A DNA stretch of 40,970 bases from Clostridia bacterium. Its GTDB lineage: Bacteria > Bacillota > Clostridia > UBA1212 > UBA1255. The notes beneath the pieces were generated by a model. That model searched no databases, was not told the origin of the DNA, and worked only from the letters and a program-made list of their open reading frames with translations. The stretch is taken from contig JAGBGO010000068.1 in the NCBI GenBank assembly GCA_017935905.1, positions 1 to 40,970 of the forward strand. The letters run 5' to 3'. How positions within the stretch are numbered: position 1 is the stretch's first letter; each line of letters starts with the position of its first letter. Positions 1 through 40,970 of this stretch are shown in pieces. A program made the translations under genes and the position numbers.

Positions 1-75
1 AGAATATTTGCCATGGACGAATACTTAGAACGGGAGGTGGCCATCAAGAAACACATAAAACTACTTGTTGCTTGA
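1..75 (+). pseudogene. Ser/Thr protein kinase remnant (partial at window edge)
   Basis: Frame 1 reads from the window edge to a TGA at 73-75 and ends in RIFAMDEYLEREVAIKKHI plus a few residues. This matches the start of a Hanks-type kinase fold, where the D-x-x-L-x-R-x-VAIK stretch carries the ATP-binding lysine of subdomain II. In an intact kinase about 220 more residues would follow, but here the frame stops nine residues after the VAIK lysine. I infer a decayed or truncated kinase whose upstream part lies outside the window. The similarity is short, so chance is possible. From 76 to 193 I see no gene. Confidence 0.4.
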
Positions 76-193
76 TTCTACACATACTATGTCGGTGATA
101 TTTTGACAGATTTGAATTTACACACAATTTAGGACTTGACTTCGTGAAACATACATTTAAGCAAATTGCGACCTTGGTACTTCTAAACCCATT

Positions 194-697
194 TTACCGA
201 TTCAGCCACCAAATGCCGAAATTCAGATATCCGGCAAACGCCACCCACAGGGCGTAAGGAATCTGCAAGTACGCCGCCGTCTTAGAGAACTTGCGGTATG
301 CCAAGATGGTGCCCACAATTAAGAACAAGAGCACAAGGAGCCACACAAAAGCGAACAAGAACCAGCGCAAATTAAAGAACAAAATACTCCAAGCAAAGTT
401 GAAAGCAAGGCTGGCAAGATAGAAGGATAAACCTTGTTCCCACATTTTACTTTTAATGGCGCCCTCGCCCACCGGGCGGACAATCCAGTACAAACCGAAA
501 CTCACGCCCATCAGCACGTATAGAATGGTCCACGCTACGGGGAAAAGCCACGAAGGGGGCGCCAGGGGCGGCTGCTTCAATTCTTTGTAAATATCCATAT
601 TGCCCATGGTAAGGAAAGCGGACAGACCGCCCACCGCCAAGGGTAGTAGAATGGAGAGGGAAAAAAGTTTTAAATAGGATTTTGTTTTCTTGCGCAC
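194..697 (-). CDS. tspO: TspO/MBR family membrane protein
   Basis: A 167-residue integral membrane protein of the TspO/MBR (tryptophan-rich sensory protein) family, which binds porphyrins and related ligands in the membrane. Five hydrophobic helices are visible, with the family signatures PPLAPPSWLFPVAWTILY (around residues 43-60), LAFNFAWSILFF in the third to fourth helix and PYALWVAFAGYLNFGIW at the C-terminus. Length is normal for the family. The start is a GTG at 695-697 preceded by GTGAGGT, eight bases upstream. A TATAAT-like -10 lies at 727-732 with a poor -35. It is a single gene, separated from the upstream hydrogenase operon by a strong terminator. Confidence 0.93.
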   Translation of the reverse strand: MRKKTKSYLKLFSLSILLPLAVGGLSAFLTMGNMDIYKELKQPPLAPPSWLFPVAWTILYVLMGVSFGLYWIVRPVGEGAIKSKMWEQGLSFYLASLAFNFAWSILFFNLRWFLFAFVWLLVLLFLIVGTILAYRKFSKTAAYLQIPYALWVAFAGYLNFGIWWLNR

Positions 698-790
698 GGA
701 TAAGACCTCACTGTTATAGAAGTTTTATTATATCTATGCGCATTTTGAAAGAAAATATACTAAATTCCTTTGAGCGGGATCTAATTTGGT

Positions 791-813
791 AAAAAGCGGG
801 GTCTAGACCCCGC
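791..813 (-). terminator. Intrinsic terminator of the hydrogenase operon
   Basis: A perfect 18-base palindrome, GCGGGGTCTAGACCCCGC (796-813), is followed on the minus strand by five T residues (791-795). It lies about 40 bases after the stop of the 853-2268 gene and insulates tspO. Part of the palindrome (GGGGTCTA) also occurs once more on the minus strand, just upstream at about 826-833. Confidence 0.85.
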
Positions 814-852
814 AAATGTTTTAATTAGACCCCGGGTTGGATTACCGCTGTC

Positions 853-2268
853 TCACAAAGCCGAAATAGCATCCGAAATCGACCTTTCCAGCGCTTCCGC
901 TCCGTATTTATCCACTTCCGTTTTACTCTTGTCGCCGTGGGTTAAACAGCCGGCACCGCCGATGCAGCCGCCCACGCAGGCCATACCTTCAATGAAATTG
1001 GCATCCAGCAAGTTCTTGCTCTTCTTAAGCAGCGCCAGGCGGCACTCTTCGATGCCGTCGCAGGCGCAGGGATTCAGTTCAAAATCATCCAAGCCCTGCT
1101 CTTTTAAAGCTTGGCGCACTGCGTCCGTCAGGCCGCCGCTGCGGGCAAAAATGCGGCCGAAATATGAAGCGTGATTCAAAGGTGCTTCCGCAAGTTCCGT
1201 AATTTCAATATCGCGGCTGTCGAACAGTGCTTGCAATTCTTCAAAAGTCAGCACCGCGTCTACGTAGGGTTTCACCGTATCCAAACGGGCTTCTGCTTTC
1301 TTTGCCGTGCAAGGACCGATGAATACGACTTTCGCCGAAGGGTCCCCCTCCTTGATATATTTGGAAATTTCTGCCATAGGTGACAAATTGTGAGAAATAT
1401 GCTGGGCAAGATTGGGGAAGGCCGTCTTTACGTACTGAACAAAAGCCGGACAGCAGGAACTGGTTAAGAACCCTTTCTCCGTCAGCTCTTTGGCTTCCTT
1501 CATAGCCACCATATCGGCACCCAGCGCCGCTTCCGTAACCTTGCAAAAACCAAGAGTGTGAAGGCCGCTGATCACTTGACCTAATTTAGCATAAGAGAAC
1601 TGGCTGGAAATAGAAGGGGCCACCACGGCGTACACACGTTGTTCCGGGTCCGAAGCCGCCTTCTTCAGCATTTCAACCACTTGCAGGATATACGAACGGT
1701 CCGTAACAGCACCAAAGGGGCATTGATATACACACGCGCCGCAGGACGTGCATTTCTCGTAATCAATGCTGGCAGCTTGTTCTTCATTAATGGAAATTGC
1801 TTTGATCTTGCAAGCCATCTGGCAAGGCCGCTTGCGGTTGATGATAGCAGAATAAGGGCAAACTTTTGCACACAAGCCACACTCTACACATTTACTTTTC
1901 TCAATGTGGGCCACGTGATTCTGGTCGAACGTAATAGCCCCTTTCTTGCAGGCATCTTCACAGCGGTGTGCCAAACAGCCGCGGCACATATCCGTAACCG
2001 TGTAGCCGGCAGCGGGACACTCGTCGCAAGCGATATCAATCACTTCGATAATGTGCCCGTCATCCCCATCCATGGCAATTTGGATACGCTCTGCTAAGAT
2101 TGCTCGTTCTTTGTAAACGCAGCAACGCATGGTGGAAGTCTTCCCCGGTACAATTTTCTTAGGGATATCCACAATATGTTCTAGAAGTGTTCCGTTCCAG
2201 GCTTCTTTCGCAACCTCGCGAAGCACTTTATATTTCAAATGCTGTACTTTTGTATCAAACTTTCGCAT
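853..2268 (-). CDS. [FeFe]-hydrogenase, group B-like, with N-terminal Fe-S clusters
   Basis: A 471-residue monomeric [FeFe]-hydrogenase. The N-terminal half has Cys-rich segments (around 81-107) and two ferredoxin-type CX2CX2CX3C motifs (about 127-137 and 173-183) that would wire electrons to the active site. The H-cluster domain has the three signatures: TSSCCPA (269-275), GPCTAKKAEA (318-327) and EGMACVGGC (427-435). All four cluster cysteines, the candidate proton-relay cysteine in L1 and the L3 methionine are kept, so catalysis is plausible; the L2 methionine of well-studied enzymes is replaced by Gly. The L2/L3 form and the N-terminal layout point to group B rather than the classical group A, which I infer from motifs only. 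ATG start with AAGGAG at the right distance. It is the last gene of a three-gene operon. Confidence 0.9.
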   Translation of the reverse strand: MRKFDTKVQHLKYKVLREVAKEAWNGTLLEHIVDIPKKIVPGKTSTMRCCVYKERAILAERIQIAMDGDDGHIIEVIDIACDECPAAGYTVTDMCRGCLAHRCEDACKKGAITFDQNHVAHIEKSKCVECGLCAKVCPYSAIINRKRPCQMACKIKAISINEEQAASIDYEKCTSCGACVYQCPFGAVTDRSYILQVVEMLKKAASDPEQRVYAVVAPSISSQFSYAKLGQVISGLHTLGFCKVTEAALGADMVAMKEAKELTEKGFLTSSCCPAFVQYVKTAFPNLAQHISHNLSPMAEISKYIKEGDPSAKVVFIGPCTAKKAEARLDTVKPYVDAVLTFEELQALFDSRDIEITELAEAPLNHASYFGRIFARSGGLTDAVRQALKEQGLDDFELNPCACDGIEECRLALLKKSKNLLDANFIEGMACVGGCIGGAGCLTHGDKSKTEVDKYGAEALERSISDAISAL

Positions 2269-2298
2269 TCTTCAATCTCCTTATCTGCTCAATACAAT

Positions 2299-3471
2299 TT
2301 AATAATAACTCACTTTAACTTTCTTTCCCATTTGACGCAAACATTTAGAAAGTTCTTCCACTAAATTCATCTTTAAATTAAAACTCATAGGATTATCCGA
2401 ATTTTGATGCGCAGGATTCATAGCTTTTCCCACAAAGAAGTTAATGTCCGTGGCCTTTTCAAAGAGCAAGCGGCAAATTTGGGAGGCTCCATCCTTCCTG
2501 AAACTCCATTCTTCATATAAAGCATTCTCCTCGATATAATCCCGGGCATATTCCAGCACCTTAGAAATGGTGACCACACCTTCCGTGACCAAATCCACCC
2601 CTTCGATTCGGGCAATGGGCGGTACGTCAGCGCATTCAAAATCAAAACTGGTAATCAATGGCTTACGCAAATATTTTGCTGCAATCGATGAAGTAGTTCC
2701 GCCGCAGATAATATGCTTCCCGGCTTTAGAGAAGAACAAAGACATCATACGGTCACAGTCATCTCGATTAGAGGGCGGTCCAAACAAAATACTCACAGGT
2801 TCACGTTTGCGAACCTGCACCACGCAAGCAGTAGCATCGTCTCCCGGTTTGCCGTCATATAACTTATTGCACTCATCTACTAAGATAGTAGATAAAGTCT
2901 TTGCCGTGTACCCTGCAGGCGTCAAAGCCTCCACGAAACTGACAATATCTTCCCGTTTCCAGCCGAAATTGTACGCCGTACCATTTCCCGCATGAGGACA
3001 TCCGTCGCTCATAGCCACCAACAAATCCCCTTCTTCTAAGGCAATCACACTCTTATAAATCTTCTTGCCACCAATAATTTGCTCTGTCTTCGGGTAGTCG
3101 TAATTGGACTCTCCCCGAATAAAGATTACATGGGGATTGTCGTACTGAATCAGTTCCACCGTTTCATTATGGATTAGGTGAAGAATGGTAAAAGTGGAAT
3201 AAGCCACCCCTCGCACGGAACAAACCGGCAAAGTAGCTGCAATCGTCTCTACACATTCCTCAATCGGTAGGCCCGCTGCTACCATCGTAGAGATAATCTT
3301 AGAAGTCAGTGTTGACAAGATACTCGCTTTGACACCGCTTCCAAGACCGTCTGCTAACACAATTACGCTAGAATTCTCATCTTGTTCAGCAACGTCCACG
3401 TGATCGCCACAAAGTTGCTCACCAACGTGATGAATGCTCTTATATCCGATATCCACACATAAATCATTCAT
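2299..3471 (-). CDS. SpoIIE/PP2C-type serine phosphatase
   Basis: A 390-residue protein with a SpoIIE-like PP2C phosphatase domain in its first 220 residues. The metal-binding motifs are visible as LADGLGSGVKA (about 40-50), MSDGCPHAG (about 155-163) and GDDATACVV (about 207-215). The remaining 170 residues form a second region with a Gly-rich ICGGTTSSIAAKYL segment that I do not recognise; it seems to be a companion domain of phosphatases linked to sensory hydrogenases. No membrane segment. Its start overlaps the end of the PAS-hydrogenase gene by eight bases, so translation is probably coupled. The likely role is to relay the signal of that hydrogenase by dephosphorylating an unknown partner. 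Confidence 0.87.
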   Translation of the reverse strand: MNDLCVDIGYKSIHHVGEQLCGDHVDVAEQDENSSVIVLADGLGSGVKASILSTLTSKIISTMVAAGLPIEECVETIAATLPVCSVRGVAYSTFTILHLIHNETVELIQYDNPHVIFIRGESNYDYPKTEQIIGGKKIYKSVIALEEGDLLVAMSDGCPHAGNGTAYNFGWKREDIVSFVEALTPAGYTAKTLSTILVDECNKLYDGKPGDDATACVVQVRKREPVSILFGPPSNRDDCDRMMSLFFSKAGKHIICGGTTSSIAAKYLRKPLITSFDFECADVPPIARIEGVDLVTEGVVTISKVLEYARDYIEENALYEEWSFRKDGASQICRLLFEKATDINFFVGKAMNPAHQNSDNPMSFNLKMNLVEELSKCLRQMGKKVKVSYY

Positions 3472-5140
3472 CCGAGATAGACTCCTTTAACTTAGCAAGT
3501 GCAATCTTGGTTTCTGCCGCCGTCTCGCCCAGCAATGATGCAATTTCCTGGACAATGCGCATCTGTTTATCCACCACTTTGTCCGCAACTTCCACGGTCT
3601 GACGGCTGATACTTTCTTTCCGTTCCCGCTCATACTCTTCGTCGGTCACGTCACGCATAATACCTACCAACATACGAGACTCCCGATCATACACCACTGT
3701 TTGCTCCACGTACCGCTGATATTCTGCCAAATACAAACGTTGATCTCGTATAGCACGTCCGGTTTGAAGCACCTTCATAAAAGGCAACGGATCCAAAATT
3801 CGTACCACTTGCTCCCCAAGTACATCTGAGCTTGCCCGAATATTCATAATCTTCCGCGCAGCCTCATTAATCTGCTGCACTTCCAGCATTTCGTTCAGTA
3901 CAATCAAGCCGTTGGGTGTATTCTTAACGATGGTATCAGAGAAACTCTCCGCTTTATCTTTAAGGAAGGGCAAACACATAGAGATTTCCGCTTTCCCCTG
4001 GCAAATCGCGATTGCCTTCTCCCGGCAAGTGTTGTAGCCACAAGTGCCGCAATTCAGCTCTTGAGAAGGTTTAAACTTACCCATCTGGCGAAGTACGCCG
4101 TTAATTTCAGCTTCTGTGGGCATAGGCAAACGATGCTCGATAGGGGTAAAATGCTTCTTTAGCGTCAGTGCATCCGGTTGTGCCACGGCAAAATCTTCTT
4201 TACCGGCATATTGGGCAATACTTGCGTAATCCCGAATAGGCGAACGATGAAATTTCTCCATAACAGGACCACCAATACAGCTTCCGCTGCAAGCAGACAT
4301 CTCAATAAAGCAGTGGTGAATCTTGCCCCTTTCAATATCTTTAAGTGCCGCGACGCAGTTCTCTACACCGTCTAACGCAATGTAGGTATATCCTTCGATT
4401 GCCGGCTCCATAGTCTTCAATATGCCTCCGGTAGTTGGGAAGAAACGGGCTCTGCTGTTGGGATCTTCATCCATTTTACCCGAAAGCTGAATGCCCTCAT
4501 CCTGCAGCCATTGGGTCAGTTCCTCAAAGGTGAGAACAGCATCGACCGTGCCTTCGTAATATTCAGCCTCATCCTTCTTAGCAACGCACGGTCCGATAAA
4601 TACCGTCTTGGCATCAGGATGCCGCCGTTTGATATCCTGGCAGTGAGCAAACATTGGAGACATCACGTCTGCCAAATAGTGTAAACTGTCCGGAAAATAC
4701 TTTTGAATTAGCAAATTAACGGAATGACAGCAAGAGGAAATGATAATATCCCGATTATCTTCCCGAAGCATCCGCTCGTATTCGGTCTTGACAATGGTGG
4801 CACCCACGGCAGTTTCTTCCACACCGGCAAAACCCAGTTTCATCAAAGTATTTCGCATACTATCAATACCTACGCCGTCATAATTGGCAACGAACGAGGG
4901 TGCTAAACTTACGTACACAGGGAGTCCGCTTTGAAGAAACACCCGTACTTTCTCCCGTTCGTCCACAATTTCTTTGGCATTCTGGGGACATACCACAAAG
5001 CACTGACCGCACAAAATACATTCATTACCAATAATGTGGGCTTGGTTACCGGAGAAGCGAATCGCCTTCACGGGACAGTGACGAATACATTTATAACAAT
5101 TCTTACAGTTAGATTTCTTTAATACCAAACAATTCGGCAT
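3464..5140 (-). CDS. Sensory-type [FeFe]-hydrogenase with PAS domain (HydS-like)
   Basis: A 558-residue protein. Order of parts: two ferredoxin clusters (CX2CX2CX3C at about 12-22 and 41-51), the H-cluster domain (about 70-320), a Cys cluster starting ELNCGTCGYNTC (about 361-372), a PAS domain (about 400-505) and a helical tail. H-cluster signatures are SSCCHS (135-140), GPCVAKKDEA (183-192) and EMSACSGSC (280-288). The methionines that line the active site of catalytic enzymes are replaced by Gly in L2 and Ser in L3, substitutions I recall for sensory group C enzymes. Fusion to PAS and linkage to a PP2C phosphatase support H2 or redox sensing. The frame is open upstream to a TTG at 5230, but AAGGGGAG lies seven bases before the ATG at 5140, so that start is used. 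Confidence 0.88.
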   Translation of the reverse strand: MPNCLVLKKSNCKNCYKCIRHCPVKAIRFSGNQAHIIGNECILCGQCFVVCPQNAKEIVDEREKVRVFLQSGLPVYVSLAPSFVANYDGVGIDSMRNTLMKLGFAGVEETAVGATIVKTEYERMLREDNRDIIISSCCHSVNLLIQKYFPDSLHYLADVMSPMFAHCQDIKRRHPDAKTVFIGPCVAKKDEAEYYEGTVDAVLTFEELTQWLQDEGIQLSGKMDEDPNSRARFFPTTGGILKTMEPAIEGYTYIALDGVENCVAALKDIERGKIHHCFIEMSACSGSCIGGPVMEKFHRSPIRDYASIAQYAGKEDFAVAQPDALTLKKHFTPIEHRLPMPTEAEINGVLRQMGKFKPSQELNCGTCGYNTCREKAIAICQGKAEISMCLPFLKDKAESFSDTIVKNTPNGLIVLNEMLEVQQINEAARKIMNIRASSDVLGEQVVRILDPLPFMKVLQTGRAIRDQRLYLAEYQRYVEQTVVYDRESRMLVGIMRDVTDEEYERERKESISRQTVEVADKVVDKQMRIVQEIASLLGETAAETKIALAKLKESISDE

Positions 5141-5180
5141 GTATGTACTCCCCTTTCCATAAATAGTTATATCATATTTC

Positions 5181-5224
5181 AAGGCAAAAAGAAAGACGGA
5201 AATAAGTAGAAACTTATTTCCGTC
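5181..5224 (-). terminator. Intrinsic terminator after the glycosidase gene
   Basis: A perfect 13-bp stem, GACGGAAATAAGT with ACTTATTTCCGTC (5195-5207 and 5212-5224), has a 4-base loop and is followed on the minus strand by a T-rich run (5181-5194). It sits 12 bases after the glycosidase stop and separates it from the hydrogenase operon. Confidence 0.9.
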
Positions 5225-5235
5225 CGTCAATAGAA

Positions 5236-8200
5236 TTACCCTATTACGGCAATTTCCACGTCACCCAAACGGCTTTCCACAAAGCGATAGTCATCATCCC
5301 ACATATCGCCTACGGTAACGAAGTGTTGCGGGCCCAAAGCATCGATGATTTCCGGCACCATGTGAAGGGGACCGAACATATTTCTTCTGGAAGGAACCAG
5401 CGTTACTTCCACGCCTTTTCCCGCCTGCACGTAATCGGTAACGTCCGCTTCGTAAGGATTCCACGCAAGAACCTTTTCGGCTTTCTCACCGGCAGCGCCG
5501 ACTTTTGCCAAAGAGCCCCGGAAGTCCTTCGCCCGAAGTACCACACGTTGTCCCGGCTCCACGATGGGGAATGCGGATGTGGGGATAAGATAAGAAATAC
5601 AACCTGTATAGAACGGCAAGTTTGCCGTCTTTAATTCGCCGCCGTCAATCCGATCCGGCAATGTGGTCAATGTCGCCGTATGACCTTCGATCGTCACACC
5701 GAAATCACCTACCAGGTAAATAGCTTCAATATTGGTGGTGCGGCGGAAGGCCGTCTTCATCACAATTTCATTCTTGCCGGATTGAATCAAGCCTGCCGGT
5801 ACTTTCAGCTTCTTAAAGCAGATATCAATCCAGAAATCCTCCGGATTCTCGCAAACAAGCGCCGTGCCGTTTAAAGAATAGTGGCACAGATCCGGACGCT
5901 CTACAGCCAAATAGCAATCGTTTGCGGGCACTTGATCTACGTAGAAAGTAAAACGAAGTTCTGCATCGCCGTAAACTTGATCATCGTTTAATTTAGAATA
6001 CCAGGGCTGAAGCATATTGCCGCTTCTGGGCTCAATGCCTACCAAGGCGCGAATGCTTTGGTCTACTTTCAGCACTTCTTTCGCCGGCTGCCAATCTCCA
6101 TTTTGGAAGCGGTATTCTGCAAAATCCAGCACGCATACGTTCTGCTCATCCAAGCGGTACGTGTAAGGGCCTGCAAAAGTGGAAGTTTCCACGCAAGCCG
6201 CTTCTTTGCGGGTAGGAATTGTTTCATCTTTCACCGGGTTAAATACGAAGATCTTCTCCCCTGCAGGTTCAATATCGAAGGGCAGTACAATTTCAGGCTC
6301 CGTGGCTGTAATTTCCACGTTAAAGCGCTTGCCGTCTGCCAAACACCATTCTTGGGCGTAGGCAGTCTTGCTGAGGAATCCGCCGGCATCATCCGAAAGT
6401 ATCAAGCGAAGATCCTTGCCACCCACTTCATATTGGGTATTCAGCAACGCCACGTACAAATTGCCCGTATCTTCATCATAGCGGGCTTGGGCACAAATAC
6501 CGGTTTGATCGGCACCTTGTGCGTCCGTCACCCGAAGGGAGAATCCACCCGGCGTGCGAAGGGCACCCACCAGGGCTTCCCGGGTAAAAGGCACGCAAAC
6601 GGCTCCCTGCATCCGGGTGAGTGCGGTAACTTCCTCCGAAAGTTCGGAATCCATATAAGTAGGCAACTCCCCTGCAAAGATCACTTTGCCGCCGGCTTCC
6701 ATAAATTCCTTCAGAAGACGGCAGGTAGAACTTCTTAAAGTCTCTGCACCGCTAACCACCACAGTTTTGTAATCCGCAAGACCCACGCGAAGGACAGCGC
6801 CCTCTCCCGTGTTCTCTACGCGGCTTAAACGGGACATCAGTTCTTCGTAGTGCCGCTCCAAGCCTTTACAATGGGGATCGTTGGTATAAATCCAATCTGC
6901 CCAGCCAATAAACATCCGTGCCCAAAGGGTTTCTACGGGGTTGATCACCAGTACGTCGCAAAGGGGACGGCCCTGGCTCATCACAAAGCCGAAACGGGCA
7001 AAATAGGTCTCTACAAAGTTGTAGTCCTTGTAGTAGGTGGACTGATGCAGAATACTTGCAGGATAGTCTCGCTTACATTCACCTTCCATGGTATACCAAG
7101 AAAGGTGGGGGCATCTCAAATTGATTCCGAACAGCGCCTGCCAGTCACCCATGGCCTTGTGGCCCTTGAAATCAAACTCCCAACTGGTACAACCGTATAG
7201 TTCAGAAAGAAGTCTCTTCTTCCCTAACTGGCGGCAACTGGAAGCCAGTTGCTTTACGATCCAATGGCGATCATTGCCCTTAAACAATACGTCTACGCCG
7301 GGAAGTCCCATATACTCGTAGGTACGCATCATAGAGCCCTGAGGCACGGTCTGGCTGGACAGGAAATCTTCATGCAGCACGTGGCCGGTAAGTTGCATAT
7401 TGTGTTCTTCGCTCCAATCATTCATAGGACCGATAAAGCGCTCTAAGAACAAAGCGTTGCCCAGGTCTACGTAGTCGTGCTTCACCCGCACCAGCTCCGC
7501 ACCGGCTTTCTTATAGAACAATTCAGGAAGCAAAGGAAGAGCATCGTAGCCGTAGCGCTTCTTAAATTCGTCGAAGATATCTTCCGTAAAACGGATGGAA
7601 CACGTGCGCAGATTTCCGTTTCTGCCCAGGTCGTCCAGCAAGTGGCCGCAGTGGGGTTCGTCGGTAAAAATGCCTTTAATGGTGGTGCCCATTCTATCGC
7701 CGCAATGTTTCTGATACGCTTCGTGGGTGACTTCAATAAACTTCTCGGTGGCCTCACGGCTTAAAGTGTTTAAGTAAGTAGCACCGTTATATACGCTCTG
7801 CGGAATGGCCAGCATCACACGAAATACCAGTACTTTCCAGTCTGCCGGAATGTCTTTAGGAAGGGGCTCGCCCACTTTCAGTTGTTTATATGCAGAAACT
7901 GTCACGCCGTCAATTTGGCCGGCAAAAACAGCGTAATCTTCTTGAGAAGGTACGTATTCATCCACAGGTGTTTCAATCAGTACCAAGGAACGAATGCGAT
8001 ATTGAGGATCTCTTGTGGCAATACCGCCGGCACTGCCGGACGGCCACCAGTCCTCATCGTAAAGCCAGGCTTCCATATCTTCCTCTACGCCGGCATCCGT
8101 TACCGCATTGATCAAACGGAACCATTCATCTCCCAAGTATTCCGTTGCCAAACCGGTACGGGAGTGCATAAAGAAACCGCCGAAGCCCATTTCTTTCAAA

Positions 8201-8319
8201 ATCTTCATTTGTCTGATTAGTTCATCTTCCTTCAGGTCTCCGTTCCAGGACCAGAAAGGCATCCCCCGAAATTCTTTGCCGGGATTCTTAAATTGCGTCA
8301 ACACTTGTTCTTTCTCCAT
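5236..8319 (-). CDS. GH106-like glycoside hydrolase (large, cytoplasmic)
   Basis: A 1027-residue protein that opens with the pattern FKNPGKEFRGMPFWSWNGDL, followed by GFGGFFMHSRTGL and LYDEDWWPSG. This is the recognisable N-terminus of the broad GH106-like family (PF17132-type), which includes alpha-L-rhamnosidases and many uncharacterised plant-glycan enzymes. Acidic candidates for catalysis occur in GIFTDEPHCGH (about 214-224) and LLSELYGCTSWEF (about 367-379). The last 250 residues look like beta-sandwich carbohydrate-binding modules (ELRFTFYVDQVPANDCYLAVE). No signal peptide is visible, so it probably acts on imported oligosaccharides. ATG preceded by AAAGGAGTT. The RpiB-like isomerase gene lies upstream on the same strand, suggesting shared sugar use. 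The exact substrate cannot be told. Confidence 0.8.
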   Translation of the reverse strand: MEKEQVLTQFKNPGKEFRGMPFWSWNGDLKEDELIRQMKILKEMGFGGFFMHSRTGLATEYLGDEWFRLINAVTDAGVEEDMEAWLYDEDWWPSGSAGGIATRDPQYRIRSLVLIETPVDEYVPSQEDYAVFAGQIDGVTVSAYKQLKVGEPLPKDIPADWKVLVFRVMLAIPQSVYNGATYLNTLSREATEKFIEVTHEAYQKHCGDRMGTTIKGIFTDEPHCGHLLDDLGRNGNLRTCSIRFTEDIFDEFKKRYGYDALPLLPELFYKKAGAELVRVKHDYVDLGNALFLERFIGPMNDWSEEHNMQLTGHVLHEDFLSSQTVPQGSMMRTYEYMGLPGVDVLFKGNDRHWIVKQLASSCRQLGKKRLLSELYGCTSWEFDFKGHKAMGDWQALFGINLRCPHLSWYTMEGECKRDYPASILHQSTYYKDYNFVETYFARFGFVMSQGRPLCDVLVINPVETLWARMFIGWADWIYTNDPHCKGLERHYEELMSRLSRVENTGEGAVLRVGLADYKTVVVSGAETLRSSTCRLLKEFMEAGGKVIFAGELPTYMDSELSEEVTALTRMQGAVCVPFTREALVGALRTPGGFSLRVTDAQGADQTGICAQARYDEDTGNLYVALLNTQYEVGGKDLRLILSDDAGGFLSKTAYAQEWCLADGKRFNVEITATEPEIVLPFDIEPAGEKIFVFNPVKDETIPTRKEAACVETSTFAGPYTYRLDEQNVCVLDFAEYRFQNGDWQPAKEVLKVDQSIRALVGIEPRSGNMLQPWYSKLNDDQVYGDAELRFTFYVDQVPANDCYLAVERPDLCHYSLNGTALVCENPEDFWIDICFKKLKVPAGLIQSGKNEIVMKTAFRRTTNIEAIYLVGDFGVTIEGHTATLTTLPDRIDGGELKTANLPFYTGCISYLIPTSAFPIVEPGQRVVLRAKDFRGSLAKVGAAGEKAEKVLAWNPYEADVTDYVQAGKGVEVTLVPSRRNMFGPLHMVPEIIDALGPQHFVTVGDMWDDDYRFVESRLGDVEIAVIG

Positions 8320-8355
8320 GAGACAGAACTCCTTTCGGATTTTTATAAATACAGC

Positions 8356-8389
8356 ACCGGCTCACTCCCCTGTGGGGAAATAAGCCGGT
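8356..8389 (-). terminator. Two-part hairpin between isomerase and glycosidase genes
   Basis: An outer stem ACCGGCT/AGCCGGT (8356-8362 and 8383-8389) encloses a CCCC-TGT-GGGG stem (8367-8377). It lies in the 98-base gap between the isomerase stop (8418) and the glycosidase start (8319). The following T-run on the minus strand is poor, so this may be a weak terminator, an attenuator that lowers glycosidase expression, or an RNA-stability element. Confidence 0.5.
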
Positions 8390-8417
8390 TGTTTTGTCAA
8401 ATTATGGATTTATCGAC

Positions 8418-8990
8418 TTAGTCTTCCGGCTTCGTCTCCAATTTCAAGGGGTAGTCACCTAAGTGCTTAACCTTGAAGCCGTTTGCCTTGTACTCTTCGT
8501 AATCGAAAGCATCCAACTCGTCCATAGCCAATTTGTGGAACTCGTAGAAGTTGTACCACCACTCGTAGCCGCTGCCAAGTTCAGCATTGAGGTATGCTTC
8601 TGCAATATCAATACCCATCTGAGGTGCTACGTAGAAGGCGCCCATTGCAAGAACGTTTACGCCGTTGCCGGTAATGGCACGAAGGGCAGCAGGAACACTC
8701 TCAACAACGCCTGCGTGAACACGGGGGCACTTGCTGGCTGCAATATGAATACCCATACCAGTACCGCAGAACAACAATGCTCTTTCGAACTCGCCCTCAG
8801 AAATCATAGAACCTACGCGAAGGCCTACTCTGTGGAACATCAAATCCGTATCGTCATCTTCAGGAGAACGAACACCTACGTCCGTAACTTCCCAACCCTT
8901 AGACTTAAGGTGTGCAACAACAGCTTCTTTCAGGGGGAAACCTGCGAAGTCTGCACCAACAAGAATTTGCTTGTTCTTTACTGTCTTCAT
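8418..8990 (-). CDS. RpiB/LacA/LacB-family sugar-phosphate isomerase
   Basis: A 190-residue soluble protein of the ribose-5-phosphate isomerase B / galactose-6-phosphate isomerase family. Seen: N-terminal ILVGADFAGFPLKEAVVAHL, the active-site loop FCGTGMGIHIAASKCPRVHAG with the catalytic cysteine, and GNGVNVLAMGAFYVAP. RpiB proteins usually read SDHAG where this one has ADFAG, and the protein is about 40 residues longer than RpiB because of an acidic C-terminal extension. This suggests a substrate other than ribose 5-phosphate. A frame is open upstream to 9200, but it overlaps the neighbouring gene; the ATG at 8990 has AAAGGAG eight bases before it and a good promoter just upstream. Likely partner of the GH106-like enzyme. 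Confidence 0.87.
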   Translation of the reverse strand: MKTVKNKQILVGADFAGFPLKEAVVAHLKSKGWEVTDVGVRSPEDDDTDLMFHRVGLRVGSMISEGEFERALLFCGTGMGIHIAASKCPRVHAGVVESVPAALRAITGNGVNVLAMGAFYVAPQMGIDIAEAYLNAELGSGYEWWYNFYEFHKLAMDELDAFDYEEYKANGFKVKHLGDYPLKLETKPED

Positions 8991-9030
8991 AAAAAATCGC
9001 TCCTTTATTTTGTTAAATTTCATTTTCTCT

Positions 9031-9059
9031 ATTATCCCAAAAAAACCTTCGGATTGCAA
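9031..9059 (-). promoter_or_regulatory. SigA-type promoter of the isomerase gene
   Basis: TTGCAA (9054-9059), a 17-base spacer and GATAAT (9031-9036) on the minus strand, about 40 bases before the ATG at 8990. The spacer carries a T7 run that, with AAAAAG about 10 bases upstream, could also form a weak hairpin acting as terminator of the upstream Na/Pi gene. Confidence 0.7.
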
Positions 9060-9078
9060 GGGCTTTTTACGAAAAATT

Positions 9079-10860
9079 TTATTCCATAGGCACCTCTGCC
9101 AAAGCACCATCGCCTGCAGACACCGCGTACTTCTCCAGGTACATTTGGAAATCCTGCTGGAACTCCGGATCGTCCTTCCTAAAGCCTCTGGAAGTTTCAT
9201 GGAAATTCATGGTGTCCCGAGCCATATCAATGACGCTGCCTGCAATGTTGGAACAGTGGTCAGAGGTACGTTCGATGTTGGTGAGCAAATCTGCCCAAAT
9301 AAATCCAACTTCAATGGAACAAGAGCCGCTTTGCAAACGGGCAATATGGCAGGTACGAAGTGTTTCTTTCAAATGGTCCACCACTTCTTCCAGGGCCTCT
9401 ACCTTCCGAGCGGAAAGCAAATCCCCGTACACAAAAGCGTGCAGGGTAAGATCCAGTACTTCTTTTACAGCATTGGAAGCAATTTCCATTTCTTTGGCGG
9501 CTTTTGGGGTAAAATGCATGTCTTTCTCCCGCATTTCCTCCGCAGACTCTAAAATGTTCACCGCGTGGTCGGATATACGCTCAAAATCACCGATAATCTT
9601 CAGCAGTTTAGCCGCTTCCGCACGATCCTGGGCGCTTACTTCATGGTTGCTCAAACGCACCAAATAAGTACCCAATATATCTTCATAGTGATCCGTCTGT
9701 TCCTCCGATTCCCGAACGCTTTCCGCTTTCTGACCGTCAAACGTACGCAGTAAGTCCAAACTGTCTTTTAGCGCGTTTACGGCGCCCTCACCCATACGAA
9801 TCGCCAACATACGGCTGCGTTCCAAAGCAATGGACGGAGTCGCAAGCAAACGCTCGTCCAATTCAGAATCCGTTTCCGGCTTCTTACTATCGGGAATTAA
9901 CCGAATCACCAGTTTCTCCAGGAAGCCTGTCAGCGGCAACATCAGCACGGTACAGGCCACATTGAAGATTGAGTGAGCAACCGCGATGCCCATCAGGGAG
10001 GCACCCGCATCTAAAAGCGCCGGTTTTACAAGCCACTGTACAAGGGAAAACACCACGAGCCACACCGCCGTACCGATTACGTTGAAAGATAAGTGAACGG
10101 CAGCAGCTCTCTTGGCATTCTTATTGGCGCCCACAGAGGATAACATCGCCGTAATACACGTACCGATATTCTGACCCATAATAATGGGAATTGCCGCGCC
10201 GTAGGTTACACGGCCCGTAGCCGCCAAAGCTTGCAAAATACCCACAGAGGCAGAGCTGGATTGGATAATGGCGGTTAAAACAGCTCCTGCCAACACGCCC
10301 AAAATAGGATTTTTGAACAGCAAGAACAATTCTTGGAAGGCCGGCACGTTGGCTAAACCTTTCACCGCACCGGACATCGTTTCCATACCAAACATCAAGG
10401 TAGCAAAGCCCAGTAAGATGGCACCGGTATCCTTCTTCTTGTTTCCTTTGCAGAACATATAAAGCACGGTACCAATCAGCGCCAGAATCGGGGTGAAAGA
10501 AGTAGGCTTTAACAAGCGTATAAACACATTTCCGCTGTCAATGCCGCTTAAGCTCAAAATCCATGCCGTAACCGTCGTACCGATATTGGCACCCATAATC
10601 ACGTAAATGGCTTGTTTTAAGCGCATCAAACCGGAGTTTACAAAACCTACCACCATAACCGTAGTCGCAGAAGAACTTTGAATAACGGCGGTAACACCCA
10701 AACCGGTCACCAAACCGGCGGCTTTATTGGACGTTAACTTGCCCAATACGTCCCGCAATTTACTGCCGGCTCGTCGCTCTAAGGCCTGTCCCATAATGTT
10801 CATACCGAACAGAAACAAACAAAGGCCGCCAATCATTGTTAACACATCGAATAAATCCAT
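9079..10860 (-). CDS. Na/Pi cotransporter family protein with PhoU-like domain
   Basis: A 593-residue protein. The first 330 residues hold the two inverted halves of a Na/Pi cotransporter (NptA/YjbB family), each with the signature QSSSA: VIQSSSATTVMVVGF (about 59-73) and IIQSSSASVGILQAL. The last 230 residues form a helical PhoU-like domain (for example ERISDHAVNILESAEEM and NIERTSDHCSNIAGSV). In the family this transports phosphate with sodium across the membrane, and the PhoU part is cytoplasmic and regulatory. AAAGGA precedes the ATG. It ends the MBOAT/AlgJ-like/lipoprotein operon; the gap to the previous gene is about 40 bases. Confidence 0.93.
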   Translation of the reverse strand: MDLFDVLTMIGGLCLFLFGMNIMGQALERRAGSKLRDVLGKLTSNKAAGLVTGLGVTAVIQSSSATTVMVVGFVNSGLMRLKQAIYVIMGANIGTTVTAWILSLSGIDSGNVFIRLLKPTSFTPILALIGTVLYMFCKGNKKKDTGAILLGFATLMFGMETMSGAVKGLANVPAFQELFLLFKNPILGVLAGAVLTAIIQSSSASVGILQALAATGRVTYGAAIPIIMGQNIGTCITAMLSSVGANKNAKRAAAVHLSFNVIGTAVWLVVFSLVQWLVKPALLDAGASLMGIAVAHSIFNVACTVLMLPLTGFLEKLVIRLIPDSKKPETDSELDERLLATPSIALERSRMLAIRMGEGAVNALKDSLDLLRTFDGQKAESVRESEEQTDHYEDILGTYLVRLSNHEVSAQDRAEAAKLLKIIGDFERISDHAVNILESAEEMREKDMHFTPKAAKEMEIASNAVKEVLDLTLHAFVYGDLLSARKVEALEEVVDHLKETLRTCHIARLQSGSCSIEVGFIWADLLTNIERTSDHCSNIAGSVIDMARDTMNFHETSRGFRKDDPEFQQDFQMYLEKYAVSAGDGALAEVPME

Positions 10861-10902
10861 AGCACATTCCTTTCCCGTAATTTCTCCATTTTCTCCATAA
10901 AC

Positions 10903-11385
10903 TTAGGGAGCTCGGAATTCGATTCTTGTTATTGTATCATCTTCTATATCCACCCAAAGGGTGACATCCTTTTCTAACATGTACACGCAGGATTTCCCTC
11001 GCTGTACGAAATCCCCGCCATATAGGTCAGTCATTTCTGTCTTGGACATGCCCACTTTCAAACCCAAACCCGTCTGCGCCGCATCATCCGTCAAAACCAG
11101 GACACTGATAAACTCGCTTCTGCCATTTTGAGCAGGATAAGTGGTAATTTCAAAACCCGGGTAAGTGTACACTTTATCATAGCCTTTGCCATAACAACTT
11201 TGTGCTTCGGCATAGTCCACAGGGGTGCCGAATCTTGCTTCAATCCCGGCGCCATCCTCGCCTACGGAAACGGCATGTCCGGACGGCGTAAGGATATGAC
11301 CCGTTTTCTGTGCCGGTTTAGTACAACCTGCTAACAACCCTACAAACAGAACTAAACAAATGCATAACTTCCACATTCTGTTCAA
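10903..11385 (-). CDS. Small lipoprotein of unknown function
   Basis: A 160-residue protein with a lipoprotein signal peptide: a short basic N-terminus, a hydrophobic core and lipobox LLAGC with the acylated Cys at residue 21. The mature part contains KVGMSKTEMTDLYGGDF and WVDIEDDTITRIEF, a pattern seen in small BLIP/SmpA-like beta-rich domains, but I do not assign a family. The start is a TTG whose TGA overlap couples it to the upstream AlgJ-like gene; GGAGG lies seven bases before the TTG, whereas the in-frame ATG nine bases later is too far from it. It would sit on the outer face of the cell membrane. Confidence 0.8.
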   Translation of the reverse strand: MNRMWKLCICLVLFVGLLAGCTKPAQKTGHILTPSGHAVSVGEDGAGIEARFGTPVDYAEAQSCYGKGYDKVYTYPGFEITTYPAQNGRSEFISVLVLTDDAAQTGLGLKVGMSKTEMTDLYGGDFVQRGKSCVYMLEKDVTLWVDIEDDTITRIEFRAP

Positions 11386-12308
11386 GGCAATTCCTCCTTC
11401 AGTAAGTTCCGTAAATTCCGCTCTGCAATCTCTAAAATAACTACGTCGTGTTCTTCCGTTTCAGCAAGCACTTTCGTCATACTTTGTCTGGTGAAACGAC
11501 ATTCTCCAAAAGCATCCGCAAAGAAAGGAATCAAGCTGCTTCCAAAAGAATCTCGCACCATCAAAAGTCTTCCCGTTTGGTCTTCTCGCTTCGTGGTAAT
11601 TTCCATTTCCATCATAGTCCTTACGGCGGACAAATATTGGTAGGAAAAACCCTGTTTATAATACACTTGCCAATCCTTCGCTGTCAACCCGTCCGGATAA
11701 AGCATACCCGCCAGATCTCCGTCAAAATCCTTGCGTTCTTCCCATGGTAAATGACTGTAGGAAACGTCTTTTCCCGCCAAAGACAGCACCGTTTCTGCCG
11801 CCACCGCAGCCCCTCGATTGTTCCAATGGCTGTCTAATTGATGGTAAAGTTGACCGTCCATTTTACCGAAAATCTCTACGAAATCCGGAGACGCCACTTG
11901 CCGCGCCGTGAGGCCCGCCGCTACCCGAGCCGCATCGCTGCCCGGAGCCTGCAGAAAATTTCCGGGCATATATTGCGGATAAACGGTATTTTTGTTCGGC
12001 GCGCACACGAAGATAAAACGAATCCCCTGCTGTTCAAAATATTGGGAAAGGGCTTCCAGATAGTCCAAAACCCCGGTGAGTTCTTCCTCCGTAAGCCGGT
12101 TCTCTCCGGTAAAATGTCCCGAAGTTTCCCCATAATACAGCCATCCGTCCTTCCCCACCACCACTTGGTCCGTTCCGGAGGTTTGAAACACGTCACGAAG
12201 CACCCGATTGCGCAAACTGATCCACCCGGACCGGTCTTGCCAAATGCCGGGAACCAGGCACACTACAAAGAATATCACCACAAAAATTATACTGCCAATA
12301 CGACGCAT
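11382..12308 (-). CDS. AlgJ/AlgX-like SGNH (DHHW) protein, surface glycan acetylation
   Basis: A 308-residue protein with one N-terminal membrane anchor (about 5-24) and an extracytoplasmic SGNH-hydrolase-like domain. The family landmarks are VVGKDGWLYYGE (about 50-61), FVCAPNKNTVYP, the catalytic-type D-S-H-W motif in YHQLDSHWNNRGAAV (about 154-168) and LMVRDSFGSSLIPF with the putative nucleophile Ser. Such proteins work with an MBOAT protein to transfer acetyl groups to secreted or cell-wall polysaccharides. Exactly that partner is encoded directly upstream with a 13-base gap. AAGGAGGGG precedes the ATG. The glycan that is modified cannot be inferred here. Confidence 0.86.
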   Translation of the reverse strand: MRRIGSIIFVVIFFVVCLVPGIWQDRSGWISLRNRVLRDVFQTSGTDQVVVGKDGWLYYGETSGHFTGENRLTEEELTGVLDYLEALSQYFEQQGIRFIFVCAPNKNTVYPQYMPGNFLQAPGSDAARVAAGLTARQVASPDFVEIFGKMDGQLYHQLDSHWNNRGAAVAAETVLSLAGKDVSYSHLPWEERKDFDGDLAGMLYPDGLTAKDWQVYYKQGFSYQYLSAVRTMMEMEITTKREDQTGRLLMVRDSFGSSLIPFFADAFGECRFTRQSMTKVLAETEEHDVVILEIAERNLRNLLKEELP

Positions 12309-12321
12309 CCAACCCCTCCTT

Positions 12322-13638
12322 TCAAAAACGGAAATAAATAAACGGACTGTAGGTGGCTGAGGCCACCGTCATCATACAAATCAGCAACAAAAGCAGCGTC
12401 AGCAGATTAGAAATCCCTGTCGGCACTTTGAATTTCGGTTTCCACACGCTGACAGCGATGCAAACCACCAAAATTACAATAAAATACGGGGTAAAGAAGG
12501 ACAGTGTCCCGGAAATGGCGGACGGCGAGGAGGAAAAATCCGTAAACATCAAAACAAGCATTTTACCGGCCTTGCCTAAAGTTTCCGCCCGGAACAGCAC
12601 GAATCCCACCAAGACCACCAAGAAGGTGTAAATTCTGCCCAAAATGGACCGCACCGCGCTCTTCTTCTCCGGCACAAAGGCCTCGATGCTCACAAAACAG
12701 CCGTGCCACAGTCCCCAAAGCAGGAAGTTCAGCCCCGCCCCGTGCCAAATGCCGGTCAGCGCAAACACGGTCATGCGGTTTGCTACCGTACGAAGGCGCC
12801 CCTTGCGGTTCCCGCCTAAAGGAATGTATACGTAATCCCGGAACCAGGAAGACAAGGAAATATGCCACCTGCGCCAAAAGTCCCGCAGGCTGCTTGCGGT
12901 GTAGGGCATATTGAAATTTTCCTTAAAATGAAAGCCCAACATCTTCCCCAGCCCAATCGCCATATCGCTGTAGCCGGAAAAGTCGAAATAAATCTGGAAC
13001 AAGTAACAAATAGCCGCCACCCACACGGCAAAACCGGAAATGTTCCCGTCTGCCCGGGCGTATAAACTGTCGCACACCACTGCCATCGTATCTGCAAGAA
13101 GTACTTTCTTAGACAGGCCGATGACAAACCGGCGAATGCCTTGGGCGATGCCATCCGGGTTTACGTGGCGCGCCCGCAGATACGGCCGAATGTCTTTATA
13201 CTGTACAATAGGTCCCGCAATGAGTTGGGGAAAGAAACTGATATACAAAAGCACATCCCAAAAGGAGACTTTGGGCGCCTCCCCTGCTTGCCGGTCCCGA
13301 TACACGTCAATGACCAAGGACAATGCCTGAAACGTATAGAAAGAAATCCCAATGGGAAGCCGCACCGGCAGCCCTGCGTACTTAAATACGAACAGCATTC
13401 CCACGTTAAAAATCACCGCAATGGCTACAACCGTTTTAGTAGGTTTCCGGGTAAAAATGTAGTTTATGAGTATGGACGCTACCATCAGAAGCACGTATCG
13501 GGGCTCGCCCCAGGCGTAGAAGAAAAGGCTGGCTGCGATCAGCAAACCGTTTTGAATGACAGGTTTGCGGACTGCGTAATAAAGTATGCAAACGATCGGC
13601 ATGAAAAGGAATAAAAATTCCGGTGCGCTGAATACCAT
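12322..13638 (-). CDS. MBOAT O-acyltransferase (AlgI/DltB/PatA-like)
   Basis: A 438-residue polytopic membrane protein with about ten hydrophobic helices. The MBOAT signatures are clear: FDFSGYSDMAIGLGKMLGF, NMPYTASSLRDFWRRWHISLSSWFRDY (in parts) and GIWHGAGLNFLLWGLWHG with the conserved histidines. MBOAT proteins of this type pass acyl, mostly acetyl, groups across the membrane to an extracytoplasmic acceptor; the next gene encodes the matching SGNH partner. ATG with AAGGAGG four bases upstream. First gene of a four-gene operon driven by a promoter that faces murC. Confidence 0.93.
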   Translation of the reverse strand: MVFSAPEFLFLFMPIVCILYYAVRKPVIQNGLLIAASLFFYAWGEPRYVLLMVASILINYIFTRKPTKTVVAIAVIFNVGMLFVFKYAGLPVRLPIGISFYTFQALSLVIDVYRDRQAGEAPKVSFWDVLLYISFFPQLIAGPIVQYKDIRPYLRARHVNPDGIAQGIRRFVIGLSKKVLLADTMAVVCDSLYARADGNISGFAVWVAAICYLFQIYFDFSGYSDMAIGLGKMLGFHFKENFNMPYTASSLRDFWRRWHISLSSWFRDYVYIPLGGNRKGRLRTVANRMTVFALTGIWHGAGLNFLLWGLWHGCFVSIEAFVPEKKSAVRSILGRIYTFLVVLVGFVLFRAETLGKAGKMLVLMFTDFSSSPSAISGTLSFFTPYFIVILVVCIAVSVWKPKFKVPTGISNLLTLLLLLICMMTVASATYSPFIYFRF

Positions 13639-13661
13639 AAAGCCTCCTTCGGAATAGGATT

Positions 13662-13690
13662 ATTTTAGCAGTTTTGGTGCGATTTTACAA
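13662..13690 (-). promoter_or_regulatory. Promoter of the MBOAT operon, overlapping the murC promoter
   Basis: On the minus strand TTGTAA (13685-13690), a 17-base spacer and TAAAAT (13662-13667). Its -35 box overlaps five bases of the murC -35 box on the other strand, so the two promoters probably exclude each other. Confidence 0.65.
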
Positions 13691-13712
13691 GGTTTTGGAA
13701 TTATGCTATACT
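13684..13712 (+). promoter_or_regulatory. Promoter of murC
   Basis: TTTACA (13684-13689), a 17-base spacer and TATACT (13707-13712), about 35 bases before the murC ATG. GATGAGGTG is the ribosome site. Confidence 0.75.
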
Positions 13713-13746
13713 GCAAAGCATAGATTGATTTGATGAGGTGTAGTCT

Positions 13747-15126
13747 ATGAATCTTCCCCGCGGTTCCCATATCCATTTTATCGGCATTGGCGGCTCCAGT
13801 ATGAGCGGCCTTGCGCTGCTGGCCCTTCACGCAGGCTACCGGGTTTCCGGTTCTGACCGTGCCCCCGGCCTGGCCACGGCGATGTTGGAATCCAAAGGAG
13901 CTACGGTTGTCATCGGACAAAAACCGGAAAATATCACGGCCTCTATTGACTTAGTGGTCTACACAGTGGCCATCGGTGCCGACAATCCGGAGTTATTGGA
14001 GGCCCGCCGTCTGGAAATTCCCGTGATTGAGCGGGGTCGTTATTTAGGGGTTTTGTGTCAGGATTATGCCTTCCCGGTGGCTGTTTCCGGCACCCACGGA
14101 AAGACCACCACCACGGCGATGATCGGCGGCATTATGCTCGCCGCCGGCAAAGATCCCGCCATCCATTTAGGCGGAACGTTTCCCTTGATTGGCGGCAGCG
14201 TCCGCCCGGCTTCCGGGGATTATTTTATCACCGAAGCTTGCGAGTACCACGCCCACATGTTAGAGTTGGCTCCTTTTGCGACGGTGCTGCTGAACGTAGA
14301 AGCGGAGCATTTGGATTATTATAAAGATTTAGAAGATATCAAGGCTGCTTTTGTGAAGTTCGTTCAGTTGTGTCCCCCCGAGGGCTTTTGCGTGGTTTGC
14401 AAAGAAGATTCGGATGCGTATGAAGTGGCGGCGCAGGCGAACTGTCGCCGGATTACCTACGCGTTGCGTTCTTCCCAGCTTGCTGCGGACTACGAAGCCG
14501 ATTGTTTAGAGGAACTTCCGGACGGCATTGCTTTTCGTTGGTATGTAAGCGGCGAGACGGAGGGCCACCCCGTGAAATTACACGTCCCCGGCCGGCATAA
14601 TGTGCTGAATGCCTTGGCGGCCATTTCGGTTTGCCATACGTTAGGTTGCTCCGCCGAAGCCATTTGCGAAGGCCTTTCTTTATTTACAGGTACAGGGCGT
14701 CGCTTTGAGAAAGTTGGGGTTGTACGAGGCGCCACGCTAATTGACGATTACGCTCATCATCCTACGGAAATTCACGCTACGCTGTCTGCGGCGCGAGCTT
14801 CCGTTTCGGCAGGCGGCCGTGTGATTGCCATCTTCCAGGCCCACACCTATTCAAGAGCGATTGCTTTTAAAGAGGAGTTTGCATCTTCCCTGGCTTTGGC
14901 AGATCGGATTTTCGTCGCAGATATTTATGCGGCGCGGGAACCGGATCCCGGCACCATTTCCGGTAAAATGATGGCGGAAGATTTCTGCAAGGCCGGGCTT
15001 TCTGCTACATACGAAGGGGATTTTGAAGCCATTGCCCAGGCTGTGTCGAACGAACTGCGCGAAGGCGACTTGATAATCTCTTTGGGCGCCGGCGACGTAA
15101 ATAAAACGCTTCGGTTTATCAAGTAG
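13747..15126 (+). CDS. murC: UDP-N-acetylmuramate--L-alanine ligase
   Basis: A 459-residue cytoplasmic ligase that adds L-alanine to UDP-MurNAc, the first peptide step in peptidoglycan synthesis. Seen: N-terminal Rossmann motif HFIGIGGSSMSGLALLA (about 11-27), the ATP-binding loop GTHGKTTTTAMIGG (about 114-127), EACEYHAHML in the central domain and IDDYAHHPTEI (about 335-345), which is typical of MurC. Length is normal. The only long plus-strand gene in the first 30 kb, with its own promoter and a terminator hairpin at 15144-15177. The GC content is higher than that of the lipoprotein gene next to it. The rest of the mur/fts cluster is absent. Confidence 0.96.
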   Translation: MNLPRGSHIHFIGIGGSSMSGLALLALHAGYRVSGSDRAPGLATAMLESKGATVVIGQKPENITASIDLVVYTVAIGADNPELLEARRLEIPVIERGRYLGVLCQDYAFPVAVSGTHGKTTTTAMIGGIMLAAGKDPAIHLGGTFPLIGGSVRPASGDYFITEACEYHAHMLELAPFATVLLNVEAEHLDYYKDLEDIKAAFVKFVQLCPPEGFCVVCKEDSDAYEVAAQANCRRITYALRSSQLAADYEADCLEELPDGIAFRWYVSGETEGHPVKLHVPGRHNVLNALAAISVCHTLGCSAEAICEGLSLFTGTGRRFEKVGVVRGATLIDDYAHHPTEIHATLSAARASVSAGGRVIAIFQAHTYSRAIAFKEEFASSLALADRIFVADIYAAREPDPGTISGKMMAEDFCKAGLSATYEGDFEAIAQAVSNELREGDLIISLGAGDVNKTLRFIK

Positions 15127-15143
15127 TTTAGGCAAAACGAGAC

Positions 15144-15177
15144 AAGAAACCACCCTGCAATTCCGGGGTGGTTTCTT
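15144..15177. terminator. Bidirectional terminator between murC and the repeat lipoprotein
   Basis: A 12-bp perfect stem AAGAAACCACCC / GGGTGGTTTCTT (15144-15155 and 15166-15177) lies between two converging genes. The loop and right arm share CAATTCCGGGGTGGTTT with the hairpin at 17005-17050, so the two terminators are related in sequence. Confidence 0.8.
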
Positions 15178-15194
15178 CTTAGACATATTATTGT

Positions 15195-16739
15195 TTATGC
15201 TCCATAATATTTTTCCAAAAACAGATTATAGTAATACAAAGCCGTTTTCTCCCCACCGGCAAAGGCATTATAATCAAAATTGAAGAAATCATTGTCAACG
15301 TACACAAGCATTTCTATATTCTCGCCGAACAAGCCGTTCAAATATTGCGTAAAGTCTGCTTCGCCGGTAAAAAGCCGCCGGAATGCATCCCTGTCCAATT
15401 CTTCTGCAAGTTGTTTGAACGTATAGATTTTTCCATTATAATATCTTGCACCTATGTTGCAAAATACTTCTCGAATGTGTGCATCATCTCCGCTGTAAAT
15501 AACGTCCAATACTTCCGGTGTACACAGGCGATACAAACGGGTAGGATAAGGGTGCGCATCAATCCATTCATCATAGGCTTCTAATGTTTCTCTCGTAATA
15601 CCGTAATGACGAATCAATTGCACCAGCAAAGGCAGTTGTGTCCCCTGGTAATTGCCACTATAGTAAGCTTCTTGGTTAAATAAATCCGGATTGTTTATAT
15701 ACTTTTTTACAGGATTATCCAGGGTATACAGAATTTCCTCAATCATCTGCATAGCAACACCGGAATCCAGCCAGCAGGCATAAGGATTGATTATAGGTTG
15801 AATATAGAATTTAAAGGGCTCTGCCCAATTCTCCCGGTAAACAAAATCGGTGGATTTCTCTTTATCTATAAACTTTACGTGTTCGGCATACTCTTTTGGA
15901 TATTCAGTCTTCCATCTTACCCAATTTTCAAAACTATTCCAACGCCAGATGGTGTCATAAGGATCTAAATAGTGAGCCCGTAGAATGCCATTCCACTGAT
16001 CACTTCCCGGTAAATCCATTGCCCACAAATCAGATCCGCCGCCGCGAAGCGCCGACTCAACAAAGACGTTTCCTGCAGCAAGAAGTTCACGCAGCACCGT
16101 GCCCGGAGTGTCATACACCAGTTGAGAAACAGGATAAATCTTCCCTTCATAATAAGACGCATATTTACCCAAAAGTTGTAGCATCACATTCGCATCATCT
16201 TTGCAAGTTAAAATCGACGTTAGACTAACAGGATATACGGCCTGTGTGAAAGGATTTTCATAGTACCAAATATTATAAGATTCCAAAGTCTCTTGCGAAA
16301 TATGATAATGACGAATCAATTGCACCAACAAAGGTAACTCTCCGCCGTTTCGTGCATTAAAATAATCATCTGTTCCATCAAAGTTTGCCACGGGGTCTGT
16401 CTTTTGATTGAGAATATGACGAATGGCATCCATCGCATATTCAGAATCTACCCAAGCCGCGTAATAACTGTGTGCCGGTTCAAAGAAAAACTTTTCTTTG
16501 TGTTCTGAACTATATGCAATCGTGCCGGGACCATCCTGCAATTCCATATTGACACCGTGTTTCGCGCGTAAGACTTCATAGTCGGCAGGATTCTCACATA
16601 TCCATTGTTGCCACTTTTGAAAACTGTTCCAACGTTCTTCCACATTTATTTTCGCAGGTGCACTTTCACAGGCAGAAAAAAGAAAAATCATAGTAGAAGT
16701 CAAGACAAAAAAGAATACTATTTTTTTTGAGAATTTCAT
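15195..16739 (-). CDS. Lipoprotein with two tandem copies of an unknown domain
   Basis: A 514-residue protein with a lipoprotein signal (FLFSACES, acylated Cys at about 24). The rest is two copies of one domain of roughly 230 residues. Matching pieces are RWNSFQKWQQW (about 36) with RWNSFENWVRW (about 269), and ELPLLVQLIRHYHISQETLE with QLPLLVQLIRHYGITRETLE, then YYEGKIYPVSQL with YYNGKIYTFKQL. The copies differ in most other positions, so the duplication is old. I do not recognise the domain: it is rich in Trp and Tyr and helical, suggesting a surface protein binding a peptide or glycan. ATG with AAGGAGTG upstream. It has its own promoter and lies between two terminators, so it is a single-gene unit. 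Confidence 0.85.
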   Translation of the reverse strand: MKFSKKIVFFFVLTSTMIFLFSACESAPAKINVEERWNSFQKWQQWICENPADYEVLRAKHGVNMELQDGPGTIAYSSEHKEKFFFEPAHSYYAAWVDSEYAMDAIRHILNQKTDPVANFDGTDDYFNARNGGELPLLVQLIRHYHISQETLESYNIWYYENPFTQAVYPVSLTSILTCKDDANVMLQLLGKYASYYEGKIYPVSQLVYDTPGTVLRELLAAGNVFVESALRGGGSDLWAMDLPGSDQWNGILRAHYLDPYDTIWRWNSFENWVRWKTEYPKEYAEHVKFIDKEKSTDFVYRENWAEPFKFYIQPIINPYACWLDSGVAMQMIEEILYTLDNPVKKYINNPDLFNQEAYYSGNYQGTQLPLLVQLIRHYGITRETLEAYDEWIDAHPYPTRLYRLCTPEVLDVIYSGDDAHIREVFCNIGARYYNGKIYTFKQLAEELDRDAFRRLFTGEADFTQYLNGLFGENIEMLVYVDNDFFNFDYNAFAGGEKTALYYYNLFLEKYYGA

Positions 16740-16909
16740 ACAATCACTCCTTATATATCCACGAATGCAAAACTACATACCGCTCACTCTAGGATTAACA
16801 AAGATAGAAAGATAGTCTGTACCATCGCTCGAATTTCCTTCTCGAACAAAGAATATTTTTCACAATAAATACCTGTGATCATTTACTTTTCCACTCATAA
16901 CTTACCTAT

Positions 16910-16938
16910 AAGGTATCACGTACATTGGTATTTGTCAA
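16910..16938 (-). promoter_or_regulatory. Promoter of the repeat lipoprotein gene
   Basis: TTGACA (16933-16938), a 17-base spacer and TACCTT (16910-16915) on the minus strand. This gives an AT-rich leader of about 160 bases (16740-16903) in which I see no known RNA element. The remaining part of the 16740-17068 gap holds this promoter and the mreB terminator; no gene was found. Confidence 0.65.
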
Positions 16939-17004
16939 TTAATATTTGCTACACAATAATTTCATTCGTTAATAAATAATTATATTAACCTTTTGTAGGT
17001 TAAC

Positions 17005-17050
17005 AAAACCACCCCGTTCTTGCTTCTTCAGCAATTCCGGGGTGGTTTTT
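17005..17050. terminator. Terminator downstream of mreB
   Basis: AACCACCCCG pairs with CGGGGTGGTT (about 17007-17016 and 17038-17047). The loop contains a second small hairpin, GCTTCTTCAGC. T-runs flank it on both strands. The right arm repeats the murC terminator sequence. Confidence 0.8.
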
Positions 17051-17068
17051 TCTTTACCGTATTCCAAT

Positions 17069-18091
17069 TTATTTCCGAATAGCGTATTTACTCTTCTTAG
17101 AAGCATCCATTTCGTTGAGCAACTGAATGGAACCCCGTACGACGCAATGTTGCGGATCTTCCGCTACGGTGACGTCAACGCCGGTGCTCTTTCGAACCAA
17201 TTCGTCAAAGCCTGCAATCAATGCACCGCCACCGGTCATTACAATACCTTTGCCGTAAATATCGGCTGCAAGTTCCGGCGGTGTCTCTTCTAATACTGCG
17301 TGAATACCGTCCAAAATGGGCAGTGCCGTTTCAATTAAGGGCTCTGTAATCTCTTCAGACGTAACAACGCGCTCGCTGGGAAGCCCCGTAATAATATCGC
17401 TACCACGAATTTCCACAGAATTGCTGCGGATGCCATGATACAAGTTACCGACTTCCCGTTTAATCAATTCTGCGGTGCTGTCACCGATGAGCAAATTGTG
17501 CTTCTTCTTCAAATAGTTCTTAATGGTTTCATCAAAGGTATTACCTGCAACCTTGACGCTCTTGCTGGTAACGATACCTTCGTAAGAAATAACCGCAATA
17601 TCCGTAGTACCGCCGCCCACGTCAATAATCATGTGACCGGAAGGACGGGAAATGTCCAATCCTGCACCAACGGCAGCAGCCAAAGGCTCCTCTACTAAGA
17701 ATACGCGGCGTGCGCCGGCTTCCAACGTAGCCTGCTCAACGGCTCTGCGCTCTACGTTCGTCGTCTTACTGGGAATACAGATAATCACGTCCGGTGGGAA
17801 AATCCGCTTCAAAGGATTCTTAATCGCCTTATTGACAAAGTAACGAATCATGTGGGCCGTAATGGTGTAACTGGAAATAACACCATTCTGTACCGGCTTT
17901 ACAGTGGTAATATCGAAAGGCGTACGGCCCATCATAGAACGAGCTTCATCGCCCACTGCAACCACTTCATTGGTACCGTCCTTGACTGCAACAATAGACG
18001 GCGCCTTAATAACAACGTCCTTCTTGCCTACGCTGACAAGCACCGTTGCCGTTCCCAAATCGATTGCCATATTTTGCTTAAAAAAACTCAC
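17069..18091 (-). CDS. mreB: MreB/Mbl-family rod-shape actin
   Basis: A 340-residue bacterial actin that polymerises under the membrane and guides peptidoglycan synthesis. Seen: AIDLGTATVLVSV (phosphate 1 loop, about 9-21), VEEPLAAAVGAGLDISRPSGHMIIDVGGGTTD (connect 1 and phosphate 2, in parts, about 132-165) and IVMTGGGALIAGFDEL (adenosine motif, about 288-303). Length is normal. It stands alone, without mreC or mreD, which fits Mbl or an extra MreB paralogue as well as MreB itself. The start is a GTG at 18089-18091 with GGGAGG eight bases upstream. Confidence 0.93.
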   Translation of the reverse strand: MSFFKQNMAIDLGTATVLVSVGKKDVVIKAPSIVAVKDGTNEVVAVGDEARSMMGRTPFDITTVKPVQNGVISSYTITAHMIRYFVNKAIKNPLKRIFPPDVIICIPSKTTNVERRAVEQATLEAGARRVFLVEEPLAAAVGAGLDISRPSGHMIIDVGGGTTDIAVISYEGIVTSKSVKVAGNTFDETIKNYLKKKHNLLIGDSTAELIKREVGNLYHGIRSNSVEIRGSDIITGLPSERVVTSEEITEPLIETALPILDGIHAVLEETPPELAADIYGKGIVMTGGGALIAGFDELVRKSTGVDVTVAEDPQHCVVRGSIQLLNEMDASKKSKYAIRK

Positions 18092-18129
18092 TGCAAAACC
18101 CTCCCGGGAAATATTTTATGAACTCTATT

Positions 18130-18158
18130 ATCATATCACATCTTTTCCACAAGGGCAA
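18130..18158 (-). promoter_or_regulatory. Promoter of mreB
   Basis: TTGCCC (18153-18158), a 17-base spacer and TATGAT (18130-18135) on the minus strand, 40 bases before the GTG start. No good terminator separates it from the FHA gene upstream, so readthrough from the Tad operon is possible. Confidence 0.6.
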
Positions 18159-18193
18159 GAAAAAACACACGGCTTCACTATACAACTTATGAC

Positions 18194-19228
18194 TTACACT
18201 TTCTTTACACGAAAACCTATTTCCTTGTGGGCAAAGAAGATGCAAGTACCTTGGGAAAGCGGATATCCGCTTTCCCCGGGAATTTGGATATCCCCAATGA
18301 ACGTGCCGTTAACAGAACCGTGATCCGTCAAAATCCACTCCCCTTTTCCATAAGAAATGGAGGCTTGTTTGCGGCTGACAATCGGGTAGGGAATCAAAAA
18401 ATCCACTTGATCCGCGTCTCTTCCAAGCGTGAAAACACCGTCTCCCGTCAAATCCTTTTCCAAATTCAAAGAAAGATTGCGCCCTTTCAGCATCCCCAAG
18501 CCTTCTAATTCAATCCGCATCTTACGCTTTCTACCGGGCACGGCGGAAGTAGCGGAAAGCTCGGAAGCAGTAGAAACATCAGAAGCAGTAGATGAGGATT
18601 CCGTCAGCGTTCGGATCCATCGCTGCACGCCGGCTATAAAAGGATGGGTGTTGGGACAAAAAGGGCTTAGCGTTCGTTCCGCCTGCTCAAAAGGTGCTTC
18701 GGAATAATCTCCTTGAAGCAACACCGTATCTTCCCAAGTGCCGAACGCACCAATGACTTGGGAAAGTGCCTGCAGGGCCTGTACGTCTGTTTCATAGACA
18801 CGAAGAGACGTCACAGCCAGCAAATCACTGATGCGAAACGTTTGGTCCTCTCCTTGCTTACAAACGCCGGGGATATAGACAAAAGACACGTCCTCCGGAC
18901 CCGTTCCAACAAAAACACAGTCCACGTCCCAGATGCCGTCGTAGATTTCCATTCCATTTTGACGGAGTGCGTTCAAAAGTTTTCGCAGACGCCGTGTAAA
19001 TGAAAGAAAGGCAGCAACGTCAAAAATTTCCCGCTCTAAATAGGTCTTTAGAGACTCTTGACGATGCACACACAGCGCAAAGTGGTCTCCCTCCCGCAGC
19101 AATTCGCCGCCACACATCAAACCATCGATTTGCTCGGCACAACTTTCCATATCTTTTTGAAGTTTGCCGAGTTCCTTGTTATGTTCAAACAAAATACGAC
19201 AGCAACCCCGATCCCGATCTACGTGCAT
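18194..19228 (-). CDS. FHA-domain protein with DUF6382-like N-terminus (Tad locus)
   Basis: A 344-residue protein. The N-terminal 200 residues match the DUF6382-type domain common in Clostridia Tad loci (FLSFTRRLRKLLNAL, DVDCVFVGTGPEDVSFVYIPG). A short Ser/Thr-rich linker follows, then a C-terminal FHA domain with FTLGRDADQVDFLIP, VSRKQASISY and DHGSVNGTFIG, the residues that read phosphothreonine. It is the last gene of the Tad operon, 14 bases after the pilin. The likely role is phosphorylation-dependent control of pilus assembly, which is inferred from position. The frame is open 20 residues further upstream, but GGGAGG lies five bases before the ATG at 19228. Confidence 0.87.
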   Translation of the reverse strand: MHVDRDRGCCRILFEHNKELGKLQKDMESCAEQIDGLMCGGELLREGDHFALCVHRQESLKTYLEREIFDVAAFLSFTRRLRKLLNALRQNGMEIYDGIWDVDCVFVGTGPEDVSFVYIPGVCKQGEDQTFRISDLLAVTSLRVYETDVQALQALSQVIGAFGTWEDTVLLQGDYSEAPFEQAERTLSPFCPNTHPFIAGVQRWIRTLTESSSTASDVSTASELSATSAVPGRKRKMRIELEGLGMLKGRNLSLNLEKDLTGDGVFTLGRDADQVDFLIPYPIVSRKQASISYGKGEWILTDHGSVNGTFIGDIQIPGESGYPLSQGTCIFFAHKEIGFRVKKV

Positions 19229-19241
19229 ATTCCTCCCCCCC

Positions 19242-19460
19242 TTACAAATCTGAAATTGCAGAATTGGTTTTCTCTTGGATTTTATCAAAAATGCTTTCTG
19301 CCAAATCCATAATAAAACTGCGAAAGATCAGTGCCAGCGTGACCAACACCGCAATAATGATAATAATCTCCACGGTACCCATGCCGGACCGATCCCTCCA
19401 AATACGATTTTGAAAGGCAATCCAAAGCCCTCCCAATTTTGTAAAAAAAACCATAAACAA
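19242..19460 (-). CDS. Flp1-family type IVb pilin
   Basis: A 72-residue prepilin. A basic leader (FQNRIWRDRSGMG) is followed by TVEIIIIIAVLVTLALIF, the hydrophobic helix that forms the pilus core, and a short polar tail. The Gly-x-x-x-x-Glu spacing at the helix start resembles the processing site of type IVb (Flp) pilins. It lies directly downstream of tadC with a 12-base gap, the usual place in Clostridia. No prepilin peptidase gene is in the window, so processing must rely on a gene elsewhere. Confidence 0.87.
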   Translation of the reverse strand: MFMVFFTKLGGLWIAFQNRIWRDRSGMGTVEIIIIIAVLVTLALIFRSFIMDLAESIFDKIQEKTNSAISDL

Positions 19461-19472
19461 AATCCTCCTTCC

Positions 19473-20093
19473 TTAGATTTGTATCAACTGAAGCAACGCC
19501 GGTGCCAACAATACCAAAATCATGGCAATCAAAGCCATAGCCCCGGGTAGCAGCAAAAGCGTCGTAGCTTCATCCGCCATCTTCGTTGCTAAATCCCGTC
19601 GCTGGCTCCGGCTGCGCACCGCAAGTTCCATAAACAAAGCCGCCAGTTCATGAGTTCCTTTCTTGTAGTTTTGCACCAATGCACAGACAAAAGTGCTGAT
19701 TGCAGGAACACAAAGCGCTTCCGACATTCGCTGGAAAGCACTTACCGGATCAGATACGCGCCCCTGCGCATACTGTTCAAAAGCACCGGAGATTTCTCGG
19801 TACAAAGGTCTTTTCAAGTCCCGTCCAAAAAGGCCGCGCCGCATGGCATCCCACAAAGAAATCCCCGCGGATAAAAGCAAAGAGACGGCGGTTAAATATT
19901 CTGCCATATCTAAGGTGATCATACGGTTCTCTTTTCTTTTCCGCCGCGACGTTTGCCACAAAGGCAACAAAAAACCTGCTATGCCGCCTACCAAAGCCAT
20001 GCACACGGAGAAAATCCAAGAATTTCCGCCAATGAAACATAATACCAACGTAAAGCCGCCCACAAAAGCAGCCATCCGATAAGACTTCTTCAT
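19473..20093 (-). CDS. tadC: Tad pilus inner-membrane platform protein TadC
   Basis: A 206-residue type II secretion system F-family protein. Hydrophobic helices at the N-terminus (about 8-24 and 31-48) and at the C-terminus (LLLPGAMALIAMILVLLAPALLQLI) flank the cytoplasmic F domain with SLLLSAGISLWDAMRRG. With TadB it forms the membrane platform on which CpaF acts. A longer frame reaches 20240 inside tadB, but GGGGGAG stands five bases before the ATG at 20093, so the short form is right. The gap to tadB is 20 bases. Confidence 0.88.
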   Translation of the reverse strand: MKKSYRMAAFVGGFTLVLCFIGGNSWIFSVCMALVGGIAGFLLPLWQTSRRKRKENRMITLDMAEYLTAVSLLLSAGISLWDAMRRGLFGRDLKRPLYREISGAFEQYAQGRVSDPVSAFQRMSEALCVPAISTFVCALVQNYKKGTHELAALFMELAVRSRSQRRDLATKMADEATTLLLLPGAMALIAMILVLLAPALLQLIQI

Positions 20094-20113
20094 CCCACTC
20101 CCCCCAATATAAA

Positions 20114-20860
20114 TTAATAGCCAACGCGTCCCAACAGTTCGCCCAGCAAAAAGGCAAAGCCCAACAAGCAACAGGCAGCGACCAAGATTACGAAACCGAT
20201 GCCATCTTCCAAGCCCGCCGCATACGAAGGGGCCATCCAACGAATCGCAATCACGGAGACCACCGGCATAGCCATAATAATGCGGTTGTTGTACTTAGGC
20301 AGATTCAAAATCCGCGTAATTTCCGCCTCGGTATCTTGTTTCATACGCAAGGTAGATGCAATTTGCCGAACGAGTTCCACTAAATTAACCCCGGCGGGAA
20401 TCCCTGCATGCAGTACCGTACTAAACAGTCGAAGATCCGGATGATCACACCGCTCCGCCAGATCTTCAAAAATACGTTCCACCGGCCAATTCAGGCGCAG
20501 CAGTTGCTCCATACGAGCAAATTCTTTGGACAAAATGGGATATTCCCGGGAGGGTTGCTCTGCAATTTCCCGAATGCAAGCCTCAAGCCCAAGTCCTGCC
20601 GTAAGCGAACCGGAAAATACCACCAGAATATCCGCAAACTCTTTCTCTAATCGTCGGTTAAAACGGGCAATCAAACTGCGTCGCAATTTCCAAAACACCA
20701 TCGGGCAGGCGATCAGGCAAGCAATGCCGCTCACCCAAACACGCTGAAAAAACGCCCACATACACAAGTACACACCCAGCAAAACAACGCTACTGAGCAA
20801 AAACAATTGAACGTAGGAGAATTTCACCACTTGTTTCTTTCTATAAACTCGTTTCTTCAT
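20114..20860 (-). CDS. tadB: Tad pilus inner-membrane platform protein TadB
   Basis: A 248-residue F-family protein. It has two N-terminal helices (about 13-35 and 40-55), the cytoplasmic F domain with FSGSLTAGLGLEACIREIAEQ and LFSTVLHAGIPAGVNLVELVRQIASTL, and two C-terminal helices (about 195-210 and 222-243). The role is the platform subunit partnered with TadC. It starts one base after the cpaF stop, so the genes are probably translationally coupled. Confidence 0.9.
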   Translation of the reverse strand: MKKRVYRKKQVVKFSYVQLFLLSSVVLLGVYLCMWAFFQRVWVSGIACLIACPMVFWKLRRSLIARFNRRLEKEFADILVVFSGSLTAGLGLEACIREIAEQPSREYPILSKEFARMEQLLRLNWPVERIFEDLAERCDHPDLRLFSTVLHAGIPAGVNLVELVRQIASTLRMKQDTEAEITRILNLPKYNNRIIMAMPVVSVIAIRWMAPSYAAGLEDGIGFVILVAACCLLGFAFLLGELLGRVGY

Positions 20861-20861
20861 C

Positions 20862-21968
20862 TCACGCCACCTGCCTCAATTGAATCTCGCCCTGATGTAT
20901 GCCGTCAATGGCACAAATCTCCCGCACGTAGCGTTTGGGTCCTTCCCGCACCAAATAAACAATCAAATGCACCCCGGATACAATCATCTGCCGAATGGCC
21001 TGGCTGCTGACGTGACCTTCCCAAAGGGCCATGGTTTCCAAGCGCACCAACATATCTTTACAACTATTGGCGTGGGCTGTAGACATACAGCCTTCGTGGC
21101 CGGTACATAGCGCCGTGAGCATTTCCAAAGCACTTTCATCCCGCACTTCGCCGATAATCAATCGGTCCGGTCGCATACGAAGCGCCGCTTTAATCAAGGC
21201 CCGCATTTTAATCTCCCCGCGACCCTCCGTGTTGGCATTTCGGGTTTCTAAGCGCACCACATTACTTTGGGATAGTCGCAATTCTGCAGAATCTTCTATG
21301 GTCAAAATCCGCTGACTATCCGGAATATATCCGGCCAGCATATTCATAAAAGTAGTCTTGCCGCTGGACGTACCGCCGCCAATTAAAATATTCTTCCGCG
21401 TTTCCACAGCGCGAATCAAAAAATCTGCTTGCGTCCGGGTAAGCGTCCCCTTCTCCAGCAGCATATCCATATCAAAGGGTTTCTCCGCAAATTTACGAAT
21501 GGTAATTACAGGTCCGTTAATGGCAATCGGCGGCAATACCGCATTGACCCGGGCGCCGTTCATGAGACGAGCGTCCACAATGGGGTTACTTTCGTTCACT
21601 GTGCGGTTCACCCAGGCAATCATGGTTTGAATCAAATGAAACAGTTTCTCCTTGTCGTGGAAACGCTCCTCGCAGCGCACCAGTTCCCCATTTTTCTCCA
21701 AAAAAATCCCGTCGGTGCCGTTGATCATAATTTCATTGACCGACGGATCTTCTAAAAAAGGTTGTATCAAACCAAGCCGCCGTCGATTGTTGTACACGCC
21801 GGTGGCAATCTGTTCCCGGTCCAGACGTATCATAGGGATACGCTGTTCCAGACTATCTAAACACGCGTCAATGAGTTTCCGCAGTTCCTGATCGGAATAA
21901 TGCTTGGACAAATCCATGCGGCTGCACAGATTCTGGTCCACAATTTCCAAAATATGCCTGCTATCCAT
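20862..21968 (-). CDS. cpaF: Tad pilus assembly ATPase CpaF/TadA
   Basis: A 368-residue secretion ATPase that powers Flp pilus assembly. The Walker A loop is ILIGGGTSSGKTTFMN (about 194-209), followed by LTIEDSAELRL (Asp box), the Walker B region PDRLIIGEVRDESALEML (about 271-288) and the His box GHEGCMSTAHAN (about 293-304). N-terminal RRLGLIQPFLEDPSVNEIMING is also typical. It is somewhat shorter than proteobacterial TadA, as usual in Clostridia, lacking a long N-terminal extension. First gene of the operon, with a GGGAGGGAA ribosome site. Confidence 0.94.
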   Translation of the reverse strand: MDSRHILEIVDQNLCSRMDLSKHYSDQELRKLIDACLDSLEQRIPMIRLDREQIATGVYNNRRRLGLIQPFLEDPSVNEIMINGTDGIFLEKNGELVRCEERFHDKEKLFHLIQTMIAWVNRTVNESNPIVDARLMNGARVNAVLPPIAINGPVITIRKFAEKPFDMDMLLEKGTLTRTQADFLIRAVETRKNILIGGGTSSGKTTFMNMLAGYIPDSQRILTIEDSAELRLSQSNVVRLETRNANTEGRGEIKMRALIKAALRMRPDRLIIGEVRDESALEMLTALCTGHEGCMSTAHANSCKDMLVRLETMALWEGHVSSQAIRQMIVSGVHLIVYLVREGPKRYVREICAIDGIHQGEIQLRQVA

Positions 21969-22019
21969 GTGACTTCCCTCCCCCGAAGAAAGATCCGTTC
22001 ATTGCGAACGTCTACATAG

Positions 22020-22049
22020 ATTGTAGCACGATGGTAAAATACAGGTCAA
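22020..22049 (-). promoter_or_regulatory. Promoter of the Tad operon
   Basis: TTGACC (22044-22049), an 18-base spacer and TACAAT (22020-22025) on the minus strand, about 50 bases before cpaF. No terminator with a T-run is visible between rsmA and this promoter, so rsmA transcripts may read into the Tad genes. Confidence 0.7.
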
Positions 22050-22084
22050 CCAAAACAGTTCGACCAATTTCGTCGTCATTCGTC

Positions 22085-22966
22085 TTATTTCGACTTTTGA
22101 GATACAGAATATAACAAGTTAGACAACTGTCCGAATTGAGCGGGGGTCAGCACTTCTCCCCGGACCTTGTCATTCAGAGACATTTTACCCAAAGCCTCCA
22201 CCACTTGCTCTCGAGTCACGCCTAAATACGGTGCATTGGATAACGCATTGGCCAGCATCTTCCGGCGCTGGCAGAAAGCCGCCCGCACTACTTTGAAGAA
22301 ATAATCCTGGCTGTCCAGTACGAAAGGCGGATTCTCCCGAACGTCCAAACGCACCACCGCGGAATCCACGTTGGGCTGGGGAATGAAGCAGTGCGCACCT
22401 ACGTGCATACAAATTTGCGGCTCTGAAAAATACCCGACCGCCACCGTAATGGCACCGTAGTCTTTTCCGCCGCTTTTGGCAGTCAAACGCTCCGCTACTT
22501 CTTTTTGAATCATAAACGTAAGAGAAGACAACTCCCCGGCATACTGTTCCAAGAACATCATAATAATGGGGGTTGTAATATAATAAGGCAAATTAGCAAC
22601 CACTTTAACCCGAGACAGACCATAGGTGGCTTTCAGCTCCGCCATGCAGGCGCCTACGTTCATCTTCATTACGTCCTCGTTGTAAATGGTCAGATTCGGA
22701 TGGATTTTGCACAGTGCAGAAAGCGGCTCCATTAAAGAACGGTCAATTTCAATGGCCGCAACGTAACCGGCTTCTTCTGCCAGCATGCCGGTCATCACAC
22801 CTAAACCGGGACCCACTTCAATGACCAGATCCTCTTTGGAAATTTGGGCATAGGAAACAATTTCCCGAACAACCTCTAAATTGTTCAGGAAATTCTGTCC
22901 AAGGCTTTTCTTCGGGGCAATCCCGTAGGCTACCATCATTTCTTTTGGTGAATAGGTATTCCCCAT
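22085..22966 (-). CDS. rsmA: 16S rRNA (adenine1518/1519-N6)-dimethyltransferase
   Basis: A 293-residue SAM-dependent enzyme (KsgA) that dimethylates two adenines in helix 45 of 16S rRNA during 30S maturation. Seen: KKSLGQNFL (about 18-26), the SAM motif VIEVGPGLGVMTGML, the catalytic motif VVANLPYYITTPII, and a C-terminal helical domain with FCQRRKMLANAL. A longer frame exists, but the ATG at 22966 overlaps the TAA of the yabE-like gene (TAATG), which is the usual coupled arrangement. In Bacillus, rnmV lies between yabE and ksgA; here it is absent. Confidence 0.95.
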   Translation of the reverse strand: MGNTYSPKEMMVAYGIAPKKSLGQNFLNNLEVVREIVSYAQISKEDLVIEVGPGLGVMTGMLAEEAGYVAAIEIDRSLMEPLSALCKIHPNLTIYNEDVMKMNVGACMAELKATYGLSRVKVVANLPYYITTPIIMMFLEQYAGELSSLTFMIQKEVAERLTAKSGGKDYGAITVAVGYFSEPQICMHVGAHCFIPQPNVDSAVVRLDVRENPPFVLDSQDYFFKVVRAAFCQRRKMLANALSNAPYLGVTREQVVEALGKMSLNDKVRGEVLTPAQFGQLSNLLYSVSQKSK

Positions 22967-23955
22967 TAACGGATAAACACCTCGTTCCCTCTTAAGGAGA
23001 AAATATCTACGGACTGATCGTCCAGAATGTAAATCGTTACGTTTCGAAGACCCCATTGAATGGACAAGTCGTAAGACTCCATAAATAAGTCGATTTTATT
23101 GCCTTTAATCGCGCCGCCGATATCCCAGGCGATAGCCAAGCCATAGTCGCCAAAACCGGGAGTATTGGTCTTCACGTATACTTTCGTGCCCAACGGAATC
23201 ACTTTCGGGTCAACCGCGATAACGCCGGGACGGGCTTTGTTTCCGGAATACGTGGTATAGCCCCACTTGCCATCGGGAATATAGGCCGTCGCCACACCGC
23301 TGATCGCACTGGAATAGGTGACCTGCTGTCCTCTAGAGTTGGAGAAAGAATATTTCTCATTATATGCAATCAATTGGTGAACGGGTTCTGTACGGGCAGT
23401 TCCGATGAGTGTCTTAGATACGGCTACACCGTTCTCGTACACAATTTCATAGGTGCGCACGATGCTGCCGTTCTTTGCCGGAACGCGGGTTACGTACTCG
23501 CCGGCCATTAAACTCTTATCTAATACGTATTTGGTTTGCGCCCAAAGGGTTTCGGTTTCCGTAACCGTCTTCTTGGAAACCCGAACTAAAGTTACGTTCA
23601 TACCGTCAGTCGGTACGTCTTCTGCGGCGGCGCCGGATAAGTGATCCAAAGAGCCCATTGCAAAACCGTTATCCTTCAAAGCTTCTGATACGGTATCTCG
23701 GTCGGTAAAAATAGGATACGTCTTTCCGTCCACTTGCACACTAAACTGCACCTTGCTTTCGCTGGGTGCTTGCAGAACCCCATTGGCTTCCGTGGTCACG
23801 GACATAACCACCATCTTGTCACATTCTTGGGCTCTGGCATCCGTAAGACCCATAGAGAAAAGGAAAGCACCGGCTGCCACTGCTACGGTCAAAACGCCTG
23901 CACAGCAACCTACAAATCGCAATATTCGTTTCATCTTCGTTGAAACCATTTGCAT
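22966..23955 (-). CDS. YabE-like cell-wall protein (DUF348, G5 and 3D domains)
   Basis: About 329 residues. It has an N-terminal membrane/signal segment (FVGCCAGVLTVAVAAGAFLFSMG), a DUF348-like part (VQVDGKTYPIFTDRDTVSEAL), a G5-like stretch (SLMAGEYVTRVPAKNGSIVRTYEIVYENG, in parts) and a C-terminal 3D domain with the three conserved aspartates in IAVDPKVIPLGTKVYV, AWDIGG and KIDLFM. Family members are cell-wall hydrolases of the Rpf/Sps type, linked to outgrowth and wall turnover. The start is uncertain: ATGs at 23955, 23949 and 23934 are possible and none has a good ribosome site; the frame open to 24060 begins upstream of the promoter and is rejected. It lies between tatD and rsmA, as in Bacillus. 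Confidence 0.85.
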   Translation of the reverse strand: MQMVSTKMKRILRFVGCCAGVLTVAVAAGAFLFSMGLTDARAQECDKMVVMSVTTEANGVLQAPSESKVQFSVQVDGKTYPIFTDRDTVSEALKDNGFAMGSLDHLSGAAAEDVPTDGMNVTLVRVSKKTVTETETLWAQTKYVLDKSLMAGEYVTRVPAKNGSIVRTYEIVYENGVAVSKTLIGTARTEPVHQLIAYNEKYSFSNSRGQQVTYSSAISGVATAYIPDGKWGYTTYSGNKARPGVIAVDPKVIPLGTKVYVKTNTPGFGDYGLAIAWDIGGAIKGNKIDLFMESYDLSIQWGLRNVTIYILDDQSVDIFSLRGNEVFIR

Positions 23956-24026
23956 ATTTTCGCAGTTTTTGTCCTCTCTTGTGTTCTCACGTAAAGTGGA
24001 TTTAGCGGGAATCCCCACACGCGTTA

Positions 24027-24056
24027 ATTTTATTATATCGCCCTTTTCCCTGTCAA
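24027..24056 (-). promoter_or_regulatory. Promoter of the yabE-like gene
   Basis: TTGACA (24051-24056), an 18-base spacer and TAAAAT (24027-24032) on the minus strand. A TATAAT-like box inside the spacer is only 13 bases from the -35 and is less likely. A perfect inverted repeat lies 25 bases upstream of the -35 box. Confidence 0.65.
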
Positions 24057-24081
24057 ACAAATCACAAAAAGTTCATTGTTT

Positions 24082-24100
24082 TTTGTGCAATTTGCACAAA
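24082..24100. promoter_or_regulatory. Inverted repeat, possible operator
   Basis: TTTGTGCA-ATT-TGCACAAA: 8-base arms around 3 bases, between tatD and the yabE-like promoter. There is no T-run suited to a terminator, and the position upstream of the -35 box fits an activator or repressor site. No cognate regulator is identified. Confidence 0.4.
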
Positions 24101-24140
24101 TATAGCCGCAGTAATCCCAGTTATTCGCTCAAATTATAGG

Positions 24141-24920
24141 CTATATGCCATAAAAAACCTTAGCATTGGCAGAAGTCAACGTTTCGATTTCAGAAACGCT
24201 TTTTCCAAGAATTTCCGCCATTTTACCCGCCACCAATGGCAGGTACGCCGAAGAATTCCGCTTCCCCCGGTGGGGTTCCGGCGTCATATAGGGACAATCC
24301 GTCTCCAACATCAACCGATCTGCCGGAATACCTCGCAATATTTCCGGAAATTTCTTGGCATTCTTAAACGTGATCGCGCCGCCAAAGGAGAAATAACAGC
24401 CTTTTTCCGCCAAAATCCGGGCAAATTCCAGACTTCCGCTGTAGCAGTGGAACACCACTTTTCCGGAAAAAGCCCCATTTTGATCCAAAATCTCCAAACA
24501 ATCCTCGTGGGCATCCCGGTCGTGCACCACCAAAGGCAGGCCCACTTCCAGGGCAATTTCAATATGGCGGGTAAAATTCTCCTTCTGCACCTCCCGAGGT
24601 GAAAAATCGTAATAATAATCCAATCCCGTCTCCCCGATGGCCACAATCTTGTTCCGTGCAGCCTCTTCTCCGGCAGTCAAACGGCGGATTGCCTCATAGT
24701 GGGAAGCATCGGCTTTTCCGGCCTCATGGGGGTGAATGCCCGCCGTGCCATATATATAAGGAAACGTCTTACTCATTTCCATAATCTTCCGGGTCGTTGC
24801 CAAATCCTGGGCCGCATTGACAATATGGGAAACACCTGCTGCCCGAGCATCCTCCAGGCAAGTTTCTAAATCTTCCGCAAATTTTGCATCATCATAATGG
24901 GCATGGGTGTCAATCAACAT
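24141..24920 (-). CDS. tatD: TatD-family metal-dependent DNase
   Basis: A 259-residue TIM-barrel hydrolase. Metal-binding motifs are MLIDTHAHYDDAKF (about 1-14), GETGLDYYYDF (about 92-102), VVHDRDAHEDC (about 127-137), VVFHCYSGSLEFA and LETDCPYMTPEPHRGKRNS (about 203-221). Family members are 3'-5' exonucleases or deoxyribonucleases. The ATG at 24920 lies seven bases inside the end of tcdA and has AAGGAG eight bases upstream; a longer frame into tcdA is rejected. Together with the next two genes it matches the yabD-yabE-ksgA order of Bacillus. Confidence 0.94.
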   Translation of the reverse strand: MLIDTHAHYDDAKFAEDLETCLEDARAAGVSHIVNAAQDLATTRKIMEMSKTFPYIYGTAGIHPHEAGKADASHYEAIRRLTAGEEAARNKIVAIGETGLDYYYDFSPREVQKENFTRHIEIALEVGLPLVVHDRDAHEDCLEILDQNGAFSGKVVFHCYSGSLEFARILAEKGCYFSFGGAITFKNAKKFPEILRGIPADRLMLETDCPYMTPEPHRGKRNSSAYLPLVAGKMAEILGKSVSEIETLTSANAKVFYGI

Positions 24921-25633
24921 TTTGAAACTCCTTCTATCAACCGATCTACCACGTAGGAAGCACACAAAAGGCCTGCTACTGCCGGCACGTAGGCGATACT
25001 GGCGATCATCTTTCCCTGCTCCGGGTCAAAATCCGGCTTGCAGTTCACCCGGGGAGCTTTTGACAGCAGCACCGGCACGTCTTTCAAGCCCATTTTACGA
25101 AGTTTGGTGCGCATCACCCGGGCCAGCGGATCGTCTTTGGTTTGTTCAATATCCATTACGGTAAAAGACCAAGGATCCACCCGATTGCCGGTTCCCATGC
25201 AGGAAATCACCGGCACACCGGCCTTCTTGGCCTGCTCAATGATCTGAATCTTCCCTTTCACGTCGTCAATGGCATCCACCACAAAGTCAAACTTGGCAAA
25301 ATCAATTAAATCCTGCTGTTCCGGCCCGTAAAATACTGTATAGGTTTCCACCTTGACATCCGGATTGATATCCAGCATGCGGGCCCGGGTCACTTCCGTC
25401 TTGGCCTGTCCCACCGTGCTGTGCAGGGCAATCAATTGCCGGTTGATATTGGACGTAGACACCGTATCGCCGTCCACAATGGTAAAATGGCCGATGCCGG
25501 CCCGCACCAGCGCTTCCGCGCAATACGAACCCACACCGCCCAGACCGAATAATAAAACTGAGCAAGACTGCAATCTCGCCACAGCGTTATCGCCGATCAA
25601 CCTTTGTGTTCTTTCCACAAAATCAAAGTACAT
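24914..25633 (-). CDS. tcdA: tRNA threonylcarbamoyladenosine dehydratase
   Basis: A 239-residue E1-like enzyme (CsdL/YgdL) that uses ATP to cyclise t6A at position 37 of tRNAs. Seen: LLFGLGGVGSYCAEALVRAG (nucleotide loop, about 28-47), DGDTVSTSNINRQ (about 54-66), DAIDDVKGKIQII and CMGTGNRVDPWSF, which are typical of TcdA rather than ThiF or MoeB. The frame is open to an ATG at 25654, but AGAGG precedes only the second ATG, at 25633; either start is possible. Overlaps tatD by seven bases. Confidence 0.92.
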   Translation of the reverse strand: MYFDFVERTQRLIGDNAVARLQSCSVLLFGLGGVGSYCAEALVRAGIGHFTIVDGDTVSTSNINRQLIALHSTVGQAKTEVTRARMLDINPDVKVETYTVFYGPEQQDLIDFAKFDFVVDAIDDVKGKIQIIEQAKKAGVPVISCMGTGNRVDPWSFTVMDIEQTKDDPLARVMRTKLRKMGLKDVPVLLSKAPRVNCKPDFDPEQGKMIASIAYVPAVAGLLCASYVVDRLIEGVSKC

Positions 25634-25660
25634 CCTGCCAAGCCTCTTTCTCATCTTATG

Positions 25661-25738
25661 TTAATCCCGGGACATTCTGCACACCACACGGACAATGCCG
25701 CGCAAAAAACGTGGTAACTTCACGACCACCACTTTCAC
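25661..25738 (-). CDS. spoVM: Stage V sporulation protein SpoVM
   Basis: A 25-codon gene beginning at a GTG (25736-25738) with GAGGTGAGGG just upstream and ending in TAA. The peptide contains VKLPRFLRGIVRVV and matches the pattern of Bacillus SpoVM (IKLPKFLGGIVRAM in a 26-residue protein), including the KLP-x-FL-x-GIVR core. SpoVM is an amphipathic helix that sits on the convex forespore membrane and anchors SpoIVA, the base of the spore coat. The helix-breaking Pro and basic residues are kept; one Gly of the core is Arg here. It lies between nth and tcdA with no clear SigA promoter. It is too short for routine gene finding. Confidence 0.82.
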   Translation of the reverse strand: MKVVVVKLPRFLRGIVRVVCRMSRD

Positions 25739-25797
25739 AAGCCCTCACCTCGCAACAGAAGTTCCGTTATCAAGGTATTCCGGCTGCGGGTAAAACG

Positions 25798-26436
25798 TTA
25801 CCGCGCCGACGGACAAATCCCCTTCAAACAGCACGCCTCGCATTGCGGCCTCCGGGCGATACAAACTTTTCTGCCGTGATACACCAGCCGGTGACAAAGC
25901 CCTAATGCTTTCTCCGGATTGGGACCGTCCGGGGGAATCAGTTTCCGCAAATCCCGTTCAATCTGCACCGGATCTGTATGTTTTGTAATCCCTAACAGTC
26001 CGCACAACCTTGTTACGTGGGTATCTACTACGTAAGCAGGCTGCCCATATAGCTCACCCAGCACTAAATTAGCCGTTTTGCGTCCTGTGCCTGCAAGCGC
26101 CGTCATGGCTTCCATAGTATCCGGTACTTCTCCGTTATGCCGTTCCAGCAATTGCTGACAGCAAAGTTTAATATTCTTGGCCTTGTTCTTGTAAAGGCCG
26201 GTAGAATGGATGTACGTTTCAATTTCCGCTACCTCCGCTTCCGCAAAAGCCTTGGCATCGGGAAAACGCTCAAATAGTGCCGGCGTCACCATGTTCACCC
26301 GTGCATCCGTACATTGGGCGGATAGCTGAGTGCTGATCAAAAGTTCCAAAGGGGTGCTCCAATTTAAGGAGCACCGCACTTCCGGATATTCTTGTTCTAA
26401 AATTTCAATAATCTGATTCAGTTTACTCCGACGCAT
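25798..26436 (-). CDS. nth: Endonuclease III (DNA glycosylase/AP lyase)
   Basis: A 212-residue base-excision repair enzyme that removes oxidised pyrimidines. Seen: LLISTQLSAQCTDARVN (about 29-45), the helix-hairpin-helix with the catalytic Lys in ALAGTGRKTANLVLGE (about 111-126), the catalytic Asp in VVDTHVTRLCGLLG, and the C-terminal [4Fe-4S] pattern CX6CX2CX5C (CIARRPQCEACCLKGIC). The GTG of the usual LPGVGRKTAN motif reads LAGTGRKTAN. Overlaps the HtrA gene by 14 bases, so it is the last gene of the two-component/HtrA operon. Confidence 0.95.
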   Translation of the reverse strand: MRRSKLNQIIEILEQEYPEVRCSLNWSTPLELLISTQLSAQCTDARVNMVTPALFERFPDAKAFAEAEVAEIETYIHSTGLYKNKAKNIKLCCQQLLERHNGEVPDTMEAMTALAGTGRKTANLVLGELYGQPAYVVDTHVTRLCGLLGITKHTDPVQIERDLRKLIPPDGPNPEKALGLCHRLVYHGRKVCIARRPQCEACCLKGICPSAR

Positions 26437-27841
26437 GCAGAACCACCGTAAGATCCAAATATTCGCCCGTTGTGGTACGGAAGACTTTAATCACAACAGA
26501 ATCTCCCGGATTGTGGCGCAGCAAGAATTTACGAAGCTGAGAGAATTTCACAATCTTCTCCCCACCCACTTCACAGATAATGTCTTTCGGACGAATACCG
26601 GCTTCTTGGGCGCAACTGCCGGCCGTAACGTTGGCAACGTAGGCACCGGTAGGCCATTTTTGTTCACCCGCTTCTTCCGGTGTATACCGCGTATCCACTT
26701 CAACGCCTAATACGGGCTTTACGTATTTACCGTGTTCAATGAATGAATCCACAATGCGGGAAACCGTATCTACGTGAATGGCAAAACCCATCCCCTCATA
26801 GGATTCCGATACAATCTTGATGACGCAAATGCCGATCAAGTCACCTTCTGCATTGAGCAAAGCACCGCCGCTGTTTCCCGGGTTAATGGCTGCTGTAATC
26901 TGGATCAATTCATATACAGTGGTATTCTCCGATGTGATATCCCGATCCAACCCGCTGATAATACCTTCACTGACGGAATTCATAAATTGAAGACCGCCGG
27001 GACTTCCGATGGCAATAACCGGTTGCCCCACTTCCAGGCTTCCGACGTCTGCAAACTTTGCCGGCGTAAGCCCCTTGGCATTTACACGAATCAAAGCCAG
27101 ATCATTATCTGCATCGTATCCAACAATCTCCGTTACAGTATAATACTCCGTAAGGTCGGTGTTAAAATACACCACAATTTTGTAATTGCTGTCAATGGTA
27201 TTTTGGGTTCGTCCCAAAGCCGCTTGGATCACGTGGTGATTGGTCAAAATCAACCCGTCGACAGAATAAATAACGCCGGAACCTTGGGAAACTACCGTTT
27301 CCGTAGCCTGAGACCAAGGTGTCGTAGAAACCATCTGACGTACTTCAATGCCTACTACCGATTTCGAAGCTTTGGCATAGACAGCAGATGCAGAGATATC
27401 CCCGTTGACCTGGATATTGACGTTATCTGAAGGCTTTACGGTTTCACCTCCGATTTGCACGTCATTCTGTTCAGGATAGGGATCCTGTACTACCGCAACG
27501 TATTTGCTGATCACCTTTGCCGCAAAGCTTCGTTCCGGAGAAGGATACAACGCAAGTGCGCCAACAATAAAAGCAAGCAAGAAAAATACAATTGAGACGG
27601 ACAAAAGCACACCGAGAAAGACGCGTCCCCATCCGCATTTCGCTTTCGGTTCCTGCGGCGTCACTTTCTGCTGCCGTTCCGCTCTTCTTTTTTCTTTGTA
27701 AGCAGCTTTCAGCCGTTGAATTTCCGCTTCGTAATCAATTTCCGCTTCCTGCGTCGGTTCTGGATCCGGCATCGCAGTAGGGGTCTCTTCCGGCAGCGCT
27801 TGCAGCTCCTGTTCTTCCCTTGTCATTTCATCAAATTCCAT
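26423..27841 (-). CDS. Membrane-anchored HtrA/DegP-type serine protease
   Basis: A 472-residue protease. A 70-residue acidic and basic cytoplasmic tail precedes one membrane helix (about 72-99). The trypsin-like domain has the triad His203 (LTNHHVIQ), Asp247 (DNDLALIRV) and Ser324 (NPGNSGGALL). A PDZ domain follows (about 385-470; QEAGIRPKDIICEVGGEKI). In the family it degrades misfolded exported proteins on the outer side of the membrane. The ATG overlaps the stop of the histidine kinase gene (TAATG), so sensor and protease are translationally coupled, as in secretion-stress systems. Confidence 0.93.
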   Translation of the reverse strand: MEFDEMTREEQELQALPEETPTAMPDPEPTQEAEIDYEAEIQRLKAAYKEKRRAERQQKVTPQEPKAKCGWGRVFLGVLLSVSIVFFLLAFIVGALALYPSPERSFAAKVISKYVAVVQDPYPEQNDVQIGGETVKPSDNVNIQVNGDISASAVYAKASKSVVGIEVRQMVSTTPWSQATETVVSQGSGVIYSVDGLILTNHHVIQAALGRTQNTIDSNYKIVVYFNTDLTEYYTVTEIVGYDADNDLALIRVNAKGLTPAKFADVGSLEVGQPVIAIGSPGGLQFMNSVSEGIISGLDRDITSENTTVYELIQITAAINPGNSGGALLNAEGDLIGICVIKIVSESYEGMGFAIHVDTVSRIVDSFIEHGKYVKPVLGVEVDTRYTPEEAGEQKWPTGAYVANVTAGSCAQEAGIRPKDIICEVGGEKIVKFSQLRKFLLRHNPGDSVVIKVFRTTTGEYLDLTVVLHASE

Positions 27842-29457
27842 TATGACTTCTCCTCCTCATTCCGATTTTGTTTCAGTTCCTGTGCGGGAATGGTAAAAAT
27901 AAATTTGGATCCCACACCTAATTTACTCTCTACGCGAACGGATCCACCGTGGGCTTTCATAATATTCTTCACCAAAGAAAGCCCCAATCCGGTGCCTTTC
28001 TTGTCAAGTCCTCTGGACTGATCCACTTTAAAGAACCGTTCAAAGATCATCTTCTGATCTTCCTCTGAAATTCCTTGACCTGTATCCTCCACAGTAACTT
28101 GCACACCGCCACGAACCATACACGTGTGTACGGTTATTGTACCACCTGAATTTGTAAATTTTACGGCATTTTGAATTAAATTTATGAACACTCTTGTGAC
28201 AGAAGGCACATCCACCCAGGCGTACGCTTCCGGCGTTTGGAAATCAAGGGCGGTGTTCAAACCTTTTTCCCGGATAATAGGCTCCAATTTCGAAACACAA
28301 TCTACCGCAATTTGATTCACGTCTTCCCGTTTGAAATCCAGCTTCGTATGTCCGGATTGAAGCCGAGCCACGTCCAGTAAATCGTTTACCAGCGTATTCA
28401 TACGGGTGATTTCATTGCGCACGATGTTCAGATATTTTTCTTGCTTCTCCGGAGGAATCACACCCTCTAAGATCGCGTCAATGAAGCCGCCGATTGAAGT
28501 CATAGGGGTTCGCAGTTCATGGGAAACGTTGGCAATAAAATCGTTTCGCATACGGTCCAAATTTGCAAGAGAGTCCTGCATCTGGTTAAAGCTTTCCACC
28601 AAATCACCGATCTCATCGTCGCTTTCAACGGGGATCTTATGGTCATACGAACCGTCTGCGACGCGAGCCGCTGCGGCTTTCAATTCGCGCAAAGGATCCG
28701 TCAATTTCTTCGTAAAATAACTCAAAATCAGCAATTCCAATATAACCGCACCGATTGTGGATAATACAAAGTAGCCTACTACCGTATTGCGGGCTGCCAC
28801 CACGTCCGGGATCGGCACAGAAATAATGATGACGCCGCCCAACGTTTCTGTCTTTGTTTCGGGATGAATGTACTGCACACGCTTAGAAACGGTCAAAAAA
28901 CGTACGTTTCTCCCCTTGTACAATCCGTAGAAATCATTTTCATCCCGCAAAGGCTTCGCCTGACTGAGTGGGCGATTAAACTGTGCACTGTTGGGCAAAT
29001 AGACTTTCTCCCCTTGTACAATAAACTTGTCCATAATATCGTCCGGCAGTACTTTGTGTCCCGCCGAATCCAATTCCGGCGTATCGTCTTGCAAACGCGG
29101 ATATGCGTAGGCCACAGCACCGGTGGTATCCGTAACAAAAATATACGCTTCATCGCCAAGGAAAGCATCGTATTGCTCTAACGTGTTCAGTAAATTCCGG
29201 TGACTGTCCAAATACTGATTCTGAAGCGTTTCTGAAATCCACTCTCCTTTGGAGTTTTTGGCGTTTCGTTCTGCATTCAAACACTCCACCCAGAGTTCCT
29301 GAATGGCGCCCATAGATTTCACAATATCGTCTTGTTTCGTATTTAACATATACCGCTGTACCAGCCCGGACATCAATACGCCGGAAAGCACGGAGGAAAC
29401 CACAATGGTCACAGTAAATATTAAAAAGAATTTCAGTAAAATGGGACGCTTGCGCAT
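27841..29457 (-). CDS. Sensor histidine kinase (HAMP, HisKA, HATPase)
   Basis: A 538-residue membrane kinase. Order: membrane helix (about 8-30), an extracytoplasmic sensor domain of about 190 residues, a second helix (about 225-248), HAMP (about 249-300), the HisKA box FIANVSHELRTPMTS with phospho-acceptor His313, and the ATPase domain with NLIQNAVKFT (N box), VEDTGQGISEEDQ (G1) and KGTGLGLSLVKNI (G2). No PAS domain, unlike WalK. The pairing with HtrA resembles the CssRS secretion-stress system of Bacillus, but the sensor domain is not recognisable, so the signal is unknown. Confidence 0.94.
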   Translation of the reverse strand: MRKRPILLKFFLIFTVTIVVSSVLSGVLMSGLVQRYMLNTKQDDIVKSMGAIQELWVECLNAERNAKNSKGEWISETLQNQYLDSHRNLLNTLEQYDAFLGDEAYIFVTDTTGAVAYAYPRLQDDTPELDSAGHKVLPDDIMDKFIVQGEKVYLPNSAQFNRPLSQAKPLRDENDFYGLYKGRNVRFLTVSKRVQYIHPETKTETLGGVIIISVPIPDVVAARNTVVGYFVLSTIGAVILELLILSYFTKKLTDPLRELKAAAARVADGSYDHKIPVESDDEIGDLVESFNQMQDSLANLDRMRNDFIANVSHELRTPMTSIGGFIDAILEGVIPPEKQEKYLNIVRNEITRMNTLVNDLLDVARLQSGHTKLDFKREDVNQIAVDCVSKLEPIIREKGLNTALDFQTPEAYAWVDVPSVTRVFINLIQNAVKFTNSGGTITVHTCMVRGGVQVTVEDTGQGISEEDQKMIFERFFKVDQSRGLDKKGTGLGLSLVKNIMKAHGGSVRVESKLGVGSKFIFTIPAQELKQNRNEEEKS

Positions 29458-29480
29458 ATTTTCAATCCCCTTATAAGCAA

Positions 29481-29516
29481 AACCGCCGATTTCAGCATAT
29501 TTTGAAACCGGCGGTT
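29481..29516 (-). terminator. Hairpin between response regulator and kinase genes
   Basis: A 14-bp stem, AACCGCCGATTTCA with TGAAACCGGCGGTT (one G-T pair), spans 29481-29494 and 29503-29516, in the 72-base gap inside the operon. On the minus strand it is followed by TTGCTTAT, a poor T-run. It probably lowers kinase relative to regulator expression, or protects the upstream mRNA from decay. Confidence 0.6.
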
Positions 29517-29529
29517 ACGATATCCTTGT

Positions 29530-30228
29530 TTATTTCACTTCAAACTTGTATCCTACGCCCCACACGGTCTTAATCTGCCAGTTATGCGGAGTGGATCCTT
29601 CAATCTTCTCACGAAGACGTTTGATGTGTACGTCTACGGTTCTGGAATCGCCGAAGAAATCATAACCCCAAATGTATTCTAACAATTGTTCACGGTTGTA
29701 CACTTTGTTGGGATTGGAAGAAAGGAAGAAAAGCAACTCCAATTCTTTCGGCGGCATCTGTACTTCCTGCCCGTCCACTTTCACAGTAAACGTGGTCTTA
29801 TTTACAAGCAAGTTGGGATATACCACTTCTTCATGCGCATCTTTCTCAGAGGTTCCGGTTCTGCGAAGCACTGCTTTCACACGGGCAGTCAACTCCTTGG
29901 GTTCAAAGGGCTTTACCATATAGTCGTCAGCCCCTAATTCCAAGCCTAATACTTTGTCGAAGGTCTCTCCCTTTGCAGAAAGGAAGATTACGGGAATTTG
30001 GCTGATCTTGCGAATCTCTCTGCATACCTGCCATCCGTCTGCACCGGGAAGCATCACGTCCAGAACAACCAAGTCCGGTGTGGTCTCTTTAAATATTTCA
30101 ATTGCGGTCAATCCGTCGTTGGCAGTGGTGACGTCAAAGCCTTCCTTCTCCAAATACAACTGAATCAACTCACAGATATTCACTTCATCATCTACGACTA
30201 AAATCTTTTGTTTTGCAAACTGTGCCAT
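29530..30228 (-). CDS. OmpR/PhoB-family response regulator
   Basis: A 232-residue DNA-binding regulator. The receiver domain (about 6-118) shows KILVVDDEVNI (acidic pocket), LVVLDVMLPG with the phospho-acceptor Asp, IFLSAKGE and GADDYMVKPF (conserved Lys). The C-terminal winged helix (about 133-230) has FLSSNPNKVYNREQLLEYIWG, TVDVHIKRLREKIE and IKTVWGVGYKFE. It is the first gene of an operon with the kinase, HtrA and nth. Confidence 0.95.
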   Translation of the reverse strand: MAQFAKQKILVVDDEVNICELIQLYLEKEGFDVTTANDGLTAIEIFKETTPDLVVLDVMLPGADGWQVCREIRKISQIPVIFLSAKGETFDKVLGLELGADDYMVKPFEPKELTARVKAVLRRTGTSEKDAHEEVVYPNLLVNKTTFTVKVDGQEVQMPPKELELLFFLSSNPNKVYNREQLLEYIWGYDFFGDSRTVDVHIKRLREKIEGSTPHNWQIKTVWGVGYKFEVK

Positions 30229-30277
30229 ATACGGTCCTCGCTTTCTCCTTGTCTACTTCGCATATTACGTTTCATAC

Positions 30278-30306
30278 ATTATACCACATTTTACGAGGAT
30301 TTCCAG
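30278..30306 (-). promoter_or_regulatory. Promoter of the two-component operon
   Basis: An extended -10 (TGGTATAAT; TATAAT at 30278-30283) with a weak -35 (CTGGAA at 30301-30306, 17-base spacer) on the minus strand, about 50 bases before the regulator ATG. Confidence 0.6.
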
Positions 30307-30360
30307 TAGTTTGTGAAATATTTTTGAATAAAATCAGGTAGCGCATAGCGACTGCTTTTA

Positions 30361-30389
30361 TTGAACAATCTTTCCAAATGTGGTAGAAT
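30361..30389 (+). promoter_or_regulatory. Promoter of the polysaccharide deacetylase gene
   Basis: TTGAAC (30361-30366), a 17-base spacer and TAGAAT (30384-30389), leaving a leader of about 28 bases. The intergenic region 30229-30423 holds only this and the divergent two-component promoter. Confidence 0.75.
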
Positions 30390-30423
30390 TGCCGCAGCAT
30401 CAAATCAGAAGGATTGTGTTTCG

Positions 30424-31407
30424 ATGAAAGATTCATACCGGCGAAGATTATCTTGTTTATTTCTAAGCAGTTTACTGCTGCTTGGGTCGTGCTTTGTAAG
30501 CGGTTGCACGAAAGAAGACGTTTCGCAGACGCCTGAATCTTTGGCGCCTACACAGGCAGCCACCCGCGTGCCTGCCAAAACACCCACAAAAGCACCGGCG
30601 ACGTCCAAGCCAACGGCGAAACCCACGGTCAAACCCACAGCCCAGACAACAGCCAACCCCACGGCAACACCGACTAAGACAGGAAAGAAATATTTTACCA
30701 TGAGTTTTGACGACGGCACCGTTCAAGATAAGCGCATTATTCAAATCTTAAAGAAATACAAAGTAGACTGTGTAACCTTCTTTATCAATACCGGTTTATA
30801 CGGTGCGAAATGGAGTTGGGTGGGCGAAAGTGCGGGTATGCCCGACGTACATACCCGCCTGACGGAAGCAGAAATTCGTTCCGGTATTTACAAAGGTTAC
30901 GACGTAGCCGTGCATACGCTGACCCATCCCAGTCTGATTGATTGCGAAAACGACAAGGTGCGCGTATTGAAAGAAGTCGGAAACGATGCCACCAATATCA
31001 AAAGTCTCACAGGGATTCAGCCCGTGGGAATGGCTTGGCCCGGCGTCCATCCCGCATATACGAAGAACTTAATCAATACGATTGTGCAAGGCACAACAGT
31101 TCGCTTTGCGCGGACGACGAAGGATACTTCTTCGTACAGACTGCCGGCAGCATTTATGGAATGGCATCCTACGTGTAGCATGTCCAGTTCAATGTTAATG
31201 CCCCTTGCCAAGCGCTTTCTGAAAAGAACCGATACGGAAGACACGTTGTTCTACGTGTGGGGCCACGGATACGAATTAGACTTATACGATCTTTGGGACG
31301 AATTCGAAGCTTTGATCAAGATGATGAGCGAAGCCGACAACATCATTTTAGTTTCCAACACAGAATTCTATAAATTGTACAAGAATAAGATTCCTTCCGT
31401 GGCGTAG
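30424..31407 (+). CDS. Lipoprotein polysaccharide deacetylase (NodB fold)
   Basis: A 327-residue exported enzyme. A lipoprotein signal peptide (SLLLLGSCFVSGC, acylated Cys at about 28) is followed by a 55-residue Pro/Thr/Lys/Ala-rich linker that would span the cell wall, then a NodB-type domain. Seen motifs are FTMSFDDGTVQDKRI (metal/catalytic Asp pair), AVHTLTHPSL (metal-binding His pair), GMAWPGVHPAYT and FYVWGHGYEL. Family members remove acetyl groups from peptidoglycan or other GlcNAc polymers. A frame upstream to 30361 begins inside the promoter, and the ATG at 30424 has AGAAGGA, so that start is used. Confidence 0.9.
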   Translation: MKDSYRRRLSCLFLSSLLLLGSCFVSGCTKEDVSQTPESLAPTQAATRVPAKTPTKAPATSKPTAKPTVKPTAQTTANPTATPTKTGKKYFTMSFDDGTVQDKRIIQILKKYKVDCVTFFINTGLYGAKWSWVGESAGMPDVHTRLTEAEIRSGIYKGYDVAVHTLTHPSLIDCENDKVRVLKEVGNDATNIKSLTGIQPVGMAWPGVHPAYTKNLINTIVQGTTVRFARTTKDTSSYRLPAAFMEWHPTCSMSSSMLMPLAKRFLKRTDTEDTLFYVWGHGYELDLYDLWDEFEALIKMMSEADNIILVSNTEFYKLYKNKIPSVA

Positions 31408-31475
31408 GACCCGATTGGGGTCTTTTGGGCGTAAAATAGGGGTCGACACACCCTATTTTACCGGCAAAAAGACCC
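31407..31475. terminator. Nested terminator hairpins between convergent deacetylase and thiC
   Basis: Three overlapping stems: GGACCC/GGGGTC followed by TTTT (31407-31426), the plus-strand terminator; GTAAAATAGGG/CCCTATTTTAC (31431-31461), perfect over 11 bases; and GGGTCTTTT/AAAAGACCC (31418-31475), which encloses it. The first and third cannot form together. On the minus strand, GGGTCTTTTTG serves as the end of the thiC transcript. Confidence 0.75.
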
Positions 31476-31502
31476 AAAACCGCAAGAGTCCAAACGTCCC
31501 CG

Positions 31503-32807
31503 CTACAGAATATCAATGTACTCTCCATTGAGTGCTTTATTCATGCTTCTGACGGCACAAAACTTGCCGCACATAGAGCAGGTATCCTCGTGTTCCGGTT
31601 TACGTTCGTCACGAATACGCTTTGCCGTTTCCGGATCCAGCGCGCAGGCCCACTGTGCCTCCCAATCCAGTTTGCGGCGAGCCTCTCCCATGCGGTCGTC
31701 TATATCTCTTGCATGGGGAATCTTCTTCGCAATATCTGCGGCGTGAGCTACAATTTTGGATGCAATGATCCCCTGTCTTACGTCCTCTACGTTGGGAAGT
31801 GCCAGATGCTCGGCAGGAGTAACGTAGCAAAGAAAAGCCGCACCACTTGAAGCGGCGATGGCCCCGCCGATTGCCGAGGTAATATGGTCATAGCCGGGGG
31901 CAATGTCGGTCACAATGGGACCGAGCACGTAGAAAGGCGCACCCATGCAAATCGTCTGTTGTATCTTCATATTGGCTTCAATTTGATCCATGGGCATGTG
32001 GCCGGGACCTTCCACCATAACCTGCACGTCCCTCTCCCAGGCCCGTTTCGTAAGCTCGCCCAAGCGGACAAGTTCTTCAACTTGACACACGTCGCTACCG
32101 TCTGCCAGGCAACCGGGTCTGCAGGCATCTCCTAAAGAGATGGTAACGTCGTACGTGCGGCAGATTTCCAGGATTTCATCGTAGTATTGGTAAAAAGGAT
32201 TTTCCTCCCCCGTCATACACATCCAGGCAAATACAAGGGAACCGCCACGGGAAACAATATTCATTTTTCTCTTGTGTTTTCGAATCTGTTCGATGGTCTT
32301 GCGGGTGATGCCGCAATGGAGAGTTACGAAGTCAACGCCATCTTCTGCGTGCAAACGAACCACGTCGATAAAATCCTGTGCGGTAAGGGTTGCAAGGTCC
32401 CTTTGATAATGAATCACGCTATCGTATACAGGAACGGTACCGATCATTGCAGGACATTCACTTGTGAGTTTTCTGCGGAAGGGCTGGGTGTTTCCGTGTG
32501 AGGAGAGATCCATAATTGCCTCAGCGCCCATATTGACAGCGGCCATAACCTTTTCCATTTCAACATCATAGTCCTTGCAGTCCCGGGATACACCAAGATT
32601 GACGTTAATTTTGGTGCGAAGCATAGAACCAACACCGTTTGGGTCAATACAGGTATGCAGTTTGTTTGCGCAAATTACCACCTGACCTTTGGCCACAAGA
32701 TCACGAATTTCTTCTTCGGTTCTGTATTCCTTGGCTGCAACTGTCTTCATTTCGGGGGTAATGATGCCTTTTCTTGCGGCATCCATTTGTGTTGTGTAAT
32801 TTCTCAT
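31503..32807 (-). CDS. thiC: Phosphomethylpyrimidine synthase
   Basis: A 434-residue radical SAM enzyme that rearranges aminoimidazole ribotide into HMP-phosphate, the pyrimidine half of thiamine. Seen: [62 protein letters not shown] and the C-terminal cluster [11 protein letters not shown]. That cluster is CX2CX3C, one residue shorter than the CX2CX4C of E. coli; I recall similar short forms in Clostridia. It lacks the N-terminal extension of the long proteobacterial form. GGAAGGTG precedes the ATG. Last gene of the thi operon. Confidence 0.96.
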
Positions 32808-32833
32808 GGTTGCACCTTCCTTTCAATTCTATT

Positions 32834-33637
32834 TTACCTTGAAAACACACCGGTCAGGTTAAATGCGTGGTTCATCGGTCCGGAGCCTTGCCCTAAATCA
32901 AGCATGGCTTCTAAAGCACCGGCAACATAATCCTTTGCTCTTTGCACAGACGCTTCCAGCGTGCATCCTTTGGCAAGGTTGGATGCAATGGCACTAGATA
33001 GCGTGCAACCCGTGCCGTGGGTATTTGGATTATGGATTCGCCGGCCTTTAAACCAGACCATTTGACCGTTTGCATACAAAAGATCGTCGGCGTCGCTCGT
33101 ACGGTGGCCGCCTTTGAGCAAAACGGCGCAGCCGTACGTATCACCTATGAATTTTGCTCCAAAAAGCATATCTTCTTTGGTTTTGATCATCTTTCCGGAA
33201 AGCACCTGTGCTTCGGGAATATTGGGGGTAACCAGAGTCGCCAAGGGCAGCAATTTCGTAATCAGCGTTTGCACCGCGCTATCTCGCATCAAAGAAGAAC
33301 CGCTGGTTGCCACCATCACGGGATCTACCACCACGTTCTTCGCCTTATAGTGTTTCAGTCTGTCTGCAATCACGCAAATCAGCTCCGAGGAAGCCACCAT
33401 ACCGATCTTAACAGCATCGGGGAAAATGTCCTCAAATACTGAGTCTAATTGTTTTTGCAGGAAATCCGGCGTTGGCTCCTGATTACCGCTTACGCCGGTG
33501 GTGTTTTGTGCCGTTAGCGCTGTAATAACACTCATAGCATAAACACCATGCATGGTCATAGTTTTCAAATCTGCCTGAATCCCGGCGCCTCCACTGCAGT
33601 CGCTTCCCGCAATGGTCAATGCTGTTTTCATTTTCAT
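32834..33637 (-). CDS. thiD: Hydroxymethylpyrimidine (phosphate) kinase
   Basis: A 267-residue ribokinase-fold enzyme that phosphorylates HMP and HMP-phosphate. Seen: ALTIAGSDCSGGAGIQADLKT (in parts, about 5-25), VVDPVMVATSGSSL, LVTPNIPEAQVLSG and the anion-hole motif NTHGTGCTLSSAIAS with the catalytic Asp replaced in sequence by HGTGC context typical of ThiD. Length is normal. Its ATG overlaps the end of thiE by four bases (ATGA). Confidence 0.95.
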   Translation of the reverse strand: MKMKTALTIAGSDCSGGAGIQADLKTMTMHGVYAMSVITALTAQNTTGVSGNQEPTPDFLQKQLDSVFEDIFPDAVKIGMVASSELICVIADRLKHYKAKNVVVDPVMVATSGSSLMRDSAVQTLITKLLPLATLVTPNIPEAQVLSGKMIKTKEDMLFGAKFIGDTYGCAVLLKGGHRTSDADDLLYANGQMVWFKGRRIHNPNTHGTGCTLSSAIASNLAKGCTLEASVQRAKDYVAGALEAMLDLGQGSGPMNHAFNLTGVFSR

Positions 33638-34263
33638 AGAAGCTCCTTTACACGTGTTTTTAATGTTTCCGCTACTTTTTTAGGATTCTCCGCCTTCATA
33701 ATAGCCGATACCACGCAAATACCGGCAATGGGAATCCCGGAAAGCACGTCCATGTTATCCTTGTTGAGTCCGCCGATGGCATTCACGGGAATCGGGACAG
33801 CGTTGCAAATATCCCGAAGCGTGTCCGTGGAAGTTAGAACGGTCTTCACTTTGGTCGTGGTGGGATAAATTGCGCCTACACCAAGATAGTCAGCACCCTG
33901 TTCGTAAGCGTCCTTTGCCCAAGGAACCGTCTTTGCTGTTGCGCCTACGATCTTATTGTCGCCCATCAAGCGTCTTGCGGTTGCAATGGGCATATCTTCT
34001 GCACCTACGTGAACACCTTCCGCATCTACGGCAAGGGCAACGTCCACACGGTCGTCAATGATCAGCGGCACGTTATAACGTTTGGCGATGGCGTGTACTT
34101 TCTCGGCAAGCTGAATATATTCCCGCGTGCTTTTGTTCTTCTCCCGAAGTTGCAGCAGGGTTGCACCGCCTTTGAGGGCTTGCTCTACACGATAGAGAAA
34201 TTCTTCCTCCGTATAGCCCGTACTGTCGGTGATAAAATATAAACTTGAATCAAACTTTTTCAT
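33634..34263 (-). CDS. thiE: Thiamine-phosphate synthase
   Basis: A 209-residue TIM-barrel enzyme that joins HMP-PP to the thiazole phosphate. Seen: YFITDSTGYTEEEF, GGATLLQLREKNKSTREYI (about 30-48), VPLIIDDRVDVAL, GVHVGAEDM, and YLGVGAIYPTTTKV. The loop usually reading GVSAHT reads GATAKT, as in other Clostridia. A frame open to 34278 begins inside thiH; GAGGT lies eight bases before the ATG at 34263, which I use. Confidence 0.94.
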   Translation of the reverse strand: MKKFDSSLYFITDSTGYTEEEFLYRVEQALKGGATLLQLREKNKSTREYIQLAEKVHAIAKRYNVPLIIDDRVDVALAVDAEGVHVGAEDMPIATARRLMGDNKIVGATAKTVPWAKDAYEQGADYLGVGAIYPTTTKVKTVLTSTDTLRDICNAVPIPVNAIGGLNKDNMDVLSGIPIAGICVVSAIMKAENPKKVAETLKTRVKELL

Positions 34264-34274
34264 TTTCACACACC

Positions 34275-35528
34275 TCACACGTATAAATAATCATTCAAAA
34301 CGGGTTGCAAGCCTTCTTCGGAAATATCCCGATACATCTTGTCCAGGCTGCGGTTATCGTCGATTTCAAACTGCTCGTCCCCTTGTACGTCAGCGTTTTC
34401 TTTACCGGTGTATTTGCTTTCGTGATCACCGATACCGGTGGAAACGCCGGCAGAAACTTTCGTAGCTGCGATCTTTACAATCCCGTTGCGAAATTCCGCA
34501 CTTTCACGGGAAGATACCGTAATTCCAACGAAAGGTAGGAAAATGCGGTACGCGCAAAGCACCTGGCATAATTGTTTCTCACCCACGTCCAAGGGATTGA
34601 TTTGATCGTTATTGATAATGGGCCGAAGTCGCGGACAGGACAGAGACATTTCCGCATGGGGATATTTTCGTTGCAAGTAATAAACGTGCAGCGCACTTGC
34701 AAGTGCATCCTTGCGGAAGTCCGAAAGTCCAAGTAAAGCTGAAAAGGCAACGCCCCGCATACCGCCCCGCAGGGCCCGTTCCTGGGCGTCAAAGCGGTAG
34801 GGCCACACACGTTTGTGTCCCAGCAGATGAAGCTGCTCGTATTTGTCGGTGTCGTAGGTTTCCTGGAACACCGTTACGTAGTCTGCACCGCATTCGTGAA
34901 GGTACTTGTATTCATCGGTATTCACCGGATAAATTTCAAGTCCCACCATGCGGAAGTATTTTCGCGCCATTTTACAGGCCTCACCGATATACGCCACGTC
35001 ACTCTGTCCCCTGCTCTCGCCGGTCAAGATCAGAATTTCCTCCATACCGCTATTTGCGATGACCTTCATCTCTTTTTCGATCTGCTCCATACTAAGCTTC
35101 ATCCGCTTAATATGGTTGTAGCAGTTAAAACCGCAGTACACGCAATAATTCTCGCAGTAATTGGCGATATAAAGTGGCGTGAAGAGATAAACCGTATTCC
35201 CAAAGTGTTTGCTGGTTTCAAGGCGAGCCCTTTGTGCCATCTGCTCGAGAAAAGGCTCCGCGGCAGGAGACAGAAGTGCTTTGAAATCTTCAATCGTGCA
35301 AGTTTCGTGCGCTAAAGCTGCTTTCACGTCGGCGGCGGTATATTGGGAAGCGTCGTAGGCATGCATCTGTGCCATTACGTTCTCACAAACGTCGGACTGG
35401 ATGATTTCCATGCCCGGCAGATATTCCATATGGTTTTTCCGGTAAAATGGATCCTGTTCCAACCGATGCTTCTTTGCAAGTGCTTCCGGGGACAAATACG
35501 CTGAATCTACAAAAAATTGATTGTCCAT
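34275..35528 (-). CDS. thiH: 2-iminoacetate synthase (radical SAM)
   Basis: A 417-residue radical SAM enzyme that cleaves tyrosine to dehydroglycine for the thiazole ring under anaerobic conditions. The cluster motif CX3CX2C is in YCENYCVYCGFNCYN (about 129-143). Other markers are ILILTGESRGQSDVAYI, LEIYPVNTDEYKYLHECGADYVTVFQET (in parts) and AEMSLSCPRLRPI. Its use in place of the oxygen-dependent ThiO supports a strict anaerobe. AGAGG stands eight bases before the ATG; thiG ends 12 bases earlier. Confidence 0.95.
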   Translation of the reverse strand: MDNQFFVDSAYLSPEALAKKHRLEQDPFYRKNHMEYLPGMEIIQSDVCENVMAQMHAYDASQYTAADVKAALAHETCTIEDFKALLSPAAEPFLEQMAQRARLETSKHFGNTVYLFTPLYIANYCENYCVYCGFNCYNHIKRMKLSMEQIEKEMKVIANSGMEEILILTGESRGQSDVAYIGEACKMARKYFRMVGLEIYPVNTDEYKYLHECGADYVTVFQETYDTDKYEQLHLLGHKRVWPYRFDAQERALRGGMRGVAFSALLGLSDFRKDALASALHVYYLQRKYPHAEMSLSCPRLRPIINNDQINPLDVGEKQLCQVLCAYRIFLPFVGITVSSRESAEFRNGIVKIAATKVSAGVSTGIGDHESKYTGKENADVQGDEQFEIDDNRSLDKMYRDISEEGLQPVLNDYLYV

Positions 35529-35540
35529 AGCCGATGCCTC

Positions 35541-36311
35541 TCAATCCCGAAGAAAACCGGTGAGGGGATCGGAGGCGGACGCCCCTCTTGTTAAGACCCT
35601 GCCAAGCCCGGAGAGGTATGCCTTGCGCCCTGCTTCAATGGCCTGCCGAAAAGCAGACGCCATCATGGGAAGGTCCCCTGCCGTTGCAAGTGCGGTGTTG
35701 GCCATAATGGCAGCAGCCCCCATTTCCATGGCTTCGCACGCCTGGGAAGGTCTGCCGATCCCGGCGTCTACAATGACAGGCAAGTCAATTTCGTCAATCA
35801 AAATCTGAATAAATTCCTTGGTTGCAAGACCTTTATTAGAGCCGATGGGAGATGCCAATGGCATCACGCAAGCCGCACCCGCGTTCACAAGATCACGGGC
35901 AACGTTGAGATCGGGATACATATACGGCATTACCACAAAGCCTTCCTTTGCAAGGATTTCGGTGGCTTTGACGGTTTCCTGATTATCCGGAAGCAAATAT
36001 TTGGAATCCCGCATAATTTCAATTTTAACAAAATTACCGCAACCGAGTTCTCTTGCAAGTCGTGCAATGCGAACCGCCTCCTCCGCGTTTCTGGCACCGC
36101 TGGTGTTGGGAAGTAAAGTGATCCCTTCCGGAATATAATCCAGGATACTTTCCTGTTCTTTGGTGTTGGCACGGCGAACCGCAAGGGTGATAATTTCTGC
36201 CCCGGCGTCTTGGATGGCCGCTTCAATCAGTTTCATAGAGTACTTGCCGGATCCCAAAATAAAACGGGAGTTAAATTCATGTCCGCCAAGAATGAGTTTA
36301 TCGTTGTTCAT
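35541..36311 (-). CDS. thiG: Thiazole synthase
   Basis: A 256-residue TIM-barrel enzyme that assembles the thiazole phosphate from DXP, dehydroglycine and ThiS-thiocarboxylate. Seen: [42 protein letters not shown] with the conserved motif around [35 protein letters not shown] and [18 protein letters not shown]. The Lys that forms the Schiff base with DXP lies in VKIEIM (about residue 98). Length is normal. Confidence 0.96.
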
Positions 36312-36329
36312 TGTACATTCCTTCTTTCT

Positions 36330-36965
36330 TTATGTTTCAAATCGACCTGCTAAGATACGCAGAACGGTATGGGCTTGGTGTGCGGCACAAAGCATCACAC
36401 GGGAAGACACCAAACTGCCCACCGCTTCTACGTCGCTCTCTCCATCGCCGCAAAGGTAGAATCTCTTGGTTACGCTGCGGGTCTGAATGCGGTTGGCACT
36501 GCCAAATCCTGCCATGCCGGAGGCCGCTACCAGAAATTTGTCCGGCATGGTTTCAAGGACAAGGTTGGTGAGCATGGCTTTCGCTTCTGCGTCATCCAAA
36601 GCTTCGCAGATGATATCGGATGACCGGAGCAACCGGACGGCATTTTCTTCCGTGACACGGGTGGTATGGGTTTCAAGCGTAACATACGGAGAGATTTCCA
36701 ACAGATTCTCTCGCAAGGCATCTGTCTTGTACTTCCCGATTTGGCTTACTTTGTATTGCTGCCGATGCAGATTGGAAAGATCCACCTTGTCAAAGTCAAT
36801 AAGAATCATTTTACCGATACCCGCTCGAGCAAGGGCAATGGCAATATCGGAACCAAGTCCCCCCAGCCCGCAGATTGCAACCGTTGCAGACGAAAACTTC
36901 TTTTGAAGTGCCGCTCCCTGCCGTTTCGTTAAAGCCTGATTCCATGCTTCCTTCGTGGGAATCAA
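36330..36965 (-). CDS. thiF: ThiS adenylyltransferase
   Basis: A 211-residue E1-like enzyme that adenylates the C-terminus of ThiS. Seen: VAICGLGGLGSDIAIALARAG (nucleotide loop, in parts), LIDFDKVDLSNLHRQQ and CEALDDAEAKAML. It is the short clostridial form without a C-terminal rhodanese or zinc CXXC pair. The longest frame begins at 36992 inside thiS; GGGAGGTGG from the thiS end lies eight bases before a TTG at 36965, giving the start MIPTKEAW, which fits the family, so I prefer the TTG. Confidence 0.88.
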   Translation of the reverse strand: MIPTKEAWNQALTKRQGAALQKKFSSATVAICGLGGLGSDIAIALARAGIGKMILIDFDKVDLSNLHRQQYKVSQIGKYKTDALRENLLEISPYVTLETHTTRVTEENAVRLLRSSDIICEALDDAEAKAMLTNLVLETMPDKFLVAASGMAGFGSANRIQTRSVTKRFYLCGDGESDVEAVGSLVSSRVMLCAAHQAHTVLRILAGRFET

Positions 36966-36966
36966 A

Positions 36967-37161
36967 TTAACCACCTCCCACAAAGCTGACAATCTCGATA
37001 CTGTCGCCGTCTGTTAAAATAGTTTCGCCATATTGCGCCTTTGGGACGATCTCTCCGTTTCGCTCAACCGCAATGCGTTTAGGGTCGTAACTTGTGGTTG
37101 CAAGATATTCCGCCAGGGTCTTCCCTGCAACATTCCGTTCTTCACCGTTGATTTTCACCAT
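36967..37161 (-). CDS. thiS: Sulfur carrier protein ThiS
   Basis: A 64-residue ubiquitin-like protein that carries the thiazole sulfur as a C-terminal thiocarboxylate. The C-terminus ends in Gly-Gly (SFVGGG), as required for adenylation by ThiF, though with a third Gly. N-terminal MVKINGEERNVAGKTLAEYL and YGETILTDGDSIEIV are typical. GGAGGTG stands five bases before the ATG. First gene of the thi operon, after the riboswitch. Confidence 0.95.
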   Translation of the reverse strand: MVKINGEERNVAGKTLAEYLATTSYDPKRIAVERNGEIVPKAQYGETILTDGDSIEIVSFVGGG

Positions 37162-37182
37162 ATAAACACCTCCGAAAGCAAT

Positions 37183-37214
37183 AAAAAAAGGAAGCTACCG
37201 ATTTGGTAACTTCC
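37183..37214 (-). terminator. Riboswitch-controlled terminator upstream of thiS
   Basis: A 10-bp stem GGAAGTTACC/GGTAGCTTCC (37190-37214 overall, one G-T pair) is followed on the minus strand by seven T residues (37183-37189). It lies between the TPP aptamer and thiS and is the expected expression platform: stopped when TPP is bound, read through when it is not. Confidence 0.88.
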
Positions 37215-37241
37215 TAAACGTCCTTTGTTCTTCCCAATATC

Positions 37242-37326
37242 CTTGTATCAGGCATCCCTACGTTGGCATTATCCAAATCAGGTTCTCGGTCGAAGGTTAC
37301 ACCTTCCTCTCAGCCTGTCATACAAG
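37242..37326 (-). ncRNA. TPP riboswitch (THI element)
   Basis: On the minus strand the conserved parts of the TPP aptamer occur in order: GGCTGAGAGG, then AGAACCTGATTTGGATAATG and CCAACGTAGGGATGCC. The closing stem P1 is CTTGTAT with ATACAAG at the two ends. It controls the thi operon through the terminator just downstream. The 37162-37476 gap is filled by this element, its terminator, and the two divergent promoters. Confidence 0.96.
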
Positions 37327-37352
37327 CTCCCGTTGATTCAATTGTCGAAAGT

Positions 37353-37381
37353 ATTGTACATCTTTTCCGGGTAAAATGCAA
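37353..37381 (-). promoter_or_regulatory. Promoter of the thi operon
   Basis: TTGCAT (37376-37381), a 17-base spacer and TACAAT (37353-37358) on the minus strand, about 27 bases before the TPP aptamer. Confidence 0.75.
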
Positions 37382-37409
37382 GTGTGGTTTATTACTGTTC
37401 GAAGAAAAC

Positions 37410-37438
37410 TTTACAAATGATTGCACGCATGGTATATT
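37410..37438 (+). promoter_or_regulatory. Promoter of the RiPP-like locus
   Basis: TTTACA (37410-37415), a 17-base spacer and TATATT (37433-37438) with an extended -10 (TGG before it), 38 bases before the peptide ATG. It faces away from the thi promoter, only 28 bases from that -35 box. Confidence 0.7.
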
Positions 37439-37476
37439 TAATTTAGCTATTACGTTTTAGAGAAAGGAATACGACT

Positions 37477-37686
37477 ATGAACGGACCAGATGATACAACC
37501 AGCACTTTTTGGGATAGAAGCGGTGCGGACTACGGTATCAACCGCGGCACCTTCGGCGATGGCATTGCCGGTTCTTTCTGTGGCGCCAACCGCACACCCT
37601 CTGACGATGATATTACCTTCTACTCCAATCGAGACAACAACGACTCCGATTTTTGGAAAGAAGTCGATTCATCCTGTGAATACTGA
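37477..37686 (+). CDS. Putative RiPP precursor peptide, acidic and aromatic-rich
   Basis: A 69-residue peptide of no family I know. It has AAAGGA nine bases before the ATG and lies 24 bases before a radical SAM/SPASM gene, the position expected of a substrate peptide. There are 12 Asp, 2 Glu and 10 aromatic residues, but only 2 Cys (35 and 67) and 1 Lys. Aromatic residues are followed within two or three positions by Asp, Asn or Glu again and again: FWD (11-13), YGIN (19-22), FGD (26-28), YSN (49-51), FWKE (59-62). The segment GTFGDGIAGSFCGANR is Gly-rich. No signal peptide or membrane helix. Such repeats suggest side-chain crosslinks or other modification at aromatic sites, which is inference. 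It might also be an unrelated small protein. Confidence 0.65.
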   Translation: MNGPDDTTSTFWDRSGADYGINRGTFGDGIAGSFCGANRTPSDDDITFYSNRDNNDSDFWKEVDSSCEY

Positions 37687-37710
37687 ACTTTGAAAGGAAC
37701 TACCGGCAAT

Positions 37711-38970
37711 ATGACCTTGCGCGACAGCTTGCGTACACGTGTGTACTGCGGGCAACTTGCCATTTATGACACAAAAACGCACCGAGAGCTCTTTCTCAAT
37801 CAAAGAGATACAGAGCTCTTTTTACGTTACTTACAAAAAGACGGTGCAATAGACCAGCCGGAGAAATTTGCGTCGATTATACATGGGATCAAACAATTTG
37901 ACCTATTGGAACAACAACCGCCTCTGCTTCTGCCCGGCAGGTTGCATAACGCCGATTTGTACACCTTTGCTTGTGCGCACAAGCTTTTGCATTCGGTTAC
38001 GCTGGAGCTCACGCACCGTTGCAATATGTGCTGCCGGCACTGCTACGTTGCCCCTGAGATGCAAAGCGGCAAGAACGAGCTGACCACCGCACAATGGAAA
38101 ACCGTACTGGCAAAGCTCAGAGATATGCAGGTAATGGAAATTACCTTAACCGGCGGTGAGCCGTTTATGCGTCAGGATGTTTTCGATATTCTCTCTTATC
38201 TACGGAAACTTGGTTTTACTGTTACCATCTACTCCAATGCCACGGTTCTGTCAGACAGCGATATTTTTCGGTTAGCGCAGGAGCAGGTCAATTGTTTCCA
38301 CACCAGCCTATATAGCCATATTTCACAAAAGCACGACGCAGTCACGGGACATAAAGGTTCCTTTGATAAAACGGTAGACGCATTGCACAAATTGCACACC
38401 GTGGGCATTGCCACCAATATCAAACACTTAATTATGCAGGGTATGGAAACGGATCTCGATGGTATGATCGCACTAGCGAAATCGCTGGGTGCATCCCTTC
38501 AACCGTCACTGGGCCTGTTTCCTTCACAAAACGGAGATTGCAGCCCTCTTTCGTGCGAAATCACCGATATGGATGCACTGACCTCTATTTACGAAAGTTG
38601 GCTGTCCGGAAACAAAATCTCCCACCAAGAAGAACGCGCGAGCGGTCCCCTTTGCCATGCAGGTCACGACCGTCTGAGCATCGCCCCCGATGGAACTATA
38701 TATCCCTGCAACGTACTGAAAATCCCGTTAGGAAACGTTTTACACGACGATATCGCTGAGATATGGGCGAACAGCGAAACACTGATTTCTCTGCGACAAA
38801 AGAAAATAGAAGAAATTTCCGGCTGTGCCGATTGCAAATTTGCCGGTTATTGTTCCTTTTGCCCTGCCCATTCTCTGGCACAAAACAGCGTTATTGACCG
38901 ACCCTACGCCGGTGCTTGCAAAAGAGCCGAGGCCCTGTGCCGCGCCGCCGAAAACGTACGCAATCTTTAA
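37711..38970 (+). CDS. Radical SAM/SPASM peptide maturase with PqqD/RRE-like N-terminus
   Basis: A 419-residue enzyme. The first 75 residues (HRELFLNQRDTELFLRYL, HGIKQFDLLE) look like the winged-helix PqqD/RRE fold that grips RiPP leader peptides. The radical SAM core has CX3CX2C in THRCNMCCRHCYV (Cys 104, 108, 111) and TLTGGEPFMRQDVFDIL as the SAM-binding GGE motif. A C-terminal SPASM domain has CHAGHDRLSIAPDGTIYPC and the CX2CX5CX2C set GCADCKFAGYCSFC plus a final Cys, enough for auxiliary [4Fe-4S] clusters. The frame is open to a TTG at 37690, but the ATG at 37711 is preferred (AAAGGA 12 bases upstream). The modification is unknown. No exporter or protease gene is next to it. Confidence 0.88.
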   Translation: MTLRDSLRTRVYCGQLAIYDTKTHRELFLNQRDTELFLRYLQKDGAIDQPEKFASIIHGIKQFDLLEQQPPLLLPGRLHNADLYTFACAHKLLHSVTLELTHRCNMCCRHCYVAPEMQSGKNELTTAQWKTVLAKLRDMQVMEITLTGGEPFMRQDVFDILSYLRKLGFTVTIYSNATVLSDSDIFRLAQEQVNCFHTSLYSHISQKHDAVTGHKGSFDKTVDALHKLHTVGIATNIKHLIMQGMETDLDGMIALAKSLGASLQPSLGLFPSQNGDCSPLSCEITDMDALTSIYESWLSGNKISHQEERASGPLCHAGHDRLSIAPDGTIYPCNVLKIPLGNVLHDDIAEIWANSETLISLRQKKIEEISGCADCKFAGYCSFCPAHSLAQNSVIDRPYAGACKRAEALCRAAENVRNL

Positions 38971-39033
38971 AAGGCGTAGAGAAAATCAGTGGATAGCCTG
39001 CGAAAAAATGCACAATGCTACAGGAAACAGCCA

Positions 39034-39075
39034 CCCGGCGGTAAGACCAAAAAGGGTCTCAACGCCGGGGGTTTT
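39034..39075 (+). terminator. Terminator of the RiPP-like locus
   Basis: CCCGGCG (39034-39040) pairs with CGCCGGG (39063-39069), with an inner AGACC/GGTCT stem, followed by a T-run (39072-39075). It ends the two-gene unit about 65 bases after the maturase stop. Confidence 0.85.
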
Positions 39076-39146
39076 ATCGTATTCTCTGATTGCTCTCCTC
39101 CCATCCTATTTACTATGTATACGCAGCGAAAGATTTGGAAATACTG

Positions 39147-39175
39147 TTGACATTACTTCGGCATACCGATATAAT
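39147..39175 (+). promoter_or_regulatory. Perfect SigA promoter of the toxin-antitoxin pair
   Basis: TTGACA (39147-39152), exactly 17 bases, TATAAT (39170-39175). The ribosome site AAAGGAGGG begins about 10 bases later, so the leader is very short. A promoter this strong is usually held down by its own product, here probably the XRE protein. Confidence 0.9.
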
Positions 39176-39197
39176 ATTAATGAAAGGAGGGAGTAAT

Positions 39198-39785
39198 ATG
39201 TCCCTGAACGAAGCATTAGCACAAAAGAACATTACCAAGTACCGGTTGTGGAAAGAAAGCGGGGTACCCCAAGCAACCATTTCGGATATTTGCACCGGTA
39301 AGACTAACATCGAAAAGTGTTCTGCAGAAACGATCTATCGAATTGCAAAAGTGTTGGATGTTTCTATGGAGAGCCTGATTGCTCCTGCTGTAAGAAGCTT
39401 AGATGAGGAGCGCAGACGTCCTTCTTTTGAAGTGTTCAAAAGTAATACCTGTCATCGAGTGAAGGATATGGGCGATATCCCTTTTATGATCCAATTACTC
39501 AAGACAAATCAAATCCGAAAACTGTACGAAAAGAAATGGTATCCCGAAGCGCTTTATCTATTGGCTATGTTAGATTACCTTTCTAAGGAAAATAAAGTTC
39601 CAATCTGCAAAAACTACAATGATATTCGCAACAGCAAGTTGAAAAAGCCTATATATCCTTCGAGTGTAATTATTCTTTGTAAAACAACGAAGTCCGAGAC
39701 GCCGAAAGAAGAGTGCCTTCGTATGGCAATTCCTGAATTTTTGCGATTTAATATCGTAGAAAGCGAGGTGCGCAATGTCTTCTGA
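39198..39785 (+). CDS. XRE-family regulator, probable antitoxin
   Basis: A 195-residue protein. The first 70 residues are an XRE/Cro-type helix-turn-helix (ITKYRLWKESGVPQATISDI, then CSAETIYRIAKVLDVSMESL). The rest is a helical domain with KKWYPEALYLLAMLDYLSKEN, which I associate with antitoxins paired with DUF6036-type nucleotidyltransferases. A longer frame begins at 39090, but it runs through the promoter; the ATG at 39198 follows AAAGGAGGG. Its last 11 bases overlap the next gene, so the pair is translationally coupled. Codon use and base composition are more AT-rich than the thi genes, hinting at acquisition by transfer. Confidence 0.82.
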   Translation: MSLNEALAQKNITKYRLWKESGVPQATISDICTGKTNIEKCSAETIYRIAKVLDVSMESLIAPAVRSLDEERRRPSFEVFKSNTCHRVKDMGDIPFMIQLLKTNQIRKLYEKKWYPEALYLLAMLDYLSKENKVPICKNYNDIRNSKLKKPIYPSSVIILCKTTKSETPKEECLRMAIPEFLRFNIVESEVRNVF

Positions 39786-40494
39786 TATCCCTATTACAAA
39801 AGAGAACCTTGATACCTATTTAAAAGAAGTTGCAAAACAGTTTCGTAAACTGAACAAAAAGGCCATACCGGCAGACATCACTTTGATCGGCGGCGCATCT
39901 ATTTTGATTAACTATGGCTTTCGCGATTCCACTTATGATGCAGATGCGTTGATCCAAGCCTCTTCTGCGATGAAAGATGCTATCAATTATGTAACAGATA
40001 CTTTTGGGCTACCTAATGGCTGGCTAAATGAAGATTTCAAAAATACTAGATCTTATACGCCCAGACTTATACAGTATTCCAAGCATTATCGCACATTTTC
40101 CAATATTGTAAACATTCGAACAATTACCGGCGAGTACCTAGTTGCAATGAAGCTTATGGCATCCAGAAAGTATAAACACGACATTTCCGATATCGTAGGG
40201 ATTTTGTGTGAACATGAAAAACGCGGATCTCCCCTAACTTTCGAACAAATTGATAAGGCTGTGACTGATTTATATGATAGTTGGGAGAAAATGCCAGAAG
40301 ATGCACAAGTACTAATCCACAGCATTCTCGAAAACGAAGATATGGATGCATTATACAAGACTTATGCAAACGAGGAAGCAGCAGCCAAGAACGCATTGAT
40401 TACCTTTGACGATCAGTATCCAGATGCACTAACGGAAAACAACTTAGATGAGATACTTAATCATCTGTTGGAACGTCAAGAAGATAAGCAATAA
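39775..40494 (+). CDS. DUF6036-like nucleotidyltransferase, probable toxin
   Basis: A 239-residue protein with a nucleotidyltransferase core: TLIGGASILINYGFRDSTYDADAL (in parts, about 40-63), where the GG-x-S loop and the D-x-D pair stand for nucleotide and metal binding. A third acidic site may be in VNIRTITGEYLVAMKLMASRKYKHDISDIVGIL (about 120-150), which also matches the family (KLMASR, DISDI). Related AbiEii/MenT-type enzymes block growth by modifying tRNA and give phage defence. The upstream XRE gene overlaps it. Alternatively it is a housekeeping-type nucleotidyltransferase with a regulator, which I think less likely. Confidence 0.78.
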   Translation: MSSDIPITKENLDTYLKEVAKQFRKLNKKAIPADITLIGGASILINYGFRDSTYDADALIQASSAMKDAINYVTDTFGLPNGWLNEDFKNTRSYTPRLIQYSKHYRTFSNIVNIRTITGEYLVAMKLMASRKYKHDISDIVGILCEHEKRGSPLTFEQIDKAVTDLYDSWEKMPEDAQVLIHSILENEDMDALYKTYANEEAAAKNALITFDDQYPDALTENNLDEILNHLLERQEDKQ

Positions 40495-40527
40495 ACGCAG
40501 ATCGTATGATTTTGAGGAGGTGCCCTA

Positions 40528-40631
40528 ATGAAAAGGTAACTCAACGTAACTCCATGCATCTGCCTGCCAAAAAGGTGTATGGAAAAAGTGAAACAACCAG
40601 AGAAAAATCCAATGCAACAAAGCTAAAATAA
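40528..40631 (+). pseudogene. Possible small ORF broken by an A-run frameshift
   Basis: GAGGAGGTG stands eight bases before an ATG at 40528-40530, but the frame ends at once as ATG AAA AGG TAA. If the run of four A residues were five, the frame would continue to the TAA at 40629-40631 and give a 33-residue basic peptide beginning MKKVTQRNSMHLPAKK. The good ribosome site directly after the toxin gene suggests a former third gene. Other readings are a real three-codon ORF or chance. I know no homologue. Confidence 0.3.
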
Positions 40632-40641
40632 GCACGATTTA

Positions 40642-40670
40642 TTGACGAAGACATGCCGGTATGCTATACT
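40642..40670 (+). promoter_or_regulatory. Promoter of the GNAT gene and its structured leader
   Basis: TTGACG (40642-40647), a 17-base spacer and TATACT (40665-40670). The expected start of RNA, about 40677, falls immediately before the structured region. Confidence 0.82.
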
Positions 40671-40681
40671 GAAAAATGAAT

Positions 40682-40806
40682 AGGTCATCGGAGGACAGTA
40701 CACCGTAGTGTAGGGGATCGTAAGCGCACCGCTTGCAGGCCGCCTGTCAGATGAGATGTCGAGTGAGCTCGGTTATTACTTAGGTAATAGCCGAGCTATT
40801 TCATTT
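40682..40806 (+). ncRNA. Structured 5' leader with terminator, riboswitch-like, class unassigned
   Basis: The closing stem is TCATC (40685-40689) with GATGA (40750-40754), continued by GACAG (40694-40698) with CTGTC (40744-40748). It encloses hairpin TACAC-CGTA-GTGTA (40699-40712), the unpaired GGGGATC (40713-40719), hairpin GTAAGCG-CAC-CGCTTGC (40720-40736) and GGCCGC. Downstream is a 14-bp terminator-like stem, AGCTCGGTTATTAC/GTAATAGCCGAGCT (40766-40797), with a T-rich tail. CGAG/CTCG (40760-40771) can compete with its left arm. The order promoter, junction RNA, terminator, ribosome site is that of a ligand-sensing leader. I could not match it to a known class. Confidence 0.6.
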
Positions 40807-40817
40807 TGGAGGTACTT

Positions 40818-40970
40818 ATGAAGAACACAAAAGTCATTCTCGTTCCGTTAACTGCGGACGACCGCGAACAATTTATCCTTGATAATCAATGGGCATTCAA
40901 GTACGGCGCAATTGAAGAATTTGGCAAGCGGGACGACCATCTTGATTTTGACGGAGAAATTATCTCTCGC
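40818..40970 (+). CDS. GNAT-family N-acetyltransferase (cut by window edge)
   Basis: Fifty-one codons from an ATG with GGAGGT upstream to the end of the window. The N-terminus VILVPLTADDREQFILDNQW and the segment KRDDHLDFDGEIIS look like the start of a small GNAT acetyltransferase family in Clostridia. The acetyl-CoA-binding motifs would lie outside the window. It is expressed behind the structured leader, so its substrate may be linked to whatever that RNA senses. Confidence 0.7.
   Translation, partial: MKNTKVILVPLTADDREQFILDNQWAFKYGAIEEFGKRDDHLDFDGEIISR

Follow-up and report, generated by a model that had tools for sequence, protein, structure and literature searches.

A gene lying between murC and mreB, at 15195-16739 on the minus strand of the window (the whole 40,970-nt stretch of Clostridia bacterium DNA that we analysed), raises the question of what a lipoprotein built from two copies of an unrecognised domain does for its cell. 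Its open reading frame translates to a product of 514 residues. The leader peptide (residues 1-24; 16668-16739, minus strand) starts with MKFSKK and ends with FLFSAC; positively charged N-terminal residues and a hydrophobic stretch lead into a lipobox (MKFSKKIVFFFVLTSTMIFLFSAC), whose cysteine, Cys24, is predicted to be lipidated. Here and below, lipobox and membrane-helix assignments were made by script rules rather than by trained predictors. A ribosome-binding site, AAGGAG (16747-16752, minus strand), can be read 7 nt before the ATG. The leader with its lipobox cysteine supports the first-pass annotation of the product as a surface lipoprotein, probably held by a lipid anchor. That annotation had also given the gene its own promoter and a long leader, neither of which found support. 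The region contains 13 promoter-like sites compared with 6.0 expected, and only an AT-rich upstream region remains. A riboswitch or structured leader was not found in the 241-nt leader, which showed no unusual fold (z -0.25) and, in an Rfam search, no match near the gathering score.

Three other loci of the window were noticed. An XRE-type regulator overlaps a nucleotidyltransferase-like ORF at 39090-40494 (plus strand), an arrangement that looks toxin-antitoxin-like by eye. A radical SAM/SPASM-like ORF at 37690-38970 (plus strand, by eye), preceded by a gap of about 700 bp, may mark a peptide-modification locus. At 11382-13638 (minus strand), an AlgJ-like ORF (by eye) adjoins an MBOAT acyltransferase identified by Pfam, possibly forming a cell-surface O-acetylation pair.

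BLASTP aligned residues 36-228 of the lipoprotein with residues 266-465 over 205 columns, of which 34% are identical (E 6e-32). Aligned by Smith-Waterman, the two halves scored 274, whereas 500 shuffled versions scored 35 on average and 58 at most. The three anchor motifs on which the duplication had first been proposed were all present. Domain copy 1 lies at 16056-16634 (core about 16041-16346) and copy 2 at 15345-15944 (core about 15330-15644), both on the minus strand. Profile A6 matched them at E 1.3e-21 and 2e-25, respectively; profile A1 gave E 3e-58 and 1.3e-61, values that are not independent because both halves are rows of A1. The third codon base was the same in only 38 of the 69 identical aligned residues; synonymous positions are thus near-randomised, indicating that the tandem duplication is indeed old. 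In a tree built from domain cores, each half was the other's nearest row (support 94/89, not decisive), consistent with duplication within the lineage of this protein. Tandem copies also occur elsewhere, with two in L113 (sigma-linked), three in L114/L136 (lipoprotein) and two in L121 (lipoprotein). They had separate origins in L113, in L114/L136 and in the window protein, that is, in at least three proteins.

Neither Pfam nor NCBIfam gave a match to the window protein, even with the threshold relaxed to E 10. Pfam searches with the rows of A1 (12), A3 (16) and A6 (31) returned scattered weak matches only, nearly all of them to single rows, and no NCBIfam family was common to two of the 31 A6 rows. 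The domain had been called unrecognised, and a family covering each half, sought in both databases, was not found. A PDB sequence search with the protein and the profiles gave nothing convincing. Pseudomurein-binding repeats matched one of the 31 core rows at E 0.016, which is chance level, and this identity was not used. The portions of the literature searched, those of PMC8103513 and PMC7406223 among them, held no description that we recognised as this domain. As judged by sequence, the domain is an undescribed, putatively extracytoplasmic module spanning about 200 residues, some 105 of which form its core. W, P, Y, L, E and G fill the invariant columns of A4, which appears to lack a conserved His/Cys pattern of the kind that would suggest an enzyme.

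An AlphaFold2 model of copy 2, of low confidence (mean pLDDT 59.2, core blocks mostly 68-85), showed a beta hairpin, located at the NGKIYT motif, with helices about it, and a weak full-length model (mean pLDDT 53.9) showed an order of elements much alike in both halves. Structure prediction of one half, recommended at the first pass, thus yielded helices plus a hairpin but was too weak for a fold claim. Foldseek found no fold match to these low-confidence models, nor did VIA-align 2, for which the best hit had Z 2.8 and 5.2 A over 73 residues; a missing match does not imply a new fold and excludes nothing.

To place the domain among its relatives, we searched other genomes. With the window protein as a single sequence, weak relatives were detected in nine further genomes of 58 (E 8e-9 to 1.6e-4), and a profile made from the two window halves alone recovered 11 of 11 relatives. 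One-domain relatives, for which a search with a single half had been advised, were found by profile, together with their gene neighbours. The window protein belongs to the domain family by its similarity to other members and by profiles A1, A3 and A6. Counting this genome, A1 matches fell in 11 of 31 genomes of the order and in 9 of 391 of the class. The core profile A3, at E 0.01, matched 12 of the 391 class genomes, several of them doubtfully, and 26 of 295 genomes from the order of G286; A6 matched 6 of 398 phylum genomes, namely this genome and five with partial matches. The doubtful matches in G252, G018, G180 and G196 and the five partial phylum matches stand outside the census described below. 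These counts indicate that the family is patchy and, in the sampled genomes, concentrated in two Clostridia orders, although most of the genomes are draft MAGs in which absence may reflect incompleteness. Among the carriers are MAGs recorded as Mageeibacillus sp., as uncultured Ruminococcus sp. and as Clostridia bacterium; two carry a rumen label. The same-genus genome G001 had no copy of the domain, and in the genome under study (92% complete) the lipoprotein gene was the only match, with no second copy found by A6.

We then took a census of 46 fetched loci from 38 Clostridia genomes, in which every ORF matching A3 at E 1e-3 was counted, giving 52 proteins: 33 lipoproteins, 15 single-pass proteins, 2 M56 fusions and 2 proteins cut by contig ends. 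One of the M56 fusions, a lipoprotein by the script rule, was reassigned after its M56 match. An ECF sigma gene lay directly upstream of 13 of the 15 single-pass proteins and of none of the 33 lipoproteins (Fisher p 5e-10, kinship ignored), and the 13 sigma-linked frames overlap the end of the sigma gene. Pfam confirmed a sigma factor in all six sigma ORFs scanned, plus L078. No sigma gene was close upstream in 32 of the 33 lipoproteins, two of which (G012:C223 and G508) have less than 600 bases of upstream sequence; the exception, in G553, is a domain lipoprotein whose gene comes after those for a sigma factor and a DUF4367 protein. No Pfam anti-sigma domain was found in the cytoplasmic parts scanned among the sigma-linked proteins, for which 'anti-sigma' is a putative label drawn from topology and operon order. 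In the two BlaR1-type fusions (Peptidase_M56, E 1e-41 and 1.3e-46), the domain sits at the outer end, and the gene upstream of each encodes Penicillinase_R, a BlaI-type repressor. Two arrangements were noted in passing: a BlaR1-type M56 protein of 1308 residues (L141:1370-5293) that combines the domain with BspA-type leucine-rich repeats, and, at L164, G408:C4, an apparent run of three genes, for an ECF sigma factor, a sigma-linked domain protein and another small single-pass protein with the domain.

The Fisher test treats related sequences as independent, an objection that the tree answers in part. After removal of near-copies and the doubtful L104 match, 43 of 67 domain rows were kept; on this tree the label 'sigma-linked' required six changes, at least five of which were forced by well-supported branches, indicating that the domain is a swapped module. 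What is new here is the set of contexts of the domain in other Clostridia, as the outer part of stress-signalling receptors; the first pass had proposed no function, and the single-domain relatives provide one.

These layouts resemble known systems in part. The sigma-linked relatives share the order of sigma gene followed by single-pass protein with an outer domain found in ECF anti-sigma factors whose extracytoplasmic domains bind ligands, RsiV for example, as described in portions of PMC9044953 and PMC6066255; according to the former, regulated proteolysis destroys RsiV once it has bound lysozyme. In contrast to RsiV-type factors, the outer domain here matched no Pfam family, and the window lipoprotein has neither a transmembrane helix nor a cytoplasmic sigma-binding part; the sigma model found no sigma ORF near its gene on the same strand (L149). 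The two M56 relatives recall BlaR1/MecR1 with BlaI, each being an M56 protein with an outer-end domain behind a Penicillinase_R gene. They differ from BlaR1/MecR1 in that the domain is C-terminal to the M56 part and no penicillin-binding sensor family was matched at E 0.001; the window protein itself has no Peptidase_M56 part by Pfam. The outer modules of RsgI are known carbohydrate-binding or enzyme families, none of which the domain here matches. In RsgI of Clostridium thermocellum, as presented in part of PMC12203970, outer modules are likewise swapped on a common signalling chassis.

We slightly favour the view that the domain is a sensing or binding module in receptors which, duplicated on a lipid anchor in the window protein, would serve as a tethered binder, co-receptor or decoy. 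The domain would bind an extracellular or cell-wall ligand, as proposed by analogy with RsiV; in the receptors, the bound ligand would cause the sigma factor or repressor to be set free, and in the window lipoprotein the duplicated domain would act without a transducer of its own. The duplication, the anchors (by sequence), the gene contexts and the insertion site are seen in the data; ligand binding, signalling and what the orphan lipoprotein does are inferred, the last being the weakest step. Since its own genome has no other copy of the domain, no receptor sharing it is encoded there, which counts against this view, as does the lack of a fold match and of Pfam anti-sigma domains in the cytoplasmic parts scanned. 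The domain could also be a structural spacer instead of a binding part. More tentatively, at somewhat less than even chances, it may be a freely swapped sensing domain, used by Clostridia of the gut and rumen to couple a single class of envelope signal to three outputs (ECF sigma/anti-sigma, BlaI/BlaR1-type and lipoprotein); the double-domain lipoprotein would then be a co-receptor or decoy for the same ligand.

The lipoprotein might instead be a surface adhesin or structural protein, with the domain a generic spacer or binding module that receptors recruit to reach through the wall and that senses nothing. Lipoproteins do make up 33 of the 52 census members, and 32 of these lack a sigma gene close upstream; several receptors have long Pro/Thr-rich linkers ahead of the domain, and other outer domains, such as BspA-type LRR_5 and Big_14, occur alongside it. 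Two different signalling systems are, however, recurrently linked to the domain (15 of 52 proteins, including the two M56 fusions), and the second-order sigma-linked proteins, of about 310-440 residues, mostly have little else outside the membrane. We regard the adhesin reading as unlikely.

The sensing or binding role leaves the position of the gene to be considered. The orthologues of murC and mreB are convergent on one contig in 12 of 16 genomes of the family; in the other four they fall on separate contigs, or a full ortholog match is missing. The gap between them, measured between matched ends with stop codons counted in the gap, is 13-290 bp in 11 of the 12 genomes, compared with 1948 bp here. 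A repeat search found a terminator-like palindrome shared with the convergent murC (15144-15177) and another between mreB and the lipoprotein gene (17005-17049), no strand being assigned to either. The two are copies of each other, and their stem pattern, found at the murC palindrome and at 17006, had no other match in the 1.88-Mb genome (the reversed control pattern had 0). The palindrome at 17005-17049 aligns with a single related terminator at the same junction of G001. A direct repeat of the terminator right arm and its flank (15157-15198 and 17031-17072, plus strand; 79% over 42 nt, first 18 nt identical) brackets the insert at 15157-17072, as found by repeat and pattern search. With terminator copies on both sides here and one in G001, the insertion came with a doubled terminator, suggesting some insertion process. 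The related flanking terminators reported at the first pass are therefore real, and together with the long gap they support its idea of a recent arrival; its description of the gene as monocistronic fits the palindromes and may stand. A role in a cell-wall operon, considered because of murC and mreB, was rejected because the genes on either side of the inserted gene are convergent. On a 3.3-kb contig belonging to the same bin (L073, G000:C54, 1-3303), a murC copy (91% aa identity) precedes an IS3-like transposase ORF and another lipoprotein-like gene, which has His/Cys-containing repeats (by eye); the contig may come from another strain binned together with this one, or mark an insertion hotspot behind murC.

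Such an insertion also suits a gene that is mobile-element cargo, an accessory surface protein with no host role that is kept or lost neutrally. In addition to the site between the convergent genes and the terminator copies, the low GC content of the gene (0.40, compared with 0.54 for murC and 0.48 for mreB; 0.31 in the upstream 261 bases) and the genes behind the murC copy on the same-bin contig agree with it. Against it, no stop breaks the reading frame, and the domain is conserved; a phage or plasmid origin was sought with no match, and no transposase or integrase ORF lies within the insert. We consider this explanation improbable. More doubtful still is regulation of a cell-wall hydrolase, suggested by a weak likeness of the C-terminal region of two sigma-linked relatives to the DL-endopeptidase inhibitor IseA (PF16800; E 1.8e-4 and 2.4e-3): both matches are below the Pfam cut-off, PF16800 was not found in G000, G006 or G025, and the window protein has neither that C-terminal region nor a PF16800 match.

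The favoured sensing or binding role turns a 'hypothetical protein' into a testable candidate sensor or ligand-binding protein. Many ECF and BlaR1-like receptors of Clostridia await their signals, and the ligand of one common domain could explain many of them. The orphan lipoproteins that carry the domain are small enough to purify, and such unannotated surface lipoproteins may thus become testable parts of envelope sensing.

Follow-up and report, generated by a model that had tools for sequence, protein, structure and literature searches.

The window analysed here (40,970 nt, contig C21 in a draft genome of 1.88 Mb and 84 contigs from a Clostridia bacterium) carries two adjacent genes which probably form a minimal RiPP cassette. 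A 69-residue peptide would be modified by a radical SAM/SPASM enzyme bearing a predicted RRE, and we put the probability of this reading at about 0.72. The general type of locus is known, and the precursor is new to the families searched. The reading is favoured by the tight same-strand pair, the coding signal of the peptide ORF, the full set of SPASM cysteines in the enzyme and the RRE-bearing maturases found as structural neighbours of its model. The first-pass annotation had also seen a RiPP-like peptide and maturase locus here, and this view holds: a coding ORF stands beside an enzyme of peptide-modifying type, in one predicted transcription unit. The features are as follows.

37238-37343, reverse strand: TPP riboswitch heading the thiamine operon; the 5' side of this operon adjoins the RiPP-like pair
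37410..37438, forward strand: promoter-like site TTTACA-17-TATATT, the second hexamer preceded by TG (extended -10), 10 of 12 positions, a consensus match only
37463..37468, forward strand: Shine-Dalgarno sequence AAAGGA of the peptide ORF, 8 nt 5' of the ATG, read from the sequence
37477..37686, forward strand: ORF of the putative precursor peptide, 69 aa with 10 aromatic residues, 12 Asp and 2 Cys
37693..37698, forward strand: Shine-Dalgarno sequence AAAGGA of the maturase, 12 nt 5' of the ATG, read from the sequence
37711..38970, forward strand: radical SAM/SPASM maturase, 419 aa, from Pfam PF04055 and PF13186 and NCBIfam neighbours
37711..37944, forward strand: predicted RRE-like N-terminal domain, residues 1-78, from AlphaFold2 models with low to medium pLDDT
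38005..38436, forward strand: radical SAM domain, residues 99-242, with GGE at 148-150
38653..38838, forward strand: SPASM domain, given as residues 315-376 by Pfam and carried on to about 403-410 by the CX2CX5CX2C block and the final Cys
39029..39079, forward strand: intrinsic-terminator-like GC-rich hairpin followed by TTTT, dG -28.4 kcal/mol

Peptide gene

The peptide had been described as 69 residues long with ten aromatics and two Cys, encoded 24 bases 5' of the maturase, and coordinates and translation agree with this. The ORF is very probably translated, because its codon score and a good Shine-Dalgarno sequence come together. With the other genes of the contig as codon-usage reference, its frame scored +0.12, within the range of 0.07-0.33 that holds 5-95% of real 69-codon pieces. 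Scores were -0.18 and -0.65 for the remaining forward frames over the ORF and ranged from -0.09 to -0.45 on the reverse strand.

Asp, Asn and Glu make up 20 of the 69 residues (29%). The two cysteines, Cys35 and Cys67, show no recognisable partner spacing, and Cys67 is the third residue from the C-terminus. No family of Pfam, NCBIfam or PHROGs matched the peptide, in agreement with the earlier statement that it fits no known class. No homologue was found in plasmids, viral contigs or the 391 class-level genomes, and this lack of a conserved precursor counts against the minimal cassette. A weak match in genome G045 falls inside a frame of 2878 aa and was put down to chance. Self-alignment gave no significant internal repeats (best score 28 vs 23.9 in shuffles, p=0.20).

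Residue patterns in the peptide

The spacing from aromatic residues to Asp, Asn or Glu is at chance level, because the peptide is rich in both kinds of residue. Under composition-preserving shuffles, seven of the ten aromatics have D/N/E at +2 or +3 against 4.9 expected (p=0.14), and at +2 alone there are 4 against 2.9 expected (p=0.32). This spacing had been offered as a signature of the peptide and as the mark of a cyclophane precursor, and neither proposal is supported: the spacing is what composition gives, and no named cyclophane former (such as XyeB or YhhB) is among the best 25 NCBIfam families of the maturase.

The arginines give a better pattern, as a lead and not a proof. All four close an aromatic-x(0-3)-[D/N]-R unit (FWDR, YGINR, FCGANR and FYSNR), each Arg directly following an Asp or Asn that itself has an aromatic within the 4 residues ahead of it. 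The full motif covered 4/4 Arg in 16 of 100,000 shuffles (p=1.6e-4, post hoc, the motif having been picked after seeing the peptide), and its [D/N]R part alone stands at about 0.04 after correction over simple residue-class-offset tests. The post hoc 4/4 count is in favour of the minimal cassette. The spacing between aromatic and [D/N]R is variable, which does not sit easily with a single ring-forming specificity and speaks against it, and this also weighs against the cassette reading. From the sequence, Arg as the border of a unit and the unit as a ring-forming one are equally possible.

Maturase and its family placement

The presence of radical SAM and SPASM domains is certain from the sequence, with Pfam E-values of 1.5e-17 and 2.4e-12, respectively. 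The CxxxCxxC motif is C104/C108/C111, and the full set of seven SPASM-type cysteines is found (315, 333, 372, 375, 381, 384, and 403 or 410).

The maturase fell below the cut-off for every one of its best 25 NCBIfam models. AhbD ranked first, and the nearest models also include TIGR04053, ScmE, NirJ2, WgkB (in the top five, above SkfB and AlbA), GeoRSP, MftC, PqqE, SkfB, AlbA and StsB. Since these models mix C-C formers with sactisynthases and hold no cyclophane formers, the enzyme is placed by its sequence on the side of the superfamily with both the aromatic C-C formers (PqqE, WgkB) and the sactisynthases (SkfB, AlbA). Prediction of function from such placement is difficult, as cautioned in PMC6231123.

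WgkB (tryglysin) and SuiB (streptide-like) are likewise radical SAM/SPASM enzymes and target an aromatic residue in their peptide; SuiB is the best structural match of the maturase model. However, the peptide has no W-G-K or KxxxW motif and the locus has no quorum-sensing regulator or exporter; tryglysin membership was rejected on a score of 114.5 bits against the NF050035 cut-off of 650 and the missing WGK. The sactisynthases SkfB and AlbA have the layout of RRE, radical SAM and twitch/SPASM that is predicted for the maturase, but the maturase is far under their cut-offs (SkfB 87/300, AlbA 85/850 bits), and the 69-aa peptide with two Cys is unrelated to their substrates in sequence.

Elsewhere in the genome, a separate gene (L003) encodes a canonical SCIFF maturase, which also has radical SAM and SPASM domains and an RRE-like N-terminal region. 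Its presence would suit a clostridial host. It scores 752 bits to TIGR03974, whereas this model is outside the best 25 of the window maturase. The SCIFF/ranthipeptide assignment was rejected for the pair on this point and on the cysteines, two vs six in about 45 residues. The earlier argument from only two Cys is sound against SCIFF, but it leaves thioethers in general, as sactipeptides generally carry 1-4 links (PMC8326336).

RRE-like N-terminal domain

A PqqD/RRE-like N-terminus had been proposed for the maturase. Its PqqD part found no sequence match in Pfam, and the domain matched none of the N-termini of the relatives by sequence; the RRE part gained support from the predicted fold, and we consider an RRE-like domain quite probable from the models. 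AlphaFold2 predicted strands at 7-12, 15-20 and 25-28 and helices at 31-43 and 50-61. Whether an alignment of 40 sequences was supplied or none, the three strands and helices came in RRE order; pLDDT was about 40-63 with the alignment and 48-84 for the piece folded alone. In SkfB, the RRE is described as a sheet of three strands and then a helical bundle (PMC6231123). For residues 1-75, whose structure model had been suggested as a check on the annotation, an RRE-like fold was predicted.

Against the PDB, the full-length model was led by SuiB, SkfB and CteB, with TigE at rank 10, ahead of PqqE and anSME. Because the radical SAM barrel dominates such a search, the N-terminal piece by itself was folded and then compared with 350,542 chains. 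RRE-bearing chains took ranks 1, 2, 4, 7, 8, 9, 11, 13, 16, 18 and 27, including TbiB1 (5v1u/5v1v), SuiB (5v1q/s/t) and lasso synthetase B1 (6jx3); TbiB1, the first, is a lasso-peptide RRE bound to its leader. The E-values were 0.1-0.9, none individually significant, and together with the low to medium pLDDT they count against the minimal cassette.

Transcription unit and genome surroundings

The peptide stop and the maturase ATG are on the same strand, 24 nt apart, and the unit holds no further gene. The claim that the pair has its own promoter and terminator is borne out at the level of predicted elements, by the 10/12 promoter-like site at the 5' side and the hairpin with T-run at the 3' side. 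It was also correctly noted that no exporter or protease is present, since none is encoded in the contig; Peptidase_C39 found no match across the whole draft genome. The lack of a linked exporter or protease is a further point against the cassette reading.

The thiamine operon (31.5-37.2 kb, minus strand) is divergent from the pair. In the sister genomes G011 and G004, the thiamine genes are shared as far as the riboswitch region (74% DNA identity), with unrelated DNA beyond it, and the pair is absent from both. Because the DNA diverges past the shared thiamine genes, the pair is an accessory locus there. Its GC content is 49-50%, in line with 47.6% for the contig.

At the 3' side of the hairpin, a Cro-type HTH gene (HTH_26) overlaps a DUF6036 nucleotidyltransferase gene (window 39198-40494). 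These two have a perfect promoter-like site at 39147-39175 and GC of 39-40% vs 47.6% for the contig, and they read like a toxin-antitoxin-type or recently acquired pair. A structured-looking leader at 40690-40818, with a perfect hairpin gagctcggttattac...gtaatagccgagct, lies just 5' of a truncated ORF at about 40819; it matched no Rfam family at the gathering threshold.

Proposed function and alternative explanations

In the proposed mechanism, the 69-residue peptide would be the substrate, and the N-terminal RRE-like domain of the enzyme would bind it. At the radical SAM cluster (C104/C108/C111), a 5'-deoxyadenosyl radical would form and remove a hydrogen from the substrate; the second electron would pass to the SPASM auxiliary clusters, and side-chain cross-links would result. 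The likeliest targets may be the four aromatic-x(0-3)-[D/N]-R units, where the ring of the aromatic residue could form a C-C bond with a side-chain carbon close by, or Arg could serve as a cleavage border. Export and cleavage, if they take place at all, might depend on host proteins whose genes lie elsewhere. Radical SAM cross-links of aromatic-Arg and aromatic-Asn/Asp are known chemistry (PMC11002830, PMC13361665). We judge the odds of some aromatic C-C cross-link, the classical three-residue cyclophane included, to be about even.

Thioether formation is rather unlikely, although it has several points on its side. Here Cys35 and/or Cys67 would be linked as donor with an acceptor residue, in the manner of sactipeptides or ranthipeptides, and the aromatics would be incidental. 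The sactisynthase SkfB is the best solved-structure match of the maturase by sequence (2.9e-20), AlbA, SkfB and StsB are within the best 25 NCBIfam families, the low number of links in sactipeptides would suit two cysteines, and the closest relatives among the matches listed (L022, L024, L027) adjoin single-Cys SSH-type peptides. However, the peptide has just the two cysteines without partner spacing, and the C-C formers WgkB, PqqE and MftC are also near, with AhbD first and WgkB above SkfB and AlbA. A modification other than aromatic C-C or thioether, or none at all, is similarly given a minor share in our judgement.

A triceptide system would form three-residue cyclophanes at Omega1-X2-X3 units such as FWD, FGD, YSN and WDR, and we hold it to be improbable. 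Its enzymes (XyeB, YhhB and others) share with the pair an aromatic-rich substrate with Asn, Asp or Arg nearby, and characterised 3-CyFEs do use Asn, Asp, Arg and Ser as X3 (PMC11002830). But Omega1-X2-X3 units are not enriched in the peptide, and the maturase did not fall in a triceptide/3-CyFE family: no named one is in its best 25, though the identical search with the SCIFF maturase L003 does bring up YhhB and XyeB. We hold it quite improbable that the enzyme has some other target and that the 69-aa ORF does not encode the substrate or is no real gene. The missing homologues in the collections searched and the other peptides beside remote relatives would fit such a case, and against it stand the codon usage, the good Shine-Dalgarno sequence, the 24-nt gap, the common promoter-like site and the lack of any other gene in the unit.

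If the minimal cassette works as proposed, it would be among the smallest possible RiPP systems, with one peptide and one self-sufficient enzyme. A new RiPP class, with a repeat-bearing precursor, an RRE-fused enzyme, aromatic-linked rings at variably spaced Arg units and Arg as cut borders, is a doubtful prospect. A single orphan locus settles no open question by itself. The putative substrate is unlike any Pfam, NCBIfam or PHROGs family, and the enzyme is near C-C and thioether cross-linkers alike; it means that this minimal pair is an easy target for two-gene co-expression, with a fair chance of new chemistry.

Relatives of the maturase and their cassettes

Among 97 relatives and genomes from the order (31), class (391) and phylum (398) levels, no relative exceeded about 32% identity over a long stretch. 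Close homologues were also absent from viral contigs, phages and plasmids, and from genome contigs, where exact peptide patterns gave none and the profile gave none among the matches listed. The closest enzymes among these matches were L022, on a plasmid of Macrococcoides bohemicum, and L024 and L027 from Streptococcus, which were 28-32% identical across residues ~78-392 (E from 1e-45 to 3e-48). Remote relatives (up to ~32% identity) adjoin unrelated peptides, none of which resembles the 69-aa peptide.

A discrete PqqD-like gene adjoins the enzyme at L022 (6e-14) and L024 (2e-7) in Pfam searches, and similar small genes were seen by inspection at L004, L005, L008, L013 and L029. Such genes beside the enzymes of remote relatives are in favour of the minimal cassette.

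The L022, L024 and L027 cassettes comprise PqqD, two radical SAM genes, a 40-49 aa CSGxSSH peptide and an ABC exporter. By this motif they look like the SSH subfamily of RaS-RiPPs, a streptococcal subfamily of unknown function (PMC13361665), extending outside Streptococcus. They share with our pair a radical SAM/SPASM enzyme with the CX2CX5CX2C SPASM block and a short peptide, and have a PqqD/RRE protein where our pair has the predicted RRE-like domain, but differ in the separate RRE gene, the second radical SAM enzyme and the ABC exporter, and their single-Cys peptide has no similarity to the 69-aa one. The CSGxSSH cassette spans L022:3730-7806 and L024:3673-7907, and is common to the Macrococcoides plasmid and streptococci.

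Other peptides were noticed beside radical SAM genes. A further small orphan pair of RiPP-like type is found in a Gastranaerophilales MAG (L028:478-2000), where the ORF of a 60-aa peptide with an acidic N-terminal part, ending ASWSQRDFNPWCGSCSTSV, overlaps that of a radical SAM protein of 456 aa, extended at its N-terminus. At L053, L079, L081 and L082, radical SAM genes adjoin GG-leader peptides whose repeats are of the YGI/LYGI kind (e.g. PLYGIKPLYGI). At L034, L035 and L057, Cys-rich repeats of the ACSACTACTAC type occur near the C-terminus of peptides encoded immediately 5' of radical SAM genes.
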